Assembly: GCA_021777135.1 (NCBI GenBank)
Contig: JAJYDX010000003.1
Span: forward strand, 62,001 to 126,000
Length of the DNA stretch: 64,000 nt
Direction: 5' to 3'
From: a bacterium
Lineage (GTDB): Bacteria; SZUA-79; Acidulodesulfobacterales; Acidulodesulfobacteraceae
Below the pieces are notes generated by a model. That model had not been told where the DNA came from and made no database searches. It saw nothing but the letters and a program-made list of their open reading frames with translations. A program made the translations under genes and the position numbers. Shown in pieces: positions 1-64,000 of this stretch. Every line of letters starts with the position of its first letter. Positions within the stretch are counted from its first letter, which is position 1.

Positions 1-413
1 TTGTCGGCGGAATCCCCCACTACTTTAAATATTACTTCTAAACCGCTCCCGCCGCCGCTCCCGAGAGCAGATTCGTTTGCCGCGTTACTCTGGATACTGC
101 TTCTGGCAGCGTTTTCAAGCTTTAGCCTTATCGGCATATCGAAATTATTATTAAACGCTTTGCCTAAAGCAAATTCATTGTAAAGTTCCTGCGGAATTGC
201 CGCCGTAAGAAGTTTGCCGTTAATATTTAATATGCCGCTTAAAGAACCGTCCGCTCCAGCCGAAACGTCTATCAGGCTTGCTTCTGTTATACTGCCCTGT
301 TTTAATATGTTTAAAAGCGAAGAAGTTATTTTTTCCTTAATTATTAAGGAAATATCTGAAGCGGCGATATTGTGAGCGCTTAAATTTCCCGCCAGAGCTG
401 CCTGTTCAACCAT
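1..413 (-). CDS. FliK-like or unknown flagellar-cluster protein, N-terminal part (cut by window edge)
   Basis: The reading frame starts at ATG 413, five bases after the stop of the preceding acidic-protein gene, and runs off the left edge, so only about 137 residues are visible. The visible part begins MVEQAALAGN, has a helical stretch, then a beta-type segment around residues 50-75 (GSLSGILNINGKLL, then IPQEL) and a Gly/Ser-rich stretch near the edge. The pattern of a short inner-domain beta segment followed by a low-complexity linker recalls the second FliK-like protein found in some deltaproteobacterial che/fla operons, but no diagnostic C-terminal domain is visible. It is the last visible gene of the leftward fli-che operon. 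No strong Shine-Dalgarno is seen, so translational coupling is likely. Function is an inference only. Confidence 0.6.
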   Translation of the reverse strand, partial: MVEQAALAGNLSAHNIAASDISLIIKEKITSSLLNILKQGSITEASLIDVSAGADGSLSGILNINGKLLTAAIPQELYNEFALGKAFNNNFDMPIRLKLENAARSSIQSNAANESALGSGGGSGLEVIFKVVGDSAD

Positions 414-418
414 AAAAT

Positions 419-700
419 TCACACTACTAAATCTATATGTTCATTATTTTCTTGCTCTTCTTTATTTTCTTCTTCTTCGCCGCCGTTTTGATTTTCTTTG
501 CGGTTCTTATTTTTATCGTTAACAGGCTCAAGCGTTTTGCTTAATTCGACAACTGTATTTAAAGCGGTTTCATCAACGTTTTCCATTTCCTTACGAATTA
601 TATTGCTGGAATTTACGGCTAAAATTTGGGAGGTTGATGCTATTTTTTCAACGGAAGGCAGATTAGTAATAATTTGCTGAAGCTCGACCGTGTCTATCAT
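419..700 (-). CDS. Small acidic protein of the chemotaxis operon, function unknown
   Basis: A 93-residue protein whose first half is predicted helical (starting MIDTVELQQIITNLPSVEKI). Its second half is a highly charged Glu/Asn/Lys tail. It has no membrane segment, signal peptide or cysteine. It lies 11 bases downstream of the ParP-like gene and 5 bases upstream of the partial FliK-like gene, so it is clearly part of the operon. Small proteins of this build (helical head reading VELQQ...VEK, then a charged tail) are remembered from deltaproteobacterial che/fla clusters, but no function is known to me. Confidence 0.7.
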   Translation of the reverse strand: MIDTVELQQIITNLPSVEKIASTSQILAVNSSNIIRKEMENVDETALNTVVELSKTLEPVNDKNKNRKENQNGGEEEENKEEQENNEHIDLVV

Positions 701-711
701 AACTAATAAGG

Positions 712-1431
712 TTAAGACGTTAAATGGGTAAAAATACTTTCCATGCTTATAACGGAATAAAATTTTCCTTCGGAGTTTTCAAATACGTCTGATATTATAT
801 TGTTTGAATTTCTAAATTTGAATGTAGAAGGTGAAATAAGGTTTTTGTTTTTAATGCCGGTAATATTTTTTATTTCGCTAACCGATAAGCCGAAAAATTT
901 ATTTTCGTATATACATATTACTATATATTTAGATAATGATTTTACATCTATAGCGCCGTTTACTATTATAGAAAAATCGTAAATCGGAACCATTTTATTT
1001 CTGTAGAGTATTATACCGAGATGTCCGGCTTTTTTTGAAAAAATATTAACGGGGGTTTTATATCTAATAATTTCGTTAATGTTTAAAGAAGGCAGGGCGT
1101 AAAAAGAATTTCCGGAAACGAAAGTAAAATAAGAAATTTCTCTTTCCGGATCCAATTCCGGCTTCACCGGAGAAACGCTCAGTAACTCATCTTCGGCTTT
1201 ATTAAATAAAGGAACAATATGCACGCCGGAAGTTTTATCCTGAGACTGAAATAGGGGAATATCTTCTGCCGGGGTAAGTATCTTTTCTACGGGATAGGAC
1301 AGAATAACCGAAGACCCTTCGGTTTCTACGGCATTTTTTTTGTCCAATAAATCATCAATCCAAGGCGTGACAAGGTCGGAACCGACCGCTTTAGAGCTTT
1401 TAAAATTATATAGATTGAAAGTTTTATTCAT
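712..1431 (-). CDS. parP: CheW-domain protein, ParP-like chemotaxis-array adaptor
   Basis: About 239 residues. The N-terminal 95 are variable and low in structure. The C-terminal part (about residues 100-239) is a CheW-like SH3-type domain, with YFTFVSGNSFYALPSLNINEII, a MVPIYD segment and a final GKFYSVISMESIF strand. ATG 1431 is preferred over GTG 1440 because a GAGGGGAG ribosome-binding sequence sits 8 bases before it. The start overlaps the end of the ParA-type gene by 8 bases (ATGAATAA). In Vibrio, parC-parP-cheW lie together and ParP carries a C-terminal CheW-like array-integration domain that tethers ParC to CheA. The same adjacency here supports the call. A plain second CheW is the alternative. 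Confidence 0.7.
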   Translation of the reverse strand: MNKTFNLYNFKSSKAVGSDLVTPWIDDLLDKKNAVETEGSSVILSYPVEKILTPAEDIPLFQSQDKTSGVHIVPLFNKAEDELLSVSPVKPELDPEREISYFTFVSGNSFYALPSLNINEIIRYKTPVNIFSKKAGHLGIILYRNKMVPIYDFSIIVNGAIDVKSLSKYIVICIYENKFFGLSVSEIKNITGIKNKNLISPSTFKFRNSNNIISDVFENSEGKFYSVISMESIFTHLTS

Positions 1432-2239
1432 CTCCGGCACTCCCCTCTTTAACTCCGTTATTAAAGTCTTCTATTATTTCTTTTGCAACATTAATATAAT
1501 CCTGCGCTCCCCTAGAATGAACGTCTATATAGGTTAGCGGCTTTCTTATCATGCTTGCGTCTTTAAATTTTGTATCTGTATTAATTATACTATTAAAATG
1601 ATTATCTTTATATTTATTTTTAAAATAATCAAGCGATTTAATAGAAGAATTAGTCCTCCTGTCGAACATAGTAACAAGAAGCCTGAAAGTACAACGATAA
1701 TCCAGAGCTTTTTCTATTTTTTCTATTGTCGAAAGCAACAAGTCCACGCCTCTTGCCGATAAAAAATCTGACATTACCGGAATAATAATTTCGTCGCTTG
1801 CGGCAACCGCGCTTATAAGAAGAACGCTCAGCGCAGGCGAAGAATCTATTATTATATAGTCGTAATTATCGTAAAAAAACTTTAATTTTTCCCTGAGTTT
1901 TAACCCGCCTCCTTTAGAAACGGATAATTCAGCTTCTATTCTTGCAAGATTTATATTTGAAGGAATAAGGTCTATGCAGCCGCCGTTTTTAAGCCTGTAT
2001 TTATTAATAACCGCTTCATTTGGAGTGAAAGAATCCGATATTATAAGATTGGCAACTGAATATTCTAATTTTTCAGGTTCGACAGCGAGGTGATTTGTAA
2101 GGCTTGCCTGAGGGTCAAGATCTACAAGAAGCACTCTATAGCCAAAAATAGACAGTGAACTTCCCAGAGTAATAGTGGTAGTAGTTTTTCCTACGCCGCC
2201 TTTTTGGTTTGCCGTCGCAAAAACATACGGAGTTTTCAT
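1424..2239 (-). CDS. parC: ParA/Soj-family ATPase, ParC-like chemotaxis-array positioning protein
   Basis: 271 residues with a deviant Walker A motif KGGVGKTTT at about residues 13-21, the Walker A' region VLLVDLDPQAS near residue 40, and the Walker B-type strand IIIDSSPALS near residue 130. It belongs to the ParA/MinD group, which dimerise on ATP and position cargo. No parB or parS site is adjacent; cheW lies upstream and a CheW-domain gene overlaps its 3' end. This context fits ParC, which places chemotaxis arrays at the cell pole, better than chromosome partition. Start ATG 2239; 22 bases separate it from cheW. Confidence 0.75.
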   Translation of the reverse strand: MKTPYVFATANQKGGVGKTTTTITLGSSLSIFGYRVLLVDLDPQASLTNHLAVEPEKLEYSVANLIISDSFTPNEAVINKYRLKNGGCIDLIPSNINLARIEAELSVSKGGGLKLREKLKFFYDNYDYIIIDSSPALSVLLISAVAASDEIIIPVMSDFLSARGVDLLLSTIEKIEKALDYRCTFRLLVTMFDRRTNSSIKSLDYFKNKYKDNHFNSIINTDTKFKDASMIRKPLTYIDVHSRGAQDYINVAKEIIEDFNNGVKEGSAGDE

Positions 2240-2261
2240 AATGACTATAAAAAAGCATAAA

Positions 2262-2786
2262 TCACTTTATCATACCTTCTATAAGTTTATGCTCGCCGGT
2301 CGTAAATATCTTGTCTATATCCAGAAGTATTATAAGCCTTTCGTCTAATTTACCTACGCCTTTTATGTAGTCGGAATCTAAACCGGCTATTAACGGGGGT
2401 GGCGGCTGAATAGTAGAAGAATTAATCCTTAAAACCTCTGAAACGCTGTCCACTATTAATCCTATAGTCTTGCTCATAATATTAACTACTATAATTCTAG
2501 TTTCTTTTGTAGCTTCCTTGATGTTAAGGTGAAATTTTTTCCTAATATCGACTATAGGGATTACCCTGCCTCTTAAGTTAATTACGCCTTCGACGAAATC
2601 GGGAGCTTTGGGAACTTTGGTTATTTCGACCATCCTGTTTATTTCCTGAACTTTTAGGATGTCAAGGGCAAACTCTTCGTTGCCTAATTTGAAAGTAACA
2701 AGCTGTACAATTTCGTCTATTTTAGAACCGGCTTCGACTGCCGCCGCGCCGATTTTTTTATTTTCCATTTCTTTATTAATCTCCAT
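2262..2786 (-). CDS. cheW: Chemotaxis coupling protein CheW
   Basis: 174 residues. After about 25 variable residues comes a complete CheW domain: LVTFKLGNEEFALDILKVQEI, VEGVINLRGRVIPIVDIRKKF, RIIVV, and a C-terminal IILLDIDKIF strand. CheW links chemoreceptors to CheA in the cytoplasmic signalling array. The start at ATG 2786 has a strong GGAGG ribosome-binding site. It lies 23 bases downstream of cheB and is in the same operon as cheA. Confidence 0.95.
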   Translation of the reverse strand: MEINKEMENKKIGAAAVEAGSKIDEIVQLVTFKLGNEEFALDILKVQEINRMVEITKVPKAPDFVEGVINLRGRVIPIVDIRKKFHLNIKEATKETRIIVVNIMSKTIGLIVDSVSEVLRINSSTIQPPPPLIAGLDSDYIKGVGKLDERLIILLDIDKIFTTGEHKLIEGMIK

Positions 2787-2809
2787 AAATTTTCCTCCAG
2801 AATTATATT

Positions 2810-3883
2810 TTATACGGTTTCTTTAATTATTTCGTCCCCTATTTTATATATAGGCAGAATCATATCGGCTAAACCTGCGTCTACCACAGCCTTAGGCATA
2901 CCGTAAACGACACAGGTAGCTTCGTCCTGGGCTATTGTTTTTCCTCCGTTTTCCTTAATTTTTTTCATTCCAAGCAAACCGTCCGAACCCATTCCGGTAA
3001 GTATTACGCCAAGGGCTTTGCCCGGATACTCTCTTGCGACCGATTCCATCATAACGGAAACCGAAGGCTTGTTTATAAGGTCTTCCGGTTCGTTAGAAAG
3101 AGATGTTATGAATCCGTTTCCTCTTTCTTTTATTATACTTAGATGTTTGTCCCCAGGGGACAAATAAGCCGTTCCGGGTTTAATAACCTCGCCTCCGACG
3201 GCTTCGACTACTTTAATATGCGATATTGAAGATAACCTTTGCGCAAAAGAACCCGTAAAAGCTTTAGGCATATGCTGGACTAAAATTATAGGGACCGGAA
3301 AGTTTTGCGGCAATTTAGGTATAACATCTTGAAGCGCTTTAGGTCCTCCTGTTGATGAACCTATTGCTACTATGTCTATCTTATTATTTTTGGATATTAT
3401 AAATCCGTTTTCTTTTGCAGTGGAAGGCTTAACATAACTTCTTGCCGTGGGTTCTTTTACCAGCGGCTTAAACAAATACTTTTTTGCCGTAATAGCCCTT
3501 ATTTTTGAAATTAAATCATCCTTTACTTTTAAAATATTAAGCGATACGTTGGAAAGATTTTTAGGAATATAGTCCGCCGCCCCCAGGTCAAGCGCGTCAA
3601 GAGTTTCCTTCGCGCCTTCTTCCGTAAGGGAACTAAGCATTATGACCGGAATTGGGCATTTTTCCATAATTATTTTAAGCGCTGTCAATCCGTCCATAAC
3701 CGGCATTTCTATATCCATGGTAGCTATATCAGGCTTCAAATCGTTAATCTGACGTATAGCATCCTGTCCATCCTTTGCGGTTCCAACTACCTTAATGCCC
3801 TCTTCGCCGTCCATAAGCGAACTTATAGCTCTTCTCATGAAAGGAGAGTCATCAACGATTAAAAGCCTTATAGGTTCAGCCAT
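2810..3883 (-). CDS. cheB: Chemotaxis response regulator, protein-glutamate methylesterase CheB
   Basis: 357 residues. An N-terminal receiver domain (about 1-125) carries the acidic pair VDD at 10-12 and the phospho-acceptor Asp57 in TMDIEMPVMDG. The C-terminal methylesterase domain (about 165-357) carries the catalytic Ser in GSSTGGP, the His in QHMPKAFTGSFA and the Asp in GMGSDGLLGM. CheB removes methyl groups (and amides) from chemoreceptor glutamates, opposing CheR, and is activated by phosphotransfer from CheA. Both are encoded in this operon. Length is typical. Start ATG 3883. Confidence 0.96.
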   Translation of the reverse strand: MAEPIRLLIVDDSPFMRRAISSLMDGEEGIKVVGTAKDGQDAIRQINDLKPDIATMDIEMPVMDGLTALKIIMEKCPIPVIMLSSLTEEGAKETLDALDLGAADYIPKNLSNVSLNILKVKDDLISKIRAITAKKYLFKPLVKEPTARSYVKPSTAKENGFIISKNNKIDIVAIGSSTGGPKALQDVIPKLPQNFPVPIILVQHMPKAFTGSFAQRLSSISHIKVVEAVGGEVIKPGTAYLSPGDKHLSIIKERGNGFITSLSNEPEDLINKPSVSVMMESVAREYPGKALGVILTGMGSDGLLGMKKIKENGGKTIAQDEATCVVYGMPKAVVDAGLADMILPIYKIGDEIIKETV

Positions 3884-3960
3884 AAATTTTAATTCCTTTT
3901 TTTATCTAAGAGTGTTATAAAACCTTTTTCAAACCTTTTCGTTTTATTCAGCATTAATAA

Positions 3961-6039
3961 TCACCTGACTTTAACGGCATCTATCATAGAAGCCACATCT
4001 ATGATTAAAACAACCTTGCCATCGCCGGTTATCGTGGCGCCGGATATGCCTTTATACCCAAGCTGGTAGTCGCCCAAAGATTTTATAACCACCTCTTCCT
4101 GACCGAAAAGATTATCTACTACTATTCCTACCTTCTTCTCGGCTAGCGCTACTACTACAACGTAAATTTCCCTGTCGCCTGAATTAAGGACTTCTGCGGT
4201 TGCGTTTCCGGTAACACCAAATTCGTCTCCCAGCCTTAGCAGGGATAGAACCGATTTTCTTAAATTTATAACTTCGTGCTTGTCTATTGTCTGTATAGTC
4301 GATTCCTTTATCCTTAGCGTTTCTACCACCGAATTAAGAGGTATGGCAAAAACTTCGTCGGATATTCCCACTATAAGGGTTTGAATTATAGCTACAGTTA
4401 GAGGAAGCTTTAATATAATACTGGAGCCCTGACCCGGATTTGAATTAATTTCAATAATTCCGTTAAGTTTCTGTATATTGGTCTTTACGACGTCCATGCC
4501 GACGCCTCTTCCGGATATTTCCGTAGCTTTGTCTTTTGTGCTGAACCCGGGCGCAAAAATAAGATTTAACGCGTCTTTATCCGAAAGGCTTACCGCAGAT
4601 TTTTCGTCTATTACGCCTTTTTCTACCGCCTTTCTTTTAATAACCGCGGGATCCATACCTTTACCGTCGTCGATAACCGATATTATAATGTAATTACCTT
4701 CGTGTTCAGCACTGAGTCTTATCGTGCCCCTTTCCGGTTTTCCGACGGCTTTTCTTGCCTCTTTGTCTTCTATGCCGTGATCGACGCTGTTTCTTATTAA
4801 ATGAACAAGCGGGTCGCCAATTTCTTCTATGACTGATTTATCCAACTCGGTTTCTTCACCTGATATGAGCAGCTCCATATCTTTGCCAAGCTCTCTTGAA
4901 AGATCCCTAACCATTCTGGGAAATTTACTGAAAACTTTTTTAACAGGCTGCATCCTTGTTTTCATAACGGCAAGCTGAAGGTCTGTGGTCACCAGGTTAA
5001 GACCTGCAACTACCTGCGCAAGTGCGGAAGAAAGATCGTCGTCGGCATATTTTATTTCTAACTTAGACGAAATATTGAACAGCCTGTTTCTGGCAAGAAC
5101 TAATTCTCCAACAAGGTTCATAACATTATCAAGCCTTTCAATGTCAACCCTTATGGTAGTTTCTTTAATATCGGGAGGCGGAGTAGCTGCCGGTTTCTGA
5201 GGAATAGTTTTGGGCTCCGGGGCTGACGGCGTTAAAACCGTTGTTTTATCCTGAGGAGTCTGAGCCTCGGGATTTTCATTACGGACCGCGGCAGGCTGAG
5301 TGGTTTCTTCCAATACGGAAGGATGTATAATTTCTTCCGCGGCTACCTCGTAAGCTTCTTTATCCCCGGCAGGCTTATTAGCTTTGTGTTCCTTCTGTTC
5401 TTCCTCTTCTTTTTCTTTATAAATTTCTTCTAATTCTTCTTTAGAAATAAGGTTGTCTTCAAGAAGTATGTCGCCTAAGCTTCTTGCCTTTTTTTTGCCT
5501 GAAGCGCCAGATGTTTGAGTATTAGCGGAAGCGGCTTTATCGGTTACCGGAGAAGAAGATTGTTTTTCTTCAGATACGCTTGGAGCGGAAGCGCTTAAAG
5601 AGGGTTCCGGGGATGACGTAGCAATGGTCGGAGCCGCCGCTGTCCCTTCCGATAGTTCGTTAAGTTTCCTGATTAGTTCCGCGTTGCCTTCTGGAGGCTC
5701 TCCTTCCGACCTTGTTTCAGATACCGTTATTATCATCGTCTTTAAGACGTCCATAGCCTTAAGCAGGTAATCCGTCATTTCCGACGTAAGAACTATTTCT
5801 CCTTGCCTCAGTTTATTAAGGATATTTTCGGCGCTGTGCGCAAGTTCTACTATGTTCTGAAAACCCAAAAAACCTGCCGAACCTTTTACGGTATGAGCCG
5901 CCCTGAATATTGTATTTAAAATTTCCTTGTTGTCAGGCTGCTTTTCAAGTTCTATAAAGTTTTCATTAAGGCTTTCCAAAAGCTCGAGGGCTTCCTGAAT
6001 AAAATCGTTGACAATTTCCTGCATTGAATCGTCTATCAT
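3961..6039 (-). CDS. cheA: Chemotaxis histidine kinase CheA
   Basis: 692 residues. The HPt domain carries the phosphorylated His49 in AAHTVKGSAGFLGF. A long Ala/Pro/Glu-rich linker (about 130-290) replaces a recognisable P2 domain. The dimerisation helices start at about 293 (TTIRVDIERLDNVMNLVGEL). The kinase domain follows with HLIRNSVDHGIE (N box), DDGKGM and GRGVGMDVV (G boxes). A CheW-like regulatory domain closes the protein. Inside the linker, residues 187-214 (SLGDILLEDNLISKEELEEI) resemble the MshEN/GspE N-terminal helical motif. CheA phosphorylates CheY and CheB. Start ATG 6039; it follows cheY by 27 bases. Confidence 0.96.
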   Translation of the reverse strand: MIDDSMQEIVNDFIQEALELLESLNENFIELEKQPDNKEILNTIFRAAHTVKGSAGFLGFQNIVELAHSAENILNKLRQGEIVLTSEMTDYLLKAMDVLKTMIITVSETRSEGEPPEGNAELIRKLNELSEGTAAAPTIATSSPEPSLSASAPSVSEEKQSSSPVTDKAASANTQTSGASGKKKARSLGDILLEDNLISKEELEEIYKEKEEEEQKEHKANKPAGDKEAYEVAAEEIIHPSVLEETTQPAAVRNENPEAQTPQDKTTVLTPSAPEPKTIPQKPAATPPPDIKETTIRVDIERLDNVMNLVGELVLARNRLFNISSKLEIKYADDDLSSALAQVVAGLNLVTTDLQLAVMKTRMQPVKKVFSKFPRMVRDLSRELGKDMELLISGEETELDKSVIEEIGDPLVHLIRNSVDHGIEDKEARKAVGKPERGTIRLSAEHEGNYIIISVIDDGKGMDPAVIKRKAVEKGVIDEKSAVSLSDKDALNLIFAPGFSTKDKATEISGRGVGMDVVKTNIQKLNGIIEINSNPGQGSSIILKLPLTVAIIQTLIVGISDEVFAIPLNSVVETLRIKESTIQTIDKHEVINLRKSVLSLLRLGDEFGVTGNATAEVLNSGDREIYVVVVALAEKKVGIVVDNLFGQEEVVIKSLGDYQLGYKGISGATITGDGKVVLIIDVASMIDAVKVR

Positions 6040-6066
6040 GTCTTATCACCAATAAAATTTGTGCAT

Positions 6067-6450
6067 TTAATCCGGAAATATCTTTGAAATCTTTTCCTGA
6101 AGAACTTCTGCAGTAAAAGGTTTGACTATATAGTTATTGACTCCAGCTTTAACGGCTTCTACGACGTTTTCTTTTTTGGCTTCAGCGGTAACCATTAAAA
6201 AAGGAAGGTCTTTTGTCGCTTCGTTTGCCCTTACTCTTTTAAGAAGCTCTATGCCCGTCATTTCCGGCATATTCCAGTCCGATATGACGAAATCGTAATT
6301 TCCGTCGCCTATTTTAGACAGGGCTATCTCACCGTTTTCAGCTTCATCTATGCTGGTAAAGCCTATCTGCTTTAAAATATTTTTAATAATTCTTCTCATA
6401 GTCGAAAAATCGTCAACTACAAGAATTTTCATTGAAAGGTCAAACGCCAT
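6067..6450 (-). CDS. cheY: Chemotaxis response regulator CheY
   Basis: 127 residues, a stand-alone receiver domain with [11 protein letters not shown], phospho-acceptor Asp58 in [15 protein letters not shown], the switch Thr in MVTAEA and the conserved Lys in NYIVKPF. The match to motor-binding CheY of Gammaproteobacteria and deltaproteobacteria is close (ISDWNMP). Phospho-CheY binds FliM/FliN and changes motor rotation. It lies directly upstream of cheA. No cheZ is present in the window, so the phosphatase is unknown. ATG 6450 is used; the internal ATG six codons later is an alternative. Confidence 0.95.
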
Positions 6451-6519
6451 ATTAGGTATCCTTTTAAAAATATTTAAAATTATAATAAAAAATTATCTTT
6501 TTAGCAATATGTTATTATT

Positions 6520-6888
6520 TTATCCGTAAATATCTTTAACAGCTTTTTTAGCGGCCTCTATCATATCGCTTTCTTTAAAAGGCTTGCTAAAGAAAGCGAA
6601 ACTGCCGTAAATTTCATTTTTATCAGGCATATTTGAAGACATAAGTATTACAGGAATTTTCTTAGTGTCTTCGTTTTCTTTTAAATTTTTTAAGAGAGTT
6701 ATACCATCCATTTGGGGCATATTTAAATCCGTTACTACTAAATTTATATCGTCTTTTATGGATTTTTCTAAAGCTTCAAACCCGTCGGAAGCCGTTTTTA
6801 CCCTGAAACCTGCATTTTTAAAAGCGGCTGTCAAAAACTTGGACACTACTATGGAGTCTTCTACTATCAATACGGTATAGTTTTTCAT
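6520..6888 (-). CDS. Second single-domain response regulator (CheY-like)
   Basis: About 122 residues forming a receiver domain only: VLIVEDSIVVSKFL, phospho-acceptor in VVTDLNMPQMDGITLL, ILMSSN and the Lys in FSKPFKESD. ATG 6888 is chosen because a GGGGGAT ribosome-binding sequence lies 7 bases upstream; a longer frame to 6936 would run into cheR. It is more divergent than the neighbouring cheY. It may act as a phosphate sink, an adaptation regulator, or an input to another target. It lies between cheR and cheY in the operon. Confidence 0.88.
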   Translation of the reverse strand: MKNYTVLIVEDSIVVSKFLTAAFKNAGFRVKTASDGFEALEKSIKDDINLVVTDLNMPQMDGITLLKNLKENEDTKKIPVILMSSNMPDKNEIYGSFAFFSKPFKESDMIEAAKKAVKDIYG

Positions 6889-6904
6889 AATATTTATCCC
6901 CCGT

Positions 6905-7747
6905 CTATTCCTTCCTGTATAACGGCGTTTTACCAAGCCCGACTAATTTAAATAAAGACGTTATAGAATGAAGCGATTCACTATGGCCTAAAAACAGGTA
7001 GCCTCCCGTCTTTAAGCTTTCGTATATATTTGCTATGGCTTTTTTTTTGGACTCAACGTCAAAATATATTATAACATTTCTGCATAAAACTATATCGAAC
7101 TCGTTAAGTTTCTTTATTTCTTTTGTGTCCATAAGATTAACGTTATGAAAAGAAACCATATTTTTAATATTGTCTTTTATTTGGTAAGAATCGTCGTCAA
7201 GTTTATCAAAATATTTTTTTAAAACTTCCGAGGATGCGTTCCGCAGGGTATAACTTCCGTAAATACCTTTCTTTGCGGAATCTAAAACCTGACCGCTTAT
7301 ATCCGAACCCGTTATTTCGAACTTTATGCCTGAAGAAGGAAAATTTTCCTTTATCATAATACCTATTGTATAAGGTTCCTCTCCGGTGGAGCATGCCGCG
7401 CTCCATATTCTAATTTTTTTATAGGCTACGCCTTCAGCCGCCTTGGCGACTTGTTTCAAAATGTCCGCGAATACCTCGAGTTGCGGCATATCCCTGAAAA
7501 AACTGGTTTCATTAGTTGTCACGCTGTTTAAAAGCTCTTTCGTTTCAATGTTTTTATCGGGGGAATACTTTAAATAGTTATAATAATCTTCAAAATTTGG
7601 GAGGTTTAAAACCGAAAGTCTCTTGGAGAGCCTAGTTTCCAATAAATATTTTTTCTGCTCGCTAAAATATATTCCGGAAATCTCGTAAACCAGGTCTTTT
7701 AATTTGTTGAAAATATCGTCTGTTAAAGCTGCACTTGTATATTCCAT
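6905..7747 (-). CDS. cheR: Chemoreceptor glutamate methyltransferase CheR
   Basis: 280 residues. A helical N-terminal domain (about 1-80, ending LNSVTTNETSFFRD) is followed by a SAM-dependent methyltransferase domain with IRIWSAACSTGEEPYTI (SAM-binding loop), the ITGSDIS acidic strand and FDIVLCRNVIIYFD. It methylates receptor glutamates using S-adenosylmethionine. The start at ATG 7747 lies two bases past the stop of the HEAT-repeat gene, suggesting translational coupling. The C-terminal FLGHSESL motif is intact. Confidence 0.95.
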   Translation of the reverse strand: MEYTSAALTDDIFNKLKDLVYEISGIYFSEQKKYLLETRLSKRLSVLNLPNFEDYYNYLKYSPDKNIETKELLNSVTTNETSFFRDMPQLEVFADILKQVAKAAEGVAYKKIRIWSAACSTGEEPYTIGIMIKENFPSSGIKFEITGSDISGQVLDSAKKGIYGSYTLRNASSEVLKKYFDKLDDDSYQIKDNIKNMVSFHNVNLMDTKEIKKLNEFDIVLCRNVIIYFDVESKKKAIANIYESLKTGGYLFLGHSESLHSITSLFKLVGLGKTPLYRKE

Positions 7748-7749
7748 GC

Positions 7750-9729
7750 TTATTTTTTTATCAGTTCCAAAGAAAAACTTTTTATATCTTTATCCTTGTC
7801 GGAATTATATTTTTTTAAAATGGAACGGGATTTTTCCTTACTTAATGAATGTAATGCCCTCAGCAGCGCAATTTTAACCATTTTACTTTTTTCTTCGCGC
7901 AAAATGGAAACAAGTTCGTCAAAACTTCCCTTGTCTCCAGTTTTTTCGATTAATTCTATTATCTTATACCTCAAGATGTCGGAATAACCGCCGCCGGATT
8001 TAAAGACGTTTAAGAAGACTGCCGATTTTTTTTCGCCCGATAAAAAAAGAGATTCTAGGTAATTTAATTTCGTTTCCTCATCGTCCTCTTTTAGCATGAA
8101 AGCCATTTCCTCTTTATGATTGTTTAAATCAAAATTCTTAAGCGCCTTTGCCAGAAACCTTTTTGGCAAAATAAATTTAACATTTTTAAACGCCTTAAAT
8201 TTAACATATAAATCTTTAATCTCTTTTGGCGTAAATTTTATTTTTTCATTTCCCAAAATCCTCAAGGAATATTCCACGACTTTATCGTTTTTAGAAGAAA
8301 GCTTATCTATAAAGAAATATAAATATTCCTTGTCTTTATTTAAGGCTAAAAGGTTTGACAAGGAGTAGATACAGGCGTCAACAACATCGGGATAGCTTTC
8401 TTTAATAAGCACGTTGAAAATTTTTTCTTCGTGTAAAACGGCTGTTTTAAGATTGCCTAGCAGGCTGGCCGCAGATTTTCTAATATCGCCGTTGCCGTCT
8501 TTTATGTAGCCTTCGATAACGGCATTTACAAGCTGCGGCTCGTAATTGCCGCCGGACAGTTTTTGAGCATATTTTAAGAGTGAAAGTTTTATTTCGACGA
8601 AAAGTTTTTTGTCGAAATAAAACTCCAAAAGATTGATTACATCCTTATGAGAAATATCGGATAATACATCTATAAGTAAATCTGTTTTATTATTTAGGTC
8701 TAATGAAGGCTTCAGCGATTTTATAAATTCCGTTATATATTTCGGTCTCGCAATTCTTTTTATTATCTCTTTTATGTAAGCGTATTCAGTTTCATCTATA
8801 TTTTCATTTTTTAGGTAAAAGTCAAAAATGAATTTGAATATTTTTCTGGATTTTTTATGGTTAAACAATGAAAAATAACACAAGATGGCATCTACGGCAT
8901 CTTTTTCTTCATAGTCGCTTAAGGAAAAAATGCTTATTTTTAAATTCATTTTTGACATCTTAAGTGATATTCTCTCTTTCCCTTTGTTTTTTCCGTCCTT
9001 GTCGCAGTCGTTTATCATACATATTTTATAAAGACTTTTAAGTATATAAATTTTATCTAATTTATATTTTGCGTTTTTATTCAGGAGTTCCAGCAAAAAG
9101 TCCGTTATTTCGTTTCCGCCTATTTTAGAAAGCGATTCGGTAATTATATTTTTAACGACCCTATCTTCGGTATTTAATAAGATTTCCTTTAATTTTGGAA
9201 ACGCTTTCTTCAACTTTAATTCGCCTATGGAAAAAACGGCGGCCGATAAAACAAAAAAACTTCCGTTTAGGGCTTTTATAAGAACGCCGCCCAAGTCTAT
9301 TTTTAATATCCCTATGGATTCTATTGCGTTTGCCCTTGTAATTTCATCCCTGCTGCCGGAAAGAATTTTTAAAACTTCCTTTGGGAAATCCTTTGGTACG
9401 AAATATCCATATCTAATAAGCTCGGCAACTAATCTGTCGTATTTTCCTTTGTTTTTGCCCGCGTATTCTATTAAAAAATTACCGTCTAGCATAGCCATCC
9501 GTTTCAACGTGTCGAAAGAATTTGAACGCATCTTTATGCTGAACGACTGTGAAGCGGCAAAATCCATGAGTTTTTTAATAATCTCTTTTTTCCCGCTCAC
9601 AACCTTTATTAACGCGTTTTGGACGGATTCGATAATACCCTGGCTTTGCGAGTCCAACAGTTTTATCAACTTTTCCTTATCCGCGGCAGTTCCAGATTTT
9701 GCTATTTTTTCTATTTCTTCTTTATTCAT
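7750..9729 (-). CDS. HEAT-repeat protein of the flagellar/chemotaxis operon
   Basis: 659 residues made almost entirely of helical repeats of about 30-35 residues, for example ILSGSRDEITRANAIESIGIL, LLNTEDRVVKNIITESLSKIG, YIKDGNGDIRKSAASLLGNL and LREEKSKMVKIALLRALHSL. This is the PBS-lyase/HEAT pattern. There is no signal peptide, membrane segment or catalytic motif, so it is probably a cytoplasmic protein-protein scaffold. Its start overlaps the end of fliA by 8 bases and its stop is two bases from cheR, so it is tightly coupled to both. Partner unknown; candidates are FliA, CheR or the array. Confidence 0.85.
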   Translation of the reverse strand: MNKEEIEKIAKSGTAADKEKLIKLLDSQSQGIIESVQNALIKVVSGKKEIIKKLMDFAASQSFSIKMRSNSFDTLKRMAMLDGNFLIEYAGKNKGKYDRLVAELIRYGYFVPKDFPKEVLKILSGSRDEITRANAIESIGILKIDLGGVLIKALNGSFFVLSAAVFSIGELKLKKAFPKLKEILLNTEDRVVKNIITESLSKIGGNEITDFLLELLNKNAKYKLDKIYILKSLYKICMINDCDKDGKNKGKERISLKMSKMNLKISIFSLSDYEEKDAVDAILCYFSLFNHKKSRKIFKFIFDFYLKNENIDETEYAYIKEIIKRIARPKYITEFIKSLKPSLDLNNKTDLLIDVLSDISHKDVINLLEFYFDKKLFVEIKLSLLKYAQKLSGGNYEPQLVNAVIEGYIKDGNGDIRKSAASLLGNLKTAVLHEEKIFNVLIKESYPDVVDACIYSLSNLLALNKDKEYLYFFIDKLSSKNDKVVEYSLRILGNEKIKFTPKEIKDLYVKFKAFKNVKFILPKRFLAKALKNFDLNNHKEEMAFMLKEDDEETKLNYLESLFLSGEKKSAVFLNVFKSGGGYSDILRYKIIELIEKTGDKGSFDELVSILREEKSKMVKIALLRALHSLSKEKSRSILKKYNSDKDKDIKSFSLELIKK

Positions 9730-10474
9730 AAGATTTTAATTTAGCCCTTAATTTTATAATTGATTTAGAGTGTATCTGACATATTCTGGATTCAGTCAGT
9801 TTTAATATGTTTCCAATTTCTTTTAAAGTAAGTTCATCATAATAATACATCATTAAAACGTTCTTTTCAATATCTTCCAGCATATCGATATATTTTTTTA
9901 ATATATTTTTTTTCTCTTCCATTAGCAGTCCGTCAACTATAGAAATATCTTTGCTTTCCAAAGTTTCTAAAGATTCCGGCTTAGTCTTGTCAATGGAGAT
10001 AAAATCTTTATCGTTTAAAAACGATGCTCCCCTTATTTTATAAAACATTTCGTTAAGCTCGGATATTCCTATATCAAGTTCGGAGGCAACTTCTTCGTCT
10101 GAAGGCATTCTCCCTAATTTCTGCTCCAGCTTTGAATAAACTTTTTCTATTCTGCCCGACAATTCCCTTACGTTTCTCGGCATATAATCCAGTTTGCGGA
10201 TATTGTCCAATATTGTCCCTTTTATGCGGGTTATAGCATAAAATTTGAAGTTTTCGTTTTTTGAGGGGTCAAACTTTATAGCCGCGTCTATTAAACCGAA
10301 TATGCCAAATTCAACAATGTCGTCTTTATTTATTATGCCGTTAAATTTTACCGACATAAAATTGGCGACCTTATTTACTAGGTTAAAATTTTCTTCTATC
10401 AGTTTTTTTGATTTATCGTCTATTTTTTGCATATTCCAATTTGTGACTTGGACAGAATTCAATTCTGTCCCCAT
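9722..10474 (-). CDS. fliA: RNA polymerase sigma factor FliA (sigma-28)
   Basis: 250 residues from ATG 10474. Region 2 has FGIFGLIDAAIKFDPSKN and FKFYAITRIKGTILDNIR, followed by the sigma-28 hallmark LDYMPRNVR. Region 3 has GRMPSDEEVASEL. Region 4 has the helix-turn-helix LTLKEIGNILKLTESRICQI. It directs late flagellar genes (flagellin, stators, receptors), none of which are here. The first 14 codons are read through a perfect palindrome (10450-10470), and family members start near the second Met (ATG 10432), so the true start may be there. No FlgM gene is visible. It lies 5 bases after flhG. Confidence 0.93.
   Translation of the reverse strand: MGTELNSVQVTNWNMQKIDDKSKKLIEENFNLVNKVANFMSVKFNGIINKDDIVEFGIFGLIDAAIKFDPSKNENFKFYAITRIKGTILDNIRKLDYMPRNVRELSGRIEKVYSKLEQKLGRMPSDEEVASELDIGISELNEMFYKIRGASFLNDKDFISIDKTKPESLETLESKDISIVDGLLMEEKKNILKKYIDMLEDIEKNVLMMYYYDELTLKEIGNILKLTESRICQIHSKSIIKLRAKLKSYE
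10450..10470. repeat. REP-like palindrome, copy 1 (perfect), at the fliA start
   Basis: GGACAGAATT and AATTCTGTCC are exact 10-base inverted arms around a single C. With the two flanking C bases this extends to the GGGGACAGAATT form typical of REP/RAYT-type palindromes. It starts 4 bases after fliA ATG 10474, so codons 3-9 of fliA are read through it. A related copy is at 43787-43809. Confidence 0.7.
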
Positions 10475-10479
10475 ATTTT

Positions 10480-11328
10480 TTAAAATGACATCAGTAACCT
10501 GTTAAGAAAAAATTGTATATTTCCGTTGGATATCCTATTGTCTTTTTGCGACAATATATTATAAGCCAGCTTTTTGAAACATAGCGAAGCCTTGGAATCC
10601 GGAAAAATTCCCGACGCCGGTCTTTGCATTATAACTGAACGGGAGACATTATCATCGCTTAAGATATGCCCGAGATAATTTAAATTAACTTTAAGGAATT
10701 TATCGGAAACAAGGCTTAAATGTTTATATACCTCTTTTGCCTCCCTTTCGCTCCTAACATTATTAACTATAATGGAAAAATATTTTTCGCTATATTTAGT
10801 ACTTAAAACTTTTATAAGCGCATAAGCATCCGTAATAGAAGTAGGTTCAGGAGTAACTACGACATATATTTCGCTTGCGGCAAGATTAAAGTAGAGAACG
10901 TTAGAAGATATGCCGGCGCCGGTATCTATCAAAAGAACGTCAACCGGTCTTCCGCTAACGTCTAAGTCGCCGGCAAACTCGTCAAATCTCGACATCAGGG
11001 TAATTTTTTGCGGCTCAGAAAGGTTAGACAGCTCGGATATGCCTGAAGAGGCGGGAAGGACCATTATGCCGTTTGAATCGGTCATTATAATATCCCTAAG
11101 CTGTTTATCGCCGTAAATAACCTGGGATATATTATATTTAGGAATCATTCCCATTAAAACCGAAACGTTTCCGAGACTTAAATCTGCATCCATTATTATG
11201 ACTCTTTTTCCCATGGATGCAAAACAATAAGCAAGGTTGCAGACTATGTTAGTCTTTCCGACACCGCCTTTTCCGCTGGTAACAGAAATAATTTTAGTAT
11301 AAGAATTTTCGTTTTTACGTCTGTTCAT
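10480..11328 (-). CDS. flhG: MinD-like ATPase FlhG (FleN), flagellar number regulator
   Basis: 282 residues. The deviant Walker A motif SGKGGVGKT is at about 18-26, VIIMDADLSLGN near 45 and LLIDTGAGIS near 135. A C-terminal amphipathic-looking helix (NIQFFLNRLL) could be the membrane-targeting sequence. FlhG sets flagellar number and place together with FlhF. Only 11 residues precede the first beta strand, so the usual N-terminal DQAxxLR motif that stimulates FlhF GTPase activity is absent. It lies between flhF and fliA, the normal order. Start ATG 11328. Confidence 0.93.
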   Translation of the reverse strand: MNRRKNENSYTKIISVTSGKGGVGKTNIVCNLAYCFASMGKRVIIMDADLSLGNVSVLMGMIPKYNISQVIYGDKQLRDIIMTDSNGIMVLPASSGISELSNLSEPQKITLMSRFDEFAGDLDVSGRPVDVLLIDTGAGISSNVLYFNLAASEIYVVVTPEPTSITDAYALIKVLSTKYSEKYFSIIVNNVRSEREAKEVYKHLSLVSDKFLKVNLNYLGHILSDDNVSRSVIMQRPASGIFPDSKASLCFKKLAYNILSQKDNRISNGNIQFFLNRLLMSF

Positions 11329-11371
11329 TTTACAACGCCTCTTAATAATAACTCATACATATATTTATACC

Positions 11372-12562
11372 TTAAAACTCTGCCGGTTTAGGGAAAAATA
11401 AAGAATAAATATTATCCTCGTTAGCTTCCTCTATATCTTCAGGAACGTTTTCTCCGGTAGTAATAAAATCTATCGACGAGTCGCGAAGAAGAAGCAGGCC
11501 GGCAAGATTTCCTATGCCCTTCGATTCGTCTGTTTTTGAAATAATAACTCCGGTCGCGCCCGTTTTATTCCTAAAAGATTCGTAAGCCCTAACCGCATCA
11601 ATGTGCTTAATATAAGCCGGAAGTAAAATTTCTATATTAATTTCGTTTTTAAGTTTGTCAAAAAATTTTGCCAAGGCGTTTAGTTGAAACAGGTTATTAT
11701 GGTTAACGGCAAATGTGTCTATTATGACTACGTCAGACTGAGAACTAGAGATAAAAGAACTTAAACTCTGCGGGTCTTTCAAGACGGAAAAATCAATCTT
11801 TAATTTTTCGGCATAACTTTTTAAAGTTTCATATCCGCCTATTTTTAAATAGTCTATAGAACATATTGAAACACGCTGATTTTTTTCAAATAAAATTCTT
11901 GAAGAAAGCTTGGCCGCGGTAGCGGTTTTACCAGAACCGCTGTTTCCGATTAACGCAATAATAGTTTTGCCGTCGTAAGAGCGCTTTAATTTTTTTCTTT
12001 CGACCTTTTTTTCTATTATTTTTTTAAAGAATTTTTTGAAGTAATCTAATTTTTCTTCTTTTTTAAAATTAGTCAGTTTTATATCTTTAAAAAATATTTC
12101 GATTAATTTAACCGATATGCTTCTCTCAAAGGAAATATTGTCGAGGTATGCCGTCAAATCGTTTTCGGGAGCTCCCTTGTGGGCTCTTTCGTTTTTTAAC
12201 ATGTTTAAATCAAACTTTATTTCATTCATAAACGACTTTATCTCTTCAAACTTTGAATTTAATATATAAACGACTTTATCTTCTACTATGCTGTCAAAAT
12301 TATCTTTTAAAAACTTTACGTCGTCATATATGGGCGTTAGTATGTCCTGGTTAAAACCCCTATTTTCCTTCGGCGGAACGATATCTTCCTCGTTATAATC
12401 GACCGCGGCTACTACTTCCAGAAAAGGCTTTCCAAAAAAACCCAAATCGTTTGAACCGTTAACCTGCCTTGTCGAAATTATAACCGCTTCCTCTCCCAGG
12501 TCCTTTTTAATAAGCTCTATGGCGTCTTTTATTTCTAAAACTTCGTATCTTTTAATTTGCAT
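11372..12562 (-). CDS. flhF: Flagellar SRP-type GTPase FlhF (divergent)
   Basis: 396 residues. The N-terminal B domain starts MQIKRYEVLEIKDAIELIKKDLG and the C-terminal NG domain starts near 160. G1 is GNSGSGKTA (206-214). The G2 region has IDYLKIGGYETL where the family has DTYRxxAxxQL. G3 is DTFAVN (282-287) instead of DTAGRx. G4 is SKTDE where TKLDE is usual. FlhF localises the flagellar base, often at the pole. Loss of the G3 glycine and of the G2 arginine (Lys here) suggests altered GTP hydrolysis. Gene order flhA-flhF-flhG-fliA identifies it securely. Confidence 0.92.
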   Translation of the reverse strand: MQIKRYEVLEIKDAIELIKKDLGEEAVIISTRQVNGSNDLGFFGKPFLEVVAAVDYNEEDIVPPKENRGFNQDILTPIYDDVKFLKDNFDSIVEDKVVYILNSKFEEIKSFMNEIKFDLNMLKNERAHKGAPENDLTAYLDNISFERSISVKLIEIFFKDIKLTNFKKEEKLDYFKKFFKKIIEKKVERKKLKRSYDGKTIIALIGNSGSGKTATAAKLSSRILFEKNQRVSICSIDYLKIGGYETLKSYAEKLKIDFSVLKDPQSLSSFISSSQSDVVIIDTFAVNHNNLFQLNALAKFFDKLKNEINIEILLPAYIKHIDAVRAYESFRNKTGATGVIISKTDESKGIGNLAGLLLLRDSSIDFITTGENVPEDIEEANEDNIYSLFFPKPAEF

Positions 12563-12573
12563 AAGTTATTTTA

Positions 12574-14670
12574 TTATATTTCTATAGTTCCTACCGGTTT
12601 TATTTTTACGTTCGGGGAAAGTTCTCCCGTAGAAATTACGGATATACCCGGCATTATTTCGTTTAAAATATTTTTTAAAAAAAGCCTTATCCGCGGCGAC
12701 GTAAGAACAACCGGGGACAAACCGGCATCCGCCGATTTTTTGACTCCGTCCCTTACGGCAGAAATAATTTTTCCGTAGAAAGAAGAATCTAATCCGGTAT
12801 ATCCAGCCCCCTGCTCTTTTGTTTTATTAAACTCGTTAAATAAAACCGATTCAAGATTTTTGCCTAGCGTAAGCGGTCTTACCGTGTTATCCTGCGTTAT
12901 CAAAGTTTTGGTAATCGTTCTTTTCAAGGCGCTCCTAACGTATTCGGTTAATACCGCAGGGTCTTTTACGTTAGGCGCGTAATTATGTAAAGCTTCGACA
13001 ATAGTAAGCATATCTTTAATGGGAATGCCTTCGGAAAGTAGACTTTCTAAAATATTCTGCACGGCGCTAAGAGAAAGAATGCCGGGAATAAGGTCTTCCA
13101 CTATTTTGGGGTATTTTGACGAAAGTATATCCAGAAGCTTTTGTACGTCTTGTCTTGTAAGGAGTTCTGCGGCATTGTTTTTTATTATTTCCACTATGTG
13201 CGTCGCTATGACCGCCGGAATTTCAACAACAGTCCAACCGGCCGCCTGCGCTTTTTGTTTTAACCCTTCGTCTATCCAGAGCGCCGGAAGGTTGAAAGCC
13301 GGTTCTTTGGTAACTATGCCGGGTATGTTTTCGGTTACGTTGCCTGGATTCATTGCAAGAAGCTTATTGGGCATAGTTTCGTATCTGGCTGTTTCTATGC
13401 CTTTAATTAAAAAAACATATTCGTTCGGTTTTAAATTAAGGTTGTCTTTTATATGCAAAGGCGGAACAATAATTCCCATATCGGCGGCTAGCTGTTTCCT
13501 TATTCCTTTTATTCTTTCAAGAAGCTCGCCGTTTCTTGCGGCATCCACGAAAGATATAAGATTATAACCTACTTCGAGTTCAAGTATATCTATCTGCATA
13601 GCGTTTTCGATAATCTGCGATTCAGGTATTTCTTTTTTTTCAGTCGCGGCCTTTTTTTCCGTTTCGGCTTTCTTTTTAACGGTTTCCCTTGAAATAAGAT
13701 AAGCTATTAAAGCAGCTATAGCCGCGAATAAAATAAAAGGCCAGTGCGGGAGCCCGGGAATAATTCCAAAAAAGAAAAGTATGCCGGACGCGGTATATAA
13801 AGCTCTCGGGTTAGAAAGAAACTGGTAGGAAAAATCTTTGGAAAGCTCGCTTTCCCGTGAAGCCCTCGTCATGATAATACCGGCGGAGGTGGAAACTATA
13901 AGAGCCGGTATCTGCGCCACAAGTCCTTCGCCGACCGTAAGCAAAGTATAATCGGAAGCCGCTCCTAAAATAGACATATGATGCTGAAATATACCTATTA
14001 AAAGACCGCCTATAATATTTACTATAATTATTATTATAGCTGCTATTACGTCCCCTCTGACGAATTTGCTTGCGCCGTCCATAGACCCGTAAAAATCTAT
14101 TTCCTTGGTCAAATCCAATCTTTTCTTTCTTGCCTCGGCGTCGGTTATAAAACCTGAATTAAGTTCGGCGTCTATAGACATCTGTTTTCCGGGGAGAGCG
14201 TCTAAAGTAAATCTTGCCGATACTTCGGCTACCCTCGTAGCGCCTTTTGTAATAACAAGAAAGTTTATGACTATAAAAATTATGAAAATAACTATTCCTA
14301 CCGCGAAATTCCCGCCGACGACAAATTGCCCGAAAGACTGTATTACGATTCCTGCGGCATCCGCTCCTTTATATCCGTAAAGCAGTATAAGCCTCGTGGC
14401 GGCAATTTCCAAAGAAAGCCTGAACAGCGTCGCCACCAAAAGAATAGTAGGAAATATAGAAAATTCCAACGGCCTTAAAACATAGATGGAAATCATTAAG
14501 ATTATTATGCCGAAAGCTATGGAAAGGGTTAAAAATATATCCAGCATCCATGTGGTTATCGGAATAACCATAAGACCGATGACAGTCATAAAGAGAAGCG
14601 CGAGCAAGATGTCGGAATTTCTAAAGAATATGTTTCGGGAAATAGCGCCCGTTTCTATTTTTTCGGCCAT
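12574..14670 (-). CDS. flhA: Flagellar type III export gate protein FlhA
   Basis: 698 residues, normal length. Residues about 20-320 hold around eight membrane segments (ILLALLFMTVIGLMVIPI, FGIIILMISIYVL, FVVGIVIFIIFIVINF, and others), with the conserved cytoplasmic loop ARFTLDALPGKQMSIDAELNSG. The C-terminal cytoplasmic export-platform domain (about 355-698) includes LWIDEGLKQKAQAAGWTVV and HIVEIIKNNAAELLTRQDVQ. FlhA forms the nonameric ring that accepts export substrates and chaperones. Its stop is 11 bases from flhF and its start abuts the flhB stop. Confidence 0.97.
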   Translation of the reverse strand: MAEKIETGAISRNIFFRNSDILLALLFMTVIGLMVIPITTWMLDIFLTLSIAFGIIILMISIYVLRPLEFSIFPTILLVATLFRLSLEIAATRLILLYGYKGADAAGIVIQSFGQFVVGGNFAVGIVIFIIFIVINFLVITKGATRVAEVSARFTLDALPGKQMSIDAELNSGFITDAEARKKRLDLTKEIDFYGSMDGASKFVRGDVIAAIIIIIVNIIGGLLIGIFQHHMSILGAASDYTLLTVGEGLVAQIPALIVSTSAGIIMTRASRESELSKDFSYQFLSNPRALYTASGILFFFGIIPGLPHWPFILFAAIAALIAYLISRETVKKKAETEKKAATEKKEIPESQIIENAMQIDILELEVGYNLISFVDAARNGELLERIKGIRKQLAADMGIIVPPLHIKDNLNLKPNEYVFLIKGIETARYETMPNKLLAMNPGNVTENIPGIVTKEPAFNLPALWIDEGLKQKAQAAGWTVVEIPAVIATHIVEIIKNNAAELLTRQDVQKLLDILSSKYPKIVEDLIPGILSLSAVQNILESLLSEGIPIKDMLTIVEALHNYAPNVKDPAVLTEYVRSALKRTITKTLITQDNTVRPLTLGKNLESVLFNEFNKTKEQGAGYTGLDSSFYGKIISAVRDGVKKSADAGLSPVVLTSPRIRLFLKNILNEIMPGISVISTGELSPNVKIKPVGTIEI

Positions 14671-15756
14671 TTATTTAATAAAGCTCCAAATTTGCTTAAA
14701 TTTTTCGTTAGTCGTGTATAAATGCGCTAATATCTCCGCCACGGCTTTATAAAGCTCAGCCGGTATAGCCTGACCAGGTTCGCAAGTTTCATAAAGCGAC
14801 CTTGCAACGTATTTATTTTCTACAGTCGGTATATCGTTTTCTTTCGCAATTCTCTTTATGAGCAGGGCTAAGTTATCCGCGCCCTTGGCAAGCACTACGG
14901 GAGCATTATATTTTTTACTGTCGTATTTAAGCGCTACCGCGAAATGCGTGGGGTTGGTAATGACCACGTGGGCATTCTTGACCTCTTTTAAAATTCTTCT
15001 CCTGGCTATTTCTCTCTGCATTTTCCTGATTTTTCCTTTCATCTGCTGGTCGCCTTCGAACTGCTTAGCTTCGTCTTTGACTTCCTGCTTGCTCATCATA
15101 AGTCCTTTGTTATATTGATAACGCTGAATAAAAAAATCGGCGACGGCGAGGATTATCATTGCCATAATAATATTAAAAAAAAGTTTATAAATAAGTTTTA
15201 GAGTAAAAAAAATATCGAACGACGGGGTCATATACTGCAAAACCAATATTTTTTTTAAATAAGGCGCGCACGTAAAATAAGCTATCGATATTAAAACAAA
15301 AAATTTAAAAATAGACTTTATTAATTCATTAAAAGATTGAAGCGAAAAAAATCGTTTGGCGCCCGATATCGGGTTAATGCGCGTGATATTAGGTATTAAA
15401 GGTTGAAGCGTTAAAAGAAAACCTACCTGTGCTACATTTGAAACCAACGATGCAAAAAATACTACCAAAACAAAAGGAAGAACTGCATATAGCACCGTAA
15501 ATATCAAATTGTCTATAATTTTAATGCAGGTTGTATAATTTAAATTTAAACCGGAAAAATGAGACAAAAAATAAACCAGCCTGCTGGATATAATTTCGCC
15601 TATATGCGAAATATTAAAATAAAGGTATATTATAACTACTACGAATACGAAAACGTTAGTAACCTCCCTTGACTTCATTACCTGCCCGTTTTCTCTGGCA
15701 TCCTGAATTCTTTTGGGGCTAGCAGGTTCGGTTTTATCGAATTTGTCTTCAGCCAT
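14671..15756 (-). CDS. flhB: Flagellar type III export protein FlhB, substrate-specificity switch
   Basis: 361 residues. An N-terminal charged stretch (KTEPASPKRIQDARENGQV) is followed by four membrane segments between about 30 and 215 and a cytoplasmic domain. The autocleavage motif NPTH sits within HVVITNPTHFAVALKYD near residue 270; cleavage between Asn and Pro is known in the family to allow the hook-to-filament switch with FliK. It overlaps fliR by 8 bases and abuts flhA. Confidence 0.97.
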   Translation of the reverse strand: MAEDKFDKTEPASPKRIQDARENGQVMKSREVTNVFVFVVVIIYLYFNISHIGEIISSRLVYFLSHFSGLNLNYTTCIKIIDNLIFTVLYAVLPFVLVVFFASLVSNVAQVGFLLTLQPLIPNITRINPISGAKRFFSLQSFNELIKSIFKFFVLISIAYFTCAPYLKKILVLQYMTPSFDIFFTLKLIYKLFFNIIMAMIILAVADFFIQRYQYNKGLMMSKQEVKDEAKQFEGDQQMKGKIRKMQREIARRRILKEVKNAHVVITNPTHFAVALKYDSKKYNAPVVLAKGADNLALLIKRIAKENDIPTVENKYVARSLYETCEPGQAIPAELYKAVAEILAHLYTTNEKFKQIWSFIK

Positions 15757-16540
15757 TATATGCCTGCAAATTTATCAAATGGTTAAATTCTATTTTTAAT
15801 CCTGAAAAAGAGGTTATTATATAATCGGTAAAATACGGTATTGAAATATACAGCATAAGCAGCCCCACGACTATGATAATTGGAAAGCCTACCGCAAATA
15901 TATTAAACTGGGGGGCAAGCCTTCCCATTAAGGCTATAATTATATTCAATAAAATAGTTACCAATATTATGGGAATACTTAAATTAACTCCTATTAAAAA
16001 TACATCGCCCGCCTTGCTAATCAAATATTTAAAGATATAGGGCGAAAAATGAATAAAAGTTAATGGAATAGTTTGAAAACTGTTATATATGCCGTTAATT
16101 ATGAAAAAAAATACCGACGTTTCCATAAAAATCATCAAAGCCAGATAATTAAGCAGGTTAGATACGAGGGAAACCTGCTGGTTTGAAATCAAAGGATTAA
16201 GAAGGCTTATCATTCCGAATCCGACCTGAACGCTTATAAGCTGTCCGGCCACCTCTACTCCGGTAAAAATAATAAGGACCAAAAAACCAAAAATAACGCC
16301 GATTAATACTTGGGAAATAACTGACATAATAACCATTGGTAAAGATAAATGCGGTATTATTTGAGTTTTAATAATCAAAGGATAAACTATTAAGGACATA
16401 AAAAAAGCCAGTCCTATTTTTGCCCACCCAGGAACTGCGGAACTGCCTATAAAAGGCAAAATTACGACCATTGATATTATTCTAAAGAATATAAGCATAA
16501 ATTCTATTAGGAGGTATTGATGAATTACGATAACCGGCAT
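15749..16540 (-). CDS. fliR: Flagellar type III export protein FliR
   Basis: 263 residues, very hydrophobic, with about six membrane segments. The conserved features include FFRIISMVVILPFIG, the central VEVAGQLISVQVGFGM and the late MGRLAPQFNIFAVGFPI. FliR joins FliP and FliQ in the export gate. The start at ATG 16540 has a GGAGGAAG ribosome-binding site lying in the end of fliQ. The 3' end overlaps flhB by 8 bases. Confidence 0.96.
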   Translation of the reverse strand: MPVIVIHQYLLIEFMLIFFRIISMVVILPFIGSSAVPGWAKIGLAFFMSLIVYPLIIKTQIIPHLSLPMVIMSVISQVLIGVIFGFLVLIIFTGVEVAGQLISVQVGFGMISLLNPLISNQQVSLVSNLLNYLALMIFMETSVFFFIINGIYNSFQTIPLTFIHFSPYIFKYLISKAGDVFLIGVNLSIPIILVTILLNIIIALMGRLAPQFNIFAVGFPIIIVVGLLMLYISIPYFTDYIITSFSGLKIEFNHLINLQAYNG

Positions 16541-16541
16541 A

Positions 16542-16820
16542 TCAGCTTCCTCCTCTTATATATCTCGGAAAATGCGTAAAAAGCACCGTGGCAAAATTTC
16601 CAAGAACGCTAAGCATCCACGGTCCGAAAATCAATAGAACGACGATTACGACTATAATTTTAGGAACAAAAGTCAGCGTCTGGTCCTGAAGCTGCGTTAC
16701 CGCCTGAAACATGCTTATAAGTATTCCTATCGCGAGGCTTGCTATTAACGGCGGAGCGCTTAAATATAAAACCGTAATTATAACCTTCTGTATAATAAAA
16801 TTTACGAATGCAACCGACAT
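16542..16820 (-). CDS. fliQ: Flagellar type III export protein FliQ
   Basis: 92 residues with two membrane hairpin segments (VIITVLYLSAPPLIASLAIGIL and IIVVIVVLLIFGPWML) joined by the highly conserved loop FQAVTQLQDQTLTFVPKI. Length and loop are diagnostic of FliQ. It lies 7 bases after fliP and one base before fliR. Confidence 0.96.
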   Translation of the reverse strand: MSVAFVNFIIQKVIITVLYLSAPPLIASLAIGILISMFQAVTQLQDQTLTFVPKIIVVIVVLLIFGPWMLSVLGNFATVLFTHFPRYIRGGS

Positions 16821-16827
16821 ACATACC

Positions 16828-17535
16828 TCACTTAAAGCTTTGCACCAAAGAGCCTATTACTAAATACCACCCGTTTACCATAACGAACAACATGAGCTTA
16901 AAAGGCAGAGATATCATAGTGGGCGGAAGCATCAGCATTCCCATAGACATTAAAAGACTCGAAACAACGAGGTCTAATATTAAAAACGGCAGATAAATGA
17001 GAAAACTTATTTCAAACGCCGTCGTAAGCTCGCTTACTATGAATGCGGGAATAAGCACGTAAGTAGGCACGTCTTTAGGAGAACTTATGTTTTTAAGCTT
17101 CGCCATTTTTACGAAAAGTTCAAGGTCTTTAAGCCTGGTCTGTTTGAGCATAAAACCCCTGACAGGACGTATTCCAATCTTGTAAGCCTTTTTAATCCCT
17201 ATTGAACCTTTAGTATATGGAATATAAGCATTTTTATATACAGAATTTATGACTGGAGCCATAATGAAAAAAGTAAGAAAAAGACTTAATCCTATAATCA
17301 CCTGGTTCGGCGGCTCGGTAGTAAGACCAAGCGACGTCCTCAGAAAAGACAGAACTACGACTATTCTGACGAAAGACGTCATCATTATCAGTATGGACGG
17401 GGCAATAGATATTACCGTAAAAATAAGAAGTATCTGTATAAGCATAGAAACTTCCGAATGATGGGGATGACCCGTCATCGATATCGCCGGTAAGGCTAAA
17501 AGCGCCGAATTTTTAAAACTTTTTAGAATTGCCAT
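16828..17535 (-). CDS. fliP: Flagellar type III export protein FliP
   Basis: 235 residues. After a short N-terminal stretch come membrane segments and the conserved FliP motifs MTSFVRIVVVLSFLRTSLGL, PPNQVIIGLSLFLTFFIM, LIPAFIVSELTTAFEISFLIY and SMGMLMLPPTMISLPFK. FliP forms the core of the export gate pore with FliQ and FliR. The start at ATG 17535 lies inside the end of the FliO gene (23-base overlap), implying translational coupling. Confidence 0.97.
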   Translation of the reverse strand: MAILKSFKNSALLALPAISMTGHPHHSEVSMLIQILLIFTVISIAPSILIMMTSFVRIVVVLSFLRTSLGLTTEPPNQVIIGLSLFLTFFIMAPVINSVYKNAYIPYTKGSIGIKKAYKIGIRPVRGFMLKQTRLKDLELFVKMAKLKNISSPKDVPTYVLIPAFIVSELTTAFEISFLIYLPFLILDLVVSSLLMSMGMLMLPPTMISLPFKLMLFVMVNGWYLVIGSLVQSFK

Positions 17536-18763
17536 TGCTCTCCATTAATCCTTTTAATCTTTCTTCGATATCAAAAAATACGTTGTCCGCTTTATTTTTA
17601 AATTTTGCTTCATTTATATTCTTTATCTTTTCATTAGTGTCCGCATAACGCTCCATCCTTATTTTACGGAAAGGTTCTCCGGCGCCGGCGCCGGCTACGT
17701 TAACCTGTTCCCGCATCGCATCCGCAAATTTACCGTAAGACTTAATTTCAGGGGTTTGACTTATAAATGCTGCTTCCGCATATGTGTTATCGCCGGTGTC
17801 CACGCCTGCGGCGGCGTCCGCGTTTATGCCGGGGACATCACCGTTTCCAGCAACTTTAGGAAACGCAGTTTTTAAATTCATGCTTCCAGAGCCGCCTTTA
17901 AGATGACCTATTACCTGAATGTTAGACTGCGATACTCCTACCAGAAAAAATTCTTTATTCACTTCTATTAGAAGTATTGATTTTTTATTTCCGAGGTTAA
18001 TAGAAGATACTATCTTTAAATTATTTACCTTTTCTTTAACGGAAACACGGTTTTTAAACTTGTTCATCAGAAAATATACGCCGTATATAAGGCCTATAAT
18101 CAATGCAAGATAAACGATAGTTTTAACCGCTTCGAAGCCCATGTTTAATTTCGGGTCGTGCTTGGAAAGCAAAGAAGATGGTTTAAGTACGCCGGAGGAA
18201 GCGCCTTTTGCCGCGTCCTTTCCTGCGGCATTTACAGTCGGCGCCGACGATTTAACGGCTTTAACGGCATGTTTGATATTATTTTTTTGCGACGGAAATT
18301 CTTTTCCGACGTTTTTAAATAAATCTCCGGAAAAAGTATGATTAATTTTAACTATAAAATAATTTCCATAAAAAGTTACAAAAGTATCTTTTTTATTTAT
18401 TTTAATATTTTTATGAAAATAAATAATTGCGTCAAACCCGGAATTTTTGTGCGGTACAATCTCGGCGGCCTTAAATAGCCTGTTGTCTTTAAATTTGATA
18501 AATTTAGAATTTATACCATACTCGGCATTTTTAAAAGAAAGCTCTAAGCTATAGCCTTTTAAGCCTAAAGTTTTAAGGATATTATCAGGCTTTCGGTTAA
18601 ATTTAAACCAGACAAGGTACGAGTCTGAATTTTTGCTTTTAGATACGTATATATTCTTAAGCAGCAAATTTTCTCCGGATTGTCCGCCAAGGCAAATATT
18701 TGGAAAAAAGGCTGCAAAAAAAACGGAAGCAAAAAAAGTTGCAAAGAATAATTTTATTTTCAT
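17513..18763 (-). CDS. fliO: Flagellar biosynthesis protein FliO with extra N-terminal beta domain
   Basis: 416 residues, much longer than typical FliO (about 100-150). Order: signal peptide (1-27, KLFFATFFASVFFAAFFPNICLGG); a beta-rich, AMIN-like region (about 32-150, with YLVWFKFNRKPDNI and DAIIYFHKNIKINKKDTFVTFYG); a low-complexity linker; one membrane segment near 215-235 (TIVYLALIIGLIYGVYFL); then the FliO domain (KIVSSINLGNKKSILLIEV, FFLVGV). A Gly/Ala-rich tail of about 100 residues follows. FliO assists FliP assembly. Position between fliN and fliP confirms the call; the beta domain is probably periplasmic. Confidence 0.85.
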   Translation of the reverse strand: MKIKLFFATFFASVFFAAFFPNICLGGQSGENLLLKNIYVSKSKNSDSYLVWFKFNRKPDNILKTLGLKGYSLELSFKNAEYGINSKFIKFKDNRLFKAAEIVPHKNSGFDAIIYFHKNIKINKKDTFVTFYGNYFIVKINHTFSGDLFKNVGKEFPSQKNNIKHAVKAVKSSAPTVNAAGKDAAKGASSGVLKPSSLLSKHDPKLNMGFEAVKTIVYLALIIGLIYGVYFLMNKFKNRVSVKEKVNNLKIVSSINLGNKKSILLIEVNKEFFLVGVSQSNIQVIGHLKGGSGSMNLKTAFPKVAGNGDVPGINADAAAGVDTGDNTYAEAAFISQTPEIKSYGKFADAMREQVNVAGAGAGEPFRKIRMERYADTNEKIKNINEAKFKNKADNVFFDIEERLKGLMESNGNSKKF

Positions 18764-19434
18764 AGTTTTTTAACCCTTTCCACCGGACTTATAATATCTG
18801 TAAGCCTGACGCCGAATTTATCGTTTACCAGAACGACTTCTCCTCTTGCCATTAATTTTCCGTTAACATAAATATCTAACGGCTCGCCCGCAAGCTTTAC
18901 CAGCTCTATTACCGAACCCTGACCCAGCTGAAGCATATCGTTTATGACCATTTTGGTCCTTCCGAGTTCGACTGAAATCGTAAGGGGTATATCTAAAATA
19001 AAATCTAAATTCTTGGGGGGTTCAGCCGTCTTGTCTGATTCGTCGAAAGAAGCAAATTCCAACTTTTTTACCGGCTTTTTGACAGGTTTTGCCGTTGCGG
19101 AGACAGATGAATCAGAACCGCTTGCTTCGGGAGCGGACGCCGGCGCGCTTTCGGAAACATTGCCGCCGACGGATTCCTTTATCGATTCTATGTCTATATC
19201 TATATCGCCTGGCGCGTCATTAGCCGAAGAGTTTGACGCAGCCGCTGCGTTGGCGGCTTCTTCCTCCTTAAACGCGTCTTCCCAGCTAATATTGTCGTCT
19301 TCCGGTTCTGCCTCCTTTTCAGGTTTAGGAGGAGCTAAATCCGTCTGTTCCGGCGTAGGCATCGATTGTTCGTTCTGCGCTGACGGAGCAGTTTCGTCTT
19401 TACTTTTCAATTCGGATAAATCGTTTTCACTCAT
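18760..19434 (-). CDS. fliN: Flagellar motor switch protein FliN
   Basis: 224 residues. The first about 140 residues form an acidic, Ala/Pro/Ser-rich extension. The C-terminal about 80 residues are a standard SpoA/FliN domain: LDIPLTISVELGRTKMVIND, LQLGQGSVIELVKLAGEPLDIYVNGKLMARGEVV and FGVRLTDI. FliN forms the lower part of the C-ring. The extension is longer than in enteric FliN, a trait seen in several deep lineages. It overlaps fliM by 8 bases and FliO by 4 bases. Confidence 0.95.
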   Translation of the reverse strand: MSENDLSELKSKDETAPSAQNEQSMPTPEQTDLAPPKPEKEAEPEDDNISWEDAFKEEEAANAAAASNSSANDAPGDIDIDIESIKESVGGNVSESAPASAPEASGSDSSVSATAKPVKKPVKKLEFASFDESDKTAEPPKNLDFILDIPLTISVELGRTKMVINDMLQLGQGSVIELVKLAGEPLDIYVNGKLMARGEVVLVNDKFGVRLTDIISPVERVKKL

Positions 19435-20416
19435 AATAGCCCTCTTTTCCTATAGGTATTTCAGAAATTAATTTTACCGCGACCTGATTGTTCATCTTGC
19501 CGGGGTATCCGATAAATTTTGGAAGCCCTTCAATTTCCACGACTAAAGGCTCCTCTATTTTTTTGTCTAAAACTATTACGTCGCCCTTTTTTATTTTTAA
19601 AAAATCATGCGCGGATATACTTGTAGTTCCTATTTTAACTTTTATGCCGAGTTCCGATTCTTTAAGTCTTTCTTTAAATCTTTCCATCCACCTCTGGTCT
19701 ATTTCCAGCTGTTCGCTTTGAAATCCGCTGTATAATTTTTCTTTTATAGGCTCTATCATGGAATAAGGAATACATATCATAAACTTAGATACCGCGCCTT
19801 CTATGTCTACCTCGAACCTGCTAATTATAACTACTTCTGTAGGAGTTACTATAGTGGCGAATTGAGGGTTTATTTCGCTTCTCTGAAATTCGATATCGAT
19901 AGGGCTGACGGGCGTCCATGCCGCTTTCATAGCACTGAACGCCATATCTATTATTTTTTTAATCAGTTTGTTTTCGATAGGCGAAAAATCCCTGCCTTCT
20001 ATTTTAACGTGCAGGTCGGTAGTCCCGCCAAAAAATATATCAATTAAGTTATATACAAGCCTTGAATCTAATACGAAAATGCCGAAGCCGCGCAGAGGCG
20101 GCATTTTAAAAATGGTAAGGCTCGTCGGCAAAGGTATATTTTTAAGGAATTCGCCGAACTTTTGCATATCTACCGAAGTAGCTGTAATTTCAGCGACCTT
20201 GCGAAGAGCCGAAGTTAAATCATTTCTGAGCAGGCGGGCAAACCTTTCGTTTATAATTTCAAGGGTCGGCATCCTGCCCCTGACTATCCTGTCCTGAGAA
20301 GTCAGGTCGTAAGCTCTTATTCCACCGGCATCTTCCTGCTTTTCCGTTTCGATAGAGCCGGAAGATATTCCCCTGAGTAGGGCGTTGACTTCGTCCTGAG
20401 ATAGTATTTCCGCCAT
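19427..20416 (-). CDS. fliM: Flagellar motor switch protein FliM
   Basis: 329 residues. The N-terminal CheY-binding/anchor part begins MAEILSQDEVNALLRGI, the classic FliM start. The middle domain contains LEIINERFARLLRNDLTSALR and the GGTTDLH/EGRDFSPIE region. The C-terminal SpoA-like domain has LGIKVKIGTTSISAHDFLKIKKGDVIVLDK. FliM links phospho-CheY to rotor switching. Three bases separate it from fliL. Start ATG 20416. Confidence 0.97.
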   Translation of the reverse strand: MAEILSQDEVNALLRGISSGSIETEKQEDAGGIRAYDLTSQDRIVRGRMPTLEIINERFARLLRNDLTSALRKVAEITATSVDMQKFGEFLKNIPLPTSLTIFKMPPLRGFGIFVLDSRLVYNLIDIFFGGTTDLHVKIEGRDFSPIENKLIKKIIDMAFSAMKAAWTPVSPIDIEFQRSEINPQFATIVTPTEVVIISRFEVDIEGAVSKFMICIPYSMIEPIKEKLYSGFQSEQLEIDQRWMERFKERLKESELGIKVKIGTTSISAHDFLKIKKGDVIVLDKKIEEPLVVEIEGLPKFIGYPGKMNNQVAVKLISEIPIGKEGYYE

Positions 20417-20419
20417 TTT

Positions 20420-20968
20420 TTATTGGACCAAATAATTATTAAAATAAACTCCCGTTACCGTGCCGTCCCCAAGAATTTGGTTAAGACTTCTGGCTATCTG
20501 GTGCCTCAATGAAAGTATTCCCTGCGGCGTGTTTATTTCCCTAGATGTCTTGGAACTCATAATCATAATTATTCTGTTTCTAATCTGGGGGGTAAGCTGT
20601 TTAAAAGTGCCGAGATTAGAACCCTTTTTTAACTCAATCGACATAGAAACCTTAATATAAGACGTTTTGTCTTTATCCGCAAGATTTGTTAAAAAAGGCT
20701 TAAGGTTAATCATGGGTCCGGGTTGTATTTTTGCAACGCTAACCGGAGCCGGATGAGAACCGGCTTTTGTCTTGGCGGCAAACAAAAAATGATATGCGGC
20801 GAAGCCGCCTCCGCCAAGAATAAGAATAGCCGGAATTAATATAAAAATCAGTTTCTTTTTCCCGCCTTTTTTTTTAGAAGATTCTATCTGGGAAATAGTG
20901 GACATTTCATCTTCGTCGATATTGCCCATTTCCTTGCTAGATTTTCCACCGTTTTCATTATCTGCCAC
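20420..20968 (-). CDS. fliL: Flagellar basal body-associated protein FliL
   Basis: 182 residues. A charged cytoplasmic N terminus is followed by one membrane segment (about 40-62, KLIFILIPAILILGGGGFAAYHFLF) and a periplasmic FliL domain with LKPFLTNLADKDKTSYIKVSMSIEL and RNRIIMIMSSKTSREINTPQGILSLRHQIA. FliL supports stator function. The start is GTG 20968 with a good GGAGG ribosome-binding site. It is the first gene of the long leftward operon, 45 bases downstream of a sigma-54 site. Confidence 0.95.
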   Translation of the reverse strand: MADNENGGKSSKEMGNIDEDEMSTISQIESSKKKGGKKKLIFILIPAILILGGGGFAAYHFLFAAKTKAGSHPAPVSVAKIQPGPMINLKPFLTNLADKDKTSYIKVSMSIELKKGSNLGTFKQLTPQIRNRIIMIMSSKTSREINTPQGILSLRHQIARSLNQILGDGTVTGVYFNNYLVQ

Positions 20969-21012
20969 TTGGAAACCCTCCGTAAATACAAAATTATTTT
21001 AATTAAATACAA

Positions 21013-21028
21013 AGCAATATTTATGCCA
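21013..21028 (-). promoter_or_regulatory. Sigma-54 (-24/-12) promoter of the fliL-che operon
   Basis: Read on the minus strand the site is TGGCATAAATATTGCT: the -24 element TGGCAT (consensus TGGCAC), five bases, then the -12 element TTGCT. It lies 45 bases upstream of the GTG start of fliL in the 184-base gap after the motE-like gene. One mismatch from consensus. The activator is probably the regulator encoded at 26741-28306. Confidence 0.75.
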
Positions 21029-21152
21029 ATTTTAAATATTAAATAAATATGCAATAAATTCAATATTATAGGGTATAACTTAAATTGCTATTTATATATA
21101 TGAAATATAATATTGTCATTATTTTGACATTATTTTACTTTTAATAAAGGGG

Positions 21153-21560
21153 CTATTTTCCGGCGATGCTGTTGGTAAAAAAAGCGGCATCCTTGACTGT
21201 CATCCTGGAAATAATTGCCGATGAAACTCTGGGCGTCATATGGGACAGAATATATATTGCAATACTCTTATTAATGGACGGAAGGATTTTTGCGGCGTTT
21301 CCCGGGCTCATGGAAGAATAAAGAGATACGAGATTTTTAACCTTGTCTTTTTGGGAGGCTTTTATATGGTGAATTTTGGCTTCTATTTTTTTAAGTTTTT
21401 CGACTTCATGCTTTATCTGGTTTTTAAGAACTTTAATTTCTTCTTTTTCGGCGGCAGCAGAAGACGAAGAATATGCAGATGCGAATGGAACATACGAAAC
21501 ACCGCAAAAAAATAAGAAAATTACGATATAAAAAAAGGCTTTAAAGGATTTTTTAGACAT
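21153..21560 (-). CDS. motE: MotE-like (MgtE N-terminal domain) flagellar protein
   Basis: 135 residues. An N-terminal signal peptide or membrane anchor (about 5-29, FKAFFYIVIFLFFCGVSYVPFASA) is followed by a coiled coil (about 38-70, Glu/Lys-rich) and a C-terminal helical domain VSLYSSMSPGNAAKILPSINKSIAIYILSHM, the MgtE-N-like repeat pattern. MotE is known to act as a chaperone for MotC in some flagellated bacteria. The gene lies after fliJ, the usual place for such proteins in many lineages. It ends the flgD operon. Confidence 0.8.
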   Translation of the reverse strand: MSKKSFKAFFYIVIFLFFCGVSYVPFASAYSSSSAAAEKEEIKVLKNQIKHEVEKLKKIEAKIHHIKASQKDKVKNLVSLYSSMSPGNAAKILPSINKSIAIYILSHMTPRVSSAIISRMTVKDAAFFTNSIAGK

Positions 21561-21619
21561 AATTGATTTTATTATACCACAAATATAATAAAATCAATTA
21601 AATAGTTTTGGCTTCTGTT

Positions 21620-22051
21620 TTAGGTTCTGTTGAACCGGTTTGAGGCAAAATCGGAGACTACGGCTTCATCGCGTTTCAACCGGTTCATTTTGTCAACGGC
21701 AAGATATTTTTCGCGTAGTTTGTCTATTTTCTCGAATTCTATTTTTGCCCTGACTACCGCGGCCTTCTTCTCTTCAAGCTCTAATTCCGTTGATTCCCTC
21801 ATCTTAAGCAGTTCTGCTAATTTGTATTTCAGGGAATTAAACTTTAAATCCAATATATTATAGCCATATACATCGGAAACGTTAAGTATATCTGCCGGAT
21901 AAGAATTTTTATAAGAATCTATCGAGTTTTGCACATCAAAAATTTTCAGGTTAAGCGAGGCTACTTTTTTGCGTGCTTCGGAAAGCTCTAAGTATTTTTC
22001 GTCAAGTAGGGTTTTGCGGTGGTTAAGTATATTTTGAAACCTGAATGCCAT
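21620..22051 (-). CDS. fliJ: Flagellar export chaperone FliJ
   Basis: 143 residues, almost entirely coiled-coil helix, beginning MAFRFQNILNHRKTLLDEKYLEL, which matches the FliJ family start. FliJ forms the central stalk of the export ATPase FliI-FliH complex and carries chaperones. fliH lies 12 kb away, and no fliI is found next to either gene. It lies between fliK and the motE-like gene; 21 bases separate it from fliK. Confidence 0.9.
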   Translation of the reverse strand: MAFRFQNILNHRKTLLDEKYLELSEARKKVASLNLKIFDVQNSIDSYKNSYPADILNVSDVYGYNILDLKFNSLKYKLAELLKMRESTELELEEKKAAVVRAKIEFEKIDKLREKYLAVDKMNRLKRDEAVVSDFASNRFNRT

Positions 22052-22072
22052 AAATAATTTTGATTTATTTAA

Positions 22073-23989
22073 TTAAACGAAATAATCCACTAAAGAGTTT
22101 GGATTTTTATATATAGAATTACCGGCTGCAGCCTGTACGATGCCGGAACCGGATATTCCATTAGAAAAACCGTTTGCATAACCTGCGCTTAAAAACGGAT
22201 TTTTAAGATTTTCGCTTCCGTCGTTTCCGTTCTGGTTATTATATCCCGAACCTGTGCTTATGTTCAAATTTATAGACGAAAAACCCTGATTTTTAAGGGC
22301 ATTCTGCAACGCGTCGGATGAAGTTTGTAAAATATTTTTTGCGGCTTCGTTCTGCGCAAGCATATTGATTGTTATAGAGCCGTTTTGGGAAACGGACTGG
22401 CTTAAGGAATTTAACGCAGCGTTGGATGTGCCTAAGGCAATGTTTATTTTAACGGTGCCAAGCGACGCGGGGTTTAATGTAATAGTAGCGGACTGGACGT
22501 TTTTTCTAAGCATAAGCATAACCGAATTTATTGCGGTAGAGCCGGCTGTTTCTCCGGTAGAACCGTCATCGAGTCCGGAAACTCCCCCGCCGGTTAAACT
22601 AAAGCCGTTTGAGCCTCCTCCGGAAGCAGAACCGTTAAGACCACCAGAACCTGACGCAACGGATAAGCCCATGTCCGTTAAAGCGGCAGTTTTAACGCCT
22701 ACGGATATACTTGAACCGGAACCGGAATTACTGCCTGCAATATTTAGCGAATTTTTTCCGCCCACTACCGAAAGAGCCGGACCGGAATCTGTCTTAAGAA
22801 CGTTTAAATTTAGTGCGCTAAAGGCTGCATCTTTGATAAGGGCTTTATCGTTTGCCGCATTTATTAAAGTATTGGCGGCGTTTGCGTTTGATGCAGCAGG
22901 ATTTGTTTTATTTTCCGTTATTGATACTTTATTATTTAAAATATTTTGATTACCTGTATTATTAGTATTTGCCGCATTGCTAATTTTTGAAGATACGCTT
23001 TGTCCCGCGGTTACGCTGCCGGAACTTTGTCCTCCGGCGTTACCTTCAATATTCTTTACGGCTTTTTCCGCAACGGCGGACAAAAAAGCTTTACCTGAGG
23101 AACTGCCGGCAGTATTTCCATTACCGGAATTATTTGAACTTTGGGATTGGGATTGATATAAACCGTCGGCAGAGTCGGTGCTATTAGAAAATAAAACGCC
23201 TGCGGCAGACAACTGGCTTTTATCGACGGATTTTACGTTCGCTCCGCCTTTGCCTGTTCCATCGACGCTGGAGGCGGAGGTTTTATCGATTTTATTTGCG
23301 GAAACCTGCTGAATTGCAATATTGACGTTTGTGTTTCCCATAAAATAAACTGCTGCTACAACGTCTCCATTGCTGCCGCCTTTTGCGCCGCCATTATTTG
23401 TGCCTGCGGACTGTTTGGCGGAACCGCCGCCCGAATCGGCGTTTTTTGAGTTTATTTGAGTATTGCCATTAGTTGTTTCTCCGGCAGGCAAGCCTGACTT
23501 TGAAGTAGCGGAGACGTTATTGCCTGTTTCGTTATTGCCTGCAACGCTGTTGCCGCCGTTTACAGTATTTCCTGTATTAACCGCATTTGTCGAAGGCTGT
23601 CCTGATGAAGAAATATTACTAGCCTGATTGCCTCCGTAATTATTGCCTGAATTAACGCCGGTATTTGCAGGCTGATTGACAGTTGCAGGCGCGGCATTAC
23701 CGCTGACCGAACCGTTGTCGCCGTAATTATTAGCGTAAGTATTTGACGGATTAACAACTGCGTTTGAATTGCTTGCCGAATTCGACAGATTATTAATAGA
23801 ACTATTAAGCATTTCGCCGAACCCGCCCTGACCGTTGGCAGAAGAGCCGGAACCAGTCCCTGACCCGCCGGATGCGGGCGACAGAGAAAGCGATTGGCTC
23901 GAAGCGCTTCCCGAAACGGCGTTCATAACGTCGTTAACCAAAGAAAGCCCTGCGTCAACCGATAAATTTAATGCGAGGTTACCTAACAT
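22073..23989 (-). CDS. fliK: Flagellar hook-length control protein FliK
   Basis: 638 residues. About residues 30-480 are extremely rich in Asn, Ser, Gly and Ala, a disordered ruler-type region. The C-terminal domain (about 490-610) has the family core ATITLNPASLGTVKINIAL and NMLAQNEAAKNILQTSSDALQNALKNQGF. FliK measures hook length and flips FlhB specificity. A short helical segment at the start (LALNLSVDAGLSLVNDVMNAV) may be the export signal. It lies between flgE and fliJ. The low-complexity part likely evolves fast. Confidence 0.92.
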   Translation of the reverse strand: MLGNLALNLSVDAGLSLVNDVMNAVSGSASSQSLSLSPASGGSGTGSGSSANGQGGFGEMLNSSINNLSNSASNSNAVVNPSNTYANNYGDNGSVSGNAAPATVNQPANTGVNSGNNYGGNQASNISSSGQPSTNAVNTGNTVNGGNSVAGNNETGNNVSATSKSGLPAGETTNGNTQINSKNADSGGGSAKQSAGTNNGGAKGGSNGDVVAAVYFMGNTNVNIAIQQVSANKIDKTSASSVDGTGKGGANVKSVDKSQLSAAGVLFSNSTDSADGLYQSQSQSSNNSGNGNTAGSSSGKAFLSAVAEKAVKNIEGNAGGQSSGSVTAGQSVSSKISNAANTNNTGNQNILNNKVSITENKTNPAASNANAANTLINAANDKALIKDAAFSALNLNVLKTDSGPALSVVGGKNSLNIAGSNSGSGSSISVGVKTAALTDMGLSVASGSGGLNGSASGGGSNGFSLTGGGVSGLDDGSTGETAGSTAINSVMLMLRKNVQSATITLNPASLGTVKINIALGTSNAALNSLSQSVSQNGSITINMLAQNEAAKNILQTSSDALQNALKNQGFSSINLNISTGSGYNNQNGNDGSENLKNPFLSAGYANGFSNGISGSGIVQAAAGNSIYKNPNSLVDYFV

Positions 23990-24017
23990 AATTTTATTTT
24001 TTATTTACCATTATAGG

Positions 24018-25784
24018 TTACTGTACCGAACTTTCTAATGCCGTAAGAACTGCGTTTTCCGTAGTTAAAACCTTTGAATTTGCGACGTATGCATTCTGCG
24101 CCACTATCATATTGGTAAATTCCGACGAAATATCGACGTTAGACTGCTCAAGGGCAGAATCGGTAATATAGCCGAAGTTTCCGGAGTTTGCCACGCCGAC
24201 GGCAGGCTGACCCGAAGCAAAAGTCTGCGCGTAAAGACTGTTGCCTTCCGAAGTAAGACCGGTAGGCGCAATAAAGTTTGCAAGCGCTACCTGCGCTATG
24301 TATTGAGTCTGACCATTTGAATACTGTCCCGATATTTTTCCACTCTGGTCAACCGTAAAGCTCGTAAGAGTTCCGGTAGCATAGCCGTTCTGGGTAAATG
24401 CAGTAGTAGCCGAAGGGGCTGAGTACTGGGAAAGATTAGAAAGATTTAAAGCTATGTCTAAGGGTGACTTTGCCCCATCAGGTAAGTTTGTCGGAGTAGG
24501 AGTAACATATGGCGGAACATCCGTTAAAGTTAAGGTCGAAGTACTTGTAATAGCACCGCTTGAATTAAACGCTATGTCGGCAGTTTTTGGCGTAGGCGTC
24601 GCGGACGTCATAGTTGACCTTGTGGCGGCAGTCCCGTTAATAGAATAATAAGCATTCCAGCTGCCGGCAGTCGAAGACGACGGAGCAAACGTAACGGTCA
24701 TAGGAAGTGCATTTCCCAGTGAATCGTAAACATTAATCGTCGTAGAATAATAATCCGAAGCAGGACCGGCAATAACGGCTCCGCTTGGTAAAAAGGCAGT
24801 TCCGGGGGTAAGCGGCATAGCATCAGTAAGGCTTACAGTACCGGCAGACGTTGAAGTAGGAGCTGTAATGACATTTGCGATAGTATTTAAATATTGATAA
24901 GGATCCGATGTGCTGGAAGATGCAGTACCAGTGGTATTTATTTGTAATTCCATTCCAGATGAAAATCCGGTAGCGCCTGCAGAAATATTAAGCTCATTTT
25001 GAGAAACGGCTGTATTCTCTTGGGCAGAAGATGTTAATGCTGAAGTTAGGGTAATTTCGTCGGCTGTGCTACTCAATGATGATGCTGCGATTGTTTTTAT
25101 TGTATATAAGTTGTCTGTTCCGTTTCCGTTTCCAATAAGTATCGAATCTCCAGCTTTTAATGTACCGCTACCCTCGACATAGATAGTACTAGAACCAGCA
25201 GCAACATTGGCTGAAAGATAACCTCCGGCAAATGTAGCTGAACTTGAAACTGTAGTGGATATTTGCGGCGAAACGTTAGAATCTAAATTTGCCGTAAGGT
25301 CTGACGTAGTAGTAGCCACGGGAGCAATAGCCCCTGTATTTAATTTAATTGGAGTAGGGGTTCCTGCGGTAGCTATTCCCTGAGAATTCAAAGCATAACC
25401 CTGAACGACGTTCTGTCCGGTCGAATCGACTATTTCTCCGCTTGCGTTTTCGCTGAAGGTGCCGTTCCTGGTATAATAAGTCGAGCCGTTAGGAGCCTGC
25501 ACTATAAAAAATCCGTTGCCGTCAACCGCCATATTTAAAGGATTTGAAGTGTTTTCCATAGCTCCCTGCGTAAACTGCTGCTGTATAGAATATACGTCCG
25601 TTCCCAAACCCTCCTGCGAACTCGACGTTCCGCTCAAAGTCTGGCTGACTAAGTTTTCGAATATAGGGTTTGAACTTTTAAACCCTATCGTATTTGAATT
25701 TGCTATATTGTTTCCTATAACTCCCAGATATGTCTGGTTGGAATCCAGACCCGACACAGCCGTGAAAAGCGCATTTACTCCCAT
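24018..25784 (-). CDS. flgE: Flagellar hook protein FlgE
   Basis: 588 residues, somewhat longer than enteric FlgE. It starts MGVNALFTAVSGLDSNQTYLGVIGNNIANSNTIGFKSS, the rod/hook N-terminal signature, with FTQGAMENTSNPLNMAVDGNGFFIV near 90. The middle is Ser/Thr/Ala-rich variable hook domains. The C terminus LEQSNVDISSEFTNMIVAQNAYVANSKVLTT is the conserved D0 helix. It is exported to form the hook. It lies 54 bases downstream of flgD. Confidence 0.96.
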   Translation of the reverse strand: MGVNALFTAVSGLDSNQTYLGVIGNNIANSNTIGFKSSNPIFENLVSQTLSGTSSSQEGLGTDVYSIQQQFTQGAMENTSNPLNMAVDGNGFFIVQAPNGSTYYTRNGTFSENASGEIVDSTGQNVVQGYALNSQGIATAGTPTPIKLNTGAIAPVATTTSDLTANLDSNVSPQISTTVSSSATFAGGYLSANVAAGSSTIYVEGSGTLKAGDSILIGNGNGTDNLYTIKTIAASSLSSTADEITLTSALTSSAQENTAVSQNELNISAGATGFSSGMELQINTTGTASSSTSDPYQYLNTIANVITAPTSTSAGTVSLTDAMPLTPGTAFLPSGAVIAGPASDYYSTTINVYDSLGNALPMTVTFAPSSSTAGSWNAYYSINGTAATRSTMTSATPTPKTADIAFNSSGAITSTSTLTLTDVPPYVTPTPTNLPDGAKSPLDIALNLSNLSQYSAPSATTAFTQNGYATGTLTSFTVDQSGKISGQYSNGQTQYIAQVALANFIAPTGLTSEGNSLYAQTFASGQPAVGVANSGNFGYITDSALEQSNVDISSEFTNMIVAQNAYVANSKVLTTENAVLTALESSVQ

Positions 25785-25838
25785 TTTTCATTCCTCCTGC
25801 ATATTAATTAATCGACATAAATTATTATTTTTTTTAAA

Positions 25839-26549
25839 TCAGCCTACGTTAGTAACGCTTGACAGGGGCACGGTAGTACCGTTGCTGAGCTCCACCTGAA
25901 CGCCGCCGCTGCTTGAAGTAGAAAGTCCCGTAACAGTTGCGTTAGTGAGAGTGGTACCGGTAACGGTAGAGCCGTTGGAACCTGTTCCTGAAACCGAGAA
26001 GGTATAGTTTCCGGTTGGAGCCGTCTGACCGCTGTTTTCCATTCCGTCCCATGTAAACGACTGAGAACCTGAGTTCTGCGTTCCAAGATTAGTATTGTAA
26101 ACCAGATTTCCGGACGTGTCGTAAACATCGAGAGCTACTGAACTTGCGTTTTGAGGAAGAGAATACTGAAGGCTTGCCGTGCTTCCGCTTGAATAGCTTA
26201 TGCCGTTTCCATTTGCCTGCACCGTTTTGCCTATCATATTTACGGCGCTTCCCAGAGTGGACTGATTAAGGTCGGATACTAAAGTGCTCAGATTAGAATT
26301 CACGGTATTTAACTGGTTCAACGAATCGAACTGGGCGAGCTGAGCGAGCGAAGCCGAACTGGACTGCGGATTCAAAGGGTCTTGATTTTCCAGTTGTGTG
26401 ACCATAAGTTGCATAAAAGTACTGGCGCTTACGAGACCGCTGTTAGAATTGGCTGAACTTGCGGTACTAGCTGCGGCGTTAGCCGTAGAAGAAGCAACAG
26501 AAGCGGCGTTTGTATTATTCGTAGAGGCAAACAACGAATTAACTGACAT
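25839..26549 (-). CDS. flgD: Flagellar hook capping protein FlgD
   Basis: 236 residues. The N-terminal Ala/Ser-rich part leads to the family signature STFMQLMVTQLENQDPLNPQSSSASLAQLAQFDSLNQL (about 40-80). The C-terminal half carries the Fn3/Tudor-like domains with NGISYSSGSTASLQYSLP and DTSGNLVYN. FlgD caps the growing hook and is needed for FlgE assembly. It is the first gene of the operon, about 130 bases downstream of a perfect sigma-54 site. Confidence 0.95.
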   Translation of the reverse strand: MSVNSLFASTNNTNAASVASSTANAAASTASSANSNSGLVSASTFMQLMVTQLENQDPLNPQSSSASLAQLAQFDSLNQLNTVNSNLSTLVSDLNQSTLGSAVNMIGKTVQANGNGISYSSGSTASLQYSLPQNASSVALDVYDTSGNLVYNTNLGTQNSGSQSFTWDGMENSGQTAPTGNYTFSVSGTGSNGSTVTGTTLTNATVTGLSTSSSGGVQVELSNGTTVPLSSVTNVG

Positions 26550-26675
26550 TTTTATTCCCTCCTATATCTTTATATTTAAATTATATACTAAAAAAATAAT
26601 TATAATAATAAGCCAAAAACAAAATGGGAAAATTTTTCCTATTTTTAAGGCTTTTATGCCTTTGTTTTATATATG

Positions 26676-26691
26676 AGCAAATATCGTGCCA
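26676..26691 (-). promoter_or_regulatory. Sigma-54 (-24/-12) promoter of the flgD-flgE-fliK-fliJ-motE operon
   Basis: On the minus strand: TGGCACGATATTTGCT, a perfect match to TGGCAC-N5-TTGCT. Transcription would start near 26664, giving a leader of about 115 bases before flgD ATG 26549. The site lies in the 191-base gap after the regulator gene, so flgD also follows the regulator in the same direction. Confidence 0.9.
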
Positions 26692-26740
26692 CTAAAATTT
26701 AGGCTATTATGAAGCGAAGCGTAAGCTTGCAGAACAAAAA

Positions 26741-28306
26741 TTAAGGCTTCAATCCTAATTCCTTAAGCTTGTTCCTTAGCGTTCTCGAGGTAATTCCTAG
26801 TTTTTCTGCGGCTTTAGTCCGGTTTCCGCCGGTTTCTTTTAATGCGGCTATAATAAGTTTTTCTTCCATTTCTTTTATGCTCATAGTATCTAAAATTAAA
26901 GAGGAATTACTCTCGCCTTTACTGCTTTCTCCGCCTAAGGAGCCGCCTGAAACAGACGGGGCGGTTAAATCTGGCGAACCGTCGTAACCGGATAAAGAGG
27001 GCTCGAAATTTCCGAAATGGCGTACGTCTAAACAATTATCTTTCTGCGCCAGTATAACGGCTCTTTCTATTATATTCTCAAGCTCCCTTATGTTGCCGGG
27101 AAAATTGAGTGAAAGCAGATAATCCTGTCCCTGCGCCGTAATGCCGGAAATTTCCCTGAAATATTTTTTAGCATACGCCGACGCAAAATATTTTGCAAGA
27201 GGAATTATGTCTTCTTTTCTTTCTTTTAGAGGCGGAAGATGCAGGCGTATTACGTTAAGCCTGTAAAAAAGGTCTTCCCTGAAATTTCCTTCCTCTACGG
27301 CTTTTTCTATGTCTTTATTAGTAGCGGCGATAACTCTTGCGTTTACCGGCAAAGGCTCGTCCCCGCCGACCCTGTCTATAGCTTTTTCCTGAAGAACGCG
27401 CAGTATCTTAGACTGAAGATTTTTATCCATTTCGGCAATCTCGTCTAACAAAATAGTCCCGCCGTCCGCCTGCTCGAATTTTCCTTTCTTCAACGAAACG
27501 GCTCCGGTAAACGCTCCCTTCTCGTGCCCAAAAAGTTCGCTCTCTAAAAGCGTAGATACTATGGCGGAACAGTTGACGCCGATAAATTTTCCTTTTCTTT
27601 TGCTAAGCATGTGTATTCTTTTTGCGGCGACTTCCTTTCCGGTTCCGGACTCTCCCGTTATAAGTATTGTGGCATCGGCTTCCGCTACCGCCCTAATATA
27701 TTCGTCTATTTTTTTCATTGCCGCCGATTCATATATAAAACCTGATTTATCGTTTATATCCGAATCTTTTAAGGCAGTCGCCGCCGCGCCTTCCTTCGAG
27801 GCATTTTCTTTAAGTGCCGTATATGCGGAAATTTTTTCCGCATTTTTTAGCATCTTTTCAAAATCTGAAATGTCAAAAGGTTTTAAAAGGTAGTCCGACG
27901 CACCGGATTTCATTGCCGAAACAGCGCTTTCCACGGTTCCGTAAGCCGTAATGATAACAAAAGGAATCAGCTTAAACGCCATCCGTTTTTTTATTTCGCT
28001 TAAAAAAGAAATCCCGTCCATTCCCGGAAGGTTTAAATCTGATAATATAAGAAAATAACCGCCGCCTTTTCGGACTTTATAAGCAGTTTCGTCTAATCCG
28101 TCCAAAAATTTTAAGGCTTCTTCCGCCGACGCAAAAATATCCCCTTCCCTGCCGGTCTTTTTAAGGCTTAAACTCAGTGCGGAACGCATATGCGGGTCGT
28201 CGTCCACTATTAAAATCCTGTCTGCTGCATTATCCTGCTTCATAATGCCGTCAGCCGCCTTTTTACCGTCGCTTCTATCTAAACCGCCTATTTTGTTTTG
28301 AGTCAT
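26741..28306 (-). CDS. flrC: Sigma-54-dependent response regulator, FlrC/FlbD-type flagellar activator
   Basis: 521 residues. The receiver domain (about 28-150) has ILIVDDDPHMR and phospho-acceptor Asp in LILSDLNLPGMDGISFL. The AAA+ domain (about 195-430) has Walker A GESGTGKE, the sigma-54 contact loop GAFTGA and the Walker B region TILLDEIAEMD. A C-terminal Fis-type helix-turn-helix (about 480-518) has NRTKAAEKLGITSRTLRNKL. It is divergently encoded from a histidine kinase and lies among three sigma-54 promoters, so it most likely activates them. No ribosome-binding site is evident at ATG 28306. Confidence 0.9.
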   Translation of the reverse strand: MTQNKIGGLDRSDGKKAADGIMKQDNAADRILIVDDDPHMRSALSLSLKKTGREGDIFASAEEALKFLDGLDETAYKVRKGGGYFLILSDLNLPGMDGISFLSEIKKRMAFKLIPFVIITAYGTVESAVSAMKSGASDYLLKPFDISDFEKMLKNAEKISAYTALKENASKEGAAATALKDSDINDKSGFIYESAAMKKIDEYIRAVAEADATILITGESGTGKEVAAKRIHMLSKRKGKFIGVNCSAIVSTLLESELFGHEKGAFTGAVSLKKGKFEQADGGTILLDEIAEMDKNLQSKILRVLQEKAIDRVGGDEPLPVNARVIAATNKDIEKAVEEGNFREDLFYRLNVIRLHLPPLKERKEDIIPLAKYFASAYAKKYFREISGITAQGQDYLLSLNFPGNIRELENIIERAVILAQKDNCLDVRHFGNFEPSLSGYDGSPDLTAPSVSGGSLGGESSKGESNSSLILDTMSIKEMEEKLIIAALKETGGNRTKAAEKLGITSRTLRNKLKELGLKP

Positions 28307-28353
28307 ATTAACTATATATTATATTATAAATAATTAAAAATGATAAAAAAATT

Positions 28354-28370
28354 AATTTTACCGTAAAATT
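28354..28370. promoter_or_regulatory. Dyad in the divergent regulator/kinase promoter region
   Basis: Two perfect 8-base arms AATTTTAC and GTAAAATT are separated by one C. The dyad lies in the 81-base gap between the divergent starts of the response regulator and the histidine kinase, about 18 bases before the kinase ATG. It could be an operator, but the region is very AT-rich, so chance is possible. The extended -10-like TGATAAAAT (28372-28380) follows and lies about 7 bases before the kinase ATG. Confidence 0.4.
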
Positions 28371-28387
28371 ATGATAAAATTTTCCCT

Positions 28388-29647
28388 ATGAATAAGGATA
28401 AAAAAACCGGAAGGAAAAAATCGGGCAGTGACGGATTATCAAAGGCCGATAAGCTGGAACATGTCCATACGGAAACTCTAAAAAGCGGCGAACCCGCACC
28501 GCCGGCGCCAACAGGGGAAGAGCTTAAAAAGGCTTTCGAATCATTCGAAGCCGCTTCGCAAAAACTTTCCGAAAATTATAAAAACTTAGAGGAAGAAATA
28601 AAAGATTTAAAGGAAAATCTGAATACGGTTCTGGAAAGCCTTCCTTTGGGAATTTTAATTACGGACGAAAATAACCTGATTAAATTTATAAATAAGTCTT
28701 TAACGAGCCTTGCCGGAGGCTACAATCTGGTAAATTACTTAAACAGTCCTATCGACGAGTTTTTAAAATTTTTCTTCAACGGTTCGGCTTTAGGTGATTT
28801 CATAAAAACAGTTTTTTATCCGGTCGAAAAATTAATGAAATCAGGCATACAAAACGAAAAATTCATTCCGGTTTTTTTATACATAAAAAACATACATGTA
28901 AATAACAAAAAAAACTCAGGCCGAATTTTTATTATCCAAAACATAGAAGAAATAAAAAAATTTAAGCGTCTGGCCGAACTCGGGGAAATGTCCGCTAAAA
29001 TTGCCCACGAGATACGCAATCCCCTGGGCTCCATAGGACTTTTCGCGTCCGTATTGCAAAAAGAGATTAAAAACGAAGAGCATGCGGAAATTATTTCCAA
29101 TATAATGTTTGCCGTCAAAAATATGAATACTACGATAAATAACGTTTTAGAATTTTCAAAAACGGTGAACCCTGCTCTTTCAAAGTGCGGTTTATCCGAT
29201 ATAATAAGTAAATCTATTATGTATTCATCGTACGCGATAAAAGAAAAAAACGTGAAAGTGGTTGAAGAAGCGGATAAGAACATAATTCTGGATATTGACG
29301 AAAATCTTATAGGTCAGACTTTCGTCAATATTTTAATAAACGCCGCGCATGCCGTTCAAAATATTGACGGTATTATACGAATAAAATCACGCGCAGTTTC
29401 TGAAAATGCCGAGGAAGGCAACGGCTATATCCGGATAGATTTTGAAGATAACGGTCCGGGGTTTTCTGACGAAATTGTAAAAAATATTTTTAACCCGTTC
29501 TTTTCGACTAAAAAAAGCGGGGGGACGGGTCTTGGACTTTCTATCGCCCTAAACAATGTCTTGGTTCACGGCGGATACATAAGCGCCGAAAATTCAAAAG
29601 AATTTGGCGGGGCAAAAATAAGTGTTTTCCTGCCCTTCTCTCCTTGA
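28388..29647 (+). CDS. flrB: Cytoplasmic sensor histidine kinase, FlrB-type
   Basis: 419 residues with no membrane segment. A charged N terminus with a coiled coil (about 45-80) is followed by a PAS-like domain (about 80-180, with LPLGILITDENNLIKFINKSL). The HisKA region has the phospho-acceptor His in AKIAHEIRNPLGSI (about 210). The HATPase domain has FVNILINAAHAV (N box), DNGPGF and GGTGLGLSIAL (G boxes). It probably phosphorylates the divergently encoded sigma-54 activator, as FlrB does for FlrC. The start at ATG 28388 has no Shine-Dalgarno and may be leaderless. The flgB promoter begins two bases after its stop. Confidence 0.88.
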   Translation: MNKDKKTGRKKSGSDGLSKADKLEHVHTETLKSGEPAPPAPTGEELKKAFESFEAASQKLSENYKNLEEEIKDLKENLNTVLESLPLGILITDENNLIKFINKSLTSLAGGYNLVNYLNSPIDEFLKFFFNGSALGDFIKTVFYPVEKLMKSGIQNEKFIPVFLYIKNIHVNNKKNSGRIFIIQNIEEIKKFKRLAELGEMSAKIAHEIRNPLGSIGLFASVLQKEIKNEEHAEIISNIMFAVKNMNTTINNVLEFSKTVNPALSKCGLSDIISKSIMYSSYAIKEKNVKVVEEADKNIILDIDENLIGQTFVNILINAAHAVQNIDGIIRIKSRAVSENAEEGNGYIRIDFEDNGPGFSDEIVKNIFNPFFSTKKSGGTGLGLSIALNNVLVHGGYISAENSKEFGGAKISVFLPFSP

Positions 29648-29649
29648 TT

Positions 29650-29665
29650 TGGCACAATTATTGCA
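29650..29665 (+). promoter_or_regulatory. Sigma-54 (-24/-12) promoter of the flgB operon
   Basis: TGGCACAATTATTGCA is a perfect match to the TGGCAC-N5-TTGCA consensus. It begins two bases after the stop of the histidine kinase gene and lies 46 bases before flgB ATG 29712. It should drive flgB, flgC and probably fliE-fliF-fliG-fliH. Confidence 0.9.
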
Positions 29666-29711
29666 TATAATTTAATTAATAAATTTTAATTATAATTAAG
29701 GAGCATAAAAA

Positions 29712-30149
29712 ATGTTTAGCGGTATTTATGGGATTCTTGGAGAAAGCTTAAACGTCCTTAGCGACAGGCAGGACATTATCGCTTCCAACGTCGCAAACGC
29801 AAACACGCCGGGTTATAAGGCTAAAGAACTTAATTTCGAACAGGTTATGAAAAACCTTGTTCCGTCCGTTGATTCCCTACCGATGAAAGCGACCTCCGAA
29901 AATGACCTCGGCGGCTCAAATTCAAACGGCGGCTATGCGCCTGTTTCGGATGGCGGACAGGCATATATAAAATCACTTGTTCATAACCAAAAAGACGAGT
30001 CGATTCCCGCATTAGACGGAAACACGGTGGATATCAGCTCGCAAATGAGCGATATGGCTTCTAACGCAATTAGGTTCCAAGCTGTAGCAGGTTTGCTGTC
30101 AAAGAAATTTGCGACTTTAACTTATGCTTTAACAAATGCCACCCCGTAA
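29712..30149 (+). CDS. flgB: Flagellar proximal rod protein FlgB
   Basis: 145 residues. The N terminus has the rod signature GILGESLNVLSDRQDIIASNVANANTPGYKAKELNFEQVM. The C-terminal helix is DGNTVDISSQMSDMASNAIRFQAVAGLLSKKF. FlgB is exported to form the proximal rod with FlgC. It is the first gene after the sigma-54 site. An AAGGAG ribosome-binding sequence precedes ATG 29712. Confidence 0.95.
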   Translation: MFSGIYGILGESLNVLSDRQDIIASNVANANTPGYKAKELNFEQVMKNLVPSVDSLPMKATSENDLGGSNSNGGYAPVSDGGQAYIKSLVHNQKDESIPALDGNTVDISSQMSDMASNAIRFQAVAGLLSKKFATLTYALTNATP

Positions 30150-30213
30150 ATAAATTTGCAATTTAGGGGAACATTTTCAAATATGCCCTGTTTAAATTAG
30201 AAATGAGGTTAAA

Positions 30214-30606
30214 ATGAGTTTTAACGATTCTTTAAAAATTGCATCGGAAGGACTTAACGCCGAAAGAATAAGGATGAACGTCATATCGTCCAATCTGGCT
30301 AATATTAATACGGACGATGCGGGCAACGGTCTTCCTTACGTAAAAAAAGAACCGGTTTTTAAAACGGTCAAGTTTAAAAATTATTTCGGCGTTGAAGTCG
30401 AAAAAATTGAAAACGCAAAAAATCCGTTTTCGGAAAAATACGACCCGAGCAATCCCCTGGCGAATAAATCAGGTTATGTTAAAACGCCAAATATATCTTC
30501 TATAAGGGAATTGGTAAATATGATTTCGGCAACGAGGGCGTATCAGGCAGACGCTCAGGTTATATCTGAATCCAAGGCTATGTCGCAATCATCGTTAAAA
30601 ATTTGA
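30214..30606 (+). CDS. flgC: Flagellar proximal rod protein FlgC
   Basis: 130 residues. Features are SLKIASEGLNAERIRMNVISSNLANINTD at the N terminus and the C-terminal motif YVKTPNISSIRELVNMISATRAYQADAQVI. The length is typical. It is transcribed with flgB; a 64-base gap separates them. GAGGTT precedes the ATG. Confidence 0.95.
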   Translation: MSFNDSLKIASEGLNAERIRMNVISSNLANINTDDAGNGLPYVKKEPVFKTVKFKNYFGVEVEKIENAKNPFSEKYDPSNPLANKSGYVKTPNISSIRELVNMISATRAYQADAQVISESKAMSQSSLKI

Positions 30607-30665
30607 CGGCGGCGTTTACTAGTTTAAATTATGAGCAAAAGAATTAAAAATCTTTATACAGATTA

Positions 30666-30674
30666 TGATATAAT
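30666..30674 (+). promoter_or_regulatory. Possible extended -10 promoter upstream of fliE
   Basis: TGATATAAT fits an extended -10 (TGnTATAAT), lying 49 bases before fliE ATG 30723. No -35-like hexamer is seen at the usual distance. It could give a second, sigma-70-type start inside the operon. The AT-rich setting makes chance occurrence possible. Confidence 0.35.
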
Positions 30675-30722
30675 ATTAAAATAATAAATAAAAACGGCTA
30701 AACGACATGGAGGAATTAACAT

Positions 30723-31061
30723 ATGTCTTTACCTATAGGCGCCGATAACGCAATAAATTTAAACGTCATAAAAGAACTTAATCCCAGCAGCATTTCTAGC
30801 GGAGGAAGTTCCGACACGTCCGCTGCTGGAGAATCTGGAAACGGTTCTTTTGCCGACGCGCTTTTAAATTCGATAAACAAAGTCAACGAACTTCAGGGCA
30901 CGGCAAATAACTCCGCTGAAGCCATAGCAACCGGAAAATCATCAAATATACATCAGGCTATGATAGATATGGAAAAAGCCAACGATTCCTTCGAACTTAT
31001 GATGCAGGTTAGAAATAAAATTATAACCGCATACAATACTATTATGCAAATGCAGGTATAA
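30723..31061 (+). CDS. fliE: Flagellar hook-basal body protein FliE
   Basis: 112 residues. The first 40 are Ser/Gly-rich. The conserved helices are FADALLNSINKVNELQGTANNSAEAIATGKSSNIHQAMIDMEKANDSFELMMQVRNKIITAYNTIMQMQV, the FliE signature (DMEKA...MMQVRNK...AYNEIM). FliE connects the MS ring to the rod. A strong GGAGG ribosome-binding site lies upstream. Confidence 0.94.
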   Translation: MSLPIGADNAINLNVIKELNPSSISSGGSSDTSAAGESGNGSFADALLNSINKVNELQGTANNSAEAIATGKSSNIHQAMIDMEKANDSFELMMQVRNKIITAYNTIMQMQV

Positions 31062-31066
31062 ACCTT

Positions 31067-31101
31067 AATTTGCAATATAAAAATTATAACCATTGCAAAT
31101 T
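31067..31101 (+). terminator. AT-rich hairpin between fliE and fliF
   Basis: Arms AATTTGCAAT (31067-31076) and ATTGCAAATT (31092-31101) form a perfect 10-base stem with a 15-base loop. It is followed by TTATATTTTT. It lies 5 bases after the fliE stop. The low GC of the stem means it may be a weak terminator or attenuator that lowers fliF-fliG-fliH expression, rather than a full stop. Confidence 0.4.
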
Positions 31102-31238
31102 TTATATTTTTGGTTCAAAACTTGTGCGCAACGGTTATAAGCCGGCTTAATATTAACATACAAGGATATTAAATTTAAAATAAGCTTTGAACGCAAAAAT
31201 CAAGATTATTATAATGCAAAATTAACGATACAAGGTAA

Positions 31239-32840
31239 ATGGCCGCCACTTTTAAAGACTTCGGTTCGCAATTAAAGACTTTTTTTACAGAGCTTTCAAT
31301 AGAACGAAAGCTCGTATTTGCCCTAGTAATCGCAGGAGTCGCTATAGCCCTATATTTTACGGCCATTTATGCGAGCGCTCCGCGTTACGGAGTCCTTTAC
31401 TCTAATTTAAAAGCTACTGCCGCATCAGGCATAATAGACAAACTCCATTCATACAATATACCCTACAAGCTCTCCGACAGGGGCAAAACTATTCTTATTC
31501 CTAAAAACGAAGTTTACGAAACCCGTCTCAAACTTGCTTCCATAGGGTTGCCGCATCAGGAAGGAGTCGGTTTTTCCATATTTGACAAAGTCCAGATAGG
31601 GATGACGGATTTTATGCAGCACGTCGATTATCAAAGGGCTTTACAGGGAGAGCTGGAAAGAACCATAGACAAGCTTAACAGTATTAAATATTCCAGAGTA
31701 CTTATAGTCCTGCCGCGCCAGTCTGTTTTCGTCACAAGAAGAACTCCGGCAAAAGCGTCCGTCATAGTAAAGCTAAAATCCGGTATGACTCTCAATAAAA
31801 TGCAGGTAAACGGAATAATACACTTAGTAGCCAGCGCCGTAGAGGGCTTAAGACCAAAAAACATAACGGTAGTCGATACGGAAGGACAGGTTTTGTCTAT
31901 CCCTACTAAAAACTCTTTTTCTTATACCGTAAACCAGCTGAATTACGTACGCAAAATAGAAAAAAATCTGGAAAGAAAAATAAATTCAATGCTGATACCG
32001 GTAGTAGGAGAAGGTAACGTAACGTCTAAGGTTTACGTAAAAGTAGATTTTTCAAAAAAGACAGAATCTAAATTAACATATAATCCTAATACGACCGCCA
32101 TAGTTTCACAGCAGACTTACAAATCTTCTTCTACAGGCGCTATAAAGCCTTACGGAATTCCAGGGGCAAAATCTAACGTTCCGCCGGGAAAAACCCCTAT
32201 ACCTACAGGAAAACCGAGCACGCATACAATAAAAAAAGAAACTACCAATTACGACGTTTCAAAAAAAATAGAAAAGATATCATATCCGGTTGGAACTGTT
32301 AATAGGGTTTATGCCTCGGTTATAGTAAACGGAACGTATAAGAAAGTAAAATCTGCCAAAGGAACGCCGTCTGAACAATATATTCCGAGAAGTTCTTCCG
32401 AAATGACCCTGTTTAACAATATAGTCAAAACGGCTATAGGCTATTCTAAAACAGCTAAGGATAAAGTGGTAGTGGCAAATATACCTTTTAAAAGAATACG
32501 CTACGCGATACCGGTTCCGCCCAAAAAAACAGCCGTTGCGTTTATTAAATCCAACCTGCCGGAAATTATCAGGTACGGAGTTATCCTGATAGGCATTGCG
32601 CTTTTAATATTAATTATTTTGCGTCCTTTAGTTAAATATATTACTACATACGAATCGCGGCGTCCTGCAAGGATGCTAGAGGAAGAAAGACTCGAAACGC
32701 TGGCACAGATAAAACAGGAATCAGTTACAAAGCCTGAGCCTAATGTAAAAGACGTAGCGGTAAATATAGTAAAAGCAGACCCTGAAGCTGCGACCAATTA
32801 CGTAAAGAATTTATTAAAAGAATCGAATAGAGAGATATAA
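31239..32840 (+). CDS. fliF: Flagellar MS-ring protein FliF
   Basis: 533 residues. Membrane segment 1 is at about 25-46 (LVFALVIAGVAIALYFTAIY). The periplasmic ring-building motifs follow, with YGVLYSNLKATAASGIIDKLHSYNIPYKL, EGVGFSIFDKVQIGMTDFMQHVDYQRALQGELERTI and LIVLPRQSVF. Membrane segment 2 is at about 440-462 (IRYGVILIGIALLILIILRPLV). A short cytoplasmic tail that binds FliG ends in NYVKNLLKES. Length and order are normal. It lies just upstream of fliG. Confidence 0.96.
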   Translation: MAATFKDFGSQLKTFFTELSIERKLVFALVIAGVAIALYFTAIYASAPRYGVLYSNLKATAASGIIDKLHSYNIPYKLSDRGKTILIPKNEVYETRLKLASIGLPHQEGVGFSIFDKVQIGMTDFMQHVDYQRALQGELERTIDKLNSIKYSRVLIVLPRQSVFVTRRTPAKASVIVKLKSGMTLNKMQVNGIIHLVASAVEGLRPKNITVVDTEGQVLSIPTKNSFSYTVNQLNYVRKIEKNLERKINSMLIPVVGEGNVTSKVYVKVDFSKKTESKLTYNPNTTAIVSQQTYKSSSTGAIKPYGIPGAKSNVPPGKTPIPTGKPSTHTIKKETTNYDVSKKIEKISYPVGTVNRVYASVIVNGTYKKVKSAKGTPSEQYIPRSSSEMTLFNNIVKTAIGYSKTAKDKVVVANIPFKRIRYAIPVPPKKTAVAFIKSNLPEIIRYGVILIGIALLILIILRPLVKYITTYESRRPARMLEEERLETLAQIKQESVTKPEPNVKDVAVNIVKADPEAATNYVKNLLKESNREI

Positions 32841-32842
32841 AT

Positions 32843-33844
32843 ATGTCCAGAAGATTTTCAGGTCCTGAAAAAGCCGCAATATTCCTAGTTTCAGTTGGCG
32901 ACGATGCTGCGTCGGAGATAATAAAAAGGCTGGAACTTATGGAAATTCAAAAAATCACAAAATATATGGACCAGCTTCCTACAATAGAAAAAGATGATTC
33001 CGAAAATGTACTTAAAGACTTTAACTCAAATTTTTCAAAAGTCGGACTGGTAGTGAAAGGCGACGATTACGTAAAAAACCTTATTGCTAAATCTTTAGAC
33101 CCGGATAAAGCAAAAAAAATATTGGACAACCTTCACGGTCCCATAGAAGAAGAAGGACTTCAGACTTTAAAATGGCTGGACCCGCATATTATAGCCGACT
33201 TCGTAAAAAACGAGCATCCGCAGACTATAGCCCTTATACTCGGGCATTTGGAGCCTATGTCGGCGGCGGTCGTAGTCGGGCTTTTGCCGTCGTCGATAAG
33301 ATCGCAGGTGGTATTCAGGCTCTCTAAATTGGAAAGGGTTCCTCCAGGAGTAATAAAAGATTTAGACGAGGTGCTTCAGGAACAGTTAAAATCTACGGGT
33401 TCAACTCAAAGCAAACTGGTCGGCGGCATAAGGACGGTTGCGGATATCCTTAACAATATGGATAAATCGATAGAAGAGCCTATACTTGCCGATATAGAAA
33501 AATTAGACAAAGAAGAAGCTGAAAAAATAAGAGAACTTATGTTCACATTCGACGACCTTGCAAGCGTGGACGACAAGTCTATGCAGCTGATACTAAGGGA
33601 AGTATCCCACGACCAGATAGTTCTTGCTTTAAAAACCGCCTCAGACGAGTTAAAAAACAAAATTTTGGCAAATATTTCTAAAAGAGCTCAGGAAATGGTT
33701 AGAGACGACTTGGAAGCTATGGGACCGAAAAAACTTTCCGAAGTCGAAAAAGTTCAGCATGAAATACTAAAAGTCGCAAGAAGGCTGGAAGATGAAGGTA
33801 AAATTAGTCTTGCCGTAAAAAGCGAAAGCGAAAAACTGGTTTAG
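32843..33844 (+). CDS. fliG: Flagellar motor switch protein FliG
   Basis: 333 residues. The N domain (RRFSGPEKAAIFLVSVGDDAASEIIKRL) binds FliF. The middle domain contains EHPQTIALILGHLEPMSAAVVVGLLP (EHPQ motif). The C domain has MFTFDDLASVDDKSMQLILREVSHDQIVLALKTASDELKNKILANISKRAQEMVRDDLEAMGP with the charged torque residues. FliG transmits stator torque. The start is 2 bases after the fliF stop. Confidence 0.97.
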   Translation: MSRRFSGPEKAAIFLVSVGDDAASEIIKRLELMEIQKITKYMDQLPTIEKDDSENVLKDFNSNFSKVGLVVKGDDYVKNLIAKSLDPDKAKKILDNLHGPIEEEGLQTLKWLDPHIIADFVKNEHPQTIALILGHLEPMSAAVVVGLLPSSIRSQVVFRLSKLERVPPGVIKDLDEVLQEQLKSTGSTQSKLVGGIRTVADILNNMDKSIEEPILADIEKLDKEEAEKIRELMFTFDDLASVDDKSMQLILREVSHDQIVLALKTASDELKNKILANISKRAQEMVRDDLEAMGPKKLSEVEKVQHEILKVARRLEDEGKISLAVKSESEKLV

Positions 33845-33860
33845 ATTTAGGTTTACTATT

Positions 33861-34589
33861 ATGAGTAAAGTTTTAAAAGACTACGAACTGGATATCAAGG
33901 AAGATGCTTTATACGACGGAAAAAAAACGCTTTTGGTCAATATACTCAGGAGCGAAAAAACCGAAGAAAATAAAGAATTAACAGCAGCACTGGAGTCGGT
34001 ACCTTCTTCGCTTCAAAAATTCATAATTTCGTATATAGAAAGCTATAAATATAAAACAACAAAAGCTTACGAAGAAAAAGAACAGGCTGTTTTTGAGGAA
34101 TTACGCAAAAAAGGATATTCCGAAGGATTCGAAAGTGGAAAAAAAGATGCCTTGAAATCAATGGAAGAAGGAATAAAAAATATTTTTAAAGCCGCGGAAT
34201 CAATAGAAAGATTTAAAAACGAATTATATGAAGACGTAAAGCAGGACGTAGTAAACTTATCTTTAAAAATAGCTGAAACTATCGTAAAAGCCGAAACCGC
34301 GGCGGACGGCGGCTTAATAACCCGAATAATAGCCGATGCGGTAAATAAATCCTCCGATGCGGTAACTTTCAATATATACCTGAACCCTGGAGACTTTCGC
34401 ATATTAAATAACAATCCTGAACAGCTAAAGAATTTTATAGCGAAAGAGGCGGATGTAAATTTCATTCCCGATAAGAATCTTTTATCGGGCGAAGTTATAA
34501 TAAAAACAGATTTCGGCGAAATAGACGCAAGAATACAAACCCAGATAGAGCAGATAAGGAATATGTTTAGGAAGATAGCTCCTAATTAA
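33861..34589 (+). CDS. fliH: Flagellar export ATPase regulator FliH
   Basis: 242 residues. A coiled-coil N-terminal half is followed by the C-terminal FliH/HrpE-type domain: VVNLSLKIAETIVKAETAADG, FNIYLNPGDFRILNN and LSGEVIIKTDFGEIDARIQTQIEQIRNMF. FliH controls the FliI ATPase. Normally fliI follows; here the gene is instead tail-to-tail with a NYN-domain gene (4-base overlap), so the operon ends at fliH. Confidence 0.92.
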   Translation: MSKVLKDYELDIKEDALYDGKKTLLVNILRSEKTEENKELTAALESVPSSLQKFIISYIESYKYKTTKAYEEKEQAVFEELRKKGYSEGFESGKKDALKSMEEGIKNIFKAAESIERFKNELYEDVKQDVVNLSLKIAETIVKAETAADGGLITRIIADAVNKSSDAVTFNIYLNPGDFRILNNNPEQLKNFIAKEADVNFIPDKNLLSGEVIIKTDFGEIDARIQTQIEQIRNMFRKIAPN

Positions 34590-35176
34590 AGCTTCTTAAT
34601 TTTTTTAATTTTTAGCCTTTCTTTTTTAGAAAGACGGTGCGGATTGCCTTTTTTATCCCCTCCCCCTCGTCTTAATGATATGCCGTCCCCGTCTTCCGCA
34701 TCTTCGCTATACCCAGAAGCCCCGGCTTTCAGGCTATAATTATTATTACCCTCATAATGCGCGGAACCGCTGGATGCCCCCTTTTGTACGATACTTTCGG
34801 CAAGCCTTATAAACTCGTCCACGCTTATACATGAGCAGTTAAAACCGGAAACGCGTCTTATAATGCCGTTATCGTTTGTTACAACTATTGAGTTTCCGGT
34901 AACGTTTTTGGACAGCCTTACGATTACCTCATCAGCTTTCTCGTCTTTTTTTGAATAGATAACTTCAATATTTTGACAGTTATATTTAGACTCTAAAGGC
35001 TCGTCAGTATTATATCCGTCAAAAACTACTACCACTTTATTTCTTTTTACATTATAATATTTTGATAAAAAATTTATAGTTTCTTCCCTTAGTTTTTGAA
35101 GCTCGTCAGATTCGGAACGGGCTCTAAAGTAAGAGTTAAATATAAAATTATATCCGTCAACTATTATGGTCAGCAT
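34586..35176 (-). CDS. NYN-domain (YacP-like) predicted RNA-binding nuclease
   Basis: 196 residues. The NYN/PIN-like fold (about 1-130) has the acidic positions IIVDGYNFIF (Asp8), VVVFDGYN, DEKADEVIV and VVTNDNGI, the pattern of YacP/Rae1-type endoribonucleases. The C-terminal tail (130-196) is low-complexity and ends in a Lys-rich RLSKKERLKIKKIKKL, likely RNA- or ribosome-binding. It is convergent with fliH and divergent from the next regulator, with only 20 bases between start codons. A TATAAT (35185-35190, minus strand) lies 8 bases before its ATG, so the transcript may be leaderless. Confidence 0.8.
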   Translation of the reverse strand: MLTIIVDGYNFIFNSYFRARSESDELQKLREETINFLSKYYNVKRNKVVVVFDGYNTDEPLESKYNCQNIEVIYSKKDEKADEVIVRLSKNVTGNSIVVTNDNGIIRRVSGFNCSCISVDEFIRLAESIVQKGASSGSAHYEGNNNYSLKAGASGYSEDAEDGDGISLRRGGGDKKGNPHRLSKKERLKIKKIKKL

Positions 35177-35196
35177 AATATTAAATTATAAATAAT

Positions 35197-36711
35197 ATGG
35201 GTAATATTAGTCAAACGGAAAAGAACGGGTCCGTTGTTTATATTATATCCCAACAGGAAAGTATCCGCTCTGCTATAAAGCGGGTGCTTATAAAAACGGC
35301 GGAAGAAAATAAAATAGCCGAACTAAAGGATATAAAATCGCTTCCGTCTCATTTCAACAGCGATACATATATTATTACGGAGTACGACAGGACGCATATT
35401 GCCGCGTTATCTAAAATAACGCCTAAAAGAAACGTAAAATTATACGCCTATGTTAACGACGCCGGCGATTTAAACGAAAGGGACATAATTTTTTTAATAA
35501 AACATAATATCGACCATTTAATCCATTCAGGAAATATAGAAAAGTTAAATTACGAGAAATTCATAGACGCAAAAATTTTCAAAAAGAAACATTATAACGC
35601 ATTCATAGATAGAGCTTCTACGCTGCTTGAAGACTTATGTCATAATAATGACGGTATTGTTACCGATACTGGAATTAAAATTTACGGTATTTCTAAGCAT
35701 ATAAAATCGGTTATAGAAAAAGTCAATAAAATAGCGCAGTCGGAAAGTTCGGTGCTTATAACGGGTGAATCGGGGACCGGCAAGGAGCTTATAGCAAGAT
35801 TAATCCATAATAAATCCAAAAGAGCTTTAAACCCTATGGTGTCGGTTAACTGCGGCGCTTTTCCCGAAGGACTTCTGGAAAGCGAACTTTTCGGGTATAA
35901 AAAAGGCGCTTTTACCGGCGCTTTTACCGATAAACAGGGAAGATTCGACCTTGCGGATAAATCTACCCTGTTTTTAGATGAAATCGGAGATATGGGGCTT
36001 CCGGTTCAAGTTAAGCTATTGCGCGTTATCCAGGAAAAAGAAATTGAACCCATAGGCTCTTTAAAAACAAAAAAAATAGACGTTAGAATAATTTCGGCTA
36101 CAAATAAAAATTTAGAAAAAATGATTTCCGAAAACATTTTTAGGGAAGACTTTTATTACAGGATAAACGTTATACCGTTGCATATCCAGCCGCTGAGGCA
36201 AAGAAAAACCGATATTATAATTCTAATTTATTATTTTTTAAAAAAATTCGGGGCTCTTCAAGACAGCCCGGTTTACGGAATTTCTGAAGACGCTTTCAAC
36301 GTTCTTTTAAACTACGGATGGACTGGAAACGTGAGGGAACTGGAAAACCTTATGGAAATGTTAGTAGTGCTTAACGAAAGCGGGCTTATTGCCGAAAAGG
36401 ACATACCTGAAAAATATTTTAAGAATAATTCTAAATATGAACCTGCTGTAGAAATTGCCGAAACTAAGCATAAATCTAAACATGACGCGGGCAGTATAAA
36501 GGAAAATGGTATTAATATTAATATCGACGCGGATAAAATTAAAAATTCAGGCATAGACCTTAAAAAAGAAATGGAAAAAATCGAAATGGATATTATAAAC
36601 AAAGCAATGAATATTTCAGGCGGAGTAAAAGAAAAAGCCGCTAAAATGCTTGGACTTAACAGAACCACTTTAATTGAAAAGTTAAAAAGATATGAAAAAA
36701 ACAAAAAATAA
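35197..36711 (+). CDS. Sigma-54-dependent activator with degenerate receiver (FlrA/FleQ-like)
   Basis: 504 residues. The N-terminal about 130 residues look like a receiver fold (VVYIISQQESIRSAIKRVL) but lack the phosphorylated Asp and acidic-pocket motif. The AAA+ domain (about 165-395) has Walker A GESGTGKE, the sigma-54 loop GAFTGAF, LFLDEIGDMG and the arginine region FREDFYYRINV. The C-terminal Fis-type helix-turn-helix has GVKEKAAKMLGLNRTTLIEKL. This build matches FlrA/FleQ, the top flagellar activator, which is controlled by FlhG and c-di-GMP rather than phosphorylation. Role here is inferred; it could instead serve the coupled TPR gene. Confidence 0.85.
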   Translation: MGNISQTEKNGSVVYIISQQESIRSAIKRVLIKTAEENKIAELKDIKSLPSHFNSDTYIITEYDRTHIAALSKITPKRNVKLYAYVNDAGDLNERDIIFLIKHNIDHLIHSGNIEKLNYEKFIDAKIFKKKHYNAFIDRASTLLEDLCHNNDGIVTDTGIKIYGISKHIKSVIEKVNKIAQSESSVLITGESGTGKELIARLIHNKSKRALNPMVSVNCGAFPEGLLESELFGYKKGAFTGAFTDKQGRFDLADKSTLFLDEIGDMGLPVQVKLLRVIQEKEIEPIGSLKTKKIDVRIISATNKNLEKMISENIFREDFYYRINVIPLHIQPLRQRKTDIIILIYYFLKKFGALQDSPVYGISEDAFNVLLNYGWTGNVRELENLMEMLVVLNESGLIAEKDIPEKYFKNNSKYEPAVEIAETKHKSKHDAGSIKENGININIDADKIKNSGIDLKKEMEKIEMDIINKAMNISGGVKEKAAKMLGLNRTTLIEKLKRYEKNKK

Positions 36712-38635
36712 CTTTCCGGCACGCGGTTTTAGCCTTGCATCCGCATTAAAACTGGCAATTTCCATAATAATATGCTCCGGATTTATATTAATATTTCCGC
36801 GCTCAGAGGCAGTCTATGCGGCGACGGCTAAAATAAAAACGGCGGAAACAGCCGCGATGCAGGCTGCAAAAGCCTCCGCCATGTACGAAAAAGCCCTAAA
36901 AGATTATAAGGATGGCAGGTTCGCCCACGCATACCGATATCTTGAATTCATACTTAATAATTACGAAACCACGAAAAATTTATCCTCGGACGTTTATTTC
37001 CTCTGCGGCAAAATTTTATACAAGATGGGAAATCTTTACATGGCAAAACCTTATTTTCAAAGAATCATCTATAAGGACCCTGATTATAAAAAAATTTATA
37101 ACGTTATATTTTATATGGCTAGAACAGATTTTAACCTAAAAAACTACCGGCGTTCCATCAGGGATTTCGATTTCCTTTTAAGCAAAAGCAAGAAAGGCGA
37201 CGAACTCTATGACAGGTCGCTGATATACCTGACCTTATCATATGCGTCTTGCGGAAGGACTAAAAAAGCGGACAATCTTTACAAAAAAGACGACGTAAAA
37301 AAAATATTAAAGAAAACGGTATATCTTAAAAAAAGAAATAATTATTTCAAGCAGGTATATCTTGATTATCTGATAAACCATAAAAACGATTTATCTGACG
37401 CTATTATTACTTTAAGCATTAAAAACTTATTTAGTCCGAAAAAAAAAGATATGTGCTACAAACCATATTATATCGGGCTAATCGCTTATAAGGAAAACAA
37501 ATATCCTATTGCGGAAAAATATTTTATAGATTCTACAAAGTATTGTTCTGGATATTATCATAAAATCGGACTACTATATTACGGTATGGCTGCGGTTAAG
37601 CAAAAAAACCTTGCCGGCTTAAATTACATAAAACGGGACGCTGAGGAAATAGAATATCCCAAGATGAAACTTAAAGCGCTAAAATTTATAGCCGGCTACT
37701 ACCATAATGAAAATAAACCGGCGGAAGAGCTGAAATACTTAAAGAGGCTGCTTTTCGATTTTAGCAATATGACGGAGACTAAAAAAATAAGAAACGAAAA
37801 AAAAGCTTCGGCATTAATTTACGGTATAATTAAAAGCGATTATAAAAACAGGCATTTTGATGACGCATTTAAATCTTTGAATAAAATAGAATTTTTAATT
37901 CCGCCTGAATATATAAATCCTAAAACTTATCTTTATCTATCCAAAATTAAGCTCAAACAAAAGGACGAAAAAACTGCGTTAATTTACGCGGAAAAGTACG
38001 ACTCTTTAAGTAAAAGCCCGCGTTCCAAGTATTTTCTGGCTTCGATTTATTTTAAATTGGATGCCTATAATCGTTCATTTTCGTTAATCAAAGATATCGT
38101 TTTAAAAAATATAAAAAATCTTGAACTAAGAAATAAAATTATAAATTTAAAGCTTGAACTTTATAAAAGATTAAATTATAGGAATAATTATATAAATTTA
38201 TTAAAAACAAGCCTTAACCTGCTTCCGCCGCAGAATAAAATTAAAAATCTATATTTTTTGGGACGGGAGGAGTTCGACAAAAAAAATTTAAAAGCGGCAT
38301 ATAAATATTTCTACAAGGCTGTAAAAAACAACTATGCCGAAGAAAAAAACAATAAAAATATATTACACGGAGCTTATTATTACCTAGGCTTAATAAGCTA
38401 CTCCAATAAAAATTACAAGTTGTCGCTTGAATATTTTAATAAAAGCTACAAAATAGACAGCTCTGGAAAACATTTTCAGTATGAGCTATCGCAAATAGCC
38501 TATATTTATAGTAAATATTTAAAAAATAAAAGGCTTGCGTTAAAATATTACGCTGCGCTCCAAAAAAATGCCTCTTCAGCTACATATAAGACCCTTGCGT
38601 CTTCGATGATTTCGGCAATAAATATGCAAAAATAA
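36692..38635 (+). CDS. TPR-repeat protein with signal peptide or membrane anchor
   Basis: 647 residues. A hydrophobic segment at about 14-36 (ALKLAISIIICSGFILIF), followed by AVYAA, suggests export. The rest is tetratricopeptide-type helices from about 60 to the end, for example ALKDYKDGRFAHAYRYLEFIL, KILYKMGNLYMAKPYFQRII and YKLSLEYFNKSYKIDS. The start overlaps the end of the sigma-54 activator by 20 bases, implying coupled translation. It is very Lys/Tyr/Asn-rich. Probable periplasmic scaffold of unknown partner. Confidence 0.8.
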   Translation: MKKTKNNFPARGFSLASALKLAISIIICSGFILIFPRSEAVYAATAKIKTAETAAMQAAKASAMYEKALKDYKDGRFAHAYRYLEFILNNYETTKNLSSDVYFLCGKILYKMGNLYMAKPYFQRIIYKDPDYKKIYNVIFYMARTDFNLKNYRRSIRDFDFLLSKSKKGDELYDRSLIYLTLSYASCGRTKKADNLYKKDDVKKILKKTVYLKKRNNYFKQVYLDYLINHKNDLSDAIITLSIKNLFSPKKKDMCYKPYYIGLIAYKENKYPIAEKYFIDSTKYCSGYYHKIGLLYYGMAAVKQKNLAGLNYIKRDAEEIEYPKMKLKALKFIAGYYHNENKPAEELKYLKRLLFDFSNMTETKKIRNEKKASALIYGIIKSDYKNRHFDDAFKSLNKIEFLIPPEYINPKTYLYLSKIKLKQKDEKTALIYAEKYDSLSKSPRSKYFLASIYFKLDAYNRSFSLIKDIVLKNIKNLELRNKIINLKLELYKRLNYRNNYINLLKTSLNLLPPQNKIKNLYFLGREEFDKKNLKAAYKYFYKAVKNNYAEEKNNKNILHGAYYYLGLISYSNKNYKLSLEYFNKSYKIDSSGKHFQYELSQIAYIYSKYLKNKRLALKYYAALQKNASSATYKTLASSMISAINMQK

Positions 38636-38640
38636 TAAAT

Positions 38641-40464
38641 TTACTTTAAATCCAAGATGAAAGGATTTACGTATTTAGTATAGACAAAAACTGAATTGCC
38701 GTTCATATTTTTTAGTTCGTCTGGTGAAATCAACGGGTATAGTCCGGAGGCAACCGAGGTTTCGTTTAAAGCGGGTGAAAGCGTAAAAAAATTTAAGTCT
38801 AAACCTGCGTTAGGACTTTTTTTCAGCAATTCTTTATGTAATACGTAACGCTCGCCGGACATCTCAGAATAATATTTGCAGGTTTCCCATCCCGCATGCC
38901 CCATGACTATATGCGTTCCTATGTTTGAAGCAATCAGGGAAATATCGCCGTAACGGTCTTTTAAAAACGCGACGTCCTGAACGGTAAGGCATACCCCCGT
39001 ATTAGTTTTCCTAAGATTCGCTAGTTCGGTATCGAATTCGTTCAACGTAAGCGCGGGAAATTCGTCAAGGTACATAAAAAAGCTGCGGTCGCCTGTTTTT
39101 CCAGTATTTCCCCTCAACGCATCTCTTCTGTATTCATATATTCCGTCTATAAAAATTTGCGTAATAAAAGAAATAAGCCTGCTCCCGCCTGAATTTATTT
39201 TTTCCTTAGGTATACCCGCTATAAAAAGCGTGTCTCCCGTAAAAAAATCTTCGGTAAAGAAACAGCCGTCTCCCTTGTTTATATTTTCCTTGCATTTAAA
39301 ACTGTTTCCAAATTCCGCGCCGTTTAGAAATTCCAAATTATTCAGCACGTCAGTTACTACTTTTGCGCGTTCGTAAATGGGAAGTTCAAGAAAGTTATTA
39401 AAAATGTTTTTAATTTTTTTGTAATTTTCTCCTTCAAGTTTAAGAATTTCGTCCCCGATAAACTTGGCTCCCCTTTCAAAAAAAGCCTTTACGGTAAATA
39501 AATCAAAATATTTCGCGCCGTACATATATTTGAGATATAAAAGGCATGCGTAAAAAATGTCGGACGACCTTTTGGAGTAATATTTATGCGCATGTACATC
39601 GCCGCCTTTTATCTCGTTTTTATCTATATGAAAAAGCATAGAGGAAAGTTTGAACAGTTTATCGTCCGATAACGGTCGTCCGTCTTTATCTATCAGAGGA
39701 TTGAAGCAGACCGTTTTTATGCCGTCTTCTTTAAGAGCCGCATCAGCTGCGTTTTTTTGGGATTTGTCGTAAGGGTCGAATAAAGCGACTTTTTTACCGG
39801 CTTTAATCCAATCGTTTTTAACCGATTCATAAAGATACGGGCTGTCTATGTCTATTGCGAAAACACTAGTATTGGGATATCCGGCATCTGCGTTAATTGC
39901 TGGTATTATATAGCGCGAGGTTTTACCGCCGCCCGTCGGCGAAACCACAAGGATATGTTCAAACCTCTTTTTATCCCCTATCCCAATTAAAGCATCCTTA
40001 TATTTTTTTGAAGACAGTCCACCGTTGCCTTTTAAAATTCCCAGTTCAAAAGGTTTATCAAGTTTAAAAGACTCTTCCGAAAGATATCCAAAGTCAGGCG
40101 CGCTTTTAAAATTTAAGCCTCTAGTCTTTTTTATAAAAAATAAAATAAAAAATAAAAAAATCCATAATATTAAATATTCGGCAGATATTAAAACCGGATT
40201 TAATGAATTTGCGGAATTGAAAAATACTCCGCTATTGGCAAATAACACAATGACAGCAGACATAACGAAGGATAAAGCAGATACAGCAATAAAATAATAT
40301 GCTGAATGCCAATTAAAAGCGGTTTTAGTTTTAACTGGAGAATTTGTTTCTGTTTCATATTTATAAGGCATTGCGCTGAAATTGGAAATTATTTCGGCGT
40401 AAGACGCGAAACGTCCGGCAGCGGCGGGATGGCGGCTTCTGCTTCTGTTTCCTGTAAAAAACAT
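38641..40464 (-). CDS. VirD4/TraG-type coupling ATPase, orphan
   Basis: 607 residues. Two membrane segments lie near 52-76 and 92-112. The AAA-type motor has Walker A SPTGGGKT (175-182), a Walker B-type strand ending in FFMYLDEFPAL, and late motifs VQDVAFLKDRYGD and IASNIGTHIVMGH. These are typical of type IV coupling proteins that bring DNA or protein to a secretion channel. No other type IV secretion, relaxase or pilus gene is near. An internal ATG at residue 32 is a possible alternative start. It is convergent with the TPR gene (5-base gap). Confidence 0.85.
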   Translation of the reverse strand: MFFTGNRSRSRHPAAAGRFASYAEIISNFSAMPYKYETETNSPVKTKTAFNWHSAYYFIAVSALSFVMSAVIVLFANSGVFFNSANSLNPVLISAEYLILWIFLFFILFFIKKTRGLNFKSAPDFGYLSEESFKLDKPFELGILKGNGGLSSKKYKDALIGIGDKKRFEHILVVSPTGGGKTSRYIIPAINADAGYPNTSVFAIDIDSPYLYESVKNDWIKAGKKVALFDPYDKSQKNAADAALKEDGIKTVCFNPLIDKDGRPLSDDKLFKLSSMLFHIDKNEIKGGDVHAHKYYSKRSSDIFYACLLYLKYMYGAKYFDLFTVKAFFERGAKFIGDEILKLEGENYKKIKNIFNNFLELPIYERAKVVTDVLNNLEFLNGAEFGNSFKCKENINKGDGCFFTEDFFTGDTLFIAGIPKEKINSGGSRLISFITQIFIDGIYEYRRDALRGNTGKTGDRSFFMYLDEFPALTLNEFDTELANLRKTNTGVCLTVQDVAFLKDRYGDISLIASNIGTHIVMGHAGWETCKYYSEMSGERYVLHKELLKKSPNAGLDLNFFTLSPALNETSVASGLYPLISPDELKNMNGNSVFVYTKYVNPFILDLK

Positions 40465-40504
40465 ATAAATATAATAAACTTGAGTGTTTTATTAATTAAA
40501 TTAA

Positions 40505-41143
40505 TTAATTATTAAACGCATTTTTTATATGCCTGTATAAATAAACAATTATCAGCGTAGCGAAAACCACTACTAAAACAAGTCCGAACTTTCGGAAATA
40601 AGGAATAAAAAGATTTATATTACGTCCGACTATTAAACCGAGATAAGCGACCGCGGTATTATAAATAAGAGAGCCTAGAACTATATAAATTGCGAATTTC
40701 TTATAGTTCATAAGGGAAGCTCCGGGCGGAAAACCTATATATGTTTTGATTACCGGCAAACAAACGCCCGCGAATACGGCTATTGAACCGTATTTTTGAA
40801 ACCATATTTCTGCTTTGTCCATTTCTTTTTTGTTTATAAGCATATATTTCCCGTATTTTTCTATCAGCCGCCTTCCTCCTTTTTTACCTATATAATAAAG
40901 CAGGGACGAGCCTATGAGCGTTCCTATTGTCGCGCTTAAAACCGCCAGATAAAAATTTATTTTGCCTTCCCCGGATAAAAAACCGGAAATTCCCAGAACG
41001 ACTTCGGAAGAAACCGGAATTGCGCAGGATTCCAAAATCATTAAAAAAATAATGCCCGGGTAAAGTAGTCCCATAGAAAGAGCCCATGAAAGAAATATTC
41101 CCAACAAGCCTTTGTTCAATATGCCGTTTAGTCCGTTATTCAT
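40505..41143 (-). CDS. DedA-family membrane protein
   Basis: 212 residues, with about five hydrophobic segments. Motifs are PGIIFLMILESCAIPVSSEVVLGISGFL, the central Arg/Lys-rich RRLIEKYGKYMLI, and FAGVCLPVIKTYIGFPPGASLM, all typical of DedA/SNARE-associated proteins. The family works in membrane lipid recycling (undecaprenyl phosphate or phosphatidylethanolamine flipping). It lies 14 bases downstream of bioA and may be co-transcribed. Confidence 0.9.
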   Translation of the reverse strand: MNNGLNGILNKGLLGIFLSWALSMGLLYPGIIFLMILESCAIPVSSEVVLGISGFLSGEGKINFYLAVLSATIGTLIGSSLLYYIGKKGGRRLIEKYGKYMLINKKEMDKAEIWFQKYGSIAVFAGVCLPVIKTYIGFPPGASLMNYKKFAIYIVLGSLIYNTAVAYLGLIVGRNINLFIPYFRKFGLVLVVVFATLIIVYLYRHIKNAFNN

Positions 41144-41157
41144 ATTATATTGATATA

Positions 41158-42513
41158 TTAACCCGCAATTTTTTTAACCGAATCGTAAATTACGGACATA
41201 AGGTCGTCAAGGGTTTTTTCGTCTATAACCAGCGGCGGCATTATTACTATAGTATCGCCAAGCGGTCTTATTATTACTCCGTTTTCACGCGCGTTAAGGA
41301 CGACCTTGTGCCCAATTCTTTCTTCCGGTAAAAAAGGTTCTTTGGAGGCTTTGTCCCTAACTAATTCTATGCCTGCCATAATACCTATGCTTCTTAAGTC
41401 GCCTACGCTTTCCAAATGCCTGAAATCGCTGAGAAGTTCGTTAAGGCGCGCTATTAGTGGTTGGATTTTGTCTATGAGGCGGTATTTTTTAAACAGTTCT
41501 AAGGATTTCACGGCGCAGGCGGCGGCAAGCTGGTTCCCCGTATAAGTATGTCCGTGAAAAAAAGTTTTGTTATCGCTGCAACCGCCTAAAAAACCGTCGT
41601 AAATTTCTTTTGTAAAAAGCGTGGCAGCCATGGGAAGATAGCCGCCTGTAATACCCTTGGCTACGCACATAGCGTCCGGCAAAATATCTTCGTGAAAAGC
41701 GGCGAACATTTTTCCGGTCCTTCCGAAACCTGTGGCGACTTCGTCCAGTATCAAAAGAACTCCGTTGTCTTTGCAAGCCCTTTCTATTTTTTTCATATAC
41801 CCGGGCGGCATTGTTATCATCCCTGAAGCTCCCTGTATCATAGGTTCTATGATTAAAGCGCAGGACTCTTCCGCGTGTACTTTTATAATTTTTTCGGCTT
41901 CTTTAGCGCAGTGAAGTCCGCAAGCGGCATATTTCATATTAAATGGACATCTATAGCAGTATGGATAAGTTATCCTTATAGTTTCAAACAACAAAGGCTT
42001 ATATATGGAATGAAAAAGCTCTATGCCTCCGACCGAAACGCTTCCTATAGTATCGCCGTGATATGCGGAGGTAGCGGCTATTATTTTTTTCTTGTTTTTG
42101 TATGCGGAACCTTTTTGCCTGAAATATTGGAATGCAACCTTAATTGCAATTTCTACTGAAGTAGAGCCTGAATCGGAATAAAAAACTTTTTTTAGATTTT
42201 TGGGTGCAATTTCTACCAGTTTTTCGGCAAGAATTGCCGAAGGCACGTTAGAGAGGCCAAGAAGGGTGCTGTGCGATATTTTGTCTATCTGTTCCTTAAG
42301 AGCTTCGTTTAATTCAGGATTATTATGACCGTGAACGTTTACCCATAAAGACGAAACGCCGTCTATATACTTGTTGCCGTATATATCGTAAAGAAAAACC
42401 CCTTCTCCCCTTTCTATTAAGACATTGCGGTCTTTTTCCCACTCAGACATCTGCGTAAAAGGATGCCATACGAATTCCCTGTCTAATTTTTCTATATCCG
42501 GCAAATTTTTCAT
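41158..42513 (-). CDS. bioA: Adenosylmethionine-8-amino-7-oxononanoate aminotransferase BioA
   Basis: 451 residues, a class III PLP aminotransferase. It starts with KLDREFVWHPFTQMSEW, the BioA-type WHPFTQ motif, and has DGVSSLWVNVHGH, DSGSTSVEIAIKVAFQ, AYHGDTIGSVSVGG, the PLP-binding LLILDEVATGFGRTG and the Schiff-base Lys in CVAKGITGGYLPMA. It converts KAPA to DAPA in biotin synthesis. Neighbours are a PHP gene upstream (0-base gap) and dedA downstream; other bio genes are not present. Confidence 0.94.
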   Translation of the reverse strand: MKNLPDIEKLDREFVWHPFTQMSEWEKDRNVLIERGEGVFLYDIYGNKYIDGVSSLWVNVHGHNNPELNEALKEQIDKISHSTLLGLSNVPSAILAEKLVEIAPKNLKKVFYSDSGSTSVEIAIKVAFQYFRQKGSAYKNKKKIIAATSAYHGDTIGSVSVGGIELFHSIYKPLLFETIRITYPYCYRCPFNMKYAACGLHCAKEAEKIIKVHAEESCALIIEPMIQGASGMITMPPGYMKKIERACKDNGVLLILDEVATGFGRTGKMFAAFHEDILPDAMCVAKGITGGYLPMAATLFTKEIYDGFLGGCSDNKTFFHGHTYTGNQLAAACAVKSLELFKKYRLIDKIQPLIARLNELLSDFRHLESVGDLRSIGIMAGIELVRDKASKEPFLPEERIGHKVVLNARENGVIIRPLGDTIVIMPPLVIDEKTLDDLMSVIYDSVKKIAG

Positions 42514-43761
42514 TTAAGTATATATTTCTATATTATTAGAGTAAAGATAAGTTATTTTTTTACGGCCGAAATAAACATCTATTTCTACCCTGTAAAAAGA
42601 CGAACCCGAAAGCCCTGTTGCATTTTCGCCTGCGATTTCATAAACTAAGCCTCGGTTATTAGACGAAAATATCTTTTTGCCGTTGCGGAATAAGTTTATA
42701 ATAAACTGATTTTTTTCCTGGTTTATGTTTATTCCAGCATATATTATAGCATTTTTATCTTTATTGTCCATATTGGACGAAACGCTGTCCGAGACATCTA
42801 TTGAATCTCCGCTGAAATAATGTCTGCCGCCCATAGAAACGCCGTAATAAAAGCCTTTAGGTATGCCGAATAAATCAAAGGAAAAATAGCACCTGCCTTT
42901 TTTTAACGCGCCTGTTATTTTCGTTTTATCTTCTTCAATATTACCGGAAAGTTTATCCTCAAGAAGAATATGCGTTCTGGCCACTGAAAAAAGTTCGGAA
43001 TATTTAGGAAATTTAATCCTCCGCTTTCTGGTTACCTTGACGTTTGAATGGGCATCCGCCGCGGCTATTCCGGTCTTTAAAGATTTATGCTTCTGGACGC
43101 TGTCCCAAAACTTTATAGTCTTTACGGGTTTATGCGACAAAAAATGCAGGGCGTAAAAAGGATTTATTTTATAGGTGCAGATTACGGCAAGCATATATAA
43201 AGGATTCATTCCTCTCCACTGCGAGTCGAGATTGATAATCTCTATGCCGTCGTATCCCTTTACTTTAAAATTTTTCCAGGGCGTCCACCAATTATGAGGA
43301 TGACATATAACGGCGGCTCCGTTTTGCCTTTTAATATTAGACAGCGCTTCTTTATATTTGCCGCGCTTTATTTCGCTTTTTATGCCAAGAGCAAGAAGAT
43401 GCCCGAATTCTGTATTTATTTCTTCTCCGGCAAAATATAAAAGTCCGTCGTAGTATCCTTCTAGTCCGTCAAACTTAGGCTTAAGGGTATTATGGTCGGA
43501 AGAAACAATGAAATCGGCATTGAGCTTTTTCGCTGTCTTTATGATGTCTTCTATGCGTCCGGAACCGTCCGAATATATAGTATGAAAATGTATTATTCCG
43601 TTTAAATCCAATAACTTGAAAACAGAACGGTTTTCGTCTTTCCGGCTTGAAAAATCTATTTTTAGATTAAACAATTTTATCCTGAAATAAACAAAAAACA
43701 ATAAAACAGCAGCTGAAATTAAAAACAGCCTCGACGATATTATAAAAACGGCAAAATTCAT
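42514..43761 (-). CDS. PHP-domain metal-dependent phosphoesterase, membrane-anchored
   Basis: About 415 residues from ATG 43761. A TTG further upstream is possible, but GGAAG lies 8 bases before the ATG. An N-terminal membrane segment (about 5-27) is followed by a PHP domain: GIIHFHTIYSDGSGRIEDI, ADFIVSSDHNT, AVICHPHNWWTPW and GIAAADAHSN supply the His/Asp metal ligands. A beta-rich C-terminal domain (about 330-415) follows. PHP proteins hydrolyse phosphoesters; the substrate is unknown. A REP-like palindrome sits just upstream. Confidence 0.85.
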   Translation of the reverse strand: MNFAVFIISSRLFLISAAVLLFFVYFRIKLFNLKIDFSSRKDENRSVFKLLDLNGIIHFHTIYSDGSGRIEDIIKTAKKLNADFIVSSDHNTLKPKFDGLEGYYDGLLYFAGEEINTEFGHLLALGIKSEIKRGKYKEALSNIKRQNGAAVICHPHNWWTPWKNFKVKGYDGIEIINLDSQWRGMNPLYMLAVICTYKINPFYALHFLSHKPVKTIKFWDSVQKHKSLKTGIAAADAHSNVKVTRKRRIKFPKYSELFSVARTHILLEDKLSGNIEEDKTKITGALKKGRCYFSFDLFGIPKGFYYGVSMGGRHYFSGDSIDVSDSVSSNMDNKDKNAIIYAGININQEKNQFIINLFRNGKKIFSSNNRGLVYEIAGENATGLSGSSFYRVEIDVYFGRKKITYLYSNNIEIYT

Positions 43762-43786
43762 ATATTTAGCTTCCAATTTTGCGATG

Positions 43787-43809
43787 GGGGCAGAATCAAA
43801 TTCTGTTCC
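43787..43809. repeat. REP-like palindrome, copy 2 (imperfect)
   Basis: Arms GGGGCAGAAT (43787-43796) and ATTCTGTTCC (43800-43809) pair over 10 bases with two G-T pairs and a 3-base loop. The core CAGAAT...ATTCTGT matches the palindrome at 10450-10470. It lies in the 52-base gap between the WaaA-like stop and the PHP-gene start. Palindromes of the form GGGG(A/T)CAGAAT are known as REP-type elements mobilised by tyrosine (RAYT) transposases in many bacteria. Confidence 0.6.
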
Positions 43810-43813
43810 TATA

Positions 43814-45085
43814 TTATACTATAATTTCAGTTAAATAATTTTTAAAATAGGTTTTAAATTCGTCTCTTTTCTTAATGCAGAAATTTAAGCCGTTTTGTCC
43901 TGTTTCGTTTCTCGACGCCGCATCTTCGATAAGATTTATCAAAACTCCTTTGAAATTTATTTCGTCCACACTGTTTATCGCATGATATTGAATCATTTCG
44001 TCTATTATTTCCTTAAAATTTACGGCATACGAACCTGTTACGATTGCCTTGCCGTATGAGGCAGGCTCTAAAACGTTATGCCCGCCTTTTTCGCTTTTAA
44101 ATAAGCTTTTTCCAACATAAACTATGTCGGAAACCGGATATATCTTGTCCATTACCCCGTATTTACCCAATATTAAAGTCTTGTGTTTATCAGATGAAAG
44201 AAAATCGTTTAATTTTCCATTTTCTTCTTCTTCGTTGCAATAAATCGGGTTAAAACCCATTTTAAAAGACTTTTTGAAAAGCGGGCGTGAATTTTTTATA
44301 TTTCTTGGAATAAAAATAAATTTTAAATTAAATTTTCTACTTATATTTTCATTTAAAATAATTTCTCTTAAAAGATTTAAAATAAATGAAGCTTCTTTCT
44401 TGTGGACGGACGCAAAAGATATTACGATTTTTTTAAGCCCTTCTCCTGAATAATCTTCGCCTTGTCCTGCTGCTACGCCTTCCGTGCAGGATATATATTT
44501 TAAAGACGTCGGCATAACGTCTATTTTAAGCGCATCGGCTCCGGAATAACCTGAAATTATTGCCGATAAAGAAGAAGCGGCGTAAATTTCCGGTAAATTA
44601 GCTTTAACGCCTATTTTTTTAAGCTCTGCGGCGGTTATTCCGGCAAAAATCAATTTTGTTTTAGAATTGAAGTTTAACAATTCATTGACTAATTTTTTGG
44701 AAACCGAATGCTGAACCGATATAAAATAATTTGGCTTTATTATAGACGCATACTTCCTGAAAACCCGCTTTAATCCAAAAAAAGGGTGAAAAAAATATAA
44801 TATACCGCCGTTTTCGTTTTTTTTAAGAAGGTTTTGGATTAGAGAGTCCGTAGAAAGCGTTTTAAAACTTACAAAAAAAACAGGGACCTGTTCTTTTTTT
44901 TCGGATAATATCGACTTTATAATATTTATTATGTATAACGCCAGCCTCAATTCGCCTAAAGATTCGGCATAAATCCAAAATCTTCTGCCGTTTAGATTTT
45001 TTGATGACGCAGAATATTTTTGCGATTTAACAAAAAAATCCTTATTTAAAGAAATGATGCGCTTTATTTTTTTAAATGCTTTCAT
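43814..45085 (-). CDS. waaA: Kdo (3-deoxy-D-manno-octulosonate) transferase, WaaA/KdtA-like
   Basis: 423 residues. The N-terminal glycosyltransferase half has FWIYAESLGELRLALYI, the counterpart of the wIHavSvGE motif, in which the Glu is the catalytic base. The C-terminal half has IVYVGKSLFKSEKGGHNVLEPASYGKAIVTGSYAVNFKEI, the GGHNxLEPA donor-binding motif. It transfers Kdo to lipid A precursors at the inner membrane. The N-terminal membrane anchor usual in WaaA is weak here, and the sequence is divergent. It lies 2 bases downstream of a Trm112-like gene. Confidence 0.85.
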   Translation of the reverse strand: MKAFKKIKRIISLNKDFFVKSQKYSASSKNLNGRRFWIYAESLGELRLALYIINIIKSILSEKKEQVPVFFVSFKTLSTDSLIQNLLKKNENGGILYFFHPFFGLKRVFRKYASIIKPNYFISVQHSVSKKLVNELLNFNSKTKLIFAGITAAELKKIGVKANLPEIYAASSLSAIISGYSGADALKIDVMPTSLKYISCTEGVAAGQGEDYSGEGLKKIVISFASVHKKEASFILNLLREIILNENISRKFNLKFIFIPRNIKNSRPLFKKSFKMGFNPIYCNEEEENGKLNDFLSSDKHKTLILGKYGVMDKIYPVSDIVYVGKSLFKSEKGGHNVLEPASYGKAIVTGSYAVNFKEIIDEMIQYHAINSVDEINFKGVLINLIEDAASRNETGQNGLNFCIKKRDEFKTYFKNYLTEIIV

Positions 45086-45087
45086 TG

Positions 45088-45306
45088 CTAATCTTTTAAG
45101 CCGTTTACATCGTTCAAATCTAAACCGCTTTCAGCTACGCTTTTGGCATCTTCCACGAGAAGTACGGGTATTCCGTCTTCCACAGGATAATAAACCATGC
45201 AGTTTCCGCAGACAAGCATTTCTTTTTCTTTAAATTTTTTGTAAATGAGAGAGCATCGGCACTTCGGGCATACAAGAAATTCTTCCGCCATTTCTTTGAC
45301 ATTCAT
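45088..45306 (-). CDS. Trm112-family small zinc-ribbon protein
   Basis: 72 residues with two Cys pairs, VCPKCRCSL and LVCGNCMVYYPV, followed by EDGIPVLLVEDA, the Trm112/YcaR signature. Family members often lie next to lipid A or lipopolysaccharide genes, as here beside waaA. Exact function is not known in bacteria. It lies 2 bases after cysS, so it is in an operon. Confidence 0.9.
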   Translation of the reverse strand: MNVKEMAEEFLVCPKCRCSLIYKKFKEKEMLVCGNCMVYYPVEDGIPVLLVEDAKSVAESGLDLNDVNGLKD

Positions 45307-45308
45307 AA

Positions 45309-46847
45309 TTATTTTGTCCCCGTAATTTTATAAGTCGTTCCAAAACCGGTATCCTCCAAAATGATGCCCTTTTCAAGAAGGGTTTTTCTTATTTCGTCAG
45401 CAGAAGCGTACTCTTTGTTCTTTCTAAATAAGTTTCGTTCGTCTATCAGTTTTTTTATTTCTTCTTCGCCGATAGAAACGCCGCCGTCCGCCTTGACATT
45501 AGCAGCCTTTAAATTCATTAAATTTAATTCAATAAACCGCCCTGGGTCTTCGTTTAGCAGCCCGAATATACCGGAAAGCGATTCTTTGATGAAAGACGCC
45601 GCATCGTCTAAAAAAGCTAAATCTTTTAAAATTATAACATTTTGCGCCATAGAATCATTAATAATTTTATTGGTTTTTCTTACAAGGTCGAATATTACGG
45701 ATATTGCTTTAGCGGTATTAAAATCATCGTTCATAGAGTTATAAAAATCGTTTTTATAATTTTCTATGTTTTCCGCCGCCAGAGCTCCAACGCTTCCTGC
45801 CGCTAAAGGGTTCCCGTCTTTTACGGTTATGCCGTTTTTATTTATTAAGAGTTTAAACTCGCCGTACAGGTTTACCGCCTGATAAAGCCTTATTAAACTT
45901 TGCCTCGCGCTTTCTACGCCTTCAAACGAAAAATCTATAAAAGACCTGTAATGCGTAAACATAAAAAAGAGCCTTAACACCTCAGGATGAAACTTGTCTA
46001 ACGCGTCCCTGACCGTAACAAAATTTTTAAGCGATTTTGACATCTTTTCGCTGTTTATATTGACAAAACCGTTGTGAATCCAGTAATTAACGAATTTTTT
46101 TCCGGTATAGCTCTCTGACTGGGCTATCTCGTTTTCATGATGCGGAAATATAAGGTCGGAACCTCCGCCGTGTATATCTATGCTTTCGCCTAGAAACTTC
46201 ATGCTCATCGCGGAACATTCTATGTGCCACCCCGGCCTGCCTTTTCCCCATGGACTGTCCCAAGAAGGTTCGTTTTCCTTAGATTTTTTCCAAAGGGCAA
46301 AATCGAGAAAATTTTCCTTTTCTTCATTTACCGGAATTCTGGAACCGGCAATAAGCTCTCCTATGTTTTTATGAGAAAGCTTGCCGTACCCCTCAAAAGA
46401 GTTTACCCTGAAAAACACGTCTCCGTTAGATTCATAGGCGTTGCCTTTTTCTATAAGACCTGAGGTCAGGCTTATCATTTCATTAATAGTTTCCGTGGCT
46501 TTCGGTTCGTAAGAAGGGGTTAAGACATTGAGCGCGTTCATATCTTTCTGGTATTCGCCTATGTACTTCGAGGAAATTTTTTCAACGGACGAATTTTCTT
46601 CGTTTGCTTTTTTTATGATTTTATCGTCTATATCGGTAAAATTTCTTACGTAAATAACTTTATAGCCGAGCTTAGTCAAATACCTGTAAATTACGTCGAA
46701 GGTAATATATGCCCTTGCGTGACCTATGTGCGAAAGGTCATATGCCGTAATTCCGCAAACATACATTAAGACCCTGTCTTTGTTTATCGGCTTGAAAAGC
46801 TCCTTGGAGAGGGAAAGAGTATTATAAATGTATATATTTCCGTGCAT
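45309..46847 (-). CDS. cysS: Cysteinyl-tRNA synthetase
   Basis: 512 residues, slightly longer than E. coli CysS (461). The HIGH-type motif is in CGITAYDLSHIGHARAYI and the zinc/substrate region in GRPGWHIECSAMSMKFLG. The HHENE motif is in DLIFPHHENEIAQSE and the KMSKS motif is in SEKMSKSLKNFVTV. A C-terminal helical domain (about 340-512) binds the anticodon. It charges tRNA-Cys. It is divergent from the HNH-motif gene. The start ATG 46847 lies in a 9-base inverted repeat (46846-46854 with 46892-46900). Confidence 0.96.
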   Translation of the reverse strand: MHGNIYIYNTLSLSKELFKPINKDRVLMYVCGITAYDLSHIGHARAYITFDVIYRYLTKLGYKVIYVRNFTDIDDKIIKKANEENSSVEKISSKYIGEYQKDMNALNVLTPSYEPKATETINEMISLTSGLIEKGNAYESNGDVFFRVNSFEGYGKLSHKNIGELIAGSRIPVNEEKENFLDFALWKKSKENEPSWDSPWGKGRPGWHIECSAMSMKFLGESIDIHGGGSDLIFPHHENEIAQSESYTGKKFVNYWIHNGFVNINSEKMSKSLKNFVTVRDALDKFHPEVLRLFFMFTHYRSFIDFSFEGVESARQSLIRLYQAVNLYGEFKLLINKNGITVKDGNPLAAGSVGALAAENIENYKNDFYNSMNDDFNTAKAISVIFDLVRKTNKIINDSMAQNVIILKDLAFLDDAASFIKESLSGIFGLLNEDPGRFIELNLMNLKAANVKADGGVSIGEEEIKKLIDERNLFRKNKEYASADEIRKTLLEKGIILEDTGFGTTYKITGTK

Positions 46848-46905
46848 ATCTAAAATTCAGCTAATTATTTCATTTTTATTTTAACGTCTTCTTTAGATAT
46901 ATATC

Positions 46906-46955
46906 TTAACATATAAGGGACTTTTTTTTAACATTTTTTTAACAAAAATTTAACC
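46906..46955 (+). promoter_or_regulatory. Four TTAAC elements in exact 11-bp phase (PhoB/PhoP-type box)
   Basis: TTAACA at 46906-46911, 46928-46933 and 46939-46944, and TTAACC at 46950-46955. The first is 22 bases from the second; the rest are 11 apart. Direct repeats with an 11-bp period are the known binding pattern of OmpR/PhoB-family regulators (Bacillus PhoP box TTAACA-type). The last element lies where a -35 would be, 17-18 bases upstream of a CATAAT -10-like hexamer (46974-46979). It would act on the HNH-motif gene. Confidence 0.55.
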
Positions 46956-47050
46956 TGAATGAAACATTGCCGTCATAATCCCGTAATATTAGTTTGATAT
47001 ATTATTGATATAACTAAAGCGTTTAAAATTTTGGGGCGTTAGGGGGACTA

Positions 47051-48382
47051 ATGGGGATTAATATATGGAACGGCAGAGATATTAACGCAGGGAGAGACAT
47101 CGATAAAGGCGGTTTAAATATTAAAAACTCCGCCGGCGGCAAAGAAACAGGGCGCCATTATTCCGATAAGGAATTAAACAGGCAAATAAATATCGCCGGC
47201 GGCGAAATGGAAATAAAAGCTTTATTAAATTCTGGCTTTATCATAAAAAACGACGAAGATTTTTTATTAAATACATACGGTTTTATTGATAAAAACGTAA
47301 GGGGTAATTTTAATAATTTATTTATGGAAAATAATTTTGTCGAGATTCAGGGGGCATCTTTTAACAGCATGACGTCTTACGGCAGAAATATAACTGTAAA
47401 AAATCTCGTTATGTCTTCTGAAAAATTCAACGAAATTAATTCTGCTAAATATATTAATAATTATTCTAAGTTCGATGAAAAATTCAACGGGGAATATAAA
47501 CTGTCTAAATTTACGCTAAACAACTATTTTGACCTTAAACAGGCATTTTTTGGAATAGACCTTAAAAACAGCGCGCCGGGGGTTATAGTATTAAGAAACG
47601 AGTCCGATGACGGCTTAAAACAGATAAAATACGAAGTTAAGGAATCTCCTTCTTATTATAAGTTTAAGCTTGAAAAAGACCGGCTGGAAAAGACTACGGC
47701 AAAACAGCCGGAGCTTGGAGTACTGAAAGATTACGATAACACTAAGGACGGATTTAAAAACATAAAGGTAGCCGTAAACGGAAAAAAAATTTTAGAAATA
47801 GAATCAATCCACAACTGGCAAAAAATTATGAATTATGTAAAATCCAGGGATATGCAGTTTATAAAAGGCTTAAAAACTGACGCGAAAGGAGAAATTTTAG
47901 ACAGGATAGAAGTCCACCATATAAAACAGCTCCAGGACGACGGCAAAGAAAACGTGGGTAATCTTATAGCTATAGCAGAAGATACGCACAGGCTTGCAGA
48001 CTCTTATAAAATCCTTATAGACAAAAACACCGGCATATACAGGGAACGGTTTTCGGAAACCGAAAGTCTCCGAAAACCGTCGCATAATAACATAATTAAC
48101 GTCGGAGGCAATAAAAAACTTTTAGAAACTATAGGAAATCTTGATTTAAACGATAAAATAATGCTTAACGGCATCAAATCAGACATAGAAACCGGCTCTG
48201 CCATGAGGCTCAATATGTTATTTGATACTGGAAATGATTTAAGATTATTATTCATAGACTGCAAAACGGGAGAAGAACTCAGGATACTGGCAGCTAAAAC
48301 TGACGACGAAGCCGATAGATATATAGCCAAAACCGCACTTATTAACACTATAAAGGAACTGGCTACCGCCGCCGTAATATAA
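47051..48382 (+). CDS. Unrecognised protein with an HNH-type motif
   Basis: 443 residues that I cannot place in a family. The first 270 residues are beta/alpha, Asn/Lys/Gly-rich, and start MGINIWNGRDINAGRD. Near residue 287 there is a compact HNH pattern: EVHHIKQLQDDGKENVGNL and then EDTHR, with His289-His290, Asn304 and His313 in the positions of HNH/His-Me finger nucleases. No signal peptide and no metal-binding Cys. The C-terminal 120 residues are helical. A ribosome-binding sequence AGGGGGA precedes ATG 47051. A TPR gene follows after 63 bases. Function unknown; a DNase role is only inferred. Confidence 0.75.
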   Translation: MGINIWNGRDINAGRDIDKGGLNIKNSAGGKETGRHYSDKELNRQINIAGGEMEIKALLNSGFIIKNDEDFLLNTYGFIDKNVRGNFNNLFMENNFVEIQGASFNSMTSYGRNITVKNLVMSSEKFNEINSAKYINNYSKFDEKFNGEYKLSKFTLNNYFDLKQAFFGIDLKNSAPGVIVLRNESDDGLKQIKYEVKESPSYYKFKLEKDRLEKTTAKQPELGVLKDYDNTKDGFKNIKVAVNGKKILEIESIHNWQKIMNYVKSRDMQFIKGLKTDAKGEILDRIEVHHIKQLQDDGKENVGNLIAIAEDTHRLADSYKILIDKNTGIYRERFSETESLRKPSHNNIINVGGNKKLLETIGNLDLNDKIMLNGIKSDIETGSAMRLNMLFDTGNDLRLLFIDCKTGEELRILAAKTDDEADRYIAKTALINTIKELATAAVI

Positions 48383-48445
48383 AAACTTGGCTTTAAAAAT
48401 ACTATGCAATAAATAACAATAACAGAGGAACGGTAATTAAATACT

Positions 48446-49411
48446 ATGGAAAAAAATCAAAAATACGAACTGTTTGCATCGCAGGTCGAAATATTTGAAA
48501 AATCTTTCTATGCTTATCTGGAACAATACAAAAAACACGAACCTGAGTCAAATAATGAATCTGCAAATCCTGACGGAATAAACGTGTTTATTTTTGAAGA
48601 ACTGCTCTGCAATTATTATAAAACGGTAATTTCCGCTTTAAAAAAATTAGCGGCATACGATAATAAACATATTCCGGTTCTAATAGAAACGTATCAAAAA
48701 CTATGGACATCTGCGCCGAGGCTTAAAGAAAAAAATTACATTTGCCCTTATTTATTCGACCTGTGCAAATTTTTGTACGAAATTAAAAAACCGGCAGCTC
48801 TAACCTTTTTTTATAATCTTCTTATTTACTGCAGGGATATACCTTTCTTGACTTTAAACGACGCGCCTGAAAAATCGATGGCGGACGCGTATAAACAAAA
48901 CGGGGAAGAAGACCCTTTCGCATATTTTAGAAAAGAAAGGGCGGAAAGGACCGCCGAAAGTTTCGACGAAGCGTTTTTTTATAAATCTTATAAAAAATTT
49001 TTCTTAATACTTTCTGGATGGCGGGAAAAAATAGACGGATACTATACTAAAGACGAAATATATTTTATGAACGGACTTTTTATCATGGACGAACTTTCCG
49101 ATTGCGTTTATTCCGGAGAAAAAACGATAAAAACGGAAAAATATTCTAAGAAAATAAACCGGAAGGAAATCTTCCGCGAATATTATGAAGCGGGAAAAGA
49201 CGGAAAAATATACGAGTACGTTTACGGCGGCGAAATTAATAAAAAAATATTGGATAATTATAAGAAAGCATTAAAGTATTTTAATCTGGCGATAGGTTAT
49301 AACCCTAATAATCCGAGATATTACTACGAATATGGCAGATGCCTTAAAAATTCTGGGAAATCCGGCGATGCGGAAATATTTTTCAAAAAAGCCTTCGACC
49401 TCAACGGATAA
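48446..49411 (+). CDS. TPR-containing protein next to the HNH-motif gene
   Basis: 321 residues. It is mostly helical and aromatic-rich. The last 60 residues show a clear tetratricopeptide-like pair: YKKALKYFNLAIGYNPNNPRYYYEYGRCLKNSGKSGDAEIFFKKAFDL. No signal peptide or membrane segment. It has AGAGGAAC upstream and follows the HNH-motif gene by 63 bases in the same direction, so a shared transcript is likely. It might be a partner or an immunity-type protein, but nothing in the sequence proves this. Confidence 0.7.
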   Translation: MEKNQKYELFASQVEIFEKSFYAYLEQYKKHEPESNNESANPDGINVFIFEELLCNYYKTVISALKKLAAYDNKHIPVLIETYQKLWTSAPRLKEKNYICPYLFDLCKFLYEIKKPAALTFFYNLLIYCRDIPFLTLNDAPEKSMADAYKQNGEEDPFAYFRKERAERTAESFDEAFFYKSYKKFFLILSGWREKIDGYYTKDEIYFMNGLFIMDELSDCVYSGEKTIKTEKYSKKINRKEIFREYYEAGKDGKIYEYVYGGEINKKILDNYKKALKYFNLAIGYNPNNPRYYYEYGRCLKNSGKSGDAEIFFKKAFDLNG

Positions 49412-49413
49412 AA

Positions 49414-50832
49414 TTATGCGAAACTAATGAATTTAAGCTCCGTCATTTCTTCGAGTGCGTATTTTACGCCCTCCCTGCCTATGCCGGATTCCTTTACGCC
49501 GCCGTATGGCTGATGGTCTGCCCTTGCCGTTGGAATGTCGTTTATTAAAACGCCGCCTGCGTCGATATGTTTAATGAAATACATTGCGTTTTTAAGGTCG
49601 TTCGTATAAATGCCGGCCTGCAGTCCGTAGATAGAATCGTTCACCATATGAACGGCTTCATTAATATCTTTAAACGGAACGGTAGAAACTATGGGGGCAA
49701 AAACTTCTAAGCAGGATATTTTCATCTTTTCGGTAACGCCTGAAAATATGGTAGGATTCATTATGTTTTCTTTGAAATCTCCTCCCAGTTCAATTTTAGC
49801 TCCTTCCTTGACGGCTTCTTCTACCCATTCCATAATTCTTTGTTTAGACTCTTGACTGATGACGGGACCGATATCCGTAGATTCGTCAAGAGGATCGCCT
49901 ATTTTTAGCTTTTTGGTTTCTTTAATAAAATGTTCCAGGAATTCCCTCTCTATATCCTTATGAACGTATATCCTTTGTAAAGAAATACAGACCTGTCCTG
50001 AATTATAAAATGCGCCTACCACGGCTTTTCTTGCAGCTTCCAAAATATTGGCGGATTTATCGACTATAAGAGCGGAATTGCTTCCAAGCTCCATGGTGTA
50101 TTTTTTAAGCCCGCCCTTGGACATTATTTCCCTGCCTGCCTTTGGGCTTCCGGTAAAACTTACCATGCGAATTTTTTCGTTAGTGACGATTGCCTCGCCG
50201 GTATCTTTGTCGCCGTAAAGGAGGCTGACGGCGTTTTCAGGCAAACCTGCTTCAAGAAGCGCCCGAACTAAAAAATACGCTGTAATAGAACCGTTTATTG
50301 AAGGTTTAAAAACTATGCTGTTTCCCGCCGCTATTGCCGGAGCAATTTTATGCGCCGGAAGATTAACCGGAAAATTAAAAGGCGTGATAGCGGCTATAAT
50401 GCCCACGGGAACCCTTAAATAAAAAGACGTCCTGTTTTCAAATCCTCTTACCGCGTCCATAGGAACGGTTTCGCCGTGTATCCTTTTGGCTTCTTCGGCT
50501 GCGTATTTAAATATGTTAACGACCCTCTGGGTTTCTATGAGCGAATATTTGTAGGCTTTTCCAACTTCAAGCGAGATGTAACGCGCAATTTCTTTTGAAT
50601 CCCGTTTAAGAATATCGCCGGTTTTTTCCAGTATCTCGAATCTTTCATAAGTATGAAGGTTTTTCATCTTATGAAAGCCTTTTTCGGCGGAAATTACCGC
50701 CTCCTCGACGTCGGACTTTTCCGGTTTGCTCAAATGCGCTACTACTTCAGAGTTAAACGGGTTAATTACATCATATGTCGCTTTTTTTTCGACCCATTTG
50801 CCATTTATATACAGGGGGTAATTTTTGGGCAT
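49414..50832 (-). CDS. NAD(P)-dependent aldehyde dehydrogenase
   Basis: 472 residues of the ALDH superfamily: AAITPFNFPVNLPAHKIAPAIAAGNS, KPSINGSITA, the nucleotide loop VSFTGSPKAGREIM, the general-base Glu in MELGSNSALIV and the catalytic Cys in NSGQVCISLQRIYVH. The C terminus has PYGGVKESGIGREG. It looks like the lactaldehyde / glyceraldehyde-type group; substrate not determined. ATG 50832 is preceded by AAGGAAG. The promoter has an operator-like dyad. It is convergent with the TPR gene (2-base gap). Confidence 0.9.
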   Translation of the reverse strand: MPKNYPLYINGKWVEKKATYDVINPFNSEVVAHLSKPEKSDVEEAVISAEKGFHKMKNLHTYERFEILEKTGDILKRDSKEIARYISLEVGKAYKYSLIETQRVVNIFKYAAEEAKRIHGETVPMDAVRGFENRTSFYLRVPVGIIAAITPFNFPVNLPAHKIAPAIAAGNSIVFKPSINGSITAYFLVRALLEAGLPENAVSLLYGDKDTGEAIVTNEKIRMVSFTGSPKAGREIMSKGGLKKYTMELGSNSALIVDKSANILEAARKAVVGAFYNSGQVCISLQRIYVHKDIEREFLEHFIKETKKLKIGDPLDESTDIGPVISQESKQRIMEWVEEAVKEGAKIELGGDFKENIMNPTIFSGVTEKMKISCLEVFAPIVSTVPFKDINEAVHMVNDSIYGLQAGIYTNDLKNAMYFIKHIDAGGVLINDIPTARADHQPYGGVKESGIGREGVKYALEEMTELKFISFA

Positions 50833-50874
50833 ACAGCTTCCTTTTAATTTTAATATTAAGATTGATTATGGGTA

Positions 50875-50913
50875 GACAGTTTTTTATTATAATCCAAAAA
50901 GTTCAAAACTGTC
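50875..50913. promoter_or_regulatory. Operator-like dyad over the aldehyde dehydrogenase promoter
   Basis: Perfect 9-base inverted arms GACAGTTTT (50875-50883) and AAAACTGTC (50905-50913) are 30 bases apart centre to centre, about three helical turns. One arm overlaps the -35 and the other the expected start site, so a repressor dimer pair could block the promoter. Confidence 0.5.
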
Positions 50914-50915
50914 AA
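50886..50915 (-). promoter_or_regulatory. Sigma-70-type promoter of the aldehyde dehydrogenase gene
   Basis: On the minus strand TTGACA (50910-50915) and TATAAT (50886-50891) lie 18 bases apart, both perfect consensus hexamers. The start would be near 50879, about 47 bases before ATG 50832. Confidence 0.8.
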
Positions 50916-51036
50916 TCTCCGGGGGCAATGCCGGAAAAACGATAACGTGAAGGCGCACAACGAACTTTCCATGCTCGCGAACTAAATAATATAAGCATAG
51001 ACGGACTTATAAGATATAAGATTGTCTAAATCAAAA

Positions 51037-51297
51037 TCAGGCTTTTCCGTAATAACAGGCAAAACAATAATGCTTATTGTCGTGGTCTGCTATTTTTGTT
51101 TTTTCCTTAAGTATTATCTCCCCGCATTTGTTGCAAATAACGAGGTGGTTTATAAGAGTTTTAACCATCTTCTCTCTTAACGCCTTGTCGTTTAAAATAT
51201 CGGAAATTAACTCGTGTTTTAAATCTTTGTAGTACCTGTCGTGAATAAGCCCTGTAACAAATTCGTGCTTCTCGGTTTGTTCCGCAAATTGATTCAT
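51037..51297 (-). CDS. Small zinc-ribbon protein, function unknown
   Basis: 86 residues. A helical N-terminal half (EFVTGLIHDRYYKDLKHELISDILNDKALREKMVKTLINHLV) leads to a four-Cys zinc ribbon: ICNKCGEII and HYCFACYYG. ATG 51297 is preferred because GGGGGAAA lies 7 bases upstream; an ATG at 51312 has no ribosome-binding site. It may bind nucleic acid or a protein partner. It lies alone between the aldehyde dehydrogenase promoter region and hemB. Confidence 0.75.
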   Translation of the reverse strand: MNQFAEQTEKHEFVTGLIHDRYYKDLKHELISDILNDKALREKMVKTLINHLVICNKCGEIILKEKTKIADHDNKHYCFACYYGKA

Positions 51298-51387
51298 TTT
51301 AATTTCCCCCATTTTTTAAAACATTGTTATGAATATAATCTTATAACATATTATACCATAAAAATAAAAAATAGGAACTGCGAAAAA

Positions 51388-52368
51388 TTAACGCAGAAGT
51401 TTTGCGGCGTAAATAGAATAATAGCTTATAATAATATCTGCTCCGGCTCTTTTAATGGAAGTAAGCATTTCGAGAACGGCGGGTTCTTCTTTTAAATATC
51501 CAAGCTTAGCCGCCGCTTTTATCATTGAATATTCCCCGGACACGTTGTAGGCGGCAAGAGGTCTTTTGAAGGACTTTTTTAATCTGTATATTACGTCCAG
51601 ATAACTTAAGGCGGGCTTTACCATAATGATGTCTGCGCCTTCGTCGATATCGAGAGCGGTTTCCAGAATCGCTTCTTCGGAATTGGAATAGTCCATCTGG
51701 TATGATTTCCTGTTGCCGAACTTAGGAGAGCAATCAGCCGCATCCCTGAACGGTTCGTAAAATGCCGAAGCATATTTCGACGAATAGGACATAATAGGAA
51801 TATTTTCTAAACTCTCGTCGTCGAGCGCTTCCCTGATTTTCTTTACTCTTCCGTCCATCATATCCGACGGGGCTATTATATCCGCGCCGGCTTTTGCGTA
51901 AGAAACGCTTATTTTTGCAAGATACTCAAGGGTTTCGTCATTTTTAACGTATCCGTTTTCATCTACTATTCCGCAGTGTCCGTGCGAGGTATAGTCGCAC
52001 ATGCAGACGTCGGTAACGACGGCAATATCGGGATATTCATCTTTAACGGCTTTAAGGGCAGTTTGAATTATACCGTTATCCGAATAGCTTTCGGAAGCAA
52101 GCTCGTCTTTATGTTCGGGAACGCCGAAAAGAAGAATTCCGCCAATATTAAGGTTTTTAACTTCTTTAAGCTCTTTCAAAAGTTCGTCTATAGAATAACG
52201 GAACTGGTCCGGCATAGTTTCTATCGGTTCTTTAACCGATTTGCCGTGCGTAACGAAATACGGCATAATAAATTTTGAAGGATCAAGGGACGTTTCACGC
52301 ACTAAATTTGATATTTTCAGAGAAGACCTCAGCCTTCTTGGCCTAATTAAAGGATAACCGGAATTCAT
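51388..52368 (-). CDS. hemB: Delta-aminolevulinic acid dehydratase (porphobilinogen synthase)
   Basis: 326 residues. Motifs are RPRRLRSSLKISNLVRETSLDPSKFIMPYFV, DVCMCDYTSHGHCGI (metal-binding Cys loop), GADIIAPSDMMDGRVKKIREALD, YSSKYASAFYEPFRDA and the catalytic Lys in DIIMVKPALSYLDVI. It condenses two aminolevulinic acid molecules into porphobilinogen for haem and corrin synthesis. A GGAGGG ribosome-binding site precedes ATG 52368. It is divergent from queC. Confidence 0.96.
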   Translation of the reverse strand: MNSGYPLIRPRRLRSSLKISNLVRETSLDPSKFIMPYFVTHGKSVKEPIETMPDQFRYSIDELLKELKEVKNLNIGGILLFGVPEHKDELASESYSDNGIIQTALKAVKDEYPDIAVVTDVCMCDYTSHGHCGIVDENGYVKNDETLEYLAKISVSYAKAGADIIAPSDMMDGRVKKIREALDDESLENIPIMSYSSKYASAFYEPFRDAADCSPKFGNRKSYQMDYSNSEEAILETALDIDEGADIIMVKPALSYLDVIYRLKKSFKRPLAAYNVSGEYSMIKAAAKLGYLKEEPAVLEMLTSIKRAGADIIISYYSIYAAKLLR

Positions 52369-52403
52369 TTTATTAATCCCTCCAAGCTCATTTATGTTCG
52401 ATA

Positions 52404-52412
52404 ATTATAACA
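52404..52412 (-). promoter_or_regulatory. Extended -10 promoter of hemB
   Basis: TGTTATAAT on the minus strand fits an extended -10 (TGnTATAAT), 36 bases before hemB ATG 52368. No -35 hexamer is evident. It mirrors the queC site at 52439-52447. Confidence 0.5.
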
Positions 52413-52438
52413 TAAAAACCGTAAAAAGAATAGAAATA

Positions 52439-52447
52439 TGTTATACT
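52439..52447 (+). promoter_or_regulatory. Extended -10 promoter of queC (leaderless-type)
   Basis: TGTTATACT fits TGnTATAAT with one change. Its end is 7 bases before ATG 52454, so transcription would begin at or next to the start codon. No Shine-Dalgarno is present, which agrees with a leaderless transcript. Confidence 0.5.
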
Positions 52448-52453
52448 AAAAAT

Positions 52454-53188
52454 ATGGATAAGACGGAGAAAAATAATGCGGTAGTGCTATTCAGCGGCGG
52501 ACTGGACTCGACCACGACCCTTAAAATTGCTATAGACGAAGGATTAGAGCCTATACCGGTTACTTTTTTTTATAACCAGAGGCATAAAACTGAAATAGAG
52601 CATGCAAAAGAAATAGTCGATTTTTTCGGTTTAAAAAAACATATAATAATAAATTTGGACTTCGATAACATAAAAGGGTCTGCATTAACCGATTCGACAT
52701 TGAGCGTTCCAAAAAACAGAATAAAAAGGGATGCTATAAAAACTGGGGCTGATGCCGAAAAAGAAGAAAGCATCCCCGTTACTTACGTTCCTGCAAGAAA
52801 CACTATTTTTCTTTCATACGCATTAGCTGTCGCAGAAGTAAACAATGCGTCAGATATTTTTATAGGCGCTAACTATATAGATTACAGCGGTTATCCCGAT
52901 TGCAGGCCGGATTATTTATCCGCTTTCGAAAAAATGGCTAATTTAGCCACGAAAGCCGGCGTAACCGGACAAATTAGTTTCAAGATAAACGCTCCGCTTC
53001 TTAAATTAACCAAAAAAGATATAATTTTAAAAGCGTTTGAAATAGGTGTTCCCCTCGAACTCACTCACAGCTGTTACGACCCGATAGAAGGGCTGGCATG
53101 CGGCGTATGCGACTCGTGCATATTAAGAAAACGGGGTTTCGAGGAATCCGGAATTAAAGACCCCACAAAATATTACGGGTCAGACTAA
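52454..53188 (+). CDS. queC: 7-cyano-7-deazaguanine synthase QueC
   Basis: About 244 residues from ATG 52454; an upstream ATG at 52394 would add 20 residues overlapping the promoter and is unlikely. The ATP pyrophosphatase loop is AVVLFSGGLDSTTTLKIA. Other motifs are YVPARNTIFLSYALAVAEV, GANYIDYSGYPDCRPDY and the zinc-binding CYDPIEGLACGVCDSCILRKRGF at the C terminus. It converts carboxy-deazaguanine to preQ0 in queuosine synthesis. It overlaps the neighbouring flavin-fold gene by 9 bases tail to tail. Confidence 0.95.
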   Translation: MDKTEKNNAVVLFSGGLDSTTTLKIAIDEGLEPIPVTFFYNQRHKTEIEHAKEIVDFFGLKKHIIINLDFDNIKGSALTDSTLSVPKNRIKRDAIKTGADAEKEESIPVTYVPARNTIFLSYALAVAEVNNASDIFIGANYIDYSGYPDCRPDYLSAFEKMANLATKAGVTGQISFKINAPLLKLTKKDIILKAFEIGVPLELTHSCYDPIEGLACGVCDSCILRKRGFEESGIKDPTKYYGSD

Positions 53189-53551
53189 TTCCGTTACCTC
53201 TCTTATTTTAAAAATCATAGCCGACCTTAACCAGCTAAAACGCGATTTAAGCTTATCAAAATTTGCGCCGCTTTCTTCAAATTCCGCTTTGCCTTTAAGC
53301 AGAAATCCGGCGCCTTTGCCATGAAGTCCGACTACTTCCTTAGAGCCTATAATCATCTGGACTTCGCTTCCGGCTTCAATATTTACTTGAGTCCTATGAA
53401 GATAACCTGCAGGTATTAAAAACTTATCGTTGCCGAGAACTTCTATATAGCTATTCCAGGTGGCGGCCATATGTATTCCGTCGGTTCCGTAAGTAGCAAA
53501 AGTTGCGGGTCCTTCATGTTTTAAAATTTCGATAATTTTTTCATTAAGCAT
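53180..53551 (-). CDS. Pyridoxamine 5'-phosphate oxidase-fold (flavin-binding) protein
   Basis: About 123 residues. The split-barrel pattern is KIIEILKHEGPATFATYGTDGIHMAATWNSYIEVLGNDKFLIPAGYLHRTQVNIEAGSEVQMIIGSKEV, typical of small FMN-binding PNPOx-like proteins. ATG 53551 is preferred over 53560 because GGAG sits about 10 bases before it and only one base before the other. Substrate unknown. It ends inside the tail of queC. Confidence 0.8.
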   Translation of the reverse strand: MLNEKIIEILKHEGPATFATYGTDGIHMAATWNSYIEVLGNDKFLIPAGYLHRTQVNIEAGSEVQMIIGSKEVVGLHGKGAGFLLKGKAEFEESGANFDKLKSRFSWLRSAMIFKIREVTELV

Positions 53552-53649
53552 AGTCGGCATACTCCTTTTTTTATAAATTAATAAATGTTTTATTATATAT
53601 CTTTAGATTATAACATCTTTGTATTTTTTTTTAATATATTTTTGAAGGA

Positions 53650-53694
53650 CCCTAATCCCGATTTAGAAATTTATTTTCTAAATCGGGATTAGGG
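53650..53694. repeat. Perfect 20-base-stem hairpin
   Basis: Arms at 53650-53669 (CCCTAATCCCG... ending in AGAAA) and 53675-53694 are exact reverse complements, with a 5-base TTTAT loop. It lies 13 bases downstream of the GGDEF-EAL gene stop. On the transcribed minus strand it is followed by A-rich, not U-rich, sequence, so it is not a classic intrinsic terminator for that gene. Other copies were not seen in the window. Confidence 0.85.
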
Positions 53695-53707
53695 AAGGAG
53701 CGGTTTT

Positions 53708-56014
53708 TTATGATTTAGCGATATTTTTTGCCATACTGAATAAAAGATGTTTAAGTTCTTCCCTGATTTCTATAATTTTATCAGCCAACCTGCCGGCTTC
53801 GTCGAATTCTCCTCTTAGCAAATGTTTCAGGTTTTTATATGCAAGTTCGTGGATTTTTTTATGAACCCGTCCTATTTCCTTATATTCCCGAATTTTTTCA
53901 TATTTTGCCCCCGCGCCGTAATACCATTTGCCAAACGGGCAGTCTTTCCAACTTTTAATTTTTTCGACATTAATAGAAACATCCGCCCCCTTATTTAGCT
54001 CAAGAACATTGCCTATCCAGTCGTTATGCTGTGTATATGCAAGCGCTAAAGGAAAATCTTCTATTTTTAGCGTTATATCTTTCCACTGCGATATATCGCC
54101 AGGCAACATAAAATTTTTAACGAAAGGAACTACTTTATCAGCCGGCATCGGTCTTCCGGTATAATATCCCTGTATATTTGAGCATCCTAGCATATTAAGT
54201 ATAATGCAATGCTCCCTCGTTTCCGCCCCTTCGGCTATAACTTCCCGGTTAAAAATGCGGGATAGGCTTATTATACTTTCAATTATTAACGTATCGTCAG
54301 TATTATTAAGCATATTTTTTACGAACGCGATGTCTATTTTGACCACCTTTACGTTAAGCTCCTTAAAATAAACCAGAGAAGAATAACCGCTTCCAAAATC
54401 GTCCATTGAAAAAGTTACGCCGATGTCTTCGCATTTTTTAATTATTTCCTTAACATACGCCATATTGTCCAATACTGCGGTTTCCGTTATTTCCAGTTGA
54501 ATTAATTCATGCTTTGCGGCGGGATATTTTCCTAGAGTTTTCTCCAATTTTTCAAAAAAATCGTACTTTTGCAGTTGCCTGGATGAAACGTTTATGGAGA
54601 CCTGCCATTCCATGCCGGATGAAACCCAATCTGCAAGCTGTTTTACGGTTTCTTCTATAACGTAGTCTCCAATATCTACGATAATATCGCCGGTTTCGGC
54701 TACCGGTATAAATTCAGCCGGAGAAATTACGTTGCCTTTATCGTCTATCCATCTTATTAAAGATTCAAATCCGAATATCCCGCCGGTTTTAAAATTAACT
54801 TTAGGCTGGTAATACATAACGAATTGCTTAGATTCAATCGCTTTCTCTATTTGGCGCATTTTATGATAATATTCTACCATTCCAAGCTCTTCGTCGATGC
54901 TGAAAAAATTTATCATATTTTTGCCCATCGCCTTAGACTTGTACATCGCCTGCCCCGCCATTCTTATCAAAGTATCGGGGTCTGCCTTTTTAGAATAAAA
55001 ATCGTTTACTTTGGTTACGCCTATGCTTGCTTTTAAATCCAGCGTCATATCGTCCAAAATAAAAGGGGTGTTAATCTCCTTTAAAATATCCTTTGCGGCT
55101 AACGAAACGTAACCGTCTGAATCTTTAGAAAATATCGAGATGCCGAATTCATCGCCGCCAAGCCGGGCAACAGAAATTAAACCGTCTTCATGCCTGCTCT
55201 TTGCAAATTTTAAAAGCCGTTCCGAAACGCTTTTCAATACTTCGTCGCCGAAAGACTTTCCGTAAAAATCGTTAACCGTTTTAAGGTCGTCCAGGTCTAA
55301 AATTATTACGAAAACAACTCCTCCGTAACGCCGCCCCTTTTCAATCTGCTTTTTAATTTCAGCCTCAAAGGTTGTATGATTGGGCAAATTAGTAAGGCTG
55401 TCGTACCTTCCGGCATGACCGACTTTTTTTTCGGCGTATTTTTTAAATTTTTCAAATTTATTCTCGACGCTTTTAAGGTGTATTTTATCTATAGCGCTTT
55501 CCATTAATTTAACTATTCTTTCCAGCAGCTTTATAGCTCCTGAATCAAACAGTCCGGTTTTATCGGATACCGCTGCCAGTACGGAGTATATTTCCCCATT
55601 TTTAAAAATTGGGAACGTAGCCGCGGAAAACCACTCGTATTTTTTTAAAAAACTGGAAAAAGGCTTCATTAGAGAATCATCTAAATGGTCGTTATTGTAA
55701 AGGGTCTTTTTCTGCCGCCATGTTCTCGCCGCCAAAGTCTGGTTTTCAGGAGTGTCTTTTATGCTTATTCTTATGTGTTTCAAGGCATCGCTGCCCGGAC
55801 CGTAAGAAGCAAAATATTTAAAAAGGGAATCCCTGCCCGGAGAGCCTATCCACACCGCGGTAAACAGACCGCATTTAACGACAGCCTTAGAAACCTCGTT
55901 AAATAAATCCCGCTCGGTTTCCGCATAATAAATCGCCTCCGAGGCATCCGCAAGCGCCTTGTAAAATGATTTTAAAATTTCTAATTTATTACGCCTTACG
56001 CTATTTTTTTTCAT
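53708..56014 (-). CDS. GAF-GGDEF-EAL protein with C-terminal CZB zinc-sensor domain
   Basis: 768 residues with no membrane segment. GAF-like domain about 25-175. GGDEF domain about 200-370 with intact GGDEF at 286-290 but no RxxD inhibitory site at the usual place. EAL domain about 385-635 with Glu417 (ESL variant), Asn475, Glu508, Asp538-Asp539, Lys559, Glu595 and the QGYYTGRP loop, so phosphodiesterase residues are intact. The C-terminal CZB domain (about 655-760) has His663, Cys692 in CPFGKW, His718 and His722. It probably makes or degrades cyclic-di-GMP in response to zinc or oxidants. It is last in the addAB cluster. Confidence 0.9.
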   Translation of the reverse strand: MKKNSVRRNKLEILKSFYKALADASEAIYYAETERDLFNEVSKAVVKCGLFTAVWIGSPGRDSLFKYFASYGPGSDALKHIRISIKDTPENQTLAARTWRQKKTLYNNDHLDDSLMKPFSSFLKKYEWFSAATFPIFKNGEIYSVLAAVSDKTGLFDSGAIKLLERIVKLMESAIDKIHLKSVENKFEKFKKYAEKKVGHAGRYDSLTNLPNHTTFEAEIKKQIEKGRRYGGVVFVIILDLDDLKTVNDFYGKSFGDEVLKSVSERLLKFAKSRHEDGLISVARLGGDEFGISIFSKDSDGYVSLAAKDILKEINTPFILDDMTLDLKASIGVTKVNDFYSKKADPDTLIRMAGQAMYKSKAMGKNMINFFSIDEELGMVEYYHKMRQIEKAIESKQFVMYYQPKVNFKTGGIFGFESLIRWIDDKGNVISPAEFIPVAETGDIIVDIGDYVIEETVKQLADWVSSGMEWQVSINVSSRQLQKYDFFEKLEKTLGKYPAAKHELIQLEITETAVLDNMAYVKEIIKKCEDIGVTFSMDDFGSGYSSLVYFKELNVKVVKIDIAFVKNMLNNTDDTLIIESIISLSRIFNREVIAEGAETREHCIILNMLGCSNIQGYYTGRPMPADKVVPFVKNFMLPGDISQWKDITLKIEDFPLALAYTQHNDWIGNVLELNKGADVSINVEKIKSWKDCPFGKWYYGAGAKYEKIREYKEIGRVHKKIHELAYKNLKHLLRGEFDEAGRLADKIIEIREELKHLLFSMAKNIAKS

Positions 56015-56038
56015 GAATTTTATATTTTTTTATATATG

Positions 56039-58876
56039 TTATATTCTACCGCATAAAATAAAATAAGGACAATATCCGCATATTTTTTTGTCACGTTCTT
56101 TTTGAATAAAACTGAAATAGTCTAAATTTATTATTTCAGCAATAAGACTTCTAAAAAACGAAAGGTAAGAATTAAAAACAAGGTTGTTTTTTAATTCGAA
56201 AGTATATTCTGCGCTCTTTTTAAGCCCCCATAATTTAGAAGTTATGCCGGAATAATGTACGCCGCTAGAATAATTATAAAGAACTATATAAAAAGGGAGC
56301 TGGACGGATTTTACGCCTTCAAGCCATTCGTCCCTGTTTTTCAACGTGGGAATAAAATTCTTATAAGGTCCGCTTAACGAGCTTCCCGTTTTATAATCGA
56401 TTATATAATGTTCACCGGCTTTTTCAATGATTAAGTCCGCCCTTCCGGCAAGTTTGATTTTAAAGTTAATATTATTATCCGGTATAGTTTCTCCATGTAT
56501 TTCAGCTACATCGATAAAAGCTTCCAGCGGATATTCCGCGCCGGTTATTTTCGCTTCCATAAGGTCTTTCCATCTTGTCTCGATAAACGCGTTGATAGCA
56601 AACAATATCTGTTTTTTTTGCAGGTTAAAAACCTCTGAGCCGGAGACGTTGAAATTTTCGTTCAATATTTTATTAATATCTTTTTTTTCGTCTTCCAAAT
56701 TATAAATCTTGTATTCTTTGTTTAAAAACTTTTTGAAATATTCCTTAAGAACTATATGTATAATACTACCTATAGCCGGAGCATCCATGTCTTCCGCCAT
56801 TTCCTCGCCTTGCCTTAAGTTTAGAACGTAGGCGTAATAAAACATCGAGGGGCATTTAATATACGTATCGAGCTTGCTTGCCGAATATTCCATTCCGCGC
56901 AAATATTCTTTTACTTCTTTCGTTTTTTGTATGACGGACGGTTCTTTGACGGTAAAATTAATTTTAAAGGCTGAATTATTCTCCTTTGGCTCTTTTAAGT
57001 TTTTAGTTTTTTTCTGTATATCCCATATTATTTTTTCGATAAAACGCGATTTTTCGGAAGAACTTGAGTCGTTATAAAAAAAATGGACTTCTTCGGCTCC
57101 GGATACGAGGTTAAAAAAATTATATTCTTGTATGCGGGCTGATTCTTCCGCAGAAGGAATTTTTAAAAATTTTCTTACATCTTCAGTTAATAAAGTATTT
57201 TCTTTGGAAACGTCCGGCACAGTTCCTTCGTTAGCGCCGAGGTAAAACACCCTGTAGAAATTAACTGTTCTAGCCTCAAGCGGTCCCAATACCTGCAAGC
57301 CTTTAAGAGGAGTTCCGCTGAACGGCACCGTTTGCCTTTTTAAAATATTTTTTAATAAATTGAAATAACCCGTTATCCCTTCAAACTTATATACGGATGT
57401 ATCTATCCGCTTCAGCTCGGTTATCGCGGCAACGGCGGACTCTATGAATTTTAATCCGTAAGGATGCTTGCCGGCAACAGAATTGTTTGAAACCGCATCT
57501 ATTATTTTTAATATCTTTTCCATGAAATCACTTATGTTTTCGATATTTTCAAAACCGGAAATAAAGAGTTTGTTTATTTCTGAAAAATATTCTTTTATAT
57601 CGCTTTCGGCTGATTCCACAGGTTCAATATTTTCTAATTTTTTAGCGGAAACAAACAATATCTTATTTTTTTTAATATAAGATTCGATTGAACGGAAAAG
57701 CTCTGCAGTCTGAGCCGCGTCAAAATCTAAACTTGGCAGCCCGCTTAATTTTCCGCTTATATTCTTTACGTATGGATGAAGCAACACGGATATATAATCT
57801 TTTGCGTAAAACCTGCCTTCTTTTTTTCTGCCGTGCAGTGCCGACATTAAATTAAAAAGGGAGTATAAAGGGGTCATCTTCAAGGAATATCCTATAGATA
57901 CATTGTAATCTTCTTTATTCAAGGAATTAAGAACATTATGAAGCAAAGGGAAAAGATAGCCTTCGTTAGGCAGTACTATTAAATCCCGCGACGATAATCC
58001 TCCAGCTCTTTTTATGGATTCCTTTAATAAAACTATTTCGTTATGCAGTGAGGAGGTATTATTAAAATAAAATTTAACCGGTTTGTTTCCGTCGCAAATT
58101 TCTTTATGGGAAAGACCTAATTTTTTTAAAAAATCTCCTATTAATGCACCGGTTTTTGAAACTACTGAAACATCAAAATCTTTATTTTTCAATATGTTTT
58201 TAAAAATAACCGATTCCGCTGCCGTAATACCGTAAAAACCGGCTAATATTACCTTTTTTGACAAGACGCTTAAAACTGGAGAGCCGTTTTCCGCTATAAT
58301 TTTATATCTGGCGGACCTCGAAGAAAGCCCTCGTTCCGCAAGGGTTTTGTAAAAAAACCTATACATAACCGAAAATTTTAAAAACTCGTCGGAAAAATTA
58401 GAAAGATTTTGTGCAGGATTTATTTTTTCAGCTATAAGGGCGTCGCAAGACGACGGTTCTGCCAATTCTATCAAAAGCTCTTCAAAATCTCCGAATAATT
58501 TATAACCCCATGGCATAAAGGCGTCTAAATTTTCCGTATTTTTTATAATACGGGTTTTTTCGTTTCTGTTTAAGTCGAAAAGTACAAGCGAAGCTTCCGT
58601 AGGGCTTATTTTAGGAAATGGCAAAGACGACCCGGTTTCATAACATTTGTCTATAAAATCGTCTATTGAAAATATTTCGACTAAGTTAGCCGATGTCTTA
58701 TAAGCTTTATAAACGTCGGAAAGATATTTTATTAAAAAGTAAGCGGGTCTTCTGTGCGGAAATATAACCGTAATTTTTTGCCCCGCTTTAATTTCTTTTA
58801 AAATTAAGCCGCCCGCATATTTTATAAGGTCGTCGGATTTTTTTAAAATATGGGTTTCCCCGATAAAATTGTTCAT
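56039..58876 (-). CDS. addB: AddB-type PD-(D/E)XK nuclease with Fe-S Cys motif
   Basis: 945 residues. The N-terminal part is a degenerate helicase-like domain. The C-terminal nuclease (about 665-945) begins with YSASKLDTYIKCPSMFYYAYVLNL (Cys675). It has RADLIIEKAGEHYIIDYKTGSS (Asp827, Lys829) and ends with a C-x2-C-x5-C group (Cys933, Cys936, Cys942), together the four ligands of the AddB iron-sulphur cluster. It partners AddA in double-strand-break processing and loading of RecA. It lies 14 bases after addA. Confidence 0.88.
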   Translation of the reverse strand: MNNFIGETHILKKSDDLIKYAGGLILKEIKAGQKITVIFPHRRPAYFLIKYLSDVYKAYKTSANLVEIFSIDDFIDKCYETGSSLPFPKISPTEASLVLFDLNRNEKTRIIKNTENLDAFMPWGYKLFGDFEELLIELAEPSSCDALIAEKINPAQNLSNFSDEFLKFSVMYRFFYKTLAERGLSSRSARYKIIAENGSPVLSVLSKKVILAGFYGITAAESVIFKNILKNKDFDVSVVSKTGALIGDFLKKLGLSHKEICDGNKPVKFYFNNTSSLHNEIVLLKESIKRAGGLSSRDLIVLPNEGYLFPLLHNVLNSLNKEDYNVSIGYSLKMTPLYSLFNLMSALHGRKKEGRFYAKDYISVLLHPYVKNISGKLSGLPSLDFDAAQTAELFRSIESYIKKNKILFVSAKKLENIEPVESAESDIKEYFSEINKLFISGFENIENISDFMEKILKIIDAVSNNSVAGKHPYGLKFIESAVAAITELKRIDTSVYKFEGITGYFNLLKNILKRQTVPFSGTPLKGLQVLGPLEARTVNFYRVFYLGANEGTVPDVSKENTLLTEDVRKFLKIPSAEESARIQEYNFFNLVSGAEEVHFFYNDSSSSEKSRFIEKIIWDIQKKTKNLKEPKENNSAFKINFTVKEPSVIQKTKEVKEYLRGMEYSASKLDTYIKCPSMFYYAYVLNLRQGEEMAEDMDAPAIGSIIHIVLKEYFKKFLNKEYKIYNLEDEKKDINKILNENFNVSGSEVFNLQKKQILFAINAFIETRWKDLMEAKITGAEYPLEAFIDVAEIHGETIPDNNINFKIKLAGRADLIIEKAGEHYIIDYKTGSSLSGPYKNFIPTLKNRDEWLEGVKSVQLPFYIVLYNYSSGVHYSGITSKLWGLKKSAEYTFELKNNLVFNSYLSFFRSLIAEIINLDYFSFIQKERDKKICGYCPYFILCGRI

Positions 58877-58890
58877 AAATAGAGTAATTT

Positions 58891-61776
58891 TTAGCTAAAA
58901 CGGTTTATTTCGCAATATCCGCATTCCAGCCCTATTTCAGTATATTTATTATTATTTTCATCGCCGTTATGCCGCCGCGGCGCGACGGTCAGTTTATTCC
59001 CCCTAATCTCCGCGGACAAAGGACATTCGTCTTTTGAAATAATAAGATTATACATTTCGTGCTTTGCCCTTGTAAGCGCCACGTAAAGAGTATTCAGGTC
59101 GCTTATGTTTTCGTCTTTGACGGACTCCTCGTAAATTGATTGCAAATAAGGGGATAAGGTCATTTTTTTTGTTATATAAAACATATCCAGATAGACGCTG
59201 CCGTCGTCTTTTTTCACTTCCACCGCAAAGCTGTTTTTATTCCGTCCCTTATTGTTTTTAACGCCTCCGGTTTTAGAACTTAGCGCGTAACTTTCTTCCG
59301 CAAAAAAAATATTTATCACGGCGTTCCATTGCAGTCCCTTTGCCTTATGGACGGTAAGAAGAGACAAAGCGTCCTTAACTTCCGGTAATTTTATTGAAAA
59401 CAGTTCAAGGGAATCGTCGCTTTTTGCATTCATTGATATTAAAAAATCGCTTAAATTAGACCAGTAGTTTTCCCCGCCGGACTGGATTACGTCTAAAAAA
59501 TGAGCCAGATAAGCCGATTCTTCCGAGAAATTTTCCGCTATGTTAAAAGCGTCGTAAATATACAAAATAATTTCATATACGGGAAGATATCCAGCTTTAT
59601 TAAATAGTTCGCCAAAACACTCGTTCCAAAGATTTACGTATTTTTCCATAAAAGCGTTATACATCGGTTTTACCCTTTCACGCAAAAACGCATCCGACCC
59701 GTTGGCACGCCCGTTTTTATTATTTTCGAATATGAACTTCTCAAACTCTTTTCTGTCGTATTTGTTATCACAACGGTTATTTTTATTTTCAAATACCTCG
59801 CCAAGAATAAAACTGCCAAAATTGAAATCGTCGGCGGGAGAATTTAAAAAATTTAAAAGCTGTCCTATCTCCCTTATTACCTTCCTATTCCTAATGTCTA
59901 AGCTGCTCTGCGCAACTACCGGATAACCTTTTTCTATAAGCCGTCCGCTAATATCGTTTAAATATTTGTTTTTTTGTGCCAGAATAGCGATATCTCCTGG
60001 ATTGTAATTACGGTTTTTTACAAGGTCGTCTAATATTTCGAAAAGACGCGGTTCAATTAAATCTAACGGATTGACAGGAAACAAGCCGTTTTGCGGTTCT
60101 CCGTCTTCGGGGGCTTCAACGCTAAAGGATAAATTATCGGCGCGCTTAAATATTTCCGTAACGCAATACCCTTTATTACCCGTATTTTCACAGGTTCCGC
60201 CTTGCGGGACATCCTGTTCGTATGTTAAAAGTCCTGCAGGATCGCCTGCCGATTCAACCCTTTCTTTTATTGCTGATTTAAAAACATAGTTTACGTAATC
60301 CACTAAAACTTTGTCCGACCTGAAATTAGTTTTAAGAGATACCCTTTTAAATTCGTTCAACGAAGGAAAAGATTTGCCGCCGTCTTCCAGAAGGGATTTC
60401 ATTATTCTGTAATCCGCTCCTCTGAAGCCGTATAAAGCCTGTTTTAAATCTCCTACGGTAAATAAGGAACCGTTTTTTGAAAGTGATTCTTCTATTAAAG
60501 GTTTAAGATTTTGCCACTGTACTCTGGACGTGTCCTGAAATTCGTCAATAAAATAGTGATAGACGGAGTTGCCGAGGCGGAAATAAATTTCTGGAACGGA
60601 GCTTTCCGTGACAAACCTGCTTAATTTTTTATTTATATCGCTTATATAAACAAGCCCTAAAACATTGTAAGCATTTTTCAATTCATTTTTGAAAAATTCG
60701 TAAAGCGTCAAATAAGGCATAGTCTTTAATTTTGCTATATCCGGCATATGACCGTTAAAACGGTCATATAATTCTTCCCACTGCTTTGAATAATCGGCGG
60801 GAACGGAACCGGAGCCCTGTTTGCTTTTTTTGTACGGAAAACATATACGTTGATTTACCAATCCAAAATAATTCTTATTCTCTAAATAATTTTTTATTTT
60901 TTCCACCGTTTCTTTATTGACATTGCCTTTAATATCCATACCCTGCCCATCCGCTAAATTCAATAAATCTTTCAATCCGGCTATTGCAGGAGCCATTGCT
61001 TCGTCCAATTTATTTTTTAAGGAAAAATCTAACGAAAACTCGGAATTATAATTTGATTCTGTTTCCAATATATGCTTCATCGCGTCTTTAATGCTTCTAA
61101 CGGGATTAAAGTCTATTCCGCCGGTCAGGTTAGCGTTGAGAAGGTTCAAAAATTCGGTTAGGACGCTTTCTTCGGCAGATTCTACAAGCTTTTCCACTGA
61201 ATAGTCTATTATGGCTGAACTTCCGGTGGATATTTCAAAATCAGGAGGCAGACCTATTTCCAAAGCCGACGCTTTCAAAATTTTTGAAGTAAAGCTGTCT
61301 ATCGTCATTATGCGGAAATCGTGGTAATTAGATAATATTATATCTATAAGGTTTTCCGCTGCGTAGGATATTTTAGAAATCTGTACTTCTTTGCCGCCGT
61401 ATATTACGTCTCCGTCATTGTTTTCTGACTTTCTTACTTCATCGTCTGCAATTGCGCCGTATCTTAAGGTTGTAATATGAGCAATATAATCCCCATAATC
61501 CGCCATTTCGGTATCAGAGCCGCATGAGGTTAAACTTATGGATTTTAATCTTCCTAATATCTGCTTTTTCATATCTCTTGCAGAATTATTAGTAAAAGTA
61601 ATGCCTAATATATTTGTTAGCTTATTAAACGGTATATCGGCGGAGAGTAAAAATTGTATGGCGCGCAGGGTAAGAGTATATGTTTTGCCGGAACCGGCGG
61701 ATGCTTCAACCGAAAAGATATGGGGGAACTTAAGTTCTGAGTCTTTTTCTAAAACGTTTATTGTGTTTGCGGGCAT
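58891..61776 (-). CDS. addA: UvrD/RecB-type helicase, AddA-like without nuclease domain
   Basis: 961 residues. Walker A VEASAGSGKT (Lys31), helicase motif II DEFQDTSRVQW, motif III-IV region LKQALYGFRGAD, and later motifs LSLLTVHKAKGLQW and TLYVALTRAKHEM. Classic AddA is about 1200 residues with a second PD-(D/E)XK nuclease at the C terminus; this protein ends soon after motif VI, so that domain is absent. Only AddB would cut DNA here. Start ATG 61776; 16 bases separate it from the upstream diguanylate cyclase. Confidence 0.9.
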   Translation of the reverse strand: MPANTINVLEKDSELKFPHIFSVEASAGSGKTYTLTLRAIQFLLSADIPFNKLTNILGITFTNNSARDMKKQILGRLKSISLTSCGSDTEMADYGDYIAHITTLRYGAIADDEVRKSENNDGDVIYGGKEVQISKISYAAENLIDIILSNYHDFRIMTIDSFTSKILKASALEIGLPPDFEISTGSSAIIDYSVEKLVESAEESVLTEFLNLLNANLTGGIDFNPVRSIKDAMKHILETESNYNSEFSLDFSLKNKLDEAMAPAIAGLKDLLNLADGQGMDIKGNVNKETVEKIKNYLENKNYFGLVNQRICFPYKKSKQGSGSVPADYSKQWEELYDRFNGHMPDIAKLKTMPYLTLYEFFKNELKNAYNVLGLVYISDINKKLSRFVTESSVPEIYFRLGNSVYHYFIDEFQDTSRVQWQNLKPLIEESLSKNGSLFTVGDLKQALYGFRGADYRIMKSLLEDGGKSFPSLNEFKRVSLKTNFRSDKVLVDYVNYVFKSAIKERVESAGDPAGLLTYEQDVPQGGTCENTGNKGYCVTEIFKRADNLSFSVEAPEDGEPQNGLFPVNPLDLIEPRLFEILDDLVKNRNYNPGDIAILAQKNKYLNDISGRLIEKGYPVVAQSSLDIRNRKVIREIGQLLNFLNSPADDFNFGSFILGEVFENKNNRCDNKYDRKEFEKFIFENNKNGRANGSDAFLRERVKPMYNAFMEKYVNLWNECFGELFNKAGYLPVYEIILYIYDAFNIAENFSEESAYLAHFLDVIQSGGENYWSNLSDFLISMNAKSDDSLELFSIKLPEVKDALSLLTVHKAKGLQWNAVINIFFAEESYALSSKTGGVKNNKGRNKNSFAVEVKKDDGSVYLDMFYITKKMTLSPYLQSIYEESVKDENISDLNTLYVALTRAKHEMYNLIISKDECPLSAEIRGNKLTVAPRRHNGDENNNKYTEIGLECGYCEINRFS

Positions 61777-61792
61777 AGACGATAGACTGTTG

Positions 61793-63751
61793 TTAATACT
61801 CTTCTTCTTTCCACATGTCCTTTGTAAACCTTACGACCTTGTTCCTGCCGTTTTCTTTTGCTTCGTAAAGGGCGACGTCGGCATATTTAATAGCCTGCCA
61901 GAATTTCTCGGTATCTGCCGGATACTCGCAGACGCCTATGCTTATGGTTTTCTTTAGGACTATTCCGCCTGTTATTTCCAAGCGCGAAGATTCTACCGCT
62001 TTCCTTATTTTTTCGGCTATTTCCAACGCTTCGCCCTGTCTTATGTCTATAAGCAGGGCAAGGAATTCCTCGCCTCCGAACCTAACGGCTATATCGGAAG
62101 TTCTAATGCTTTTTTTAATTTGCTTTGAAACGTTTTTAAGAACCACGTCGCCGTTGTCGTGACCGTATTTATCATTTACTTCTTTAAAGTGGTCCACGTC
62201 GAGCATTAAAACACCCAGGTTTGTACCGCGACGCTTTATCCCCGCGATTATATTTTGAGACGTATCGTCTAAATATCTCCGGTTATACATGCCGGTTAAT
62301 TGGTCTACTATGGACTGCTCTTTTAAAAGCTCCATTAATTTTCTGGATTCTATAACGGGAGAGGCTTCCGCAAGATAGCTTTTGATGTAAGGAATCATCC
62401 AGTGGACAAAATCCGCCACGTCGTTGTCGAAAATAAGCTGCAGGACCATACCTACTTTGCCGCCTATATATATTGGAATGCAATAATAATTATATTTTTC
62501 GTTGCAGGTTTTACCGCTGCCGCTGCCAGCCGAACCGGCTTCGTCCTCTTCGGAAGAGTTAAATTTAAAATTTTGGCAAATACACGGGAAGTTAAAAGAA
62601 TCGACGTCGCCGCCTGTTCTTTTAGCCCTGCAGGAATCGGCGTCTTCCAAAGACGACCTGTCGCACCACATATCGTCTTTTCCCAGATTAATCTTGGAAC
62701 CGACGGCAAGCAGACTCATTTTATTGTTATCGGCTACTTCGTATATCGCGTAATTTTCAAAACACATATAGTCTCTTATAATTGACTCTATGCGATTTAT
62801 TATGTCATTTTTAGTCCTGTCTTTTTCGATAACTCTTTTAAAATTATAAATCCTTACCAGTTCGTTTATAATTTTAACGGTATCCTTAAGATAGTTGTCG
62901 GTCTTTAGGACTGTGTATCCAATAAGCGACGAAACTTTAAAATTGATATCGGACAGTATTTCCTTTAAGCTTTTAGACGTTTCGTTAAGAGTTTTTGCTA
63001 CGTTGCCTGCTTCGTCGTCTGGAAGGCCCTTTTCGTCTATCAGGACTCCGTCCATCTCCCCTTCTTTAAGGTTTTCCATTCCATGTTCTATTTTTTGAAA
63101 CAGCGTAATATAAGGACTGAAAAACCTGAAAAGCACCAGAACTAATATAATTAAGAATGCTAAAAATATTAATGAGGTCTGGACTATAGTCTTAAACGTA
63201 GCCGCTCTCACGGAAGACAGGTTCATGGTAAGACTTATAGCTCCTAAAACAGTGCCTGACTTGACCTTATGACACATAAGGCAGTTCACTACGCCGTTGC
63301 TGGTAGCTTTATATGGTATTATCACATGATATCTTACGGAATTAAGCGTCTCATCTAATTTTTCTATTTTAATACCGGAAGCAAGGACGTATTTTTCTTC
63401 GGCGGTAACAGGCTTTTCGCTCTTAAAGCCGGGACCGAACTGTTTATCGACGGGATTGCCTCTTATAATAGAAATATTTTGAATATCGACCTGTTTGGAG
63501 GCTTTCTTTAGCCTGCTGATAAATATTTTTCGGTCCTGAATTACTCCCATAACCATTAAGGACGTAAGACCGTCCCTTACGACCTTGGCGATGGTCTTTG
63601 AACGTATTTTCGCTTCGCTTATAGATTCCTGCCTGAAACTGAAAGCAAAGATAAGGTCTATGGTAACGAACAGTATGACCAGCAGTACGACTATCCTGAA
63701 AATTATTTTTGTTTTAAGAGATTTGTTTAAATTTTTATTTTTTAGGAACAT
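61793..63751 (-). CDS. Membrane diguanylate cyclase with periplasmic CxxCH domain and GAF domain
   Basis: 652 residues. Membrane segment 1 is about 17-38. The periplasmic sensor domain (about 39-185) contains a C-x-x-C-H motif (Cys157, Cys160, His161), the c-type haem attachment pattern. Membrane segment 2 is about 188-211, then a HAMP-like linker, and a GAF-like domain (about 295-455) with five Cys between 363 and 392. The GGDEF domain ends the protein: GGEEF 559-563 with an intact RxxD inhibitory site (550-553). It makes cyclic-di-GMP from GTP. First gene of the addAB cluster. Confidence 0.9.
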   Translation of the reverse strand: MFLKNKNLNKSLKTKIIFRIVVLLVILFVTIDLIFAFSFRQESISEAKIRSKTIAKVVRDGLTSLMVMGVIQDRKIFISRLKKASKQVDIQNISIIRGNPVDKQFGPGFKSEKPVTAEEKYVLASGIKIEKLDETLNSVRYHVIIPYKATSNGVVNCLMCHKVKSGTVLGAISLTMNLSSVRAATFKTIVQTSLIFLAFLIILVLVLFRFFSPYITLFQKIEHGMENLKEGEMDGVLIDEKGLPDDEAGNVAKTLNETSKSLKEILSDINFKVSSLIGYTVLKTDNYLKDTVKIINELVRIYNFKRVIEKDRTKNDIINRIESIIRDYMCFENYAIYEVADNNKMSLLAVGSKINLGKDDMWCDRSSLEDADSCRAKRTGGDVDSFNFPCICQNFKFNSSEEDEAGSAGSGSGKTCNEKYNYYCIPIYIGGKVGMVLQLIFDNDVADFVHWMIPYIKSYLAEASPVIESRKLMELLKEQSIVDQLTGMYNRRYLDDTSQNIIAGIKRRGTNLGVLMLDVDHFKEVNDKYGHDNGDVVLKNVSKQIKKSIRTSDIAVRFGGEEFLALLIDIRQGEALEIAEKIRKAVESSRLEITGGIVLKKTISIGVCEYPADTEKFWQAIKYADVALYEAKENGRNKVVRFTKDMWKEEEY

Positions 63752-63824
63752 AATAAATGTTATATCATAAAATAAAAAAACTGCAAATATAATTTTAACT
63801 TTAATTTTAAGTTATAATATGATT

Positions 63825-64000
63825 TCACAGGTTCAAACGTAATTGCAAAACCGACTCAAAAGCCATTTGAAGTTCTTCGTCCGTATGAATGACGAACGCT
63901 TTAACGCCGGCGTCTTTATCAAGGCTTATCATTTTTGCCGATTTTTCTGCGTCGAGCATTCCTAGAGGCTCATAAGATTGAAAATATTTTGCCGCGGCTG
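63825..64000 (-). CDS. Unknown protein, C-terminal fragment (cut by window edge)
   Basis: The frame ends in TGA at 63825-63827 and runs off the right edge, leaving 58 residues, including YEPLGMLDAEKSAKMISL and HTDEELQMAFESVLQLRLNL. No motif is recognised. It lies 73 bases upstream of the diguanylate cyclase gene in the same direction, so it may share the transcript. Confidence 0.6.
   Translation of the reverse strand, partial: AAAKYFQSYEPLGMLDAEKSAKMISLDKDAGVKAFVIHTDEELQMAFESVLQLRLNL

Follow-up and report, generated by a model that had tools for sequence, protein, structure and literature searches.

A conserved HNH-motif gene and its TPR-type neighbour lie behind a Pho-box-class promoter array in a family of Candidatus Acidulodesulfobacterales

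The window analysed here, a stretch of 64,000 nucleotides, lies within contig C76 of a 2.12-Mb genome from Candidatus Acidulodesulfobacterales, an acid-mine-drainage order (PMC6776010). The locus under study spans positions 46848 to 49411. On the plus strand, gene A (47051 to 48382, 443 amino acids) is followed after 63 bp by gene B (48446 to 49411, 321 amino acids), and both open reading frames agree with those given in an earlier note on this DNA. The divergent neighbour on the minus strand is cysS (45309 to 46847), which lies outside the system and serves as a synteny marker beside A in all genera; 203 bp of intergenic DNA separate its start from gene A. This intergenic region contains, on the plus strand, an isolated TTAAC (46906 to 46910), an array of six 11-bp-phased half-sites of the Pho-box class (46928 to 46987), a probable −10 element, and a likely ribosome-binding site, GGGGG (47042 to 47046), proposed from its sequence. 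Comparisons within the family drew on 30 genomes from A's own family.

The A protein comprises a variable N-terminus (residues about 1–37), a conserved N-terminal domain (38–165), a middle beta region, an HNH core (about 256–317), and a C-terminal domain (357–434). Among 20 homologues, sharing 27–71% identity with A, the residues W256, Y262, R266, D267, H289, H290, G298, N301, N304, and H313 are invariant. The earlier note had read HNH spacing in His289, His290, Asn304, and His313, correctly as it turned out; the histidines are conserved in 20 of 20 homologues, and Asn301 is an equally invariant part of the motif (47915 to 47989, plus strand). In the HNH superfamily, a His acting as general base, a structural Asn or His, and a metal-binding His occupy such positions. 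In profile search of the protein, A scored 16.1 bits for PF01844, whose cut-off is 21.4. At E<1, this profile was matched by 18 of the 20 family members, and a diverged paralogue (L086) passed the cut-off with 26.1 bits. Conversely, a profile of the A family recovers an IscB-like HNH region. Two matches to A were rejected, one to a chemoreceptor-like protein (G074, E 0.007) and one to an IscB-like protein (G014) that has the HNH core alone in common with it.

The domains flanking the HNH core matched nothing in Pfam, NCBIfam, PHROGs, PADLOC, or PDB, and the PHROGs search of A returned just weak matches to the HNH tail. The structure search suggested for A gave no meaningful match; its AlphaFold model is poor at the HNH core, with confidence below 50 over residues 262–331. 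Judged from its sequence, A very probably adopts the beta-beta-alpha-metal fold of HNH nucleases and is likely to be active as a nuclease. A hydropathy check detected no signal peptide or transmembrane segment in A or B, and A is probably soluble and cytosolic.

The product of gene B is an all-helical protein of TPR type. Both TPR_8 and TPR_2 score above their cut-offs, in keeping with the earlier description of a TPR gene downstream of A. The AlphaFold model of B (mean pLDDT 81) is a helical repeat, and structure search with it returned generic TPR superhelices only. Wherever the contig extends far enough, A and B are adjacent on the same strand, with gaps of 13–175 bp and always beside cysS, so that the pair is conserved across genomes. 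Gene A was present in all 19 family genomes with a completeness of 90% or more and a contamination of 5% or less. Searches of 356 genomes outside the family, and of plasmids, phages, and viral contigs, turned up no full-length homologue. The claim of an undescribed system holds in part: the HNH superfamily is known, but this family and its regulatory company are nameless in Pfam, NCBIfam, PHROGs, and PADLOC.

We then turned to the intergenic region. TTAAC occurs at 46906, 46928, 46939, and 46950, exactly as had been noted before, and the triple TTAAC-n6-TTAAC-n6-TTAAC is found once in the 64 kb. These sites are the front of a longer array, whose six half-sites at 46928, 46939, 46950, 46961 (GAAAC), 46972 (GTCAT), and 46983 (GTAAT) are in perfect 11-bp phase. 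From 46928 the order reads TTAACATTTTT TTAACAAAAAT TTAACCTGAAT GAAACATTGCC GTCATAATCCC GTAATATTAGT TTGATATATT. The isolated TTAAC stands 22 bp, or two units, upstream of the array, and is partly kept in relatives as TTAAC, TTATC, or ATATC. Phased runs reached at most 4 half-sites when the window was put through 60 dinucleotide shuffles, and at most 3 in 5000 shuffles of the intergenic region, so that none attained the six observed; these counts are descriptive, because the half-site definition was chosen post hoc, with the array already seen. Conservation provides an independent test of the array: across eight congeneric sequences, 57 of 78 columns are invariant in the array block, compared with 26 of 125 in the rest of the intergenic region. 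Each of the six genera in the family also has the repeats ahead of its A orthologues, where the block scores 41–71 bits against R1, a 79-bp model made from 14 A-orthologue upstream blocks.

The −10 assignment had to be revised. The hexamer CATAAT (46974 to 46979), previously taken as the −10, was rejected because it belongs to the fifth half-site, in phase with the others, and a conserved −10 sits 24 bp further downstream. The −10 is most likely TATATT in TTGATATATT (46998 to 47003, plus strand), whose spacing to the last half-site is as in pstS promoters and near that in pilus promoters.

The pstS promoters of the family, which were collected independently, consist of four units and a −10 in the same geometry as the A promoter. 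With R2, a model built solely from these pstS promoters, the A promoter was the sole good match in the window (20.2 bits, E 3e-5), and the alignment required an insertion of exactly 11 nt, equal to one extra unit. When R2 was run on the whole genome, the A promoter came fourth, behind pst, the gene for an exported protein whose family is unknown, and a single unexplained site; on the A loci of 22 relatives (300 kb), it was the top match in nearly all, and weak in genus g2. The reverse search, with an A-trained model, recovered the pst promoters. In one relative, the A promoter was the sole match to the E. coli box pattern (at most 3 mismatches) in 18 kb. The A promoter and the pst promoters of these organisms have the same box and the same geometry, and the reciprocal models support the PhoB-type control that had been suspected from the repeats. 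We consider control of A and B by a phosphate box to be well supported.

Arrays of the same class were found before several other transcription units of this genome. They precede pstS-pstC-pstA-pstB-phoU; an 89-aa gene followed by a phosphate:H+ symporter gene (TIGR00887 is the best match, below the equivalog cut-off); a secretin-pilB-pilC-pilin operon, as well as prepilin genes; comM/YifB; and a T4SS operon encoding VirB4, VirB6, VirB10, and a VirD4/TraG-type coupling protein. A similar array lies between ssb and minor pilins. Of 39 high-scoring non-A sites examined in relatives, 15 stand before comM (4), secretin-pilB-pilC (6), another secretin (1), a prepilin operon (2), or a T4SS operon (2), and further ones before a symporter operon and an exported-protein gene. 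Regulon membership here rests on model searches, and what A and B have in common with pilus genes and comM is a promoter class, as judged from model scores and from the genes that follow. Promoters of the pilus, T4SS, and comM genes score weakly with the pst model, at 18 bits or below, so that the assignment of pilus-type sites to PhoB is inferential; a second regulator with similar half-sites may act at the pilus, T4SS, and comM promoters. In a literature search at title and abstract level, with incomplete coverage, no report of Pho control over pili, comM, and a nuclease together was found.

Further arrays are recorded as separate observations. A strong one (34 bits) lies 2.2 kb past the end of the window (G000:C76:128209-128284; L155 8210-8285), between a prepilin gene and a short ORF (91 aa; 106 aa in G010), and is conserved in a relative (L280). 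Near-identical arrays occur in L273, L274, L276, L277, L278, L281, L292, L295, L308, and L310, and also in L325; some of those in relatives stand ahead of a small membrane-type ORF of about 85 aa. By eye, the L325 array adjoins ssb, ParM-like, VirB2-like, and recombinase genes, as if conjugative elements carried the control box of the host. In genus g5 (L287, L306, and L312), arrays are located upstream of genes for exported proteins of 815–839 aa, which are followed by putative TonB/ExbB-like genes, again by eye. The gene for a RAYT-type (Y1_Tnp) transposase likewise follows an array, at G000:C16:1925-2000 (L121). Finally, a good Pho-type array at G000:C70:28475-28522 (L158) scores 23.5 bits against the pst model. 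It is directed, in antisense orientation, into the end of a methionine-synthase-like gene, and no target gene was seen.

The diverged A paralogue (L086) is found in genome G027 inside a conjugative element, where genes for pili and a T4SS surround it. The element encodes a TrwC-type relaxase, a helicase, a coupling protein, a secretin, and a pilus ATPase, and the neighbours of the paralogue include TPR, DHH-phosphoesterase, and Zn-phospholipase-C-like genes. A stand-alone 140-aa ORF that resembles the N-terminal domain of A lies just upstream of the paralogue (L086:8547-8969). The T4SS had suggested that A might be a relaxase, an idea that was discarded, as the element has a TrwC-type relaxase of its own.

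From the common promoters, the setting of the paralogue, and the phosphate-induced nucleases of V. cholerae, we infer that A and B are a Pho-controlled, probably cytosolic HNH nuclease and its TPR partner, which process DNA handled by pili and the T4SS. We put the probability of this reading at about 45%. The operon of A and B would be switched on by PhoB during phosphate starvation, with PhoB binding the 11-bp-phased half-sites that stand in for the −35 element. A would act as a soluble HNH endonuclease, and B as a TPR scaffold or adaptor that contacts A and keeps or sets it in place. Promoters of this kind would drive pst-phoU, the phosphate:H+ symporter, the type IV pilus operons, comM, and the DNA-type T4SS operon. 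Since uptake, pilus, comM, and T4SS genes have this promoter class in common, A and B would most likely cut the DNA that is brought in or handed over by pili or the T4SS, with phosphate-rich nucleotides released for salvage, or DNA readied for recombination, as the outcome.

A search for ComEC (PF03772) gave no match in this genome, compared with matches in 10 of 14 control genomes, although the genome does have comM, pilus operons, and a DNA-type T4SS that includes a coupling protein. Without ComEC, classical import of DNA to the cytosol would be unavailable by that route, and A, having neither signal peptide nor transmembrane segment, could reach outside DNA only through import of that DNA or through its own export. 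Export of A is what a second explanation holds: A would be a nuclease cargo of the co-regulated T4SS or pilus machinery, sent to neighbour cells or to the outside, with B as its TPR chaperone. The A promoter does belong to the same class as that of the T4SS operon with its coupling protein, the paralogue is part of a conjugative T4SS cluster and likewise has a TPR gene nearby, and the C-terminus of B weakly resembles SycD/LcrH chaperones, far below the cut-off. That resemblance, however, is generic for TPR proteins, and no immunity gene is seen adjoining A. Delivered toxins usually diversify, whereas this pair is a fixed core locus, and the C-terminus of A has no positively charged tail of the kind found in some T4SS substrates. 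We regard the cargo explanation as unlikely.

The same promoters could be read as those of a stress regulon, with phosphate as one of its triggers, in which A and B are induced together with ComM and pili as accessories of DNA repair or recombination, for example in branch processing or in the removal of damaged or foreign DNA. In favour of such a role, comM/YifB promoters carry the array in this genome and in four relatives, a similar array occupies the ssb/minor-pilin intergenic region, and A and B are a core, vertically inherited gene pair. On the other side, A and B show no fusion to, or neighbour from, a known repair pathway, and the genes that the pst model ties most strongly to the array are those for phosphate uptake. 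An accessory role in repair or recombination is improbable in our estimate.

This genome encodes two OmpR-type winged-helix regulators only, PhoB and RR2. PhoB (C31:31523-32212) has TIGR02154 as its best match but falls below the equivalog cut-off (248.8 versus 296.2), and its recognition helix is RTVDVHIRRLR. If RR2, together with its kinase, bound the array instead, the phosphate link would be a coincidence of similar half-sites, and this seems to us quite improbable. RR2 is indeed encoded here, the divergent region that separates it from the symporter operon contains an array, and OmpR-family regulators have half-site types in common. However, no RR2 orthologue was found in the g3, g4, g5, and g6 genomes, all of which retain the array before A. 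In g3 (G017), g5 (G019, G022), and g6 (G020), where the A and pst arrays both persist, the sole full-length OmpR-type regulator seen is PhoB-like; in g4 (G018), neither RR2 nor a PhoB-like regulator was found. In addition, the pstS model matches the A promoter, and the array next to RR2 points at the phosphate symporter operon, an arrangement repeated in a relative (L288). Self-regulation of RR2 through this neighbouring array was rejected, as its orientation and TIGR00887 indicate the phosphate symporter instead. Because three genera without RR2 keep both arrays, PhoB is the likeliest regulator and the best candidate to bind the A array; a second OmpR-type regulator is unlikely for it, given its absence from genera that keep the array.

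A toxin–antitoxin or anti-phage defence pair, the earlier note's "toxin with partner", is very improbable: an HNH nuclease with a smaller partner gene would suit such systems, in which nucleases are common, but distribution (one fixed core locus in all good genomes, neither patchy nor mobile, and absent from the plasmids, phages, and viral contigs searched), synteny (conserved neighbours in all genera), and PADLOC (no matching model) speak against it, and the promoter class is common to phosphate and pilus genes.

The preferred reading of A and B as a phosphate-controlled nuclease system has a bolder extension, which we consider doubtful. In it, one phosphate regulator would run the transporters, the pili, a ComEC-independent DNA-type T4SS, ComM, and A and B, and this acidophile family would capture and cut DNA for its phosphate by an undescribed route with A and B as the nuclease. 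It is a long-standing question whether DNA uptake serves bacteria mainly for food or for genes, and phosphate-type promoters on pumps, pili, comM, DNA-type secretion, and a nuclease would open the food hypothesis to direct tests. For a core nuclease family that has no name and belongs to uncultured bacteria, probably of acid mine drainage, the promoter array provides a first regulatory context.

Compared with known systems, A resembles the HNH superfamily (PF01844 and IscB-like HNH) in the pattern W..(I/V)..Y...RD ... HH(I) ... GG..N..NL ... H. It differs from that superfamily in its family-specific flanking domains, which have no known match, and from the IscB-like protein in lacking the Cys knuckle, A having one Cys in all. 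The E. coli-type Pho box is 11-bp-phased, and Bacillus PhoP repeats are of TTAACA type. The A array is like PhoB/Pho-box promoters in its 11-bp phase, in its half-sites [GT]TAAC and GTCAT, in replacing the −35, and in a −10 at a fixed distance. It departs from them in having six half-sites rather than four and in the GTCATAAT unit, which is common to the pilus and comM promoters. The extracellular nucleases Dns and Xds of V. cholerae are raised under phosphate limitation and make DNA usable as a phosphate source (PMC3212620). Unlike these, A has no signal peptide, is accompanied by a TPR partner, and has the promoter class of pili and the T4SS. EndA of D. radiodurans is likewise predicted to be cytoplasmic, with no signal peptide (PMC11784314). 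Competence regulons, with their type IV pilus, ComM, ssb, and EndA-type nucleases, are paralleled here in that pilus genes and comM share the promoter class of A and B and a similar array lies at the ssb/minor-pilin intergenic region. They differ in that, in place of ComEC, this genome has a T4SS with coupling protein under control of the array, and the boxes are of Pho type.
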